A stretch of 41,834 nucleotides of DNA from Candidatus Blautia stercorigallinarum (GTDB lineage Bacteria; Bacillota; Clostridia; Lachnospirales; Lachnospiraceae), in assembly GCA_019112785.1 (NCBI GenBank), contig DXIQ01000094.1, positions 1-41,834 of the forward strand, given 5' to 3'. The notes beneath the pieces are model-generated. The model was not told the DNA's origin, ran no database searches, and saw nothing but the letters and a program-made list of their open reading frames with translations. Of the stretch, positions 1 to 41,834 are shown one piece after another (the stretch's first letter is position 1; each line of letters starts with the position of its first letter). A program made the translations under genes and the position numbers.

Positions 1-355
1 TAACCGCCTCGCCGTAAATTGTGGCCATTCCAAAAAAGGCGCTGACCCACATCCAGAAGATGGCTCCCGGTCCTCCTGAAGCAATCGCCGTAGCGGCTCC
101 GGCAATGTTGCCTGTTCCTACCTGTGCGGCAATGGCTGTAGCCAGAGCCTGAAAAGAACTCAGGCCTTTTTCTGTACTTTTTCCATGGAGAGAAAAGTTT
201 CCGAACATCCTCTTCATTCCCTCTCCGAATTTTCTTACCTGGATAAACTTCAGGTTTATGGTATAAAAAATCCCTGTCCCCAGAAGCAATACCAGCAGGG
301 CTCCGTCCCACAAAAAGGAATTCACCCGTTCTACGATCTGCGATAAAATTTCCAT
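1..355 (-). CDS. Sodium:alanine/glycine symporter (AGCS family), N-terminal part, cut by window edge
   Basis: Reading leftward from the ATG at 355, about 118 residues are visible before the window ends. The segment holds the family hallmark GTGNIAGAATAI followed by GGPGAIFWMW, typical of AGCS Na+-coupled alanine/glycine carriers, and hydrophobic stretches consistent with membrane helices. The family normally has 440-480 residues, so roughly three quarters of the gene is outside. A GGGAG ribosome binding site precedes the ATG. The gene sits behind a glycine riboswitch and its terminator, so glycine is the likely main substrate and expression should rise when glycine is abundant. Family assignment is strong; substrate preference is inferred from the riboswitch. 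Confidence 0.93.
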   Translation of the reverse strand, partial: MEILSQIVERVNSFLWDGALLVLLLGTGIFYTINLKFIQVRKFGEGMKRMFGNFSLHGKSTEKGLSSFQALATAIAAQVGTGNIAGAATAIASGGPGAIFWMWVSAFFGMATIYGEAV

Positions 356-498
356 GTTACCGTCTCCCTCTTTTTCTTATTCTTTTTCATGCTTCTCTCC
401 GGGGAAGACAGAAAATAGGGTTTCTCCCTGTACTTTTTACAGAGCTGATTTCTTTGCCTCATTCCAGTCCGAGACCCTCACAGCACCGCTAAATGGAC

Positions 499-539
499 AT
501 GCGAGCATCTCCCCTTGGCTGGCTGCCTGCGGGAATAAA
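499..539 (-). repeat. Dispersed repeat next to a terminator, copy 1
   Basis: These 41 bases match 23640-23680 at about 34 of 41 positions. Both copies end (on the + strand) in GCGGGAATAAA and begin with ATGC(G/A)AGCAT. On the minus strand both start directly in the T-run of a transcription terminator. The rest of 356-498 shows no gene or clear signal. Confidence 0.55.
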
Positions 540-575
540 AAAAGAGCTACTGCATGATCCTAATGCAATAGCTCT
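536..575 (-). terminator. Intrinsic terminator, expression platform of the glycine riboswitch
   Basis: A 13-bp stem (543-555 with 563-575, one G-U pair on the transcribed strand) closes a 7-nt loop and is followed on the minus strand by seven T. It lies between the glycine aptamers and the symporter start, so it is the likely switch element: glycine binding would prevent its formation and allow read-through. Confidence 0.88.
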
Positions 576-617
576 CTGAAGCTTTCTTAACCCGAACCTT
601 TGTCCGGTCTTCTGATC

Positions 618-832
618 TCACTGTCCTTTTGCCTGAGAGATTCACAGATATGCTTTATCTGCTTACACCTTCGGCACCCTTAACGGGATTCTCCAGAGAG
701 CCATCCAGATACAGTCCTGTCTCCTTTTGGAAACCCCTGAGAGTATTACTCCTTCGGTGGGCCTTCCGGCCGCTTTCCTGCACCCTTCAATTGGCACGAT
801 ATACTGACGGAACGCTCTCCGTCTTTGTAACA
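618..832 (-). ncRNA. Tandem glycine riboswitch (two aptamers)
   Basis: On the minus strand the 3' aptamer contains GTGCCGAAGG and then CTCAGGCAAAAGGACAG, the classic glycine-aptamer core. The 5' aptamer contains CCACCGAAGGAG and then CTCAGGGG..CCAAAAGGAGACAGG. The two lie in series as in most glycine switches. The downstream gene is an alanine/glycine symporter and a strong terminator stands between, which is the usual arrangement for glycine-activated uptake or catabolism. Boundaries are approximate because only the core motifs were located by eye. Confidence 0.93.
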
Positions 833-841
833 ACGGTCACC

Positions 842-869
842 ATTATAGCACTTACAGAAACTTTGTCAA
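842..869 (-). promoter_or_regulatory. SigmaA-type promoter for the glycine riboswitch transcript
   Basis: On the minus strand TTGACA (869-864), a 16-nt spacer and TATAAT (847-842) form a near-consensus promoter. Transcription would begin near 835, right before the first aptamer. It abuts the 3' end of the neighbouring gene at 886. Confidence 0.8.
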
Positions 870-885
870 TGTTCTTTTGTATCTT

Positions 886-1566
886 TTATCGTTTTCGGAT
901 ATAAAAGATGTTGCTTACCAGGAAACTGCTGTGTTTTTTCACGTAATCCATATATTCCTGGATATCCAGGAAATACTCTTTTCCCCAGGAAGATATCTTC
1001 AGATATTTTCCTTCCATAGCAGTGACAGTGACAAAATGAGCCGCCGCCTGGCAGGCGATACTATATTCCTCGCCTTTTTTCACGTAAAAATTCAGTTTAT
1101 TTTTCCTGCGGAACAGGGAAAGATTCGGCCCTATAGCCAGGATTACCGGAATGTCATGGGTCAGCATAGCCGCTGTCCGGATCCAGATATTCCGCCCCAA
1201 GACGCCAAAGGAAACCTTCAGAGGTATCCTGTTTTTGCGGAAATAACGGTTCATTCCCCCAGCCAGAAACCATACCGGCATTCCAAAACCGGGAATTACT
1301 GGAAAGTACCGGTGGTACATAGTCCTGACAAGCTCCCGGTATTTCTCCTCTTCCAGGATCCCGCTGTCTTCTTCCTCCTTAAATTCCCTGCCCCGGCAGT
1401 ATTCTTTACATAAACTTAGATACAGCAGAGTATCCGTTCCCGCGATCACCCCGCAGCCGTATTTTTTCAGGATCTTTCCGGAAAACCAGCCCTGATTTCC
1501 CCCATAGGAAAGGCTTCCGTCTTTCATCACTGCCACATAAGGATATTTCAGACGAACTGTTTTCAT
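886..1566 (-). CDS. Papain-like (C39/C1-like fold) hypothetical protein
   Basis: This is a 226-residue protein that I cannot name with certainty. The pattern GNQGWFSG..KKYGCGVIAG (Gln25, Cys38), then AAHFVTV (His177) and SSWGKEYF (Trp194-Gly195), resembles the Gln/Cys...His...(N)SWG order of papain-like cysteine peptidases; Ser stands where the catalytic Asn often sits. No signal peptide or membrane segment is evident, so it is probably cytosolic. It begins 1 nt after the stop of the DapF-like gene (ribosome binding site AGAGG inside that gene's end), so the two are surely co-translated. The fold call is inference from motif spacing; it could be an inactive relative or an enzyme of another cysteine-dependent type. 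Confidence 0.55.
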   Translation of the reverse strand: MKTVRLKYPYVAVMKDGSLSYGGNQGWFSGKILKKYGCGVIAGTDTLLYLSLCKEYCRGREFKEEEDSGILEEEKYRELVRTMYHRYFPVIPGFGMPVWFLAGGMNRYFRKNRIPLKVSFGVLGRNIWIRTAAMLTHDIPVILAIGPNLSLFRRKNKLNFYVKKGEEYSIACQAAAHFVTVTAMEGKYLKISSWGKEYFLDIQEYMDYVKKHSSFLVSNIFYIRKR

Positions 1567-1567
1567 A

Positions 1568-2365
1568 TTATGTAAACCTCTTGTTTTCTAATTCTATTTC
1601 CATCTCTTCCGATATTTTCACAGGGCCGCCCAGCGTGCACCGGAGAATCTCTCCATCTTTTTTATGAACTTCCGCACAGATCTCCCCTCCCGGCTGACGC
1701 AGAGTATAAGTAAAAATCCCGTTTTTTTCCTCTCTGGACAGATAAACTGCCGCAGCCATACTGCCGCTGGCACAGCTGCTCTCCCAGATCAGAGAGTCTG
1801 TGCTTTCCACATAAACCACCGGGACCATCCTGTTCTCTTCCAGGAACATGATCCCCCATGCTCCGCAGGGGCAGATTTTTCTGGCTTTTCCCAGAACTGT
1901 TTCCACAAATTTCCTGTCTCTGGGCTTTCCGGGAACGATCATATGACAGATCCCGTCAAAGCGCACCATACAGAGAACTTCTTCACTGTCTGTCTTCAGC
2001 AACTCCATTCCTCTAGGAAGAGGCATATCGATCTGGCTGGTTTCTGCTTCTGTATCTGCGATCACTTTTAACAATCCATCGGATCCGCTGACATCTACCT
2101 CCAGCTCCTGCCTCTCTTTCCCGGACTGCTGACACTGGAGATATCCGAAACTTCTGGAAGCGTTCCCGCAGAATTCTCCTCCCATCATTTCCATCCGAAA
2201 ACCGCCACGGGCCTTCTTTTCTATAAAGCCCACCTGCTCGCCTTTCAGGTCTTTTCTGGCAAGGAGCTGCCTGGCAACAGCCGGATACTTTTCTCTCTCT
2301 ACAGGAGTCGTCACAAAAATGGTAATATTCCCTGCCGGATCAGCCACACGCACTTTTATCCTCAA
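1568..2365 (-). CDS. Diaminopimelate epimerase-like (DapF superfamily) amino acid epimerase
   Basis: Cofactor-independent racemase/epimerase fold using two cysteines. The start chosen is the TTG at 2365, preceded by an unusually strong GGAGAGGAGGAG; the ATG at 2464 lies upstream of the predicted transcription start and has no ribosome binding site. This gives 265 residues, near the family norm of about 275. GNITIF (residues 13-18) matches the conserved GNDF region. GGEFCGNAS (Cys66) and ESSCASGS (Cys198) supply both catalytic thiols, but the flanking residues differ from textbook DapF (CGNAS not CGNG, CASGS not CGTGA). A substrate other than diaminopimelate, for example histidine or another amino acid, is therefore possible. 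It forms an operon with the papain-like gene. Confidence 0.72.
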   Translation of the reverse strand: MRIKVRVADPAGNITIFVTTPVEREKYPAVARQLLARKDLKGEQVGFIEKKARGGFRMEMMGGEFCGNASRSFGYLQCQQSGKERQELEVDVSGSDGLLKVIADTEAETSQIDMPLPRGMELLKTDSEEVLCMVRFDGICHMIVPGKPRDRKFVETVLGKARKICPCGAWGIMFLEENRMVPVVYVESTDSLIWESSCASGSMAAAVYLSREEKNGIFTYTLRQPGGEICAEVHKKDGEILRCTLGGPVKISEEMEIELENKRFT

Positions 2366-2435
2366 TGGATCTCCTCCTCTCCGGGTTCCCTGACTCCGGT
2401 ACTTTTTCAGGCCTTCTAAAAAAATCTCTGTTAAT

Positions 2436-2464
2436 ATCATATCATGAATTTTCCATATCGACAA
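2436..2464 (-). promoter_or_regulatory. Promoter of the DapF-like operon, back-to-back with the MATE promoter
   Basis: On the minus strand TTGTCG (2464-2459), 17 nt, then TATGAT (2441-2436). Transcription would begin near 2430, which excludes the ATG at 2464 and supports the TTG start at 2365. The -35 box overlaps the -35 of the opposite promoter (2458-2463). Confidence 0.5.
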
Positions 2465-2486
2465 TTACCATAAGCTATGATATATA
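2458..2486 (+). promoter_or_regulatory. Promoter of the MATE-GH20 operon
   Basis: TCGACA (2458-2463), 17 nt, TATATA (2481-2486), with an AT-rich surround. It leaves a leader of about 30 nt before the start codon at 2525. The -35 hexamers of the two divergent promoters share six bases, so polymerase binding should be mutually exclusive. Confidence 0.45.
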
Positions 2487-2524
2487 TTGTTATATCGAAT
2501 TTAAATACAGGGGGGATTGTTACC

Positions 2525-3883
2525 ATGCCAAAGAAAGACGCCTCCGTAAATCAGATCACGGAAGGGGTTATATGGAAACAGCTGCTGATCTTTTTCTTTC
2601 CCATTATGCTGGGAACCCTTTTTCAGCAGCTTTATAATACGGCAGACGCCGTAGTCGTAGGCCGCTTTGTAGGGACCAAAGCTCTGGCGGCAGTGGGAGG
2701 CTCCACCGGTCAGATCACCAACCTGATCGTTAACTTTTTCGTTGCCCTGGCCTCCGGCGCTACTGTTATCATTGCCCGGTATTATGGGGCAAAAAATAAG
2801 AAGGACCTTAACGATACTCTTCACACAGCCGCAGCCTTGTCTGTTGTGGGAGGGATCCTTACCACAATTGCAGGAATCGCTCTGGCTCCGGTCCTTCTGA
2901 AGATGATGAAAACTCCGGCTGATGTAATGCCGGATTCTGTTACTTATCTGCGGATTTATTTTGCAGGTATTATTTTTGTGTTTATTTATAATGTGGGCTC
3001 TGCTATTTTAAGAGCTGTAGGAGATTCTACCAGGCCTCTGTACTTCCTGATCGTCTGCTGCTTTATCAATATCTTTCTGGATATCCTTCTGGTGGTGGGC
3101 TTTAATATGGGAGTGGCAGGAGCTGCCATAGCTACAGTGATCTCCCAGGTAGTCAGCGCCATTCTGATCATCCACGCCCTTATGAAGTCTACAGATATGT
3201 ACCGTCTGGAACCCAGGAAAATACGTTTTCACAAGTTTCTGCTGGTATCCATCATCACCATCGGACTTCCTGCCGGTATCCAGTCTATCATGTATAATAT
3301 TTCCAATATTATCATCCAGACTTCTCTCAATGATCTGGGAACGGACACTATGGCTGCCTATACTGCTTTTGGCAAGATCGACGCTATCTACTGGATGATC
3401 TCCGGAGCCTTCAGTGTTTCCATTATAACTTTCATCGGTCAGAACTACGGCGCAGGCAAATACGACCGTATGAAGAAAAGTGTCAAAGTCTGCCTGCTCC
3501 TGGACTTTATTGCTTCCCTGCTGGTCAGCGCCCTGCTGCTGTTTCTGGGACAGTACCTTCTCAAGCTGTTTACTACAGACCCGGAAGTTATCCGGATCGG
3601 CATGGAGATCATAAGGATCATCGCGCCCTCTTATGTGCTTTTCATTTTTATTGAGATCCTGTCCAGTGCACTGAGGGGTATGGGCAACGTGCTGGTCCCA
3701 ATGATCATGACCTGTACCGGCGTGTGTATCCTCAGGATCCTCTGGATCTTCCTGGCAGTGCCTCACTGGCCTGGAGTAAAGACGATCCTGATGAGCTATC
3801 CCATTTCCTGGGGACTTACGGCAGTACTTTTTATTGTCTATTATTACTTTGATCAGAAAAAATTTTATAAAACCCATCAATAA
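2525..3883 (+). CDS. MATE family efflux transporter
   Basis: A 452-residue polytopic membrane protein of the multidrug and toxin extrusion family, Na+ or H+ coupled. The conserved opening ITEGVIWKQLLIFFFPIMLGTLFQQLYNTAD..VVGRFVG is seen, with a second homologous half from about residue 230 (FLLVSIITIGLPAGIQS), giving the expected 12-helix, two-lobe arrangement. The start at ATG 2525 (MPKKDAS) follows a GGGGGG ribosome binding site; the ATG at 2477 has none. It is first in an operon, 14 nt before a GH20 glycosidase. The transported compound cannot be read from the sequence; clostridial genomes carry many such paralogs. Confidence 0.93.
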   Translation: MPKKDASVNQITEGVIWKQLLIFFFPIMLGTLFQQLYNTADAVVVGRFVGTKALAAVGGSTGQITNLIVNFFVALASGATVIIARYYGAKNKKDLNDTLHTAAALSVVGGILTTIAGIALAPVLLKMMKTPADVMPDSVTYLRIYFAGIIFVFIYNVGSAILRAVGDSTRPLYFLIVCCFINIFLDILLVVGFNMGVAGAAIATVISQVVSAILIIHALMKSTDMYRLEPRKIRFHKFLLVSIITIGLPAGIQSIMYNISNIIIQTSLNDLGTDTMAAYTAFGKIDAIYWMISGAFSVSIITFIGQNYGAGKYDRMKKSVKVCLLLDFIASLLVSALLLFLGQYLLKLFTTDPEVIRIGMEIIRIIAPSYVLFIFIEILSSALRGMGNVLVPMIMTCTGVCILRILWIFLAVPHWPGVKTILMSYPISWGLTAVLFIVYYYFDQKKFYKTHQ

Positions 3884-3897
3884 GGAGATCTTACTTT

Positions 3898-5805
3898 ATG
3901 AATCTGAAATTTAACGGAGATCAGGACCTGATCCGATCCATAGAAGAAGGCAGCCGCCTCCTTTTATCTGAAAAAAAACAGGATGGAACAGCTGCAATGA
4001 CCTTTTCCCTGGAAAAGGCCCCTGAAGATGCCAGCAGCTCTATAGTAAAAAAAGGCGATACCTGTACTGTCCGCTTCCAGGAGCCGGCCCAGTATTTCCG
4101 CCTGTTTAATTATGCCCTTCACCATAACAACGAAGATTTTTCACTGGAAGAAAAGCCCTATTTTGCCAGACGGGGATTTATGCTGGACTGTTCCAGAAAT
4201 GCTGTGGCTAATCCTGAAAAACTCAGATCCCTGGTCCGCAGGCTGGCAAAAATGGGCATGAACCAGCTTTTCCTCTATATGGAAGATACTTATGAAGTGC
4301 CGGGCTATCCCTACTTTGGCACCTACCGGGGCAAGTATACCAGAGAGGAACTTCGGGATCTGGATAAATACTGTGCCCTTTTCGGCATTGAGCTGGTCCC
4401 CTGTATCCAGACCCTGGCCCATCTCCACAGTTTTCTCCGCTGGCATAATTCCAGGCCTCTGCGGGATACAGGAGACATTTTAAAAGTGGGTTCCAAGGAA
4501 GTCTATACTTTCATCCGCAATCTGCTGGAATCTCTGCGGTCCTGCTTTTCCACCCGGAATATCCATATCGGCATGGACGAAGCCCATATGCTGGGACTGG
4601 GAAATTATCTCAGGGAAAACGGCTATGAAGAAAGTTCCGTGATCATCCGCAGACATACGGACAGGGTGCTGGAACTGTGCCAGGAAACTGGCTGGACCCC
4701 TATGATGTGGAGTGATATGTATATTACCGCCAACACCGGAGGAGGCTATTATGATGTGAAGGCTTCCACAGACACTTCAGGCTGGGAAAAGCCCCCTAAA
4801 GAGCTGGGAATGGTATACTGGGATTATTACAACACCAGAAAGGATATCTACCACAATATGCTCCGGGTCCACAAAGCTCTGTCAGACCGGGTGATCTTTG
4901 CCGGCGGGATCTGGAACTGGAACGGGATCTCACCAAACTATGGAAAAGCTTTCTGCTGCAGCCGACTGGCCCTTGAAGCCTGCCGCCAGGAAGGCATACA
5001 GGAAGTCTTTGCCACCGGCTGGATGGACAACGGCGCGGAAACTCCCATTGATGCCATTTATCCGGGGCTGGCCGTATTCTCTTTCCTTTGTTTCCATGAG
5101 GATCTTTATGAGGAAGAACTGAGTACCTATTTCCGTGACTGTATAGACGCCGAACTGGAGGACTTCCTTCTGCTGGATCTTCTGGATGCTTTGTTTAAAG
5201 GCTCAGGGAAAAATCTCACAGCAGACAATCCTTCCAAATATCTGCTGTATCAGGATCCCATGCTGGGAATTTTTGACTATCATCTGAAGGATACAGACAC
5301 AGAGACTTATTACCGCACACTGGCGGATAAGCTGAAGTCCAAGGCAGAGACACCCGGGGAATATCAGGAATTTTTCCGATTCTACTATTATCTGAGCCTG
5401 GTCCTTTCCCGGAAAGCAGACCTGGGGATCCGGATAAAAACCGCTTATGACGCAAAGGACTTATCCACATTAAAAGAAATTTCTGAGGAAGTTATCCCCA
5501 ATATTATCCGAAATCTGACGGTTATGCACACTTCCAGAGAATCCCTCTGGTTCGCAGATGCCAAGCCTTTCGGCTATGAGCTGCTGGATATCCGTCTGGG
5601 AGGAGTAAAAACCCGGCTGGAAAGCTGCCGCCGAAGACTCCAAAGTTTCCTGGAGGGCAAGGTTCAAACCCTGGAAGAACTGGAACAGGAGCGTCTCCCC
5701 TACTGGGAACTGGGTGATGCCAAACCTCAGGATCCAAAAGCAGAGTTAAGAGAAAATCTCTGGGATAAGATCATCAGCGGCTGTGATCTGGTGGATACTG
5801 TATAA
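3898..5805 (+). CDS. Glycoside hydrolase family 20 beta-N-acetylhexosaminidase-like protein
   Basis: A 635-residue protein without signal peptide, hence cytoplasmic. Residues 1-85 resemble the small alpha/beta domain that precedes GH20 barrels. FARRGFMLDCSRN (about 89-101) opens the TIM barrel, and HIGMDEAHMLG (Asp227-Glu228) carries the D-E pair that GH20 uses in substrate-assisted catalysis on the N-acetyl group. A helical C-terminal part (about 400-630) follows. Intracellular GH20 enzymes of this type remove terminal GlcNAc/GalNAc from imported oligosaccharides or recycle wall fragments. It starts 14 nt after the MATE stop behind AAGGAG, so it is co-transcribed. The pairing with an exporter rather than an importer is odd. 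Confidence 0.88.
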   Translation: MNLKFNGDQDLIRSIEEGSRLLLSEKKQDGTAAMTFSLEKAPEDASSSIVKKGDTCTVRFQEPAQYFRLFNYALHHNNEDFSLEEKPYFARRGFMLDCSRNAVANPEKLRSLVRRLAKMGMNQLFLYMEDTYEVPGYPYFGTYRGKYTREELRDLDKYCALFGIELVPCIQTLAHLHSFLRWHNSRPLRDTGDILKVGSKEVYTFIRNLLESLRSCFSTRNIHIGMDEAHMLGLGNYLRENGYEESSVIIRRHTDRVLELCQETGWTPMMWSDMYITANTGGGYYDVKASTDTSGWEKPPKELGMVYWDYYNTRKDIYHNMLRVHKALSDRVIFAGGIWNWNGISPNYGKAFCCSRLALEACRQEGIQEVFATGWMDNGAETPIDAIYPGLAVFSFLCFHEDLYEEELSTYFRDCIDAELEDFLLLDLLDALFKGSGKNLTADNPSKYLLYQDPMLGIFDYHLKDTDTETYYRTLADKLKSKAETPGEYQEFFRFYYYLSLVLSRKADLGIRIKTAYDAKDLSTLKEISEEVIPNIIRNLTVMHTSRESLWFADAKPFGYELLDIRLGGVKTRLESCRRRLQSFLEGKVQTLEELEQERLPYWELGDAKPQDPKAELRENLWDKIISGCDLVDTV

Positions 5806-5850
5806 ACAACAAATGTCATATCCCGTATACGGACTGTTATTGTATAGAAA

Positions 5851-5878
5851 AAGGGGAGGGCTTTATGCCCTCTCTTTT
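5851..5878. terminator. Bidirectional terminator between converging GH20 and spmA
   Basis: GAGGGC-TTTAT-GCCCTC (856-861 with 867-872 of the 5 kb block) is followed by TCTTTTC on the + strand and by CCCCTTTTTC on the minus strand. It overlaps the last codons and stop of spmA. Confidence 0.65.
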
Positions 5879-6480
5879 CTGTCCATGATCCTGCAGAATA
5901 TTATGGCCACTCCTGTACTTACTGCGGTAGCCACAATGGCAGGCCCTACAATAGCAGCGGGATTTACACTTCCGTACTGGCTCCTATAAGCAATGATATT
6001 TACCGGGATCAGCTGTATAGAAGAAATATTGATAATGAGGAAGGTACACATTTCATTTCCTGCAATCCCTTTTCCTCTGGCCTTTCCCAGCGCTTTTCCC
6101 TCTCTTCTGTCTTCCTCCAGATTTCCCAGCTCTTCCATGGCCTTCAGTCCGAAAGGAGTGGCCGCCCAGCCCAGGCCCAGAAAATTAGCGATCATATTGG
6201 CGGATATGTACTCCAGAGACCGGTGTTCTTTCGGTATCTGCGGAAATAAAAAATGAAGCAGCGGTCTCATTGCATTGGTAAGGCGATCCACCAGGCCGGC
6301 GGCTCTGGCGATCTCCATCAATCCCACCCACATGGCTACGATCCCGGCCATGGTAATGCAAAGAGATACTGCCTCTTCCGCAGAGGAAAGGGCAGCCTCC
6401 GTCACTTCATTCATATTTCCTGTGATCCCTCCATATAGGATTCCTACCAGGAGCATGCCGCCCCAGAGATAATTCAGCAT
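5863..6480 (-). CDS. spmA: Spore maturation protein A
   Basis: A 205-residue membrane protein of the nucleoside-recognition (Gate) fold that helps dehydrate the spore core. MLNYLWGGMLLVGILYGGITGN, the run around VGLMEIARAAGLVDRL, and NMIANFLGLGWAATPFGLKAMEEL match SpmA throughout, and the length equals the family's. In Bacillus and most Clostridia spmB follows at once; here the gene is followed by a terminator and the convergent GH20 gene, so no spmB is adjacent. It shows the host belongs to an endospore-forming lineage. The upstream 134 bases are AT-rich and hold no promoter I would name; a sporulation sigma factor is likely from family knowledge. Confidence 0.92.
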   Translation of the reverse strand: MLNYLWGGMLLVGILYGGITGNMNEVTEAALSSAEEAVSLCITMAGIVAMWVGLMEIARAAGLVDRLTNAMRPLLHFLFPQIPKEHRSLEYISANMIANFLGLGWAATPFGLKAMEELGNLEEDRREGKALGKARGKGIAGNEMCTFLIINISSIQLIPVNIIAYRSQYGSVNPAAIVGPAIVATAVSTGVAIIFCRIMDRKERA

Positions 6481-6614
6481 AGAGAGCTCCTACTTTTTTA
6501 TCTTAATTAACTATATGAAGGATTTTCTAATATTATTTAATTCTTTTCTTACTTAATTTCCATGATTGCTTTAACGCACTCATTATCGTTCTGGCAAAAT
6601 GTCATAGAAACTTT

Positions 6615-7868
6615 CTATTCTTCCACAGCAGCGCCGGACACAGTCTCTGTCTGCCCGTTCTCTTCCTGGTCTTTGTCCAGAGATGACTGGATCTGGGCCG
6701 CCTCTGTGCCATACTGTTCTGCCAGACCCTGGCTGTACTTTTCCACACGTTCGATAATGGCCTCTCCAAGTTCTCCCTCCACAGGGGTAGGCTGATAGTC
6801 GTTCACTCCCTGAGCCCAGGACCCGGAAATTTTCACTGGAACCACATTGGTCACATTATCTTCTGTCAGTTCTCCGTCTTCCAGAGTAAACGTCTGCTGG
6901 AAGATCATAGCGTCCATATCGTTTGGCCCGGAATTTCCTCCAAAGCAGAAATTACCCAGACTGTAGACAATATTCTTTCCTTTATAAGTCTCGATCCCCT
7001 GGAGCACATGAGGATGATGTCCCAGGACCAGGTCTGCGCCGTGATCTATAGCTGAATGGGCCAGATCCACCTGGATCTCATTTGGGATATTTTCCCGCTC
7101 GGTTCCCCAGTGAAAAGAGGCAATAATGATCTGAGCGCCCTGTTCCTGAAGACTCTGGATATTCTTGATCATCTCTTCCTCGCATCCCATATGATCTGCC
7201 AGTTCGTAAGTTCCCAGAAGGCCTACTTTTATTCCCTTTATATCCATGACCGCAGTCCTGTCATAGCCGAAAGTAGTGATCCCGGCGTCTTCCAGAGCCT
7301 GTATGGTGTCCGTATAGCTTTTCTCGCCATAATCATGACTGTGATTGTTAGCCAGATTAGCTGCTTCCACAGAACCTTCTGTCAGGATCTGTGTGTACTC
7401 CTCGTCTCCCTTAAAGGCATAAAGTTTTGCCTCTCTGGCTGTTTCCTGAGTAAGAGTGCCTTCCATATTCACGATCGTCAGATCATCTTTAGAAAAGACC
7501 GGGAGCACTTTCTGAAAAAAATATCCCGGATCCTGGACTTCCTCGTATTTTGCCGGAAGACTGGTAGCATAATAAAAGTTTTCATCTGTTCCCAGAGTAC
7601 AGTCTCCTGCTGCACTAATGGTAAGGCTGACTTTCTCCGGCTCTTTTTCCCGGGCTTTCTGGGCCTGTTCCTGTTTTTCCATTTTCTCTGTCCGGGCTTT
7701 TTCCGCAGCACTGCCGGCTATTCCCCGTACTGCCAGCACCAGGATCAGCAGAAGCAGGATCCCAGCTGCTCCTCCTCCCAGGATCATTTTCTGCCTGCGG
7801 ACCTGGCGGCGGCGCATTTCTATTTTTCTCTCCCGTTCCCTCTGTCTTTTTCTTCCGTTCTCCTCCAT
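6615..7868 (-). CDS. CapA-family (PGA_cap) metallophosphatase-like membrane-anchored protein
   Basis: 417 residues: a very basic start (rich in Arg/Lys, 1-28), one membrane segment (about 29-48), a charged coiled-coil-like linker, then the extracytoplasmic PGA_cap domain from about 80 (SAAGDCTLGTDENF). NMEGTLT, ANLANNHSHDYG, GTYELADH, ASFHWGTE and VLGHHPHVLQGIE follow in the order of the calcineurin-like metal site. The family includes the poly-gamma-glutamate protein CapA, but most clostridial members are lone genes of unknown role in the cell surface. It lies 31 nt downstream of rsmI on the same strand and may share its transcript. Confidence 0.85.
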   Translation of the reverse strand: MEENGRKRQRERERKIEMRRRQVRRQKMILGGGAAGILLLLILVLAVRGIAGSAAEKARTEKMEKQEQAQKAREKEPEKVSLTISAAGDCTLGTDENFYYATSLPAKYEEVQDPGYFFQKVLPVFSKDDLTIVNMEGTLTQETAREAKLYAFKGDEEYTQILTEGSVEAANLANNHSHDYGEKSYTDTIQALEDAGITTFGYDRTAVMDIKGIKVGLLGTYELADHMGCEEEMIKNIQSLQEQGAQIIIASFHWGTERENIPNEIQVDLAHSAIDHGADLVLGHHPHVLQGIETYKGKNIVYSLGNFCFGGNSGPNDMDAMIFQQTFTLEDGELTEDNVTNVVPVKISGSWAQGVNDYQPTPVEGELGEAIIERVEKYSQGLAEQYGTEAAQIQSSLDKDQEENGQTETVSGAAVEE

Positions 7869-7899
7869 AGTTTATCTCCCGTAATCGTTCACACCGGAT

Positions 7900-8745
7900 T
7901 CAGGATTCCTGAAGCAGGATCTGGTAAATATCCCGTTTGCTCACGCCCCGGTCTTTTGCCACCTGCTTCATAGCCTCCTTCTTCTCCATACCCTGGTCCA
8001 GATACAGTTCCATGTGCTCTGCCACAGACATATCCTCCCATTTTTTTCTCTCTTCTTTAACGATCTCTTCTCTGGACTTTCCTTCCAGCACCAGAACGCA
8101 CTCCCCTTTGGGCGGATTGTCCTGATACCATTTCCAGGCTTCCTCTAAAGTTCCTTTAAAAACCGTTTCATGTTTTTTGGTCAGTTCCCTGCACACCGCG
8201 ATCTTCCGGTTTCCCAGCTCATGAAAAAGCTCTTCCAATGTCTTTACCAGACGATGGGGAGCTTCATAAAGGATCAGGGTCCTGGTGTCTGTCTTCATCT
8301 CTTCCAGGATCGCCCTCCGCTCCTTTTTCTCCTGAGGCAGAAAAGCCTCGAATGAAAACCGCCGTGCAGGCAGGCCGGACATGGTAAGGGCCGTGATACA
8401 GGCTGCCGGTCCGGGAACTGAGGTCACCGGTATTCCCGCTTCCCAGCACATAGCCACCAGCTCTTCCCCCGGATCTGAAATCCCCGGAGTTCCCGCATCG
8501 GTGATCAGGGCTACCTGTTTTCCTTCTTCCATCTGGCTTACCAGCCATCTTCCCTTATCGTATTTATTATATTCGTGATAACTGGTCATAGGGGTCCTGA
8601 TCTCAAAGTGATTCAGAAGCTTTCGGCTGTTCCTGGTATCCTCTGCCGCGATCAGATCCGCTTCCTTCAGCACCCGCAGCACCCGGAAGGTGATGTCCTC
8701 CAGGTTGCCGATAGGGGTTGCACATAAATACAGCTGTCCCTTCAT
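7900..8745 (-). CDS. rsmI: 16S rRNA (cytidine1402-2'-O)-methyltransferase
   Basis: 281 residues. It transfers a methyl group from SAM to the ribose of C1402 in the ribosomal P site. LYLCATPIGNLEDITFRVL, AAEDTRNSRKLLNHF, ALITDAGTPGISDPG and SVPGPAA match the tetrapyrrole-methylase-fold RsmI signature in order. A GTG at 8754 is also in frame, but the ATG at 8745 has AGGAG at a better distance and forms an ATGA overlap with the stop of the upstream methyltransferase gene, so it is preferred. Part of a conserved housekeeping block. Confidence 0.95.
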   Translation of the reverse strand: MKGQLYLCATPIGNLEDITFRVLRVLKEADLIAAEDTRNSRKLLNHFEIRTPMTSYHEYNKYDKGRWLVSQMEEGKQVALITDAGTPGISDPGEELVAMCWEAGIPVTSVPGPAACITALTMSGLPARRFSFEAFLPQEKKERRAILEEMKTDTRTLILYEAPHRLVKTLEELFHELGNRKIAVCRELTKKHETVFKGTLEEAWKWYQDNPPKGECVLVLEGKSREEIVKEERKKWEDMSVAEHMELYLDQGMEKKEAMKQVAKDRGVSKRDIYQILLQES

Positions 8746-9494
8746 TTCTTCCACTCCTGTCCGTAAATATCCAAAACCTCCCTGGTATATACGCCGGGAG
8801 CTTCATAAACGATCAGAGGCTTTTCCACCGTCATCCTGGAACGGCCGCCTCTCATGCCCTCTATAAGTACCAGATTCGGTTCCTTATCCACATATGGGTG
8901 GACCAGACGCATCCTCTTAGGTTCTATCTTATAATGGATCATAGCCGAAAGGATCTCTGCCAGCCGGAAGGGCCGGTGTACCATGTAAAACCTCCCCTTT
9001 GGCCGGAGGACCCTGGCCCCCTGCTCTAAAATATCCTCCAGGGTGCACAATGTCTCATGACGGGCAATGGTCTTTGCCTGATTTTCTCCCGTAAGCCCAT
9101 GGCTGCCGATCATATAGGGAGGATTGGTCACAACCACGTCAAAAGAAGAACCTCCGTATATCCGGGAAGCTTCTTTAATGTCTCCCAGGGTAATGGAAAT
9201 ATCCTCCTCCAGATGGTTATAAGCCACGCTCCTTTTGGCCATTTCCGCGCTTTCCGGCTGTATTTCCAGACCTGTATACTTTCCCTGGGGATACCTTGCT
9301 TTTAATAAAATAGGGACGATCCCTGTGCCCGTCCCCATGTCCAGCGCTTTCTCTCCCGGTCTGACTTTGGCATACCAGGAAAGAAGCACCGCATCAATGC
9401 CAAAACAGAACTGCGAAGGGTTCTGTATCAGCATATATCCGTTCTGGAGGTCATCCAGCCTCTCATTCTCTCTGATCAGTCTGTTCTCTTCCAT
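8742..9494 (-). CDS. tRNA1(Val) (adenine37-N6)-methyltransferase-like (TrmN6/YfiC/YabB)
   Basis: 250 residues. The SAM site is DMGTGTGIVPILLKARYP, and the catalytic NPPYMIG motif is that of N6-adenine methyltransferases. The start region (ENERLDDLQNGYMLIQNPSQFCFGIDAVLLSWYA) is diagnostic of the TrmN6/YabB group. It overlaps rsmI by 4 nt and follows ricT by 19 nt, the arrangement seen around yaaT-yabB-rsmI in Firmicutes. RNA target inferred from the family. Confidence 0.9.
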   Translation of the reverse strand: MEENRLIRENERLDDLQNGYMLIQNPSQFCFGIDAVLLSWYAKVRPGEKALDMGTGTGIVPILLKARYPQGKYTGLEIQPESAEMAKRSVAYNHLEEDISITLGDIKEASRIYGGSSFDVVVTNPPYMIGSHGLTGENQAKTIARHETLCTLEDILEQGARVLRPKGRFYMVHRPFRLAEILSAMIHYKIEPKRMRLVHPYVDKEPNLVLIEGMRGGRSRMTVEKPLIVYEAPGVYTREVLDIYGQEWKK

Positions 9495-9513
9495 GAATGG
9501 ATGATCCTTTCTC

Positions 9514-10392
9514 CTATTTATCCTTTTCCAGTTCTTTTAAAGCCTTCATCTCTTCATCGCTGACTTTTACCTTTTTCTGTCTGGACTTAAATTTCAGCTC
9601 CGAAGCCTGATACTCTCTGACTTCCTTTTCATCATCTACATCCACGACCACCTTTACCAGCTGGCGGAGGACATTGACACTTTGTACCTCTCCCTTCAGC
9701 CCTTCAGGAGTGGTCACCTTATCTCCTGTGTTAGGCAGCTTTTTGTTCAGCTCCTCATAGGTCTCTTCTTCGTTTTTCAGACAGCACATCAGTCTGCCGC
9801 AGACTCCGGATATCTTGGATGGATTCAGAGACAGATTCTGCTCCTTTGCCATCTTGATAGAAACCGGGGCGAATTCTGAGAGGTAGGTATGACAGCATAA
9901 TTCTCTTCCGCAGATACCGATGCCTCCCAGGATCTTGGTCTCGTCTCTGACGCCGATCTGGCGCAGCTCGATCCTGGTCTTGAATACTGCTGCCAGATCC
10001 TTTACCAGCTCACGGAAATCAATCCTGCCGTCGGCAGTAAAGTAAAACAGGATCTTATTATTATCAAAGGTATATTCTACGTCGATCAGCTTCATTTCCA
10101 GTCCATGTTCCCGGATCTTCTTCTGGCAGATCTTGTAAGCTTCCTTCTCTTTTTTCCGATTAGTCTCTTCCTTCTTATCGTCCTGGGGATTGGCGATCCG
10201 GATCACTTCCTTCAGAGGCTGGACTACTTTTTCCTCCTTTACATCTCTGGGAGGCAGCACCACATTTCCGTACTCGACCCCTCTGGCAGTTTCCACGATC
10301 ACATGGTCGCCCGCTTTGATCTCCAGGTTCTTTGGTGAAAAATAATATATCTTTCCTACGTTTCGAAATCTTACTCCAATTACTCTTATCAT
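9514..10392 (-). CDS. ricT: PSP1/YaaT protein, RicT subunit of the RicAFT regulatory complex
   Basis: 292 residues. In Bacillus YaaT (RicT) joins RicA and RicF in an iron-sulfur complex that promotes RNA maturation by RNase Y and affects sporulation and competence. GDHVIVETARGVEYGNVV and the PSP1 core with GGIGICGRELCC, GVCGRLMCCL are visible; these Cys pairs are the proposed cluster ligands and all are present. The tail is lysine-rich. It starts 1 nt after the holB stop, the order known from B. subtilis. Confidence 0.94.
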   Translation of the reverse strand: MIRVIGVRFRNVGKIYYFSPKNLEIKAGDHVIVETARGVEYGNVVLPPRDVKEEKVVQPLKEVIRIANPQDDKKEETNRKKEKEAYKICQKKIREHGLEMKLIDVEYTFDNNKILFYFTADGRIDFRELVKDLAAVFKTRIELRQIGVRDETKILGGIGICGRELCCHTYLSEFAPVSIKMAKEQNLSLNPSKISGVCGRLMCCLKNEEETYEELNKKLPNTGDKVTTPEGLKGEVQSVNVLRQLVKVVVDVDDEKEVREYQASELKFKSRQKKVKVSDEEMKALKELEKDK

Positions 10393-10393
10393 G

Positions 10394-11383
10394 TCAGTTC
10401 TCCCTGATTGTCAGGAACAAAAGCTCCATAGTCAGCTCAAAATTCACATTTGCCTGAAGCCGCACTTTTGCGGTCTCAATAGCTTTGATAATATTTTCCA
10501 GGCCTTCATAAGAACTTTTGTCCGCGCGATTTTTTATGTCCTTATACTCCTGTCTGAATACCAGACCATCTATCTCATGGGTAGCTTTAAACATCAGCAC
10601 ATCCCTGAACCATACCAGAAACAGATCCAGGTATTCATAAATAGTATGTTTCTCTTCTGACAGAGTCCTGATGGCGTCTACCATCTCATAGACCTCCATA
10701 TCCTTGCTTTTCTTCAGGATCCTGAGCGCCGCCTCCATCATCTGAGAAAAATCCTCTGCCGTAGCGATCTGTTTTGCTTTTCCTACATTTCCCTGAGCAA
10801 AAGCCACGCTGATATCTGCCTGATAATCCGGAACATGAAGATCTTCCATGAGATACTGCCGGATCACTTCATCCCGCACCGGCTTAAAATTCAGAGTCAC
10901 ACACCGGGAAGAAATAGTAGGCAGAAGAGAGCCTCCGTTGTTCACCAGGAGAAGGATCACCGCATAGGCGGGAGGCTCCTCTATGGTCTTCAGCAGAGCA
11001 TTCTGAGCCTGCACCGTCATCTTCTCCGCTTCATCTACAATGTATATTTTATAGGGACCGGTATATGGCTTGATGGCCACATCCCCGATCAGCTGTTCCC
11101 TGATATCCTCAATACCGATAGAGTTGGGTTTCTCGTGGGTCACGTAAATAATGTCCGGATGATTCCGGTTCATGGCTTTTTTACAGGAACTGCACTGCAG
11201 ACATGGTTCTTTTCCGTGTTTCTCGCACTGCAATGTCATGGCAAAGATCTTTGCCAGAAGCTTTTTGCCGCTTCCCTTCTCTCCTGCAAAAATATAGGAA
11301 TGGGAAACCTTGTCCATAGCCGCAGCATTCTGTAAATGTTTGATCACTTCTTCATGTCCTAATACTTTTTCCATTTCCTGCAT
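10394..11383 (-). CDS. holB: DNA polymerase III delta-prime subunit
   Basis: 329 residues from the ATG at 11383 (MQEMEKVLGHEEV), which has GAGGTGG upstream; in-frame codons up to 11476 lack a ribosome binding site. It is part of the clamp loader. FAGEKGSGKK is the P-loop, CEKHGKEPCLQCSSC the four-cysteine zinc module and YIVDEAEKM the Walker B region; IEEPPAYAVILLL and TISSRCVTLNF complete the AAA+ domain. Gene order holB-ricT-trmN6-rsmI is conserved in Firmicutes. A weak promoter (TTCACA-18-TATCAT on the minus strand) may lie at about 11425-11455. Confidence 0.94.
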   Translation of the reverse strand: MQEMEKVLGHEEVIKHLQNAAAMDKVSHSYIFAGEKGSGKKLLAKIFAMTLQCEKHGKEPCLQCSSCKKAMNRNHPDIIYVTHEKPNSIGIEDIREQLIGDVAIKPYTGPYKIYIVDEAEKMTVQAQNALLKTIEEPPAYAVILLLVNNGGSLLPTISSRCVTLNFKPVRDEVIRQYLMEDLHVPDYQADISVAFAQGNVGKAKQIATAEDFSQMMEAALRILKKSKDMEVYEMVDAIRTLSEEKHTIYEYLDLFLVWFRDVLMFKATHEIDGLVFRQEYKDIKNRADKSSYEGLENIIKAIETAKVRLQANVNFELTMELLFLTIREN

Positions 11384-11511
11384 TGCAATCCACCTCAATT
11401 CCTGCTTTAAATCTGCATTTCTATCTATGATAACACAAAGCAGCGAGCCATGTGAATATTTATATTCCTTTGGCAACTGCCGATGATACTAGTGTACCAC
11501 ACATTTCTTGT

Positions 11512-12099
11512 TTACTGCAACTTTTGTATACAGTTTTTCAGCTCATTTACACAGCTTTCCAGGTCAATATTCCGGAAACGCTTTACAATCCCGGCCTTTT
11601 TCAGATTCTCTTCGGAAAAATCCTCCTCGTCTGCCAGAAACCTCCTGCACATCTCCGCATATTTTGGTTCCGGCTGAAGCTCTTCTCTGCGGATGGCCCG
11701 TTTCAGCCGCTCTCCGTCTTCCACTTCTATATAAAGTGGACACAGATTCTCCTCCCCGAAATATTCCTTCATATGGATATAAGATTCCAGAGTTCCGATC
11801 CCCAGATAATTTTTCTTTTCCAGTTCGATCTGACCGTCATCAGCAGTAAAATAGATCCAGGGACCGTAGACGGTCTGATAGGTCCTGGCTTCAATGATCT
11901 TTCCAAGCTTCTCATATTCCCGGAAGGTTTCCTCTTTTACAAAATAGTACTCTCTTCCCGGCTGTTCCCCCTGGCGCATAGGCCTGGTAGTGTAAAGGAT
12001 AATATTCCTCAGTTCCAGTTCCTTATCCTCCAGGAGTCTTCTGTATATGGTGTCCTTTCCCGATGAACTTTTTCCCATAATATAAAATATTTTTCCCAT
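11512..12099 (-). CDS. Guanylate kinase-like P-loop protein (second, diverged Gmk)
   Basis: 195 residues from the ATG at 12099 (GAGG upstream); the frame is open to 12135 but without a start signal. GKIFYIMGKSSSGKDT is a P-loop of the guanylate kinase type with SSSGKDT in place of the usual SGAGKGT. YTTRPMRQGEQPGREYYFV retains the GMP-binding region of true Gmk, and the lid and C-terminal part are shorter and diverged. It sits between a pyridoxal-phosphate decarboxylase and holB. GMP/dGMP phosphorylation is plausible, but a regulatory or altered-substrate role cannot be excluded, since a canonical gmk normally sits elsewhere (near rpoZ). Confidence 0.75.
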   Translation of the reverse strand: MGKIFYIMGKSSSGKDTIYRRLLEDKELELRNIILYTTRPMRQGEQPGREYYFVKEETFREYEKLGKIIEARTYQTVYGPWIYFTADDGQIELEKKNYLGIGTLESYIHMKEYFGEENLCPLYIEVEDGERLKRAIRREELQPEPKYAEMCRRFLADEEDFSEENLKKAGIVKRFRNIDLESCVNELKNCIQKLQ

Positions 12100-12162
12100 T
12101 TTTTTCCTCTTTATTTCCCTGGCAGCAAATCCCACAGGACTACCGGCTCGCCGCCATATCTA

Positions 12163-13629
12163 TTATATCTTAACTGTTTTTATTTTTTTCATACTGTAAT
12201 CTGAAAGCCCCTGAAGCTCCAGTCCCTGCTCCTGCCAGAGACCGGCCCTCTGTATAAACTCCCGGCTGATCTCCTCTCCGGGGGCCAGAATGGGGATTCC
12301 CGGGGGATACAGATAGGCAAACTCCCCGGATATCTCTCCGGCGCTGTGCTCCAGATCTCTTTCTTCCATCTCTGATTCCATAGCCCGGGCTATGGTCATC
12401 TCCTGTCTGGGCCGGAGTTCTTCCGGATATTTTTCAAAAGAAGGGATGATCTTTCTGTGAATTCCTGCTTTTGTGCGATACGCCTGATCAAGTCCGGAAT
12501 CTATGGCCTCCAGAGCCTGTATCAGTCTCTCAAATCCTTCTTCTGTATCCATAACACTGGTAAGGGCCAGCACATATCCCGGCGCTTCCATTTCCATCTC
12601 CAGCCCGTATTTTTCCCTCAGGATCCTGTGAAGGACCGGGCCTTCTGCACCTGTTCCGGCATCGGATATCAGGATCTTAGACAGGTCCAGATCAAAAATA
12701 TCCCCCTGACCCCGGATCTCTTTTCCCGGCAGATAAAGGTTTTTCATCTGCCGCAGTTTTCTTCTGCACTGTTCCAGCCGGAAAACATATCCGTCAAAAG
12801 CCTTTTTCCCTTCTTCTTCCAGATAACGGAGACAGGCGGTCATAGAAGCCATAAGTACATAGGAAGGGCTGCTGGTCTGATAGATTCCCAGAAAACGCTC
12901 CAGTCTTTCCCCGGACACCAGGTCAGACTGCCTGTGGATCACCGCAGTCTGAGTCAGGGAGGGTAATGTTTTATGTAAACTCTGGATCACCAGATCTCCT
13001 CCCAGGTAAAGGGCAGACTTTGGAAAACTCCCGTGAAAAGGCAGATGTGCTCCATGAGCCTCGTCCACAATAAGGGGAATGCCATATCTGTGAGCTGCCT
13101 GTGCGATCTTTTCTACATCGGACAGGATCCCGTCATAGGTGGGAGAGGTGATCAGTACCGCCTGGATATCCCGGTGTTTCTCTAAAGCAATCTCCACATC
13201 TTCCGGGGAGATTCCTCCATTAAGCCCCAGACTCATCTCCCGGGATGGATAAAGGTATACTGTCTTAAGCTGTCTTAAATAGGCGGCGTGATAAACTGCT
13301 TTATGACAATTTCGCGCCATAAGGATCTTCCCCCCAGGACTGGTGCAGGCGGACACTGCCGCCAGGATCCCGGCGGTGCTCCCATTGATCAGGAACCAGG
13401 TCTGCTCTGCCCGGAATATCCTGGCCGCATATTCCTGGGCTTCCTTCAGGATCCCCTCTGCATGGTGGAGATTGTCAAATCCTGTGATCTCTGTAATGTC
13501 TTCTTTCCAGGGATCTGTCAGATAGGGAGTCACTGCCTGTCTTTTATGACCGGGCATATGAAAAGGATACGTCTGCCCTCTTCCGTACTGATATAGTTCC
13601 CGATCCAGATATTTTCCCATCTCCTTCAT
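12163..13629 (-). CDS. Orn/Lys/Arg decarboxylase family protein (fold-type I PLP enzyme)
   Basis: 488 residues. FHMPGHKR near the N-terminus, INGSTAGILAAV, VDEAHGAHLPFH and SLHKTLPSLTQ (the PLP lysine) are the signature of the basic amino acid decarboxylases. The length is that of the short YaaO/SpeA-type enzymes of Firmicutes, which lack the N-terminal response-regulator-like wing. Product would be a polyamine precursor (cadaverine, putrescine or agmatine); substrate cannot be decided. Start: AAAGGAG at 7 nt from the ATG at 13629. In Bacillus and Clostridia this gene commonly precedes tmk/gmk-like and holB genes, as here. Confidence 0.9.
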   Translation of the reverse strand: MKEMGKYLDRELYQYGRGQTYPFHMPGHKRQAVTPYLTDPWKEDITEITGFDNLHHAEGILKEAQEYAARIFRAEQTWFLINGSTAGILAAVSACTSPGGKILMARNCHKAVYHAAYLRQLKTVYLYPSREMSLGLNGGISPEDVEIALEKHRDIQAVLITSPTYDGILSDVEKIAQAAHRYGIPLIVDEAHGAHLPFHGSFPKSALYLGGDLVIQSLHKTLPSLTQTAVIHRQSDLVSGERLERFLGIYQTSSPSYVLMASMTACLRYLEEEGKKAFDGYVFRLEQCRRKLRQMKNLYLPGKEIRGQGDIFDLDLSKILISDAGTGAEGPVLHRILREKYGLEMEMEAPGYVLALTSVMDTEEGFERLIQALEAIDSGLDQAYRTKAGIHRKIIPSFEKYPEELRPRQEMTIARAMESEMEERDLEHSAGEISGEFAYLYPPGIPILAPGEEISREFIQRAGLWQEQGLELQGLSDYSMKKIKTVKI

Positions 13630-13659
13630 CCTAAAGCTCCTTTTACTTTCTTTTTCTCC

Positions 13660-13679
13660 TTTTCGTCCATAGACGAAAA
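13660..13679 (-). promoter_or_regulatory. Perfect 8-bp hairpin in the decarboxylase leader
   Basis: TTTTCGTC-CATA-GACGAAAA, located between the predicted promoter and the start codon. It has no T-run, so it is not a terminator; it may stabilise or regulate the mRNA. Confidence 0.35.
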
Positions 13680-13697
13680 AGTATCCTGATTTTTCTC

Positions 13698-13726
13698 ATT
13701 ATACTATAAAAAGAAAAAGAGGCAAA
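13698..13726 (-). promoter_or_regulatory. Promoter of the decarboxylase operon
   Basis: On the minus strand TTTGCC (13726-13721), 17 nt, TATAAT (13703-13698). Its -35 region lies within the stem of the terminator of the preceding operon, so the two elements overlap. Confidence 0.5.
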
Positions 13727-13758
13727 GCCCGGGATTTTCATTTGACTTTGCCCCTCTC
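13711..13758 (-). terminator. Terminator of the LacI-ABC-UroD-cupin operon
   Basis: Minus-strand stem GAGGGGCAAAG...CTTTGCCTC (one bulged base) followed by TTTTTCTTTTT, about 50 nt after the cupin stop. Confidence 0.75.
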
Positions 13759-13810
13759 ACCTATAAGGAGGTATGTATTTGATCTATAGTATACAGCATT
13801 TCTGCCGCAA

Positions 13811-14206
13811 CTATCTTTTAAGTTTATCCCGGATTTCCTGTATGACCTTTGGATCTACAGGTTTTTTCCGGGTATTGGACATATCCAGGTTCTCCATGAT
13901 CAGAACCTGACTGCCCGGTGCAAGGATAATACTGTGATACTCCTTTTCCTGAACCACATACAGCCCGTCCTTTTCCAAGGCACAGAGCTGGTAATCTTCC
14001 GGATCTGTCCCTTGTTCTGAAAGGGCCAGCCAGGCTTTTCCCTTCAGAAGGACAAAAGCCTCCTGAGAGTCCTCATGGACGCCCCACTCTGTAAAAGCTG
14101 TGATTCCATTTGTTTTCTCTTCGTAAGCGTGAACGGCGATCCGCCAGCCCACACTGTTATGTATCACTTCAAATCCGGATCTCTTAGCAAGACTGATTTT
14201 TTCCAT
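13811..14206 (-). CDS. Cupin-fold protein
   Basis: 131 residues, a single small beta-barrel domain. WGVHEDSQEAFVLLKGKAWLAL resembles cupin motif 1 but retains only one of the two usual histidines plus the Glu, and EYHSIILAPGSQVLIMEN resembles motif 2 with its His. It could bind a metal with reduced ligands or act as a sugar or ligand-binding accessory. It is the last gene of the operon, 48 nt after a UroD-like gene, so it probably serves the same pathway. No specific reaction can be assigned. Confidence 0.75.
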   Translation of the reverse strand: MEKISLAKRSGFEVIHNSVGWRIAVHAYEEKTNGITAFTEWGVHEDSQEAFVLLKGKAWLALSEQGTDPEDYQLCALEKDGLYVVQEKEYHSIILAPGSQVLIMENLDMSNTRKKPVDPKVIQEIRDKLKR

Positions 14207-14254
14207 AGTTTCCGCTCCAGCTTTTCTTCTTATACTCAGATCCTCTTGGGCATC

Positions 14255-15295
14255 CTACAGTTCTACACTTCTGCATGCTTCCAGGAAATACCGGATCTGA
14301 GTATCTGACACATGATTGTCAATACCCACGCAGGAAACGGAAATCTTCTGTCCATTCTCCTGTCCGTTTTCCGCCAGATATTTTACCTCACTGAAGATAT
14401 CTTCTTTTGAAGCATTCATCAAGCGTACAGGGCTGTACCGGGCATTAAGGAAAATTCCCGGAAGATGACTGCGTACTGTTTTGATATCAGAGAATGCCCC
14501 TACCTCAGCAAAGGTCAGCCCCTTTACCTTAGAATATCCCTCTACTACATGTTCCATGGATTTTCCGCAGTGATGGATCCCGAAGTTTCCAAAAGCATCT
14601 GCCAGCTCCTGATCGTATTTCAGAAGAAATTCCTCATACAGATCATTGGAGATCATCTCCACGGAACAGTTGGAAGTAAGATAACACTCTGGTACAGTCT
14701 GGCGTACAATAGCCGTAACTCCTCCTGAAACATCATTGGAAAGCGCTTTGAACCTCTTTCCCACCTCTATGGACATCTTTGTAATCTTTTCCAGGAGTCC
14801 GTTGATCTCCTCCGGGGCCGTGTAGTAAGAAACCATCAGCTCCTGTCCCATAATATCCATAGCAATGTTCTGGATTCCCTGTAAGTTTACATAAGTTTCC
14901 ACATGACCATATTTCTCCAGGAGATAATCTATCTGTTTCTGGGTCCGCTGCCACACTTCACTGGTATCCAGATCCGGCACCTGGATCTGATCAATGCTAT
15001 CCTCGTCCAGATCCATACACTCCACCTGAGGAGAATTGTCTGCCTGATAACGGATCCCGCAGCCCATCAGTTCTGACAAAAGATATCCTGCTGCCAGTAG
15101 ATCTGTACCCAGCAAAGGTCTTTTCTGGGGGTCTTTCTCACCAATACCCAGATCTCCGAAATGCTCATAGAGCGTTCTTCTCATTTTTATATCTGCTTCC
15201 ATACGGTATTCCGGATCGTCGAAAAACTGCTGGGTAAAATCTATACCTGCATTTTCGTGCCACCAGCTTGGATGGAAGGTGATATCATATTTCAT
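14255..15295 (-). CDS. UroD-fold methyltransferase-like protein B (MtaA/CmuA-type)
   Basis: 346 residues of the uroporphyrinogen decarboxylase superfamily. The region FGIHHCGKSMEHV (His241, Cys243) and the later Cys322 (ISVSCVGIDNH) form the HxC-x(about 80)-C pattern that binds zinc in corrinoid-dependent methyltransferases such as MtaA and CmuA; true HemE lacks it. The N-terminus (FHPSWWHENAGIDF) is unlike HemE. Its start overlaps the stop of protein A by 4 nt, so the two are translationally coupled and may form a complex. No corrinoid protein is in the window, so the methyl acceptor is unknown. A role in moving or removing a methyl group is inferred, not shown. Confidence 0.78.
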   Translation of the reverse strand: MKYDITFHPSWWHENAGIDFTQQFFDDPEYRMEADIKMRRTLYEHFGDLGIGEKDPQKRPLLGTDLLAAGYLLSELMGCGIRYQADNSPQVECMDLDEDSIDQIQVPDLDTSEVWQRTQKQIDYLLEKYGHVETYVNLQGIQNIAMDIMGQELMVSYYTAPEEINGLLEKITKMSIEVGKRFKALSNDVSGGVTAIVRQTVPECYLTSNCSVEMISNDLYEEFLLKYDQELADAFGNFGIHHCGKSMEHVVEGYSKVKGLTFAEVGAFSDIKTVRSHLPGIFLNARYSPVRLMNASKEDIFSEVKYLAENGQENGQKISVSCVGIDNHVSDTQIRYFLEACRSVEL

Positions 15296-16431
15296 TTTGT
15301 GCCTGCCTCCATTTCGTGCAAACGATTATAAAGGATCTCCTGTTCCTCAGGAGTCTTACAGTAGGTAACACAGATCAGCTTCTGCTCTGGTCTCCACAGT
15401 TTCTGGAAAGCCTCAAAACTGTTTTGAGCATTTCCCACTGCCCGGGCATTGAGAATGATTCCTGTGCCGTTAAAGGCATCTCCAAACACTTCCGGTTTAT
15501 TGGGGCTGGGGTCTGTCTCAATGGTAAAGGCTCCGTCCGCGCACCGTATATTCCGGTAAGTCTGGACCATATGGATCTTCTTCTCCCAGACGCCGCAGGA
15601 ATGATATACCATTCCTCCGAACTCATCTCCCAGCTTCTCATCCAGTTCTTTAAACAGGTCTGTATAGTCCTCTTCACTGAGCATGATAGAGGTATCATCG
15701 CTTAATCCTACGCCGGTAAAGGCTCTGCTGCTGGCGAAGCCATGGCCGGGTTTTGCCAGAGCGTCTCCGATGAGCTTTTCCTGTTCTTTCAGGAAATCAA
15801 TGAGCAGGTCTGTACAAAGCGCCGCTGCCTTTTTGATTCCTTCCGGATCTTCCAGTACTTCCATAAACAGGTCCGTTACCGGAAGAAGATAGGTAAGCAT
15901 ATTCAGGGGAGACTGGATATCGCTGAAGGAAACCGGAACTTTTCCCTTGGTCTTGTCCATGAAATACTCGATCATTTCCAGATTATATTTTCCTTCAGGG
16001 GTCTGGGCGATAGGCACGAAATCTGAATCCAGGATCTCCTGGGCAGTCTCAAATTTTGCTTCTACGCTGGGGGCCTGCTCAGGCAGCCAGCGGTAGGTAC
16101 TTCCAAAGCAGGAAGCAATATACCCGATCCCATACCAGGGTTCCAGGAAATTGGCAACATCTGCTTTATAGGCCATACTTTCTTTCAGCGCTCCCAGCTG
16201 CAGGGCCAGAGACTCCTTATAGTCCCTGCATTTGTCATAAAAGACTCCGTTTGCCCGGACTCTTCGATAAACAAGAAGTCCGCTGTCTGCTTTCATAAAC
16301 TCACGGTTTTTCTCTAAAAGTCCCGCTTCATATTCCTGGTAAGCATCCAGGTCGAAGTTCTCCGGGGCTACCGGAGTCACTTCTGTTCCCTGAGAATCTC
16401 TTAAACTTGTGTCAAATTTTACTTCTCCCAT
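15292..16431 (-). CDS. UroD-fold methyltransferase-like protein A (MtaA/CmuA-type)
   Basis: 379 residues. MVYHSCGVWEKK gives His277 and Cys279, with Cys354 or Cys358 (ICVTYCKT) as the third candidate zinc ligand. The order and spacing fit the MtaA/CmuA branch of the UroD superfamily. LSEEDYTDLFKELDEKL fits the helix that precedes the zinc-site strand in this fold. It follows the permease gene by 30 nt and overlaps protein B by 4 nt. Being sandwiched between a sugar-type importer and a second paralog, it probably acts on the imported compound or a derivative. It diverges markedly from proteins B and C, so the three are not simple duplicates. Confidence 0.75.
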   Translation of the reverse strand: MGEVKFDTSLRDSQGTEVTPVAPENFDLDAYQEYEAGLLEKNREFMKADSGLLVYRRVRANGVFYDKCRDYKESLALQLGALKESMAYKADVANFLEPWYGIGYIASCFGSTYRWLPEQAPSVEAKFETAQEILDSDFVPIAQTPEGKYNLEMIEYFMDKTKGKVPVSFSDIQSPLNMLTYLLPVTDLFMEVLEDPEGIKKAAALCTDLLIDFLKEQEKLIGDALAKPGHGFASSRAFTGVGLSDDTSIMLSEEDYTDLFKELDEKLGDEFGGMVYHSCGVWEKKIHMVQTYRNIRCADGAFTIETDPSPNKPEVFGDAFNGTGIILNARAVGNAQNSFEAFQKLWRPEQKLICVTYCKTPEEQEILYNRLHEMEAGTK

Positions 16432-16461
16432 TTTCTGCTCCTCTCTTTCACCTTGTCTTTA

Positions 16462-17304
16462 TCAGCCTTTTACAGCTCCTGCCATAATACCTTTTACAAA
16501 GTATTTCTGCATGCTCAGGAAAATGATCATAACCGGGATCAATGACAGGATAATGGTAGCCGTCAGTGTTCCGTACTGCCAGGATGCGGCCTCGTCCCTC
16601 AGGAATGTAATACCAACTGCCAGCGTCTGAGAATTGGCGGTTACACAAAGAGTACGGGCATAGGTAAATTCTCCCCACACACTGATGAACGTCATAATGA
16701 TCACCGTAGCGATTCCCGGTTTTACGATAGGCATCATAACCTTGGCAAAGGTCTGCCACTGATTGGCACCGTCGATCCTGGCCGCTTCCATCATTTCATT
16801 GGGAACTCCGTTAAACTGTCCCCTCATGATAAATACAGACATTGGAAGGTTTGTTGCAATATAAGGCAGGATCAGACCTAATGCGGTATCGATCATGTTC
16901 ATTCTGGACTGCATGATATAAATAGGGATCAGGTAAATAACATAAGGAAGAGTGATTACCAGCAGTACAAATCCGAAGAAAATCCCTCTTCCCGGATATT
17001 TGAATTTGGCAAAGGAATATCCCAGGCTGGCTGCAAACAATACATTAAACAGCACGCTCCAGAAGGATACCACTACGGAATTACGGAAATATGCAAAGAA
17101 ATTTCCCATTTTTGTAAACACAGAAGCATAATGTCCGAAATATAAATGAGTGGGCAAAAACTTCAGCACGTTTGTATAAATCTCACTGTCGTCCTTTAAA
17201 GAAGTCAGCAGCGTCCAGATAAAGGGGATCATCCAGATAAAAGCGATGATCGCCAGCACGATACCTATAATGATCCTGCTTACATGTATTTTTTTCTTTT
17301 TCAT
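16462..17304 (-). CDS. Carbohydrate ABC transporter permease (MalG-like, CUT1)
   Basis: 280 residues with six hydrophobic segments. The EAA loop reads EAARIDGANQWQTFAKVMMPIVKPGIATV, and the C-terminus ends YFVKGIMAGAVKG, both typical of MalG-type inner-membrane permeases of sugar importers. It overlaps the MalF-like gene by 4 nt. No ATPase gene is in the operon; Lachnospiraceae usually share one MsmK-type ATPase among many CUT1 systems, so it is expected elsewhere. Confidence 0.95.
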   Translation of the reverse strand: MKKKKIHVSRIIIGIVLAIIAFIWMIPFIWTLLTSLKDDSEIYTNVLKFLPTHLYFGHYASVFTKMGNFFAYFRNSVVVSFWSVLFNVLFAASLGYSFAKFKYPGRGIFFGFVLLVITLPYVIYLIPIYIMQSRMNMIDTALGLILPYIATNLPMSVFIMRGQFNGVPNEMMEAARIDGANQWQTFAKVMMPIVKPGIATVIIMTFISVWGEFTYARTLCVTANSQTLAVGITFLRDEAASWQYGTLTATIILSLIPVMIIFLSMQKYFVKGIMAGAVKG

Positions 17305-18236
17305 GCCGCTGCTCCTCCTTTCTTTCTCTTTTTCTTCTTTACTTCATCTACATCTTTTTCCCTGTTCAGGAACATATTGATAGCTGACAGGACCAGGATA
17401 ATGATTCCCATAAAGTAAGCGATGGATGAGGCATATCCCATTTCATAATACTTGAAAGCGTTCTGCCAGGTATACTGATAAAGTACCAGAGTAGCTGTTC
17501 CCGGACCGCCGTTGGTCATAACGAATGGCTGTTCAAATACTTTTACAGACTGGATGATCGCCCAGAGTCCGCAGATGATATAGCTCTCTTTCAGGTTCGG
17601 CAGTATGATCCGGAAGATGATCTGCATACCGTTGGCTCCGTCAATCTTGGCTGATTCGATAATATCATTGGGGATTCCCGCCAGGCCTGCCATAAACAGG
17701 ATTACCAGCATACCCATGTTCTTCCACAGGCTGACGATGATAATACTGAACATGGCCCATTTTCCTTCTCCCAGCCAGTTGTGTGTCCAGCTGTCCAGGC
17801 CCAGGATCTGGCTTAACACAGAGTTTAAAAGTCCATACTGGTTATTAAAGATCCACTGGAAGATAATACCTGTCAGCGAAAGAGGCACTACCATGGCCAT
17901 AAAAATACAGGTACGGTAGATCCCGGAACCTCTTACTCCTTTATCCAGAAGCAGGGCGATGATCAGAGAGACCACCATCAGGCTGGGGAAAAAGGCCAGA
18001 GAAAATACTGCGGTATTTCTCAGAGAATCCAGGAAATAAGAGTCCGAAAACATTCTTACATAATTATTCAGTCCCACAAACACCGGTTTGGGGTCAAAAG
18101 CAAAGTTATACTGGGTAAAACTCAGGTAAAAAGAGCGGACCAGAGGATAGCCCATATACAGGATGGCAAAAATCATGCCAGGAGCCGCAAAGGCGTATCC
18201 TGCAAGTATGCTCTTTTTCCGGTATGACATTTTCAT
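17301..18236 (-). CDS. Carbohydrate ABC transporter permease (MalF-like, CUT1)
   Basis: 311 residues from the ATG at 18236, which has GGAGG 9 nt upstream; an in-frame TTG at 18245 is too close to that site. It has six predicted membrane segments and the EAA loop ESAKIDGANGMQIIFRIILPNLKES. It pairs with the MalG-like protein to form the translocation channel. The C-terminal tail is very basic (a run of Lys/Arg). Confidence 0.95.
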   Translation of the reverse strand: MKMSYRKKSILAGYAFAAPGMIFAILYMGYPLVRSFYLSFTQYNFAFDPKPVFVGLNNYVRMFSDSYFLDSLRNTAVFSLAFFPSLMVVSLIIALLLDKGVRGSGIYRTCIFMAMVVPLSLTGIIFQWIFNNQYGLLNSVLSQILGLDSWTHNWLGEGKWAMFSIIIVSLWKNMGMLVILFMAGLAGIPNDIIESAKIDGANGMQIIFRIILPNLKESYIICGLWAIIQSVKVFEQPFVMTNGGPGTATLVLYQYTWQNAFKYYEMGYASSIAYFMGIIILVLSAINMFLNREKDVDEVKKKKRKKGGAAA

Positions 18237-18270
18237 TCCTTGCAACCTCCGTTTATCTTTGATAAAGTTC

Positions 18271-18309
18271 GGGCAGGCTTTGGCAAATCATTTTCACCAT
18301 GGCCTGCCC
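18271..18309 (-). promoter_or_regulatory. Hairpin between binding-protein and permease genes
   Basis: GGGCAGGC pairs with GCCTGCCC across a 23-nt loop. On the transcribed strand no T-run follows. Such hairpins after the binding-protein gene commonly protect its mRNA, so that binding protein is made in excess of permeases; that role is inferred. Confidence 0.5.
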
Positions 18310-18357
18310 ATTTTTCACATTTTAATTAAAAATTATGTTAGTCCTCCGCATTTCTGC

Positions 18358-19686
18358 TTAGCTCATTCCCGTACTCAGATCCAATGTGCTTTCATACTGA
18401 TCCATATTGTTCTGGAAGTCTTCCAGAGATTCAGAACCTGTCAGATATCTCTGCATTTCTGTCTGAGTGTAAGTATCCAGTTTTGTCATGTCCTTATACA
18501 GAGGAGAAGTGATTGCCTTCTCTGTAAACTCCAGAACTGTCGGCCAGTAAGCATTCTCCAGGTTCTCATAGTGAGCCTTCAGAGGAGACATCTTGCCGTA
18601 TGCATTAGTCGCATCTTCCTGGAAACTGTCTTTTAACATTTCTTCTTTAATAAACTGGATTGCCAGTTCCTGATTTTCAGATACTTTCGGAATAACCATA
18701 CCGTGGATATAAGTAAGAGAACCGTTCTCATCAGTTCCCGGTACAGGCATAACGCCTACTGCATCTTCGCCCAGATTCTCAATAGCCTCGATCCAACGGG
18801 AAGCAGGTGCCAGGTGCATAGCCAGCTGTCCGGACTTAAACTGAGTACGGTTGGCATCCATATCGGCAAATACATCTGTTGTCGTATAGCCCTTGTCGAT
18901 AAGATTCTTCCAGGACTCCAGCAGGTAAGCCACATCATCGCCTGTATACTCGATGGTTGTTCCGTCGTCTTTAAAGATAGATCCTGCAAGACCGTTTAAG
19001 CAGGTTTCATAAGTATACATCATCATATTGGAACCCCAGTCAATACCAAGACCGGTCTGGCCGTCTTTTGTCAGTTTCTCTGCATACTCAGTAAGTTCAT
19101 CCCAGGTTTTTGCCGGAATGATCTCGCCGTTCTCATCCAGAAGTCCGGCTTCTCCCATCATATCTTTGTTGCAGACTATACCTACTACCTCGCCTACCAG
19201 AGGGATCATAAACTGTTTGCCTTCAATATTGCCGCCTTCCAGGAAGGTATCATAGAATTTATCCTTTGTGAAATCTCCGTTAAAGAAATTGTCCTCTGTA
19301 AATTCTACAATGTAATCATTAGCTGCATAAGACACTGTCTGGGACCGGTCGCCGCCGATAGCGATATCACAGCTTGTCTTTCCCTGAGACCACTCCAGCA
19401 TGGAAGTAGTAACGTCTACATTATCCACCTGATTGTAAGTAACCGTCACGCCGGGATGATTTGCTTCAAAGCTTTCCTTCGCTCCTTCAAAGTCATATTT
19501 TCCCATCATCCACGCCTGTACCGTTACACGAAGTTCTGTATTTCCATCAGAACTTCCGCTGTCAGAGGATCCTGAGCTGCCTCCTGCGCCTCCGCTGGTT
19601 CCGCCGCCGCATCCTGCCAAAAGACAGGCGCTCATAGTTCCCGCCAATACTGCTGCAAACGCTTTTTTCACAGTTCTTCTTTTCAT
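18358..19686 (-). CDS. ABC transporter extracellular solute-binding lipoprotein (family 1, sugar type)
   Basis: 442 residues. A lipoprotein signal with lipobox LLAGC (Cys26) is followed by a Gly/Ser-rich linker of about 25 residues, then a family 1 solute-binding domain (ELRVTVQAWMMGKYDFEGAKESFEANHPGVTVTY). It would be anchored outside the membrane and feed the MalF/MalG pair. The sequence does not show which sugar-like compound it binds. It is placed first after the regulator in the operon, with its own strong ribosome binding site (AAGGAGG). Confidence 0.94.
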   Translation of the reverse strand: MKRRTVKKAFAAVLAGTMSACLLAGCGGGTSGGAGGSSGSSDSGSSDGNTELRVTVQAWMMGKYDFEGAKESFEANHPGVTVTYNQVDNVDVTTSMLEWSQGKTSCDIAIGGDRSQTVSYAANDYIVEFTEDNFFNGDFTKDKFYDTFLEGGNIEGKQFMIPLVGEVVGIVCNKDMMGEAGLLDENGEIIPAKTWDELTEYAEKLTKDGQTGLGIDWGSNMMMYTYETCLNGLAGSIFKDDGTTIEYTGDDVAYLLESWKNLIDKGYTTTDVFADMDANRTQFKSGQLAMHLAPASRWIEAIENLGEDAVGVMPVPGTDENGSLTYIHGMVIPKVSENQELAIQFIKEEMLKDSFQEDATNAYGKMSPLKAHYENLENAYWPTVLEFTEKAITSPLYKDMTKLDTYTQTEMQRYLTGSESLEDFQNNMDQYESTLDLSTGMS

Positions 19687-19714
19687 AAAATACCTCCTTT
19701 AATGAAAAACTTCT

Positions 19715-20803
19715 CTATTTATTCACAGCTTCCGCTGTAAATTTCTTCTCCTGATCCATAAAATATTTGTAATTTTCTTTTAATACCACGCTTAAAATAC
19801 TTTCCTCTCTCACTGTAACTTCCCCCTGTGGATTAGAAAGACAGGCATAAAGCTGTTTTACCGCTTTTTCTCCCTGTTCCCTGTGAGACTGGTAAACTGT
19901 GGCCTTCAATACCCCATTTTCAAAGAATGGGATCAATTCCTCAAATACATCCATACCTACTACCGGAGGAATTTTCATTCCCTGTTGTCTCAATTCATCT
20001 GTCTCCTCACAGACCCAGTAAGATGCTCTGGCACATCCGCAGATGATTCCTTTTATCTTTCCGTTTTCCAGCAGCTCTTCCAGCTGCTTTCTTCCGGTTT
20101 CTTCCTCATAACCGTCCAGGATCACCAGTTTTTCTCCCTGGTGAAGATCCAGTTTTTCTTCTATGGCTGTCCGGTATCCCCGGTAACTGACTCGCTCTTC
20201 AGGGCCGTTTACCAGGATCAGATCGCCCTGTTTTTCTCCCGCAAGTAAATGCATGATGTTCATAGCCAGATGCCCCATGTCATGAGTAGAACTTTCAATA
20301 CAAAAGGACAGGTTTTCTAAATCTGCGCCTCTGTCTACCAGGGCCACCCTGGTTCCCCGCTTGATAAATCTCTGTATCCATTCCTTTGACCGCTCATCAT
20401 CACATACCGTTATCAATCCGTTGAGAGATTCATCTGTCTCATCATAAAGCTGTTCCAGGGCCTCGCCGATCCGGCTGATCCCCTTTTCCCACTGTCTGAA
20501 GGAAATCCGGACCTTATGTCTTTTGAGCTCTTCTGCTCCTTTATAGATTCCTTCCCACATTCCTCTGTAGTAGAATCGCTCCTGGCCCTGAGGTTTAGGC
20601 AGAAGCACTACAATATGATACTGTTTTCTCCGCAACAGGGAAGCCGCCTCATCTACCTGATAATTACTTCTTTCCACTTCTGTCAGGATCCGGCGTCTGA
20701 GAGATTCACTGATTCCTGCTCTTCCATACAAAGCCCGGTGGACAGAAGTTACTGAAGTGCCGGTCTTTCGGGCTATATCCTTAATTGTCACCCTCTGCTG
20801 CAT
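19715..20803 (-). CDS. LacI-family regulator 1 of the UroD/ABC operon (unusual HTH)
   Basis: 362 residues. The N-terminal helix-turn-helix VTIKDIARKTGTSVTSVHRALYGR (5-28) is LacI-like but carries V-H-R where nearly all LacI proteins have V-S-R/K. The hinge region (YQVDEAASLLRR) lacks the usual PN..AR.L minor-groove motif. The ligand domain (about 58-350) is of the periplasmic-binding-protein-like type. It is the first gene of the operon it probably controls and lies directly behind a perfect 18-bp palindromic operator. It is a clear paralog of regulator 2 (21075-22130), sharing ERSNYQ(V/I)DEAAS and (V/L)LPKPQ..(D/E)RF. Confidence 0.9.
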   Translation of the reverse strand: MQQRVTIKDIARKTGTSVTSVHRALYGRAGISESLRRRILTEVERSNYQVDEAASLLRRKQYHIVVLLPKPQGQERFYYRGMWEGIYKGAEELKRHKVRISFRQWEKGISRIGEALEQLYDETDESLNGLITVCDDERSKEWIQRFIKRGTRVALVDRGADLENLSFCIESSTHDMGHLAMNIMHLLAGEKQGDLILVNGPEERVSYRGYRTAIEEKLDLHQGEKLVILDGYEEETGRKQLEELLENGKIKGIICGCARASYWVCEETDELRQQGMKIPPVVGMDVFEELIPFFENGVLKATVYQSHREQGEKAVKQLYACLSNPQGEVTVREESILSVVLKENYKYFMDQEKKFTAEAVNK

Positions 20804-20856
20804 GGATCACCTCTCCCCTTCAGTTTTTGTAAACATTTCCTGCAAACGTTTATTTT

Positions 20857-20874
20857 AACGTTTACGTAAACGTT
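20857..20874. promoter_or_regulatory. Perfect palindromic LacI-type operator
   Basis: AACGTTTACGTAAACGTT is an uninterrupted 18-bp palindrome lying about 13 nt downstream of the -10 box, where a bound repressor would block transcription. A further half-site (AAACGTTT) is at 20844-20851. The same half-site recurs before the UroD-like gene at 23479. Confidence 0.75.
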
Positions 20875-20886
20875 TTCTTTATGGTT

Positions 20887-20915
20887 ATTATGTACCTTTT
20901 CCAATATTTTGTCAA
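20887..20915 (-). promoter_or_regulatory. Promoter of the LacI1-ABC-UroD-cupin operon
   Basis: Minus strand TTGACA (20915-20910), 17 nt, CATAAT (20892-20887). The identical pair of hexamers with the same spacing is found at 23530-23558. Confidence 0.8.
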
Positions 20916-21000
20916 TTACTTTATTCACTTTCTATGTTTTGCGAAAATCATCATTGCTATTTTTGTCTATTTTTCACAATTTTCTTCTGCTTTTTCACAA

Positions 21001-21043
21001 AAAAATCCGTCAGAAGATTTTTCACCTCTTCTGACGGATTTTT
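21001..21043. terminator. Terminator after LacI regulator 2 (bidirectional)
   Basis: A perfect 17-bp stem (21001-21017 with 21027-21043) with T-runs on both strands, 32 nt after the regulator's stop. It separates the two transcription units of the locus. Confidence 0.88.
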
Positions 21044-21074
21044 CCGACCTGTCTATCCATTTTACTGTCTTATT

Positions 21075-22130
21075 TCAGACCAGATCCAGAAAACATTCAT
21101 AATTACTTTTCATAAGCAAAACACAGGGCAGTACCTCGTTCTCCTGCTCTCTGCAGCCTCTGCTAAGGTACTCGTAGATCTTTTTTACAGCCTTCAGTCC
21201 CTGTTCCCAGTGGTACTGGCAGATCACTCCGTTAAGGATGCCGTCTTCAAAATAGGGGACCAGTTCTTCGAAAATATCCGTGCCGATCACCAATATATTC
21301 TTTGGAAAATCATATTCCTCCAGGATCCTGCAGATTGCATAGGTATTCCTGGCATTACTGCTGAATATGGCCTTTACAGGTTCTTTTTCCAGATATTCCA
21401 GAGCTTGTGCTTCTATGTTCTCTCTTCCAAAACCTTCGACTGTAAGGATTTCATATGATTTTTCACGCATTTCCTTTTCAAAACTTTTGGCATAAACCCG
21501 GTTGTTGTACACATTCTTGCCTCCACAGAGCATGAGGATCTTTCCCTGATCCTGTTTTAGTCCGTACTGTATAAATTCTGCTGCCAGTCTTCCACTCCTT
21601 ACCAGATCCACTTTAATAGAATTAAGGGAATGGGTAGTCTCTGTCTCATAGTAGCTGGATACCAGAACTGTATAAATTCCCCTTCGTATAAATCGCTCGA
21701 TCCACAGGTTGGCAGCGCCGCTGTCCGATATAGTGATCAGTCCGTCCATTTCATCCAGTTTTTCATCATAAACCCTCTCCAGTTCATTGCTGATCTGATA
21801 CAGAGGATATTCAGACTCTATCATCTCAAAATAAATTTTATACTGCTCCATTCCTTTGGCAGCCTCCCGGATGCCTCTCCAGATCCCCCGGAAGTAAAAT
21901 CTGTCTTCATTCTGAGGTTTTGGCAGGACCACCAGCACCTTCTTGGCACTTCGTTTCAATACAGATGCCGCCTCATCAATCTGATAGTTAGAACGTTCCA
22001 CTTCCTCCAGTATCCGTTTTCTGGTAGCCTCACTGATACCGCTTTTATTGTAAATAGCCCGGTGAACAGTTCCCAGTGAGACCCCTGTTTTTTGAGCAAT
22101 TTCCTTTAAAGTAACTCTTTTTCCTGACAA
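21075..22130 (-). CDS. LacI-family regulator 2, paralog of regulator 1
   Basis: 351 residues from the TTG at 22130 (LSGKRVTLKEIA), which has TGGAGG at the right distance; the ATG further upstream at 22169 has no such site. The helix-turn-helix VTLKEIAQKTGVSLGTVHRAIYNKSGIS again shows V-H-R instead of V-S-R, as in regulator 1, and the hinge motif is equally altered. The ligand domain follows (VLVVLPKPQNEDRFYF). It lies between UroD-like gene C and the regulator-1 operon, with its own promoter. The two paralogs probably recognise the same AAACGTTTACG half-site but may respond to different effectors. Confidence 0.88.
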   Translation of the reverse strand: MSGKRVTLKEIAQKTGVSLGTVHRAIYNKSGISEATRKRILEEVERSNYQIDEAASVLKRSAKKVLVVLPKPQNEDRFYFRGIWRGIREAAKGMEQYKIYFEMIESEYPLYQISNELERVYDEKLDEMDGLITISDSGAANLWIERFIRRGIYTVLVSSYYETETTHSLNSIKVDLVRSGRLAAEFIQYGLKQDQGKILMLCGGKNVYNNRVYAKSFEKEMREKSYEILTVEGFGRENIEAQALEYLEKEPVKAIFSSNARNTYAICRILEEYDFPKNILVIGTDIFEELVPYFEDGILNGVICQYHWEQGLKAVKKIYEYLSRGCREQENEVLPCVLLMKSNYECFLDLV

Positions 22131-22205
22131 AACACACCTCCAGGGGTATGCATTCAAATTTTCTGTCAAACCACGCGATACCCCATGACATCTCTAAGGA
22201 TTCTC

Positions 22206-22231
22206 TGCGTTTCATGAAAGGACAAAACGCA
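22206..22231. promoter_or_regulatory. Inverted repeat in the leader of LacI regulator 2
   Basis: TGCGTTT and AAACGCA are separated by 12 nt, between the predicted transcription start and the TTG start codon. It could be an operator or RNA hairpin; no T-run follows. Confidence 0.3.
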
Positions 22232-22251
22232 CAAATCCTTCCACTTATAAC

Positions 22252-22281
22252 ATGATACCTGTGATTTACACCTCTTGTCAA
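22252..22281 (-). promoter_or_regulatory. Promoter of LacI regulator 2
   Basis: Minus strand TTGACA (22281-22276), 18 nt, TATCAT (22257-22252). It leaves a leader of about 115 nt before the TTG at 22130. A small AAAACC/GGTTTT hairpin at 22307-22321 just upstream may end the UroD-C transcript. Confidence 0.55.
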
Positions 22282-22336
22282 TATATGGAATCCTGGAAAA
22301 AGGGCAAAAACCGGGGGTTTTCTTTATCCGGATGAT

Positions 22337-23479
22337 TTATTCATACCTGGAAGCGGCTCTGGCTCCTCTCAGCAGCGCCTTGACATTCTCCAGAGGCGTA
22401 CCGATCTCCAGATAATCTGAGCAGGCAAAAATATAATGTCCTCCCTTTTTCCCTGTCATCATCAGATCATATGCCCGTTTTTCAACTTCCTCCGGTGTGG
22501 CTTCTTTCAGAAAATGTACCTGGTCAAAGTTTCCAAAAAGGATCAGATCGTCTTTAAAGTATTCTTTCGCCTCAGCCAGAACATTATCCCCCTGAGGTGC
22601 TTCGGAAATTGTTTCCCAGACTGTGATCCCCAGTTTCTTATATGCCGGATATAAAACTCTGGCTTTGCCGCAGTTGTGATAAATAATGGGCTTCTTCCCC
22701 TGGCGCAGTACATCAATAGCCTTTCTCTCATAAGGAAGGACATATTCCTCAAAATAGTCCGGTCCCATCATACCGCCATTTGCAATATTTCCCTGCATAC
22801 CTACACAGTCAAACTGGCTGTCTACGAAAATCTCGTGATCCGAGGCCACCAGATCCGCAAAAAAATTCATGTAGTCTTCATAATAATCTTCTTCCGACAG
22901 GGCATCCACCATCATATCCTGTACGTTAATGTAAGTAGAGGCCAGGTTATAGACCCCTCCCATAGCCCAGGGGCAGGAAATTCCCAGGTCTCCGATTTCT
23001 TTTTTCGCAATTTTTCCAGATTCCAGAATATGATCCACATCACGCTTTTCTCTTCTTGGACAGTATTTTTTGAAGACCTCAAAGTCATCCTGGTCCTTGA
23101 TCAGATATTCCATAGTACTGAAATGGATCCCATTCAGGATCTTTTCATTATAAGGAGCCCCTTCCACCTGACGCAGTTCCTTTACCGGAGTCTTTACTTT
23201 GATCGTCCGGATATAATTGCCGTTTACCACCTCAACCTTGTTCTCTACTTCCCAGTTTGTAAAGCTTCTCTGAAGAAAATAGGGAATTTCATTGACATAC
23301 TGTCTTGTGACCAGGTCAAAATCCAGTTCTTTCCGCAAAGCCACTGCGTCAAACAGTCTGTCCGTATTTTTTTTATTAAAATAATAGGACAGATATTCCT
23401 CCTGGATAAATGGGCTTACAGGCACCATATCCGGAGTGCCTCCCTCAAGTACGCACAGCAACCGTTCTCTTGAATTCAT
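22337..23479 (-). CDS. UroD-fold methyltransferase-like protein C (MtaA/CmuA-type)
   Basis: 380 residues. MNSRERLLCVLEGGTPDMVPV is the characteristic N-terminus of the corrinoid-methyltransferase branch of the UroD superfamily. IIYHNCGKARVLYP supplies His268 and Cys270, and YIFACSDYLEIGTP supplies Cys353 about 83 residues later, the expected zinc site, placed as in MtaA. It is the closest of the three to well-characterised methyltransferases. It has its own promoter with an operator half-site shared with the ABC operon, so the genes are co-regulated although separately transcribed. Substrate and methyl acceptor unknown. Confidence 0.82.
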   Translation of the reverse strand: MNSRERLLCVLEGGTPDMVPVSPFIQEEYLSYYFNKKNTDRLFDAVALRKELDFDLVTRQYVNEIPYFLQRSFTNWEVENKVEVVNGNYIRTIKVKTPVKELRQVEGAPYNEKILNGIHFSTMEYLIKDQDDFEVFKKYCPRREKRDVDHILESGKIAKKEIGDLGISCPWAMGGVYNLASTYINVQDMMVDALSEEDYYEDYMNFFADLVASDHEIFVDSQFDCVGMQGNIANGGMMGPDYFEEYVLPYERKAIDVLRQGKKPIIYHNCGKARVLYPAYKKLGITVWETISEAPQGDNVLAEAKEYFKDDLILFGNFDQVHFLKEATPEEVEKRAYDLMMTGKKGGHYIFACSDYLEIGTPLENVKALLRGARAASRYE

Positions 23480-23497
23480 GATTTCCTCCTTAATATA

Positions 23498-23515
23498 TCG
23501 TTTTTCGTAAACGTT
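23498..23515. promoter_or_regulatory. Imperfect operator before UroD-like gene C
   Basis: TCGTTTTTCGTAAACGTT shares the intact right half GTAAACGTT with the perfect operator at 20857-20874; the left half is degenerate. It lies about 14 nt downstream of the -10 box, the same geometry as the other site. Confidence 0.65.
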
Positions 23516-23529
23516 TTAGTTATAAATTC

Positions 23530-23558
23530 ATTATGTCTTTTTTTCTTTATTTTGTCAA
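23530..23558 (-). promoter_or_regulatory. Promoter of UroD-like gene C
   Basis: Minus strand TTGACA (23558-23553), 17 nt, CATAAT (23535-23530), identical in both hexamers and spacing to the promoter at 20887-20915. Confidence 0.8.
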
Positions 23559-23600
23559 CCCCTTTTTATTTTCCGGCTGCCGTTTTTATTATCAGTCAAA

Positions 23601-23680
23601 GACCCCGATGCAAGCATACGGGGCATCAAACTAGCAGCGATGCAAGCATGGCCGCTTGGCTCGTTGCCCGCGGGAATAAA
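23601..23680 (-). repeat. Dispersed repeat next to a terminator, copy 2, with internal duplication
   Basis: 23640-23680 matches 499-539 (about 34 of 41 bases). Within the block CGATGCAAGCAT occurs twice (23606-23617, 23638-23649) and CCCCG/CGGGG at about 23602-23622 forms a hairpin around the first copy. On the minus strand it directly follows the terminator of the response-regulator gene. Confidence 0.6.
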
Positions 23681-23731
23681 GCCAGAAGGCTGTCCGCGGG
23701 CAGTCTAAACCCTGGCGGACAGCCTTCTGGC
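23681..23731. terminator. Terminator after the two-component system
   Basis: A perfect 17-bp GC-rich stem (23681-23697 with 23715-23731). On the minus strand it is followed by TTTATT, on the + strand by TCTGCTTTTTC. It lies 21 nt after the response-regulator stop. Confidence 0.75.
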
Positions 23732-23751
23732 TCTGCTTTTTCTTATACTTT

Positions 23752-24441
23752 TTATACCTTAAACCGGTATCCCACACCCCAGATAGTTTCAATATACTGA
23801 GGCTTTGCCGTATTAAACTCGATCTTTTCCCGGATCTTCTTGATATGGACCGTCACTGTAGCGATATCGCCGATCGATTCCATATCCCAGATTTCCTTAA
23901 ACAGTTCGTCTTTGGTAAAAACACGGTTGGGGTTCTGGGCAAGGAAGGTAAGAAGATCGAATTCTTTGGTGGTGAAATTCTTCTCTTCTCCGTTTACCCA
24001 TACACGTCTGGCAGTCTTGTCGATCTTCAGACCCCGGATCTCGATCACATCATTCTCCTGAACACCGGTTCCGATAAGGCGCTCATATCTTGCCAGATGG
24101 GCCTTTACTCTCGCCACCAGCTCGCTGGGGCTGAAAGGTTTTGTCATGTAGTCGTCTGCTCCCAGGCCCAATCCGCGGATCTTGTCAATATCATCCTTCT
24201 TGGCAGATACCATGATGATCGGGGTATTCTTCTGATTGCGGATCTCCCGGCAGATTTCAAAGCCATCTACCTCGGGAAGCATTAAGTCCAGGATAAACAG
24301 ATCGAAGTCCTCTTCCAGGGCTCTCTTCAGTCCCACGTCTCCTCTATGTTCGATCTCTACCTCAAAACCGCTGAGTTCCAGATAATCCTTCTCCAGATCC
24401 GCAATGGCTTCTTCGTCTTCAATAATTAAAATCTTACTCAT
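23752..24441 (-). CDS. OmpR-family response regulator
   Basis: 229 residues. The receiver domain has the acidic pocket (IIEDEEA), the phosphoacceptor Asp52 (FILDLMLPEVDG) and the conserved Lys in YMTKPFSP. A winged-helix DNA-binding domain (about 130-229, KEFDLLTFLAQNPNRVFTKDELFKEIWD) ends with the usual VWGVGYRFKV. It overlaps the upstream histidine kinase gene by 8 nt, so the two are a cognate pair. Regulon unknown. Confidence 0.96.
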   Translation of the reverse strand: MSKILIIEDEEAIADLEKDYLELSGFEVEIEHRGDVGLKRALEEDFDLFILDLMLPEVDGFEICREIRNQKNTPIIMVSAKKDDIDKIRGLGLGADDYMTKPFSPSELVARVKAHLARYERLIGTGVQENDVIEIRGLKIDKTARRVWVNGEEKNFTTKEFDLLTFLAQNPNRVFTKDELFKEIWDMESIGDIATVTVHIKKIREKIEFNTAKPQYIETIWGVGYRFKV

Positions 24442-25933
24442 TTACCGGTACCTCCTGATATTTTCTAAGGACAAAGTACATAACTGTCCCGATATTTTCC
24501 TTGCTTGTGGCCCACACCTTGCCTCCATGGTCCTCCATGATCTTCTTTACGATAGAGAGTCCTATGCCGCTTCCTCCCTGGGAAGAATTTCTGGAGGCGT
24601 CTGTGCGGTAAAAACGGTCAAAGATGTTGGGCAGATCTCTGGCCGCGATCCCTTTTCCATTATCCTCCAGTTCCACCTGGATAAAGTCTCCCACATCTTT
24701 TACCCTGAGATTGATCCGCTTGGTCCTTCCCGGAGCCATATATTTCAGGGAATTGCTGACAATATTATTTACTACTCTCTTGATCTGCTCTGCGTCTGCA
24801 ATAACCATAACTTCCGGCTCCACATAATTGGAATAGGAGAAATCCACACCTTTTGCTTCCAGTTCCACACTGAGATCTTCCGCGCAGTCATCAAAGAAAT
24901 CTGTCACGGAAATCTTGTTAAAGGTATAGGGGATCCGGTTGGTATCCATCTTGGAATAAAAGGTCAGCTCATTGATCAGGCGATCCATATCATTGGCCTT
25001 TGTATATATAGTTTTAATATAGCGTTCCTGCTTCTCCGGGGTATTGGCCACCCCGTCCATGATCCCTTCCACATATCCCTTAATGGCGGTGATAGGTGTT
25101 TTCAGATCATGGGAAATATTGCTGATCAGCTCCTTACTCTCCTTGTCGAAGGCTACCTTTTCCTCAGCATTTTCCTTCAATCTCTGACGCATATCCTCAA
25201 AATCCTGACATAGATCCGCGATCTCGCTGACTCCCTCTGTGGTCACGGAAAAGTTCAGATCCCCTTCCTTGATCTTCCGGGTAGCCATCCGCAGCTTATC
25301 CAGCGGCGCGATCACTCCCCGGTAGATCCACCATGTAAGCCATAAGGCTGTGATCGCCAGGATCAGGATCACGGTAATGATCATAGTTTCCATAAGGTTC
25401 CGAAGCTGGGGAAGCGTCTCAAGGGCATTAGAAACGATATAGACATTCCCTTCCTGGATAGCTGACGTTGAAAAATTGATCTGCTTTACCAGAGACTGGA
25501 CTCTGTCGCCCAGATACACTCTGTCGCTGATATCCGCGTCATCTCCCTGATAGATATTATCCAGCTTCTCGATCAGCTCGCTGGGATAATTGTCACAGCC
25601 AAAATAAGTGATCCTGCCGTTTTCCCGCACCAGGAGATAGGAATTGCTGTCTTCCAGTTCTTTATTCATCTCCTCCAGATACTGTACATCTGTAAAACGG
25701 TCCGGATCATCCTGGGCGGTCTTTTCCAGCTCTTCCGCCGCCTTATTCGTCAGATGGGCCACTACCTCCGCCGTATTGGCAAGGGTCTCGTAAGTGGGAT
25801 CTTCTATCCCATACTGTTTTTCGATCAGGCCCAGCTGGTAATGGCTGAGAGCCCAGAATGCCAGAACAGTAAAGATCACAGGCTCGAGCACAATAATGAA
25901 AAATGAAATGATGATTCTTGTCTTTAGCTTCAT
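24434..25933 (-). CDS. Sensor histidine kinase
   Basis: 499 residues. One membrane helix near 6-29 and another near 188-210 enclose an extracellular sensor region of about 155 residues. HAMP follows (about 211-263), then HisKA with LISNISHDLKTPITAI (the phosphorylated His) and HATPase with VVNNIVSNSLKY, DNGKGI and GSGIGLSIVKKIMEDHGG. The architecture is that of VanS/ResE-like kinases, signal unknown. A -10 box (TATAAT on the minus strand at 25970-25965) lies 32 nt upstream; its -35 is poor. Confidence 0.95.
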   Translation of the reverse strand: MKLKTRIIISFFIIVLEPVIFTVLAFWALSHYQLGLIEKQYGIEDPTYETLANTAEVVAHLTNKAAEELEKTAQDDPDRFTDVQYLEEMNKELEDSNSYLLVRENGRITYFGCDNYPSELIEKLDNIYQGDDADISDRVYLGDRVQSLVKQINFSTSAIQEGNVYIVSNALETLPQLRNLMETMIITVILILAITALWLTWWIYRGVIAPLDKLRMATRKIKEGDLNFSVTTEGVSEIADLCQDFEDMRQRLKENAEEKVAFDKESKELISNISHDLKTPITAIKGYVEGIMDGVANTPEKQERYIKTIYTKANDMDRLINELTFYSKMDTNRIPYTFNKISVTDFFDDCAEDLSVELEAKGVDFSYSNYVEPEVMVIADAEQIKRVVNNIVSNSLKYMAPGRTKRINLRVKDVGDFIQVELEDNGKGIAARDLPNIFDRFYRTDASRNSSQGGSGIGLSIVKKIMEDHGGKVWATSKENIGTVMYFVLRKYQEVPVNE

Positions 25934-26047
25934 ATATGTTCCTGCCTCTTATTTATCTTTGTCCATTATAGCATAATTTTTTTTCTTTTTCCTCTAAAGA
26001 AAAAGGTGCTAAATCTAAACTTTCTATAAAAAATACCAGGAAATACT

Positions 26048-26076
26048 TTGACTTTCCGGTAAAACCCCTCTAAAAT
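26048..26076 (+). promoter_or_regulatory. Promoter of the DUF234-type ATPase gene
   Basis: TTGACT (26048-26053), 17 nt, TAAAAT (26071-26076), near consensus, about 50 nt before the ATG at 26128. Confidence 0.7.
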
Positions 26077-26127
26077 GATGGTGTCCGTATTAACGGTATA
26101 AGAATCTAAGTGTGAAAAGGACAGAAC

Positions 26128-27492
26128 ATGTTTATTGATAAAGACCGATTACTTTCAAAATTAAATAAACTCTATGAGACCCGCATGCCCTGCTGTGTCT
26201 CTCTCTATTCCTATCCCGGAGAGGGAAGATCACGCCTGCTCCAGGAATTTCTGAAAGGAAAAAGAGGACTTTTCTATAAAGCTTCCTGTGTGCCCTGGCA
26301 GGAAAATTTCCGGCTGCTGCGGGATCTGTGCTTACGTGAACTTGGGGAAAATTTTGCCCAGGTTACCAAGACTTCCGGACTGATAAAAGCCCTGAAAAAG
26401 GCTTCTCTTACAGAACCGCTGATACTGGTGCTGGAAGATTTCCAATATCTCTCCGGACAGAACCGCCGCCTTGCCTCCCAGCTTCTCGCATTGGAACAAG
26501 AAGCCCCTTCCTGCAGGCTCTTTGCAATTTTATGTAAATCTTCCAGTCTTTGGGAAAAAGAATCCCCCAGGGAAGAGCAGGCTTTTCGTCTTAGAAATTT
26601 CAACTTTTTTGAAACCTGCCGTCTGTATCCGGACCTTTCTCTCAGGGATCAATTACTGCTGTACAGCGTTACCGGAGGCAATCCCGGACTCCTGGAATAC
26701 TTTTCACCGGAATTTTCCGTCTGCGATAATCTGGAAAAACTGTTTTTCCAGGAAAAAGGCAGTCTGTACCGTCTGGTTCCCGGAAAACTCCAAAGACATT
26801 ATGGGAATTCTCCCCTTATGGGCGGGATCCTGGCTGCCATTGGTTCTACTCCCCGGCACCTTCAGGAAATCTGTGACAGAACAGAGCTCACTCCCAGTGC
26901 CGCCAGCAGTCTCCTGTCTTCTCTGGAAAAGCACGGGATGACTGAAAAGCTGGTCCCTGTTACCGAACCATCTTCCAGCCGCCGGGCTTTATACAGGATT
27001 TCAGACAGCGCTTTCCGCTTCTGGTATACCTGCATCTATCCCTTCCAGGGAGAGATCGAAACAGAAAAAGGCAGGGAAATCTTCCACAATCAGGTGCTTC
27101 CCGGTTTTTCTGTCTATTTAAAAGCTGCCTTTGAAGATATCTGCCGGGATTTTCTCCGCCTGGAACAAAGCCGGGGAGAAACGCCCTTCCCACTGGAACA
27201 GGTAGGTATGTGGTGGGGGCAGCATCCCACCAAAAAGCGTACAGAATACATTCCCATCGCTGCCGCAGGAAAGAAACAGATCCTCCTGGGCGCCTGTTTT
27301 CTCACAGAAGACTGGCTGGATGCAGATGCCCTTTCCAGTCTTCAGAAACATGCCGGACTTTTTCCTGACAGGGAAAAATGGTACTATCTTTTCTCTACTT
27401 CTGATTTTGTGTCAGGGTTTGAGGCTATTTCCGGCAGCCATGTCCGCATATTCCGTTTAGAGGATATGTGCCGTACCATGAATGATCTATGA
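26128..27492 (+). CDS. AAA-type ATPase with DUF234-like C-terminal region (degenerate P-loop)
   Basis: 454 residues. The N-terminal half fits the archaeal-type ATPase family PF01637. YSYPGEGRSRLLQEF (28-40) is at the P-loop position but has Arg34 in place of the catalytic Lys, and LILVLEDFQYL (98-108) is Walker B with Asp-Phe rather than Asp-Glu. A winged-helix-like stretch follows (about 235-285). YRISDSAFRFWYTCIYP (about 291-308) and YLKAAFEDICRDFL match the DUF234 part. The function of this family is poorly known; cysteines and hydrolysis-impairing changes suggest a regulatory or structural ATP-binding protein. A small Xre-type regulator gene follows at 117 nt. Confidence 0.82.
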   Translation: MFIDKDRLLSKLNKLYETRMPCCVSLYSYPGEGRSRLLQEFLKGKRGLFYKASCVPWQENFRLLRDLCLRELGENFAQVTKTSGLIKALKKASLTEPLILVLEDFQYLSGQNRRLASQLLALEQEAPSCRLFAILCKSSSLWEKESPREEQAFRLRNFNFFETCRLYPDLSLRDQLLLYSVTGGNPGLLEYFSPEFSVCDNLEKLFFQEKGSLYRLVPGKLQRHYGNSPLMGGILAAIGSTPRHLQEICDRTELTPSAASSLLSSLEKHGMTEKLVPVTEPSSSRRALYRISDSAFRFWYTCIYPFQGEIETEKGREIFHNQVLPGFSVYLKAAFEDICRDFLRLEQSRGETPFPLEQVGMWWGQHPTKKRTEYIPIAAAGKKQILLGACFLTEDWLDADALSSLQKHAGLFPDREKWYYLFSTSDFVSGFEAISGSHVRIFRLEDMCRTMNDL

Positions 27493-27608
27493 TTTGCATT
27501 TTCCTGATATTACTTTGCTTATGTTTTTATGGCATTGCATTTGCACATTTACAGTTTGTTTTTGCCAGATATTTCCAATGCTATAGTGTAGCAAAAAGGA
27601 GATTGGCA

Positions 27609-27848
27609 ATGACAGAAGATAAGCGTCTGAAACAGCTCCGGGAACTGGGGCTTACCATTTCCTATTACCGCAAATTAAAAGGCCTGACTCAGGGACAGCT
27701 GGCTTCCCTGGTGGGCTTAAGCAGGACCCATATCAGCAATATCGAAGCACCAAATATCAAAACATCCATATCTCTGGACAGTCTTCTGGATATTGCTGAG
27801 GCTCTGGGCATACCGGTAAAGGATCTGTTTGATTTCAGAGGAATTTAA
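27609..27848 (+). CDS. Small Xre-family helix-turn-helix regulator
   Basis: 79 residues from the ATG at 27609 behind AAAGGAG; the open frame upstream to 27489 has no ribosome binding site. The HTH spans about 15-70 (GLTISYYRKLKGLTQGQLASLVGLSRTHISNIEA), followed by DSLLDIAEALGIPVKDLFDF, typical of single-domain Xre regulators. A TATAGT -10 box at 27582-27587 suggests it can be transcribed apart from the ATPase gene. Its stop codon is fused to the left arm of the large hairpin at 27847-28013. Confidence 0.88.
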   Translation: MTEDKRLKQLRELGLTISYYRKLKGLTQGQLASLVGLSRTHISNIEAPNIKTSISLDSLLDIAEALGIPVKDLFDFRGI

Positions 27849-28013
27849 AAAGCGGGGAGCTGCCGCATTAGTCATATTTCAGGAATATTTAAACATTTTA
27901 TGCGAATGTGTCGAGCATAGCTTTGAGACCATAGGCTCAAAGCAGCGCAGACTGAGCAATAAAATGTTTAAATATTCTCGATTTTGATTAATGCGACAGC
28001 TCCCCGCTTTTTT
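27847..28013. terminator. Very large nested hairpin, bidirectional terminator between Xre gene and metK
   Basis: The outer arms GCGGGGAGCTG / CAGCTCCCCGC and CGCATTA / TAATGCG are flanked by A-runs and T-runs on both sides. Inside, a perfect 19-bp stem (27883-27901 with 27959-27977) encloses an 8-bp stem (27920-27927 with 27936-27943). The whole 167 bases fold as one structure. The ends act as a terminator in both directions; the inner part looks like an inserted palindromic element. Confidence 0.75.
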
Positions 28014-28033
28014 CTTCTATTTTACGATACCAG

Positions 28034-28098
28034 GCTTGTGGGAGCGCGAAGTGCAGAACAATCCGCAGGTATCATAGTTGGGGTCTTTTGACCCCAAC
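28034..28098 (+). repeat. Structured intergenic element, locus 1 (partial)
   Basis: TTGT...GGGA-GCGC-GAA-GTGC-AGA...ACAA (28036-28061) matches stem B of the array units at 34 kb. It is followed by GGTATCAT (28068-28075) and a perfect 9-bp hairpin with TTTT loop (28077-28098). It lies 6 nt from the metK stop, and no T-run follows on the metK strand. Confidence 0.55.
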
Positions 28099-28104
28099 AT
28101 CATT

Positions 28105-29298
28105 TTACTGTTCCAGATATTTTTTCAGGGTATCTGCTCTGTCCAGTTTCTCCCAGGGCAGATCCAGATCATTTCTTCCGAAATGTCCATATGCGGCTGT
28201 TTGTTTATAGATCGGACGGCGCAGATCCAGCATTTTGATGATCCCTGCCGGTCTCAGATCGAAGTTCTCCCGGATGATTTCTACCAGACGGTTATCGGAA
28301 AGCTTTCCTGTACCAAAGGTATCCACCATAATTGAAGTAGGATGTGCAACGCCGATCGCATAGGACAGCTGGATCTCGCATTTCTTTGCCAGGCCTGCTG
28401 CCACCAGATTCTTTGCCACATAACGGGCTGCATAAGCTGCGGAACGGTCTACCTTGGTGCAATCCTTTCCTGAGAAGGCTCCGCCGCCATGACGGGCATA
28501 TCCGCCGTAAGTATCCACAATGATCTTACGTCCTGTCAGACCGCTGTCTCCATGAGGTCCGCCGATAACGAAACGGCCTGTGGGATTAATAAAGAATTTT
28601 GTATTTTCATCAACCATATCCTTTGGCAGGATAGGATCAAAGACATATTTCTTAATATCTTCATGGATCTGTTCCTGAGTCACTTCCGGATCGTGCTGGG
28701 TAGAAAGCACTACCGCATCCAGACGTACAGGTCTGTCATTTTCATCATATTCTACCGTTACCTGTGTCTTTCCGTCCGGTCTTAAATAGGTCAGAGTGCC
28801 GTCTTTGCGGACTTTTGTCAGCTGTCTTGCCAGCTTATGAGCCAGAGCGATAGGATAAGGCATATATTCTTCTGTCTCGTCTGTAGCGAAACCGAACATC
28901 ATACCCTGGTCGCCGGCACCGATAGCGTCCAGCTCTTCCTCGGACATTTTATGCTCTTTTGCTTCTAATGCCTTGTCCACACCCAGAGCAATATCTGCAG
29001 ACTGCTCGTCAATGGTAGTGATCACACCGCAGGTGTCTGCGTCAAAACCATATTTTGCTCTTGTATATCCGATCTCTCTTACAGTGTCCCGGACAATCTT
29101 GGGGATATCCACATAGGCTTTCGTGGTGATCTCTCCCATGACCATGACCATTCCTGTAGTGGTGGCTGTCTCGCAGGCCACGCGGCTCATAGGATCTTTT
29201 TCCATAAGGGCATCCAGGATAGCGTCAGAAATGGCATCGCACATTTTATCCGGATGGCCTTCTGTAACAGATTCTGATGTAAATAATCTTTTTTCCAT
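28105..29298 (-). CDS. metK: S-adenosylmethionine synthetase
   Basis: 397 residues, the family length. It makes SAM from methionine and ATP in the cytosol. [22 protein letters not shown] at the start, [15 protein letters not shown] in the middle and [23 protein letters not shown] with HGGGA are the diagnostic ATP/methionine-site motifs and are intact. It is controlled by a SAM-I riboswitch (29403-29502), giving feedback by its own product. SAM supply is relevant to the rRNA and tRNA methyltransferases in the window, though there is no operon link. Confidence 0.98.
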
Positions 29299-29357
29299 GT
29301 TGTTCTCCTTTCATTTATCTTTCGCCCATTCAGGGAAACTGATGTATTCTGCCATAG

Positions 29358-29381
29358 GAAAGGGCCCGCATAAGCGGACCC
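29358..29381 (-). terminator. Probable terminator of the SAM-I riboswitch
   Basis: On the minus strand GGGTCCGC-TTAT-GCGGGCCC (one G-U pair) followed by TTTCCT. The T-run is short, so efficiency is uncertain; position between aptamer and metK fits an expression platform. Confidence 0.55.
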
Positions 29382-29402
29382 ACATATGATACAATATGAA
29401 TC

Positions 29403-29502
29403 CTCTTATTGTTCGATTTATTCGCTCAGGTTGGCACCTTCCGCATAGCGGGGTTGCCGTGACTTCACAGTTCCTATGTAACTCCATCACTCTGAATAAG
29501 AG
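29403..29502 (-). ncRNA. SAM-I riboswitch (S box)
   Basis: On the minus strand P1 is formed by CTCTTATT and AATAAGAG. Between them lie AGAGTGATGGAG, then GAAGTCACGGCAACC and GGAAGGTGCCAACC, the conserved S-box core in correct order. It lies about 100 nt upstream of metK, which it should repress when SAM is plentiful. Confidence 0.93.
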
Positions 29503-29534
29503 AAATAATATCCTTTGTTCAATTTTCGAATACT

Positions 29535-29563
29535 ACATTAACGCTTTTTCCTCTCTGCGTCAA
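29535..29563 (-). promoter_or_regulatory. Promoter of metK and its riboswitch
   Basis: Minus strand TTGACG (29563-29558), 17 nt, TAATGT (29540-29535), about 30 nt before P1 of the riboswitch. The -35 box lies only a few bases after the murA stop. Confidence 0.45.
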
Positions 29564-29573
29564 GTACTATTTT

Positions 29574-30866
29574 TCATCCAACCCGAAGCTGGAATTTTTT
29601 AATCTCTTTCTCACTGGACACTTTTTCGATCTCTGCGCCCAGAGCTCTCAGCTTTTCTTCAAAACGCTCATATCCTCTCTGGATATATACGATATCGTCT
29701 ACAATAGTTATCCCTTCTGCTGCAAGTCCGGCGATGACCAGGGCAGCCCCTGCACGAAGGTCCGGAGCACTGACCTGGGCTCCGGTCAGCTTTTCCACCC
29801 CATTGACAATGGCAGTGTTGCCTTCTACTTTGATATCTGCGCCCATACGCACCAGCTCAGCCGCATATTTGAAACGGTTTTCAAAAATACTTTCTGTAAT
29901 GATACTTGTCCCTTCCGCCAGAGTCAGAGCCACTGCAAACTGGGGCTGCATATCTGTAGGATATCCAGGATACGGCATAGTCTTTACATTGGTCCGTTTC
30001 AGCCGTTTATTGGCAACTACACGGACGGCGTCGTCAAATTCCTCTACCTGACATCCGATTTCTTCAAGTTTCGCAGTAGTTGCCTCCAGATGCTTGGGAA
30101 TGACATTTTTCACCATAACATCACCCATAGTAGCAGCAGCGGCGCACATAAAGGTTCCCGCTTCAATCTGATCCGGAATAATGGAATAGCTGGTACCGTG
30201 AAGTTTTTCCACTCCTCTGATACGGATCACATCAGTACCTGCTCCCTTGATATTAGCGCCCATACTGTTCAGGAAGTTGGCTACGTCTACTACATGAGGC
30301 TCTTTGGCCGCATTTTCAATAGTGGTATTTCCGTTTGCCATAGCTGCTGCCATCATGATATTGATCGTAGCCCCTACAGAAACCATGTCCAGGAAAATAT
30401 GTTTTCCTCTCAATTCCTCTGCCTTAGCCACTACAGCTCCGTGGATAATATCCACAGATGCGCCCAGAGCACGAAATCCCTTCAGATGCTGGTCAATAGG
30501 ACGGCTGCCGATGTTGCAGCCTCCCGGAAGAGGGACCTCTGCATTTTTATATTTGCCAAGAAGAGCTCCTAAAAGATAATAGGACGCCCGGATCTTCTTT
30601 ATATATTCATACTCGACAGTAATATTTCCAATTGTAGCTCCTACGATCCTTACTTCTGTAGGACTGATACGGTCCACAGTAGCACCGATCTCTCTGATAG
30701 CTTCCAGCAGAACATTGATGTCCCGCACATCCGGCAGATTCTCGATATGCACAGCCTCGTCTGTCATGATCGCTGCTGCCAGGATAGCCAGAGCCGCGTT
30801 CTTTGCGCCGCCTATCTCTACTTCTCCCACTAAAGGATTTCCGCCTTTGATAATATACTGTTCCAT
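29574..30866 (-). CDS. murA: UDP-N-acetylglucosamine 1-carboxyvinyltransferase
   Basis: 430 residues from the ATG at 30866 (AGAGG upstream at 7 nt); a GTG at 30872 is in frame but overlaps the ribosome binding site. It catalyses the first committed step of peptidoglycan synthesis, adding enolpyruvate to UDP-GlcNAc. IGGAKNAAL, LPGGCNIGSRPIDQHLKG (Cys117, the fosfomycin-binding residue) and YPTDMQPQ are intact, so it should be fosfomycin-sensitive. Many Firmicutes have two murA copies; which one this is cannot be told. Its 5' leader carries the structured element at 30991-31092. Confidence 0.97.
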   Translation of the reverse strand: MEQYIIKGGNPLVGEVEIGGAKNAALAILAAAIMTDEAVHIENLPDVRDINVLLEAIREIGATVDRISPTEVRIVGATIGNITVEYEYIKKIRASYYLLGALLGKYKNAEVPLPGGCNIGSRPIDQHLKGFRALGASVDIIHGAVVAKAEELRGKHIFLDMVSVGATINIMMAAAMANGNTTIENAAKEPHVVDVANFLNSMGANIKGAGTDVIRIRGVEKLHGTSYSIIPDQIEAGTFMCAAAATMGDVMVKNVIPKHLEATTAKLEEIGCQVEEFDDAVRVVANKRLKRTNVKTMPYPGYPTDMQPQFAVALTLAEGTSIITESIFENRFKYAAELVRMGADIKVEGNTAIVNGVEKLTGAQVSAPDLRAGAALVIAGLAAEGITIVDDIVYIQRGYERFEEKLRALGAEIEKVSSEKEIKKFQLRVG

Positions 30867-30990
30867 ATACACACCTCTTATTTTGGCTTATGCCCGTCTA
30901 TATTTAACAGCCTGTCCCAGGAACAGGCCCTTATACTCCATTTTCCCCTGTAATACAATCCGTCCCATAAGGAACTTCCATCACTATAAT

Positions 30991-31092
30991 ACCATAAATT
31001 GCTCCGCATTTCATGCTCATGTTTTACGGGTCCCAACGCCATGTTTTTTCATGCAGGCATGAAACACATGGCTTTTGGACCCTTGGTATCAT
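30991..31092 (-). repeat. Structured intergenic element, locus 2, in the murA leader
   Basis: On the minus strand: ATGATACC, then a long hairpin (31082-31028) with outer GGGTCC/GGACCC, middle GCCATGT/ACATGGC and apical TTTCATGC-CT-GCATGAAA, then CGTAAAACATGAGCATG and GCGGAGCAATT. The same order occurs at 34040-34130, with the middle stem changed on both sides. It lies between the predicted murA promoter and start codon. The gene-free 30867-31195 stretch otherwise holds only that promoter. Confidence 0.65.
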
Positions 31093-31111
31093 TTTATGAC
31101 TTAACCATAAT

Positions 31112-31141
31112 ATTATAACAGATAAATGTTTTTGTAAACAA
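31112..31141 (-). promoter_or_regulatory. Promoter of murA
   Basis: Minus strand TTGTTT (31141-31136), 18 nt, TATAAT (31117-31112) in very AT-rich DNA. It implies a leader of about 240 nt that contains the structured element. Confidence 0.55.
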
Positions 31142-31195
31142 AAATTAAAATTTTGCCCTTATTCTTTTTACGTAAATTTTATTTTAATTCTGTAA

Positions 31196-31702
31196 TTATT
31201 GAAGGATTTCCAATATTTTCTGCAAAGTTCCTTCTGCATTGGTTTTTTCCTCGTCAATTATATAATCTGCATATTTTTCGTAAAGAGGCACTCTTTCTTC
31301 GTAAAGATCTTTCAGTGTCTGGCCTTTTTTCAGGACCACGCCTCTTCCGATCAGATTGCTGAGTCGTCTGTTCAGGATCTGATAATCCAGTTTCAGATAT
31401 ATGACTGTGCCGATTTTTTTCAGATGTTCCATGGCCTCCTGACAGTATACCACACTGCCCCCTGTGGCGATCACGGATTTTTCTGTGTCTATGGACTTAT
31501 TCACACGATTTTCAATCCTCAGAAACCCATCCTGCCCTTCTCTGGCAATTATATCTTTCAGCAGCTGTTTCTCTTCTTTCTGGATCAGCAGGTCAGAATC
31601 CACAAAAGTATAGCCCAGGACTTTCGCAAGGATAACTCCTACTGTGCTCTTCCCTGATCCCGGCATACCGATCAGTACTATATTTTCTTTCTGGTCTTTC
31701 AT
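31196..31702 (-). CDS. aroK: Shikimate kinase
   Basis: 168 residues, the family norm. It phosphorylates shikimate in aromatic amino acid synthesis. IGMPGSGKSTVG is the P-loop, FVDSD the shikimate-binding Asp region, FLRIEN and IATGGSVV the further substrate loops, and LIGRGVVL the lid Arg. It overlaps the flavin reductase-like gene by 4 nt (ATGA). No other aro gene is adjacent. Confidence 0.95.
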   Translation of the reverse strand: MKDQKENIVLIGMPGSGKSTVGVILAKVLGYTFVDSDLLIQKEEKQLLKDIIAREGQDGFLRIENRVNKSIDTEKSVIATGGSVVYCQEAMEHLKKIGTVIYLKLDYQILNRRLSNLIGRGVVLKKGQTLKDLYEERVPLYEKYADYIIDEEKTNAEGTLQKILEILQ

Positions 31703-32283
31703 TTCTTCTGTTTCTTTTTTCTCCTTTTTTTGATACTGTACCCGAATGTTCCCAGCTTTTTCCCAAGTCCATAATATTCTCCATGGGAGTATACAATAGG
31801 CCGGGCCAGTGCCAGGTCGAATTTTCCTTTTTCATCCATGTATTCTTTGTCTACGTGGACAGCCAGCACATCTGCGGTGAATACCCGGTGGCTTCCGTAA
31901 TCTTTTTCTTCCCGGACTCTGCACTCTATGGATACCGGAGACTCCTTGATCATAGGAGCTCCCACATGGGAAGCCGGCTCCCTGGTCAGTCCTGTTTCCA
32001 GAAATTTATCCACATCTCTTCCTGATTTTACCCCGCAGTAATCTGTAGCAAAAGCCAGTTTTTCTGTAGTAAGGTTGATCACAAATTCTCCGGTTTCATG
32101 GAGCATCCGGTAAGTGTAGCGTTCAGGTCTCACGGAAATAGACACCATAGGCGGATTGGTACACACTGTGCCGGCCCATGCTACTGTAATAATATTATCA
32201 TGCCCTTCCTCATCCGCCGCCGTTACCATGACCACCGGCAGAGGATACAGCATATTTCCCGGTTTCCATTCTATTTTACTCAT
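31699..32283 (-). CDS. Flavin reductase-like (FMN-binding split barrel) protein
   Basis: 194 residues. LPVVMVTAADEEGHDNIITVAWAGTVCTNPPMVSISV is the FMN-binding opening of the flavin reductase-like family (PF01613), and TDYCGVKSGRDVDKF follows. These cytosolic proteins bind FMN and reduce it with NAD(P)H or act as FMN-dependent redox enzymes; the substrate is not known. The C-terminus is a run of Lys/Arg. It is translationally coupled to aroK. Confidence 0.9.
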   Translation of the reverse strand: MSKIEWKPGNMLYPLPVVMVTAADEEGHDNIITVAWAGTVCTNPPMVSISVRPERYTYRMLHETGEFVINLTTEKLAFATDYCGVKSGRDVDKFLETGLTREPASHVGAPMIKESPVSIECRVREEKDYGSHRVFTADVLAVHVDKEYMDEKGKFDLALARPIVYSHGEYYGLGKKLGTFGYSIKKRRKKKQKK

Positions 32284-32303
32284 ATCTGTCCTGTCTCCTT
32301 ATC

Positions 32304-33962
32304 TCAGCTATTGTTCTGCTGAAGAGTTCCGATAAAAGCAGGGATCAGCTGTTTCTTTCTGGAAACAACTCCCGGAAGCAGATAGCCCCCGTCTTTCTCC
32401 TTGACTTCAAAGGATTCTTCCACCAGCCTTCCGCTGCCGTCTCCATAGCAGAGTATTTCCGAAGATTCCTCCAGGATATTGGTAAGCATAAAGAATACCA
32501 TAGAAACTCCATTCTTTCCACATTCATGTTTCATAACCGGCAGGATCCTCTTCTTCAGATCTGTCAGCTCCTGAGCGCTCATAGAACTGATCTGTCCTAC
32601 GCCGAAGTTTACCTTATCTGAAGTAAAACGTTTGAAGTCCTGATAGAAGATAACTTCTATAGTCTTTCCCTTCAGGTTGCTTCCTGCAGTGAACATCTCT
32701 TTTGCGAACTCTTCTATATTAATTCCCGCAATAAGTGCCAGGGCCCCTGCCGCCATCTTATCGGAAGAAGTACAGGTAGGCGACCGGAACATAAGAGTGT
32801 CGGAAATAATAGCCGCGCAGAGCAGTCCTGCGATCTGCGGACTGATCTCCAGAGATTTTTCCACATACATCTGATAAAGGATCGTTGCGGTACATCCTAC
32901 CGGCTGGTTCCTGAACATAATGGGCTGAAGAGTCTCCAGAGAACCCAGTCTGTGATGATCTATGATCTCCAGGATTTCTGCGGAATCAATATTATCCACT
33001 GCCTGGGTTTTCTCATTATGGTCTACTAAAATCAACTGTTTCTTCTTCATTCCCAGAAGATTTCTTCTGGACACGGTTCCGATATATTTTCCGTGTTTAT
33101 TCACCACAGGGAAAGCTCTGTGGCGATTTTTTACCATAATATCTTTAATATTGTCTGTATAATCATCGGTCTGAAAAGTGATCAGGTTATCCTTCTTCAT
33201 AATATGTTTCACCGGAATACTCTGATTGATCAGTCTGGCCACACTGAAAGTATCCAGGGCAGACTGGATGATCACACATTGATTTTTCTCCGCCGCATCT
33301 ATAATATCCTGTTCAACCTCTGTATGGTTGCAGACGATAATACAGCTTACATTCTTCTCTATGGCGCAGAGATGATCCTCATGCCTGTCACCCAGGATAA
33401 CCAGATCATCTTCTTCCAGGAACTCTCCCATTTTATCCGGGTGAGCCGCTCCAATGACCACCTTTCCCCTTACAAAATAACCATGAGGGTTTCCTGTGAC
33501 CACCTTTCCTTCCACAGTATTGGCAATACTTCTGTACTGAGTCCTTGCGTTGGAAAGAAAATAATTGTCATGAGCATCCATATAGGACTTGGCAATATCC
33601 CCTGTTGTGATCAGTCCTTCCAGCTTCCCATCCTCCTTGGTAATAGGCAGGGTCACCGCACTGGTCTGCTTCATAATAGCCCAGGCGTCCTTAATAGAAA
33701 TACTGTTCTCCACACCCGGCGTCTCCCGGATCTCCATATCCTTCACCTGAGTTCCTACATCCGAAAGATATCCCGGCGCCTCCACGCCAAACCGCTTCAG
33801 CACATACTCCGTCTCCTCATTGATCTGGCCGGCCCTCTTCGCCGCATATTTATTTCCTTTATTCATCCGGTTCTTAAAATCCGCATAAGCAATCGCAGAA
33901 CAAATAGAATCCGTATCCGGATTCTTATGCCCGATAATATAAATTTTCCTCTGCTTCGCCAT
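32304..33962 (-). CDS. Family II Mn-dependent inorganic pyrophosphatase with CBS/DRTGG regulatory insert
   Basis: 552 residues, the long form. GHKNPDTDSICSAIAYADF (12-30) is the DHH-family metal site and IDHHRLG the DHH motif proper. CBS motifs (about 74-128 and 250-305) flank a DRTGG domain, an insert that in related enzymes binds adenine nucleotides or diadenosine polyphosphates and gates activity. The C-terminal DHHA2 domain includes the run near FKRFTSDKVNFGVGQISS. It hydrolyses pyrophosphate in the cytosol. It starts its own unit upstream of the flavin reductase gene (20-nt gap). Confidence 0.94.
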   Translation of the reverse strand: MAKQRKIYIIGHKNPDTDSICSAIAYADFKNRMNKGNKYAAKRAGQINEETEYVLKRFGVEAPGYLSDVGTQVKDMEIRETPGVENSISIKDAWAIMKQTSAVTLPITKEDGKLEGLITTGDIAKSYMDAHDNYFLSNARTQYRSIANTVEGKVVTGNPHGYFVRGKVVIGAAHPDKMGEFLEEDDLVILGDRHEDHLCAIEKNVSCIIVCNHTEVEQDIIDAAEKNQCVIIQSALDTFSVARLINQSIPVKHIMKKDNLITFQTDDYTDNIKDIMVKNRHRAFPVVNKHGKYIGTVSRRNLLGMKKKQLILVDHNEKTQAVDNIDSAEILEIIDHHRLGSLETLQPIMFRNQPVGCTATILYQMYVEKSLEISPQIAGLLCAAIISDTLMFRSPTCTSSDKMAAGALALIAGINIEEFAKEMFTAGSNLKGKTIEVIFYQDFKRFTSDKVNFGVGQISSMSAQELTDLKKRILPVMKHECGKNGVSMVFFMLTNILEESSEILCYGDGSGRLVEESFEVKEKDGGYLLPGVVSRKKQLIPAFIGTLQQNNS

Positions 33963-34004
33963 TCCATTTTTCCTTTCTCAAAGGTCATTTTCACTTCTTT
34001 TTTT

Positions 34005-34033
34005 ATACTATCACACTTCTAATTTCCTGGCAA
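34005..34033 (-). promoter_or_regulatory. Promoter of the pyrophosphatase operon
   Basis: Minus strand TTGCCA (34033-34028), 17 nt, TAGTAT (34010-34005), about 40 nt before the start codon. The -35 box touches the edge of the structured element region. Confidence 0.5.
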
Positions 34034-34052
34034 TTATGATATGATATCCCCA

Positions 34053-34107
34053 GGGTTCCAAGCTCAGGCATTTCATGCTCGCATGAATATGCCTGAATTT
34101 GGAACCC
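34053..34107 (+). repeat. Structured intergenic element, locus 3: leading hairpin
   Basis: A 55-nt nested hairpin: outer GGGTTCCAA/TTGGAACCC, middle TCAGGCAT/ATGCCTGA, apical TTCATGC-TC-GCATGAA. It is preceded by ATGATATC and followed by CGTCTAAAACATGAGCATG, the same order as in the murA leader. Confidence 0.7.
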
Positions 34108-34111
34108 GTCT

Positions 34112-34558
34112 AAAACATGAGCATGTAAACCGATAGGTTGAAATGCGAATGTTTTCTGAATTGCGGGAGCCGAAGGCGGAGCAATTCTGGGGGATATCAT
34201 TCCCCCGAATACGACACCCATTAAAACATGAACATGTAGCCCGATAGGGCGGAGTGTGAATGTTTTCCTGAATTGCGGGAGCCCAAAGGGCGGAACAATT
34301 CAGGGAGTATCATTAAACTTGAGGGTGACACCCGTCTAAAACATGAGCATGGAAACCGATAGGTTGGAATGCGAATGTTTTCTGAATTGCGGGAGCCGAA
34401 GGCGGAGCAATTCAGGGGGATATCATTCCCCCGAATACGACACCCGTTAAAACATGAACATGTAGCCCGATAGGGCGGAATGTGAATGTTTTCCTGAATT
34501 GCGGGAGCCGAAGGCGGAGCAATTCTGGGGGATATCATTTCCCCAATTTTAAACTGCA
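34112..34558 (+). repeat. Four-unit tandem array of structured elements (A-B-A-B) before the S1 gene
   Basis: Units start at 34112, 34223, 34338 and 34449 (111-115 bases each). Units 1 and 3 differ at about 4 of 111 bases; units 2 and 4 are near-identical over their first 60. Each unit has stem A (AAAACAT/ATGTTTT, symmetrical GA/GA internal loop, GCAT/ATGC, then AACC-GATA-GGTT) and stem B (GAATTGC/GCAATTC with inner GCC-GAA-GGC); units 1, 3 and 4 also have stem C (GGGG-GATATCAT-CCCC type). In units 2 and 4 the stems read ACAT/(G/A)TGT and GCCC-GATA-GGGC, so both arms changed together. With 34053-34107 it fills the gene-free 33963-34577 stretch. No coding potential or spacers. Confidence 0.85.
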
Positions 34559-34577
34559 TTTAAAGGAGGAGCGAATT

Positions 34578-35285
34578 ATGTCAGAAGAAACAAAGAAACC
34601 GGAAACCATGGAAGATTATATGAATGAGATCAACGCATCCTTTTCTAATTTCCGGGATGACGATATGCTGATCTGGGACAAGCTGGCCCAGATGAAAGAG
34701 GATAAAGAATCTTTTGAAGTTACTGTGGAAGGTATTGTAAAGGGCGGCGTGATCGCCTATGTAGAAGGCATCCGCGCCTTTATCCCTGTATCCCAGCTGG
34801 CCCTTCACTATGTGGAAAATCCCGAGGATTATTTAAAGAAAACTCTTACTGTCAGAGTGATCGAAGTGGATGAGCAGGAAAATCGTCTGGTTCTCTCTGC
34901 CAGAGAAGTGCTGAGAGAAAAAGCCCAGGAAGAAAAGCTGGAAAAGATCCAGAATATCAAAGTGGGAAGTATCGTAGAAGGGACCGTAGAATCCCTTCAG
35001 ACCTATGGCGCTTTTATTGATCTGGGAGACCATATTTCCGGTCTGGTACATATTTCCCAGATTTCTGAAAAAAGGATCAAATCTCCAAAGGCTGTGCTTT
35101 CTGTAGGAGATCATGTGAAAGCAAAAGTTATTAAAAATGAGGACGGGAAGATCAGCCTTAGTATAAAGGCCCTTGCCCAGCCAGAGGAAGAGAAAGACGA
35201 AGAACCGGATTTTGAAATTCCAAAGAGCGAAGAAATCTCCACATCCTTAGGTTCTCTTCTGAAAAATCTGAAGATCAACGGTTAA
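34578..35285 (+). CDS. S1 RNA-binding domain protein
   Basis: 235 residues from the ATG at 34578 behind AAAGGAGG; the frame is open upstream through the repeat array but that part is not coding. It has two S1 domains: about 48-118 (VTVEGIVKGGVIAYVEGIRAFIPVSQL...NRLVLSARE) and 133-200 (VGSIVEGTVESLQTYGAFIDLGDHISGLVHISQ...GKISLSIKAL). Ends are acidic. Such short S1 proteins resemble parts of ribosomal protein S1 and probably bind mRNA or ribosomes. It heads a two-gene operon with a PTS IIC protein. Its leader consists of the structured array, which could be a binding target (speculation). Confidence 0.9.
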   Translation: MSEETKKPETMEDYMNEINASFSNFRDDDMLIWDKLAQMKEDKESFEVTVEGIVKGGVIAYVEGIRAFIPVSQLALHYVENPEDYLKKTLTVRVIEVDEQENRLVLSAREVLREKAQEEKLEKIQNIKVGSIVEGTVESLQTYGAFIDLGDHISGLVHISQISEKRIKSPKAVLSVGDHVKAKVIKNEDGKISLSIKALAQPEEEKDEEPDFEIPKSEEISTSLGSLLKNLKING

Positions 35286-35298
35286 TAGGAGAATACAG

Positions 35299-36357
35299 GT
35301 GAAAAAAATATTAAACCGGATTTTTATTGAAGGCTTAAGCGGAATGGCCTATGGGCTTTTCGCTACATTGATCATCGGTACCATCATCCAGCAGATCGGA
35401 AATCTGATTGGAGGGCCCTGGGGCACTCTGATCTATCAGTTCGGAAAATTTGCCGCAGCCATGACCGGAGCCGGGATCGGCGCCGGTGTTGCCTGCCGGT
35501 TTAAAGAAAGCTCTCTGGTAGTTCTTTCCGCTGTTACTGCAGGTATGGTAGGCGCCTATGCAGGAAATATCTCTGCCGGAACGGTCTTTACCGAAGAAGG
35601 CGCACTGCTTCTTTCCGGTCCCGGTGAACCTCTGGGAGCCTTTATCGCCTCTTATGTGGCTATCGAACTTTCCAGACTCATTGCAGGAAAAACCAAGCTG
35701 GATATTATCCTGGCTCCTATGGCGGGCATTCTGGGAGGCTCTGTTGTGGGAATCTTAGTGGGTCCCCCCATCAGCCGGCTGATGAACCAGCTTGGCGCTA
35801 TGATCAACTGGGGGACTGAGCAGCAGCCTTTCCTTATGGGAATTGTGGTATCTGTCCTTATGGGCATGATCCTGACTCTGCCTATCAGTTCTGCCGCTTT
35901 AGGGGTGATCCTGAATCTCTCCGGTCTTGCCGCCGGAGCCGCTACCATTGGCTGCTGCTGCAATATGGTAGGCTTTGCCGTAGCAAGTTATAAGGAAAAT
36001 GGAATATCCGGCCTTCTGGCCCAGGGGATCGGAACCTCTATGCTCCAGGTCCCCAATATTATGCGCCATCCTTTAATATGGCTGCCTGCAATTATTTCCA
36101 GCGCCATTTTAGGTCCTGTAGGAACTATGCTGGCCGGTATGACCAATAATGCTACCGGTTCCGGAATGGGTACAGCCGGTTTTGTCGGTCAGATCATGAC
36201 CTGGCAGACCATGACTGCCACAGAAGATCCGGTGATCGTATTGATAAAAATCCTCCTCCTTCATTTTATCCTGCCCGGCATTCTTTCCCTGGTGATCGCT
36301 GACAATATGCGCAAGCTGGGACTGATCAAGAATGGGCATATGAAACTGGATATGTAG
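35299..36357 (+). CDS. PTS transporter subunit IIC-like membrane protein
   Basis: 352 residues, GTG start at 35299 with AGGAG 7 nt upstream and 13 nt after the S1 stop. It is very hydrophobic, with about nine membrane segments and many Gly-rich turns. FIEGLSGMAYGLFATLIIGTIIQQIG and the GTEQQPFLMGIVVSVLMGMILTLPISSAA region match the stand-alone PTS_EIIC_2 family (PF13303). No IIA or IIB domain or gene is present, so it may not work as a normal phosphotransferase permease; substrate unknown. Confidence 0.88.
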   Translation: MKKILNRIFIEGLSGMAYGLFATLIIGTIIQQIGNLIGGPWGTLIYQFGKFAAAMTGAGIGAGVACRFKESSLVVLSAVTAGMVGAYAGNISAGTVFTEEGALLLSGPGEPLGAFIASYVAIELSRLIAGKTKLDIILAPMAGILGGSVVGILVGPPISRLMNQLGAMINWGTEQQPFLMGIVVSVLMGMILTLPISSAALGVILNLSGLAAGAATIGCCCNMVGFAVASYKENGISGLLAQGIGTSMLQVPNIMRHPLIWLPAIISSAILGPVGTMLAGMTNNATGSGMGTAGFVGQIMTWQTMTATEDPVIVLIKILLLHFILPGILSLVIADNMRKLGLIKNGHMKLDM

Positions 36358-36401
36358 ATCTGTCTGCACATTCATGAAATTCAGGAAAAGATGTTAAAGT
36401 T

Positions 36402-36430
36402 TTGACTAAACGCCGCTTTTTTGCTATACT
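36402..36430 (+). promoter_or_regulatory. Strong sigmaA promoter of the alarmone synthetase gene
   Basis: TTGACT (36402-36407), exactly 17 nt, TATACT (36425-36430). Transcription should start near 36437, leaving a leader of about 113 nt. Confidence 0.85.
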
Positions 36431-36446
36431 GTAGAAAAGCGGCAGT

Positions 36447-36518
36447 TTTTGTGCGATACGCCCGACAAGCGGCTGCTGTGCTTGTACGAGCAGGCATTTG
36501 CCGGGCATCAGCACAAAA
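36447..36518 (+). ncRNA. Structured 5' leader of the alarmone synthetase gene
   Basis: TTTTGTGC (36447-36454) pairs with GCACAAAA (36511-36518). Inside, after a GATAC/ATCA internal loop, GCCCGACAA (36460-36468) pairs with TTGCCGGGC (36498-36506) with one mismatch. The closed structure of 72 nt lies between promoter and ribosome binding site and has no T-run, so it is not a simple terminator. I do not recognise it as a known riboswitch. Confidence 0.5.
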
Positions 36519-36549
36519 TCAAATCTTCCTAAAAGGAGGTGAAGCATGG

Positions 36550-37221
36550 TTGGAAAACTCTCCAAATCTGAACCTTTACGAGGATGTAGACAGCTGGGAA
36601 ACTCTCATGTTCCTTTATAATGCCGCATTAAAGGAGATCAATACCAAGATTGAAATACTTAATGATGAGTTTCAGCATGTGCATCACTACACCCCTATAG
36701 AACATATTAAATCCAGGATCAAAACAGCGGAAAGTATTGTTAAGAAGCTGAAGAAAAACGGCTATGAAGTAAATGTCCAAAACATGGTAAAGCATGTCCG
36801 GGACATTGCCGGAGTCCGGATCATCTGCTCTTTTACTTCCGATATCTACCTTATTGCAGATATGATCACCAAGCAGGGGGATCTGAAGATCATTTCCCTC
36901 AAAGATTATATCAAGCATCCCAAGGACAGCGGTTATCAGAGTTATCATATGCTGGTATCTGTTCCCATTTATCTGTCCGGAGGATTTGTAGATACCAAAG
37001 TGGAGATCCAGATACGGACAGTGGCGCAGGATTTCTGGGCCAGCCTGGAACACAAGATCTATTACAAATTTGAGGGCAAAGCGCCTGATTACATCAGCCG
37101 CGAGCTCCAGGAATGTTCCAAGATCGTGGAAAAACTGGACGCCCGGATGCTCTCTTTAAATAATACGATTCAGGAATTCAGCGGAAAAAGGACAGGAGAC
37201 ATCCTTCCTTCAGAAGCATGA
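36550..37221 (+). CDS. Small alarmone synthetase (RelA/SpoT-like GTP pyrophosphokinase)
   Basis: 223 residues from the TTG at 36550 (LENSPNLNLYEDVDSWETL), with AAAGGAGG upstream. The nearby ATG at 36546 is out of frame and would end after about 25 codons. It makes (p)ppGpp from ATP and GTP/GDP. RDIAGVRIICSF (84-95), KDYIKHPKDSGYQSYHMLV (118-136) and VEIQIRTVAQDFWASLEHKIYYK are the synthetase motifs, including the G-loop YQSYH and the catalytic Glu152. There is no hydrolase, TGS or ACT domain, as in RelQ/RelP. It stands alone between a PTS protein and a terminator. Confidence 0.93.
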   Translation: MENSPNLNLYEDVDSWETLMFLYNAALKEINTKIEILNDEFQHVHHYTPIEHIKSRIKTAESIVKKLKKNGYEVNVQNMVKHVRDIAGVRIICSFTSDIYLIADMITKQGDLKIISLKDYIKHPKDSGYQSYHMLVSVPIYLSGGFVDTKVEIQIRTVAQDFWASLEHKIYYKFEGKAPDYISRELQECSKIVEKLDARMLSLNNTIQEFSGKRTGDILPSEA

Positions 37222-37262
37222 GAAGAGGCTGCAGCACATACAACAAAGCTGCAGCCTCTTCT
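37221..37262 (+). terminator. Terminator of the alarmone synthetase gene
   Basis: A 15-bp stem (37221-37235 with 37248-37262) whose left arm begins at the last base of the stop codon, followed by TTTTCT. Confidence 0.85.
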
Positions 37263-37304
37263 TTTCTATGATATGTATTCTTAACTAAAAGTTTTGATCA
37301 AAAA

Positions 37305-39521
37305 CTATATATTCCCCAAAAGCCGGAATGTTTTTCCATTAGAAGTCCTGGAATCTCCTCCTGCCCAGACAATAAATTCACCTGGCTCTGCCTGATATTC
37401 CATAGATCTGGTATAAAACTTCAGATCCTCTGAGGTCAGAGTAAAGACTGCTTCCCGGCTTTCTCCCGGTTCCAGCGCCAGCTTGATAAAGCCTTTTAAT
37501 TCTTTTACCGGCCTGGCCACACTGCCCCATTTATCCCTTACATAAAGCTGTACTGTCTCCACACCCGGTCTGTCTCCTGTGTTTTTTACATCCACAGAAA
37601 CTTTCAAAGGCTCTCCCATGGAAATTTCTTCTTTATCCAGTTTTATACCAGAGTAGGTAAACTCTGTATAGCTGAGTCCATATCCGAAGGGGTACAGGGG
37701 CTGATTTGGTATATCGCTGTACCTGGAAAGGAACCGGTTCTCCATATATTCTCCATCTTCCACATGGCGTCCTGTAGAAAATTCCCCGTAGAATACCGGT
37801 ACCTGTCCTACACTCCAGGGCATGGACATGGAAAGTCTTCCCTGGGGATCCGCATCTCCATAGAGGATATCTGCTACAGCTCTTCCTCCCTCAGTTCCCG
37901 GCATCCAGGCATATAAAAGTGCCTTTGTTTTCTCCTTGACTTCCCGCAGATCCAGCGGCCTTCCTGCGAAAATAACTGCCGCCGTATTTTTATTGGCCTG
38001 TGTCACCGCATCTAAAAGTCTTTTCTGTACATCCGGTATGATAATATCTCCTCTGCTGGCTCCTTCTCCTGACTGAAGAGCTGCCTCTCCCAAAAGCAGT
38101 ACCACTTTATCAGAATCTGCGGCAGCTTCTGCTGCTTTTTTTATAAGCGCCTTTGTTTCCTCTTCTGAGTCTTCATTGGTCATATTGTAGCGGAAACCAT
38201 ATACTGTCTGTCCTGGGTTCAGGATCCCGCATCCCTTTTCGAAGGCGGCATTAGCCCCCTTTTCTTCTACGCCCTGACGGCAGGTTACCGCCTGGTCAAC
38301 ATCTCCGAAAAAAGACCAGGCTCCAAGGATATGCTTATCTTCTGTATATGGTCCGATAAAGGCCACTTTTTCTTCTTTTTTCAGAGGAAGAAAGCCTTTC
38401 CGGTTTTCTAAGAGCACCATACTTTCCTGAGCAGCTTTTCTGGCTTTTGCCCGGTTCTCCTGTGTAAAGATCGCCCCGGCTCTTTCCTGGGAATCCAGGC
38501 CTCTGTAAGGGTTCTCGAAAAGCCCCAGTTTATTTTTCAGTTTCAGGATACGGAGCACCGCCTGATCAATAAGTTCTTCAGAAATCTGTCCGCTTTTAAC
38601 CAGATTTTCCAGTTCCGTTATATAGCAGCCTCCCATCATATCCAGGTCCGTTCCTGCCTCAATGGCCTGTTTTGCCGCTTCCTGCTTATTCTGCGCAACG
38701 CCGTGATTGATCAGTTCTCCTACTGCATTGTAGTCAGAAACCAGCACTCCTTCAAATCCCATTTCTTCTCTGAGCACTTTCCGCATCAGCCACTGATTTG
38801 CAGTAGCAGGGATCCTGTCCAAGGTGTTAAAGGAAGTCATCACCATAGCGCTTCCCGCCTTTATGGCTGCCTCATATGCAGGAAGATAGTCCTCCCGCAA
38901 GGTGCGTTCAGACAGTTCTACATTATTGTATTCTCTTCCCGCTGTAGGTGCGCCGTAAGCGGCGAAATGCTTCGTACAGGCCCCCAGGTGCTCCTCGTAA
39001 TGTTCTCCTTCTCCCTGTATCCCTCTGACCATAGCCTCTGCCATTCTGGCATTCAGGTAAGGATCTTCCCCTGTAGATTCCATCACACGTCCCCATCTGG
39101 CGTCTCTTACCAGATCCGCCATAGGAGCAAAAGTTACATGGAGCCCTTCTGCGGCAGACTCCCTGGCCATTATATCCCCAGCGGTACGGGCTGTTTCGGG
39201 AGAAAAGGTACAGCCCAATCCTAAGGGAATGGGAAAAATCGTTTTATATCCGTTAATGATATCTGCCATAAATACTACCGGAATATGGTGGGGCTGACGC
39301 TCCATACATTTTTTCTGCAGGCTCTTGATCTCTTCGGCCTTTACCGCGCCCAGGATACTGCCTGTCATGAGCATATCTTCTTCTGTTATTCCCTGGTCGG
39401 CAGCCGTACCTGTCACAGCCTCCTCATTGTTAAAGCAGCTTACATCCAGCTGCATCATCTGACCGATTTTCTCTTTTAAGGACATATCGGCCAATAATTC
39501 AATTACCTTTTCTTCTGTCAT
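37305..39521 (-). CDS. Glycoside hydrolase family 3 beta-glucosidase-like enzyme
   Basis: 738 residues without signal peptide, cytosolic. The GH3 N-terminal barrel includes FAPMADLVRDARWGRVMESTGEDPYL, CTKHFAAYG and the nucleophile Asp263 in GVLVSDYNAV. The GH3 C-terminal domain begins near 365 (QESMVLLENRKGFLPL), and a fibronectin III-like domain near 640-735 ends the chain. It releases terminal beta-linked glucose (or xylose) from oligosaccharides. It lies 15 nt after the LacI gene on the same strand, so the two form an operon, opposite a GH94 phosphorylase. Together they suggest cellobiose or beta-glucan oligomer use. Confidence 0.94.
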   Translation of the reverse strand: MTEEKVIELLADMSLKEKIGQMMQLDVSCFNNEEAVTGTAADQGITEEDMLMTGSILGAVKAEEIKSLQKKCMERQPHHIPVVFMADIINGYKTIFPIPLGLGCTFSPETARTAGDIMARESAAEGLHVTFAPMADLVRDARWGRVMESTGEDPYLNARMAEAMVRGIQGEGEHYEEHLGACTKHFAAYGAPTAGREYNNVELSERTLREDYLPAYEAAIKAGSAMVMTSFNTLDRIPATANQWLMRKVLREEMGFEGVLVSDYNAVGELINHGVAQNKQEAAKQAIEAGTDLDMMGGCYITELENLVKSGQISEELIDQAVLRILKLKNKLGLFENPYRGLDSQERAGAIFTQENRAKARKAAQESMVLLENRKGFLPLKKEEKVAFIGPYTEDKHILGAWSFFGDVDQAVTCRQGVEEKGANAAFEKGCGILNPGQTVYGFRYNMTNEDSEEETKALIKKAAEAAADSDKVVLLLGEAALQSGEGASRGDIIIPDVQKRLLDAVTQANKNTAAVIFAGRPLDLREVKEKTKALLYAWMPGTEGGRAVADILYGDADPQGRLSMSMPWSVGQVPVFYGEFSTGRHVEDGEYMENRFLSRYSDIPNQPLYPFGYGLSYTEFTYSGIKLDKEEISMGEPLKVSVDVKNTGDRPGVETVQLYVRDKWGSVARPVKELKGFIKLALEPGESREAVFTLTSEDLKFYTRSMEYQAEPGEFIVWAGGDSRTSNGKTFRLLGNI

Positions 39522-39536
39522 CTCTGCCTCCTGATT

Positions 39537-40604
39537 TTATCTGCATACGCCTACGCTCTCCCCCGGCTCCAGCATACCGTCTACTGTAACGGTTTCTCCT
39601 TCCATGTCTGCTTCCGGAAATTCGATCCGGTTGATCAGTTTGTTGCCTGCCTGGATTCCCATAGAAATGGTGTCCTGCCGGATGGTAGTGATCCTGGGCC
39701 TTACAACTTTCGCTATACTGATGCCGTCGTAGCCTGCCAGTGATATATCCTCCGGCACCCGTATCCCCATTTCCTGCATGACACTAAGTCCGCTGACTGC
39801 TGTCAGATCATCGGAATAAAGGATACAGGTTGGACGTTTTGGCAAAGCCAGTACTGCTTTTGTCAGCGCCACCGCCCTGTCCGTATCCCGATACGTACAA
39901 GTATACAGATATTCACCAGGTATCTCCAGACCATGTCCTTCCATAAAGTTTCTGTAGGCTTTCAGTCTGTCTCTGGTAACTTCACCGTCCATACCATGGA
40001 TATAAGCGATTTTCCGGTGCCCTCTGTCAAAAACAAATTTCATCATTCTCCGCATGTCTTCATATTGATTAGAAGCCACATTAACATGCTTCTTTGTCTT
40101 ATGGTCCACAGATACGATAGGAATGTCTGATTCAAAAAGTTCCTTTACCTCATCCTGGTCATAATCTGCGCAGAGTACTAAAACACCGTCAAATTTCATA
40201 TATCTGCACTGCCGTATATAAGATAGCCGGTTAGGGGAATTGCTGGCGTTTAAAAAAGTTATCACATACCCTCTTTCTTCCACTGTATCCTTAAAGCTGT
40301 TTAAGATCCTGGCAAAGTGCTCCTGCATCAGGCCTTCCCCTGATTTTTCCGAAAGAAGAACGCCGATATTTTTGGTATACCGGTTTTTCAGGGCAGAGGC
40401 CATATAATTTGGCACATAATTTAACTCCCTTGCCGCCTTTTGGATCTCCTTTTTCTTACTGCCGCTGATATCTCTTCTGTCATTCAGAGCTTTGCTCACT
40501 GTAGAGACTGAAACATGGCACTGCCTGGCAATATCCCGCAAGGATACGTTTTTCTTACTTGTTTTGTTTTTCTTCCCGTTTTCTAAATCGTTTTCCTGAA
40601 CCAT
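39537..40604 (-). CDS. LacI-family regulator of the beta-glucoside locus
   Basis: 355 residues. After a lysine-rich extension, VSLRDIARQCHVSVSTVSKALNDRRDIS (20-48) is a canonical LacI helix-turn-helix with V-S-K, followed by YVPNYMASALK (hinge). The ligand domain is of the Peripla_BP_3 type (NIGVLLSEKSG... to PRITTIRQDTISMGIQAGNKLI). It is co-transcribed with GH3 and divergent from GH94. A 16-base word in its 4th-9th codons recurs in the GH94 leader, suggesting that the protein binds both. Confidence 0.94.
   Translation of the reverse strand: MVQENDLENGKKNKTSKKNVSLRDIARQCHVSVSTVSKALNDRRDISGSKKKEIQKAARELNYVPNYMASALKNRYTKNIGVLLSEKSGEGLMQEHFARILNSFKDTVEERGYVITFLNASNSPNRLSYIRQCRYMKFDGVLVLCADYDQDEVKELFESDIPIVSVDHKTKKHVNVASNQYEDMRRMMKFVFDRGHRKIAYIHGMDGEVTRDRLKAYRNFMEGHGLEIPGEYLYTCTYRDTDRAVALTKAVLALPKRPTCILYSDDLTAVSGLSVMQEMGIRVPEDISLAGYDGISIAKVVRPRITTIRQDTISMGIQAGNKLINRIEFPEADMEGETVTVDGMLEPGESVGVCR
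40580..40595. promoter_or_regulatory. Candidate LacI operator inside the regulator's own first codons
   Basis: TTTCTAAATCGTTTTC, identical in sequence and direction to 40903-40918. Confidence 0.45.
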
Positions 40605-40815
40605 ATTTTAGAGTCGCTCCCTTATTTTCGCAATCCGCTTTCGTAAATCTCCGATTTTTTATCTACTTTTCACTATAAAGATACCATGTTTTTGTATTCA
40701 TTACACTATGTTTTTACTGTATTTTTTCTTTCGCTTTCCCATTTCACGAAATGTTTTCGTAAATTCAACAGTTTTTTTCTTACTTATATTTTCTTTTTTA
40801 TCCTCCGGCCATGTC

Positions 40816-40844
40816 TTGTATTTTTCTCTTTATTTTGCTATAAT
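40816..40844 (+). promoter_or_regulatory. Promoter of the GH94 gene
   Basis: TTGTAT (40816-40821), 17 nt, TATAAT (40839-40844) in AT-rich DNA. The leader is about 120 nt. The gene-free 40605-40971 stretch also holds the palindrome-like TTTCACGAAA..TTTTCGTAAA (40743-40764), which may be a further regulator site. Confidence 0.7.
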
Positions 40845-40902
40845 GCAGATGAAATTTGTGAACATACTTTATCTATGCAAAATTCTGATTGTTGTTCTTC
40901 TT

Positions 40903-40918
40903 TTTCTAAATCGTTTTC
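40903..40918. promoter_or_regulatory. Candidate LacI operator in the GH94 leader
   Basis: TTTCTAAATCGTTTTC followed by GAAAAG; AAATCGTTTTCG is close to the LacI/GalR operator pattern centred on CG. It lies about 60 nt downstream of the GH94 transcription start, a roadblock position. Confidence 0.55.
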
Positions 40919-40971
40919 GAAAAGAAGAAAGGATGCTTATCCTTATCATAATAATCAGGAGGATTTTCACT

Positions 40972-41834
40972 ATGAGGTATGGATTTTTTGATGACGCATC
41001 TATGGAATATGTCATTGAGCGCCCGGATACTCCACTGCCGTGGATCAATTATCTGGGGACCAATGGCTTTTTCCGTCTGATCTCTAATACCTGCGGCGGG
41101 TACTGCTTTTATAAAGATGCGAAGCTTCTTCGCATTACCCGTTACCGGTATAACAATGTTCCCTATGACAACAACGGTCACTATTTCTATATCAAGGAAG
41201 GGGATTCTGTGTGGAATCCCGGCTGGCAGCCGGTAAAAGCCCCTCTGGATTTTTACGAATGCCGCCATGGTCTTGGCTACAGCCGCTTCACCGGCGAAAA
41301 GGATGGGCTTCAGGCTCAGGTACTGTGCTTTGTTCCCAAGGAAGATCCCTGTCAGATCCAGAAGGTTACCCTTACCAACCGTTCCGGCTATAAAAAAGAT
41401 TTCCAGCTTTTTTCTTATGTAGAATGGTGTCTCTGGAACGCTGATGATGACTCCAGGAATTTCCAGAGGAACTTAAGCACCGGAGAAGTGGAGATCGAAG
41501 GCTCCGCTATTTATCATAAAACCGAATACAGAGAGCGGCGGAATCACTATGCTTTCTACAGCGTAAATGCTCCTGTGGCCCATTTTGATACCAGCCGGGA
41601 CGCTTTTCTGGGCGTTTACCAGGGACCGGATGCCCCAAAGGCCGTGCTGGCAGGAGAACTGACGGATTCTGTGGCCAGCGGCTGGTACCCTATCGCCGCC
41701 CACCAGCTGGACCTGAGCCTGGAGCCTGGAGAAAGTAAAACCTTTATTTTTGTTCTTGGCTATGCAGAAAATCCCCAGGAAGAGAAATGGGAGGCTCCCA
41801 ATGTGATAAATAAGACCAAAGCCAGAAAACTGCT
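40972..41834 (+). CDS. GH94 family phosphorylase (cellobiose phosphorylase-like), N-terminal part
   Basis: 287 residues are visible before the window ends; the family has about 800. MRYGFFDDASMEYVIERPDTPLPWINYLG is the usual start, followed by NGFFRLISNTCGGYCFYKDAKLLRITRYRYNN and the N-terminal beta-sandwich domain. The catalytic barrel lies outside. The start has AGGAGG 9 nt upstream. GH94 enzymes split beta-glucosyl disaccharides with phosphate, giving glucose-1-phosphate. The close match to cellobiose phosphorylase wording of the N-terminus favours cellobiose or a short cellodextrin, but specificity needs the missing part. Confidence 0.92.
   Translation, partial: MRYGFFDDASMEYVIERPDTPLPWINYLGTNGFFRLISNTCGGYCFYKDAKLLRITRYRYNNVPYDNNGHYFYIKEGDSVWNPGWQPVKAPLDFYECRHGLGYSRFTGEKDGLQAQVLCFVPKEDPCQIQKVTLTNRSGYKKDFQLFSYVEWCLWNADDDSRNFQRNLSTGEVEIEGSAIYHKTEYRERRNHYAFYSVNAPVAHFDTSRDAFLGVYQGPDAPKAVLAGELTDSVASGWYPIAAHQLDLSLEPGESKTFIFVLGYAENPQEEKWEAPNVINKTKARKL

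Follow-up and report, generated by a model that had tools for sequence, protein, structure and literature searches.

A Clostridiales-1 (RF01699) RNA array in an S1 gene leader is probably one expanded copy of a MITE-like mobile element

In the stretch of DNA analysed here (the window; 41,834 nucleotides from Candidatus Blautia stercorigallinarum), four structured RNA units stand in tandem ahead of a gene for an S1-domain protein. What are these units, and do they belong to the gene that they precede? A sequence-only reading of the window had treated the array as an undescribed RNA whose stems change in a compensatory manner, and had hinted that the RNA belongs to the S1 gene. It had called for a covariance search of Rfam, with a match to a known family named beforehand as a refutation, and for a test of covariation among homologues.

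Results

Layout of the array

Tandem Repeats Finder, run on the window, reported a period of 112 at 34104-34544 and one of 226 at 34104-34539, the 226-spaced copies being 92% identical across 204 nt. A covariance model of the module, R1, gave four strong matches of 78-81 bases spanning 34110-34525; the model draws on 35 sequences, of which the S1 locus supplied 11, and was thus partly built from the array units themselves. Both results bear out the earlier description of four tandem units with a higher period of 226 bases, and that they stand ahead of an S1-domain gene, in its leader, was confirmed as well. The array region folds with a z of -11.7, and 0 of 100 shuffles were as good. The 5′ boundary of the element lies at ~34043, upstream of the array as first noted, and adds a closing stem (P1) and a long hairpin at 34053-34107 (P2) that is found in the first unit only. 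The parts, with their scores against R1 and against the Rfam family RF01699, are the following.

34040 to 34045, + strand: -10-like hexamer TATGAT with TGA directly 5′, read from the sequence; presumed S1 promoter, a putative function
34043 to 34052, + strand: left end and 5′ arm of closing stem P1, GATATCCCCA; the cmscan alignment to RF01699 begins at 34045, and other copies have GATACCAGGG at this end
34053 to 34107, + strand: hairpin P2, once per array; inverted repeat 34053-34071 / 34089-34107 and RF01699 alignment
34110 to 34187, + strand: P3-P4 module, unit 1, type A; R1 80.3 bits, RF01699 106.4 bits at 34045-34196
34221 to 34301, + strand: P3-P4 module, unit 2, type B; R1 84.9 bits, RF01699 66 bits at 34198-34309
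34336 to 34413, + strand: P3-P4 module, unit 3, type A; R1 80.1 bits, RF01699 63.7 bits at 34314-34422 in the genome search
34447 to 34525, + strand: P3-P4 module, unit 4, type B first stem and type A second stem by unit comparison; R1 81.7 bits, RF01699 69 bits at 34391-34536
34526 to 34544, + strand: right-end remnant, GGGGGATATCATTTCCCC; 34528-34541 is complementary to 34038-34051
34562 to 34569, + strand: Shine-Dalgarno sequence AAAGGAGG of the S1 gene, read from the sequence
34578 to 35285, + strand: S1 gene, a 235-aa protein with S1 RNA-binding domains; open reading frame listed from an earlier GTG, Pfam PF00575 at E 3.8e-28 in two stretches

The final three bases of TATGAT are the opening three bases of the element. 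A paired -35/-10 scan listed no + strand site at 34040..34045; at the same place the element-free congener G312 has the -10 region TATGTTATAAT, which is alike in several element-free species, and in such species the S1 start codon lies a few tens of bases 3′ of it. No terminator-like site was found in 33900-34700. The right end of the array is degraded, and a target duplication is not readable in the array itself.

The units alternate as A-B-A-B in the first stem, as had been noted: AACC-GATA-GGTT in units 1 and 3 and GCCC-GATA-GGGC in units 2 and 4. The alternation claimed for the second stem stands for unit 2 only, which has GCCC-AAA-GGGC; units 1, 3 and 4 all carry GCC-GAA-GGC. Unit 4 is consequently a B/A chimera, with the first stem of type B and the second of type A. 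Similarly, the inner stem change to ACAT/ATGT is right for unit 4, while unit 2 reads ACAT/GTGT with one wobble.

A known RNA family

With cmscan against Rfam 15, the array matched RF01699, Clostridiales-1, in sequence and structure, three matches (106.4, 69 and 66 bits) exceeding the gathering cut-off of 48. The array is therefore not undescribed: the refutation named in advance holds for the RNA as such, and a new RNA family is ruled out by the match. The entire P1-P2-P3-P4 layout (model positions 1-166) is found in unit 1 only, units 2-4 being without a proper P2, and beyond unit 1 the array is P3-P4 repeated. It differs from the family in having one P2 and four P3-P4 modules, and the family is filed in Rfam as 'Gene; sRNA'. 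The genome itself contains 31 RF01699 matches, of which 20 are above the cut-off and four of those 20 are the array. Matches were found in 161 of 299 genomes of the family (130 above cut-off) and in 57 of 295 of the order (42 above cut-off), with per-genome counts up to at least 9 in both searches.

Weinberg et al. 2010 (PMC2864571), who named Clostridiales-1, list it in a single row of a table, marked 'y n n' and with Clostridiales and human gut, and the passages of their main text covered here mention neither mobility nor tandem modules. In the parts covered of four other papers, the family appears through human 'paralogs' in dinucleotide tracts (PMC7302867), within a list of sRNA families (PMC7682815), as a count in a fish cDNA table (PMC3466250) and by its name or number (PMC6808178). 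No description of RF01699 as mobile was found in the passages of the open-access papers that the search covered.

Covariation of the fold

We aligned 35 modules, 24 chosen to be less than 88% identical and 11 from the S1 locus. In this alignment 98.9% of the cells pair, 11 of the 18 counted pairs change on both sides and 99 cells show a double change; the pairing, both-side and double-change values were reached by 0 of 500 shuffles, and structures slid along the alignment pair in 19-38%. Pair types did not exceed the shuffles in number, 133 of 500 being as high. The counted structure excludes the outer pairs at the base of P3 and its entire apical stem, because gaps shift them to different columns by row, and the count is silent on them. 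The P4 purine loop is largely invariant and the GA/GA internal loop fully so, in agreement with the unchanged internal loop described within the array. The compensatory stem changes read from the four units were thus borne out, and the covariation among homologues, in 11 of 18 counted pairs against 0 of 500 shuffles, extends to other genomes.

Mismatches were counted in a whole-element alignment of 91 elements with 32 predicted pairs. There we found 72 G-U against 19 A-C cells and 33 other mismatches, largely shared by descent. Events inferred on a tree numbered 31 for G-U and 16 for A-C (p 0.04), 23 leading to other mismatches, and internal branches held 6 against 3; a first hand-written motif scan had given G-U 8 and A-C 6, figures biased by its own thresholds. 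The given strand is modestly favoured as the one that would fold as single-stranded RNA or DNA. To our knowledge, there is no reason for a typical MITE to carry a covarying internal fold, which counts against the MITE reading.

Ends, target duplications and placement

The left end of intact copies reads GATACCAGGGTCAAAAGGTC or a variant of it, and the right end, past an extra hairpin and on the other strand, reads GATGTTGGGGTCAAAAGGTA. The two agree at 15 of 20 positions as imperfect terminal inverted repeats of ~20 bp. A further terminal inverted-repeat pair is GACGTAAGGGTCAAAAGTC / GAGGTAGGTGTCAAAAGTT. The flanks directly outside the ends repeat each other as a target duplication of 7 bp, sometimes 8 bp. 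We counted these in 91 distinct copies whose ends both fit a fixed pattern blind to the flanks and which had 65 bases to their left and right. Worn copies were left out in this way, as were loci L120-L149, L170-L181 and L202-L239; no copy was counted twice and 11 were from the own genome. The duplication was exact in 55 copies, 45 at 7 bp and 10 others at 8 bp, and absent in exact form in 36, whereas shuffled flank partners matched at 7 or 8 bp in 2.2 copies on average and in 8 at most (2000 trials). Smaller earlier sets gave exact 7-bp and 8-bp duplications in 24 and 5 of 43 and in 32 and 8 of 73 copies. The duplicated 7-mer resembles ATAATAT. Among near-identical dispersed copies in two genomes of one genus (G547 and G574), the duplication is exact at 7 or 8 bp in 16 of the 17 fetched, and in the remaining one it agrees at 6 of 7 positions.

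An empty site was found for a copy in the own genome (L022): it is flanked by two AAAATAT, and congener G300 has one AAAATAT and no element. The flanks of the two loci are 95-96% identical, with a two-base difference in an A-run, and farther out on the right of the empty site there is another palindromic repeat. A second copy (L008) is missing from both G314 and G307, where the junction is not clean. Internally deleted derivatives were read among the copies printed with their flanks, and the window itself contains two further copies.

28026 to 28101, + strand: second, internally deleted copy of 76 bp, right-hand part; perfect 7-bp repeats ATTTTAC at 28019-28025 and 28102-28108
30987 to 31091, - strand: partial element copy; RF01699 46.3 bits, slightly below the cut-off of 48

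Around the shortened copy there are a weak R1 match (27959-28064, 27 bits) and a sub-threshold RF01699 match (27872-28074, 31 bits). The inverted repeats, the target duplications, the clean empty site and the shortened copy of the window with its flanking duplication together indicate that RF01699 behaves as a MITE-like mobile element.

Several other repeats and RNAs were seen in the course of this work. Stretches of 37 bp consisting of ends only, two terminal repeats face to face as judged by their listed positions, occur at three sites.

G547 C1:2779242-2779278: 37-bp ends-only stretch
G547 C1:3511632-3511668: 37-bp ends-only stretch
G574 C2:16367-16403: 37-bp ends-only stretch

A near-palindromic dispersed repeat of ~160 bp (AAGCGGGGAGCTGCCGCATTA...ATGCGACAGCTCCCCGCTT) lies at 27850-28009, directly before the shortened Clostridiales-1 copy, and has relatives beside the L022 insertion and in congeners. 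Another dispersed repeat, of ~57 bases with ATGCTTGCATC motifs, has a copy at 23594-23649 (- strand) and many more in the own genome and congeners, which are matched by the left part of L008. Loci L014 and L019 have an extra GC-rich insert of ~55 bases (GCTGCCGCTTCGGTCGGCGCTAAGC...) in the right-hand part, and several G194 copies also have a GC-rich insert. The L008 copy (1501-1672) stands directly behind a TATAAT box and upstream of a gene that we take to be ParA/Soj-like from the motif MGRIIAIANQKGGVGKST, translated by eye. The window also has an ordinary SAM riboswitch (29403-29502, - strand, 74.6 bits) and an equally ordinary glycine riboswitch (611-706, - strand, 61.6 bits).

The usual placement of copies is intergenic in any orientation. 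With crude open reading frame calling around 55 loci, the orientations of the neighbouring genes were ++ in 10, -- in 13, +- in 12 and -+ in 10, the other 10 loci being inside a frame or without a neighbour; there was no leader bias, nor a consistent sense orientation to the downstream gene. Promoter-like sites in the left flank numbered 13 against 9, 7 and 6 of 73, and enrichment of upstream promoters was not clear, no -35 peak being seen at the right distance. As there is neither a gene-leader bias nor a clear promoter enrichment, transcription of the copies would not be general. Promoter-directed, orientation-specific insertion was considered and rejected for want of a -35 peak and of a gene-orientation bias, despite the array and L008 both lying behind -10-like boxes.

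A transposase bearing the ends of the element was not found in the genomes and loci that we examined, and among the matches listed for G194, G232, G547 and G574 no end pair encloses a transposase. An IS256-type mobiliser (PF00872) was rejected, the domain being absent from seven of 10 high-copy genomes and its loci having no matching end pair. DDE_Tnp_1 (PF01609) has matches in eight of the 10 genomes, yet the 30 loci fetched have no matching end pair, and this candidate was set aside too; one lone element end lies near PF01609 loci, in L234. Three multi-kb intervals (G194 contig 64, G574 C3:28600-31300 and G547 C1:1987600-1991700) contained, by eye, ordinary genes and no recognised transposase.

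The S1 locus across the genus

The S1-domain protein is present in all 20 congeneric genomes searched. In a comparison of ~330 bases upstream, made mostly by eye, the module count of the S1 leader is four for the own genome, three for G307, two each for G300 and G028 (the latter with extra P2 hairpins) and one for G314. Two further leaders (G304 and G316) have short hairpins that are possible remnants, the G313 contig stops 21 bases ahead of the S1 start codon, and 12 of the 20 genomes have a leader without the element (G299, G301, G302, G303, G305, G306, G308, G309, G310, G311, G312 and G315). Running cmscan on ten S1 loci gave RF01699 in four (G314, G307, G300 and G028) and in none of the other six, which include both possible remnants. 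An R1 search at E 1e-5, scoring up to 150 candidates per genome, found no module among them in 11 of the 12 element-free genomes, and G310 has one elsewhere. In G314 the element is preceded by ATGTTAT and followed by ATGTTAA, a match of 6 in 7, where G312 has a single ATGTTAT; this suggests, from the flanks compared, a target duplication at the S1 locus.

Units 1 and 3 of the window are 96 and 99% identical to unit 2 of G300, and units 2 and 4 are 96 and 92% identical to its unit 1. From these identities, the A-B-A-B order would be explained most simply by a later duplication of an older B-A pair. Genus-wide, the R1 search found at least 57 modules in at least 9 of the 20 genomes; by our own grouping these fall into at least 48 loci, of which at least six are multi-module and at least four of those are the S1 leader. 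Two-module copies occur in other genera too (L061, L118 and L119). Given that the element is absent or present with 1-4 modules among congeners, service to the S1 gene is unlikely, and a dedicated S1 riboswitch is an unlikely reading. The hint that the RNA belongs to S1 finds no support in the same comparison, with 12 of 20 element-free leaders, in the marks of transposition, or in the other copies, which adjoin unrelated genes with no preferred orientation across the 55 loci.

Discussion

The array is very probably one copy of a MITE-like, non-autonomous transposable element, Clostridiales-1, inserted directly behind the S1 gene's -10 box and with its RNA module expanded. This reading is built on the identity, mobility and covariation of the element; transcription of the copy and an effect on S1 are steps that we infer. 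The element, which would be moved by a transposase acting in trans, may have inserted between the -10-like box and the S1 start codon in an ancestor of part of the genus. Because it landed behind the -10-like box, its first bases completing TATGAT, the S1 mRNA would be expected to begin with the element, and the S1 promoter would transcribe the insertion into a long folded 5′ leader of ~500 nt. Recombination between the repeats may then have altered the number of P3-P4 modules from 1 to 4, the A-B-A-B order presumably being a duplicated older two-module copy. Since each module folds on its own, as boxB does, such an expansion need not disturb the rest.

Why the fold is kept is a separate question. 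It is most likely kept because an element that is active requires its transcript, or its single strand, to be folded, for example to be harmless or stable in host mRNAs, and not for sensing on behalf of S1. A more specific proposal, which we put forward tentatively as one possibility, sees in Clostridiales-1 a structured RNA that is mobile and that relies on the folding of its own transcript to spread or to be tolerated, the fold having been transposed across Lachnospirales, inserted by chance into an mRNA leader and amplified as a module.

The array does lie between a -10-like box and a start codon in the gene's own orientation, and the stems of the S1-locus units have been preserved through sequence changes, as would be expected of a cis-regulatory RNA (a riboswitch or protein-binding leader) in which tandem units sharpen the response or cooperate, possibly under autoregulation by the S1-domain protein. 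We nevertheless hold such a role for highly improbable: the element is missing from 12 of 20 congeneric genomes and has 1 to 4 modules in five others, the same RNA is found beside unrelated genes in every orientation, and it moves with target duplications. A fold serving the element, or an RNA harmless in host transcripts, fits better than service to S1. Nor is it likely that the array is an artefact of assembly. The genome is a draft of 111 contigs with 91.45% completeness, the repeat copies are 92% alike and the G313 contig breaks off 21 bases before the S1 start codon, but the four units are not identical to one another, and the same place holds 3, 2, 2 and 1 of them in other genomes, which leaves misassembly a very small chance.

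Two other explanations concern the family as a whole. The defined ends, the conserved fold, the bias of G-U over A-C and the Rfam type 'Gene; sRNA' would all suit a trans-acting small RNA with many paralogues; duplications, an empty site and deletion derivatives are on the other hand traits of a mobile element, no terminator-like site is seen in 33900-34700 and promoter-like sites at the left end are not clearly enriched, so that we consider this account unlikely, if the least so of the alternatives. Less probable again is selection on single-stranded DNA hairpins of an IS200/IS605-type or REP-like element, with the tandem units as repeats at the DNA level. Tandem forms and, by position, face-to-face end pairs exist, and a single-strand DNA fold would likewise favour G-T over A-C, which counts for this account. 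Target duplications and terminal inverted repeats are, however, not known to be features of IS200/IS605 transposition, and the modules sit away from the ends of the element.

The MITE-like reading of the array has parallels in known systems. BOX elements of Streptococcus pneumoniae, as described in the accessible part of PMC3049150, are small, dispersed composite repeats with an RNA fold, in which the number of boxB modules varies by locus; they may be co-transcribed with neighbouring genes, and boxB folds separately. On that description, the array shares with BOX an internal module whose number varies at one locus (1, 2, 2, 3 and 4 in five genomes); the hosts and sequences are different, the likeness is claimed for the architecture alone, and in this genus it is the S1 locus that shows marked variation in module number. 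In QMITE2 of Coxiella the terminal inverted repeats measure 23-29 bp and the direct repeats 7-9 bp, and MITEs favour AT-rich intergenic targets and have folded transcripts, according to the available part of PMC10969869. Clostridiales-1 differs from prokaryotic MITEs in that its internal fold covaries across genera. The STAXI motif, in the portion of PMC2864571 that describes it, consists of structured units in tandem that may act as DNA or RNA; both it and the array are tandem structured units, a likeness drawn from the description, whereas STAXI units are pseudoknots near genes for handling DNA.

Taken by itself, the array is an expanded representative of an RNA family already described. The interest lies in the MITE-like behaviour of that family, which is annotated as sRNA, in its selected fold and in its BOX-like expansion. 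What Rfam lists as an sRNA of gut bacteria appears to be a transposable element, and its many copies are then to be read and counted differently. A covarying internal fold is unusual and makes it testable whether a non-autonomous element can carry an RNA of use to itself or to its host, and the S1 locus, where congeners range from 0 to 4 modules, offers a ready natural experiment.
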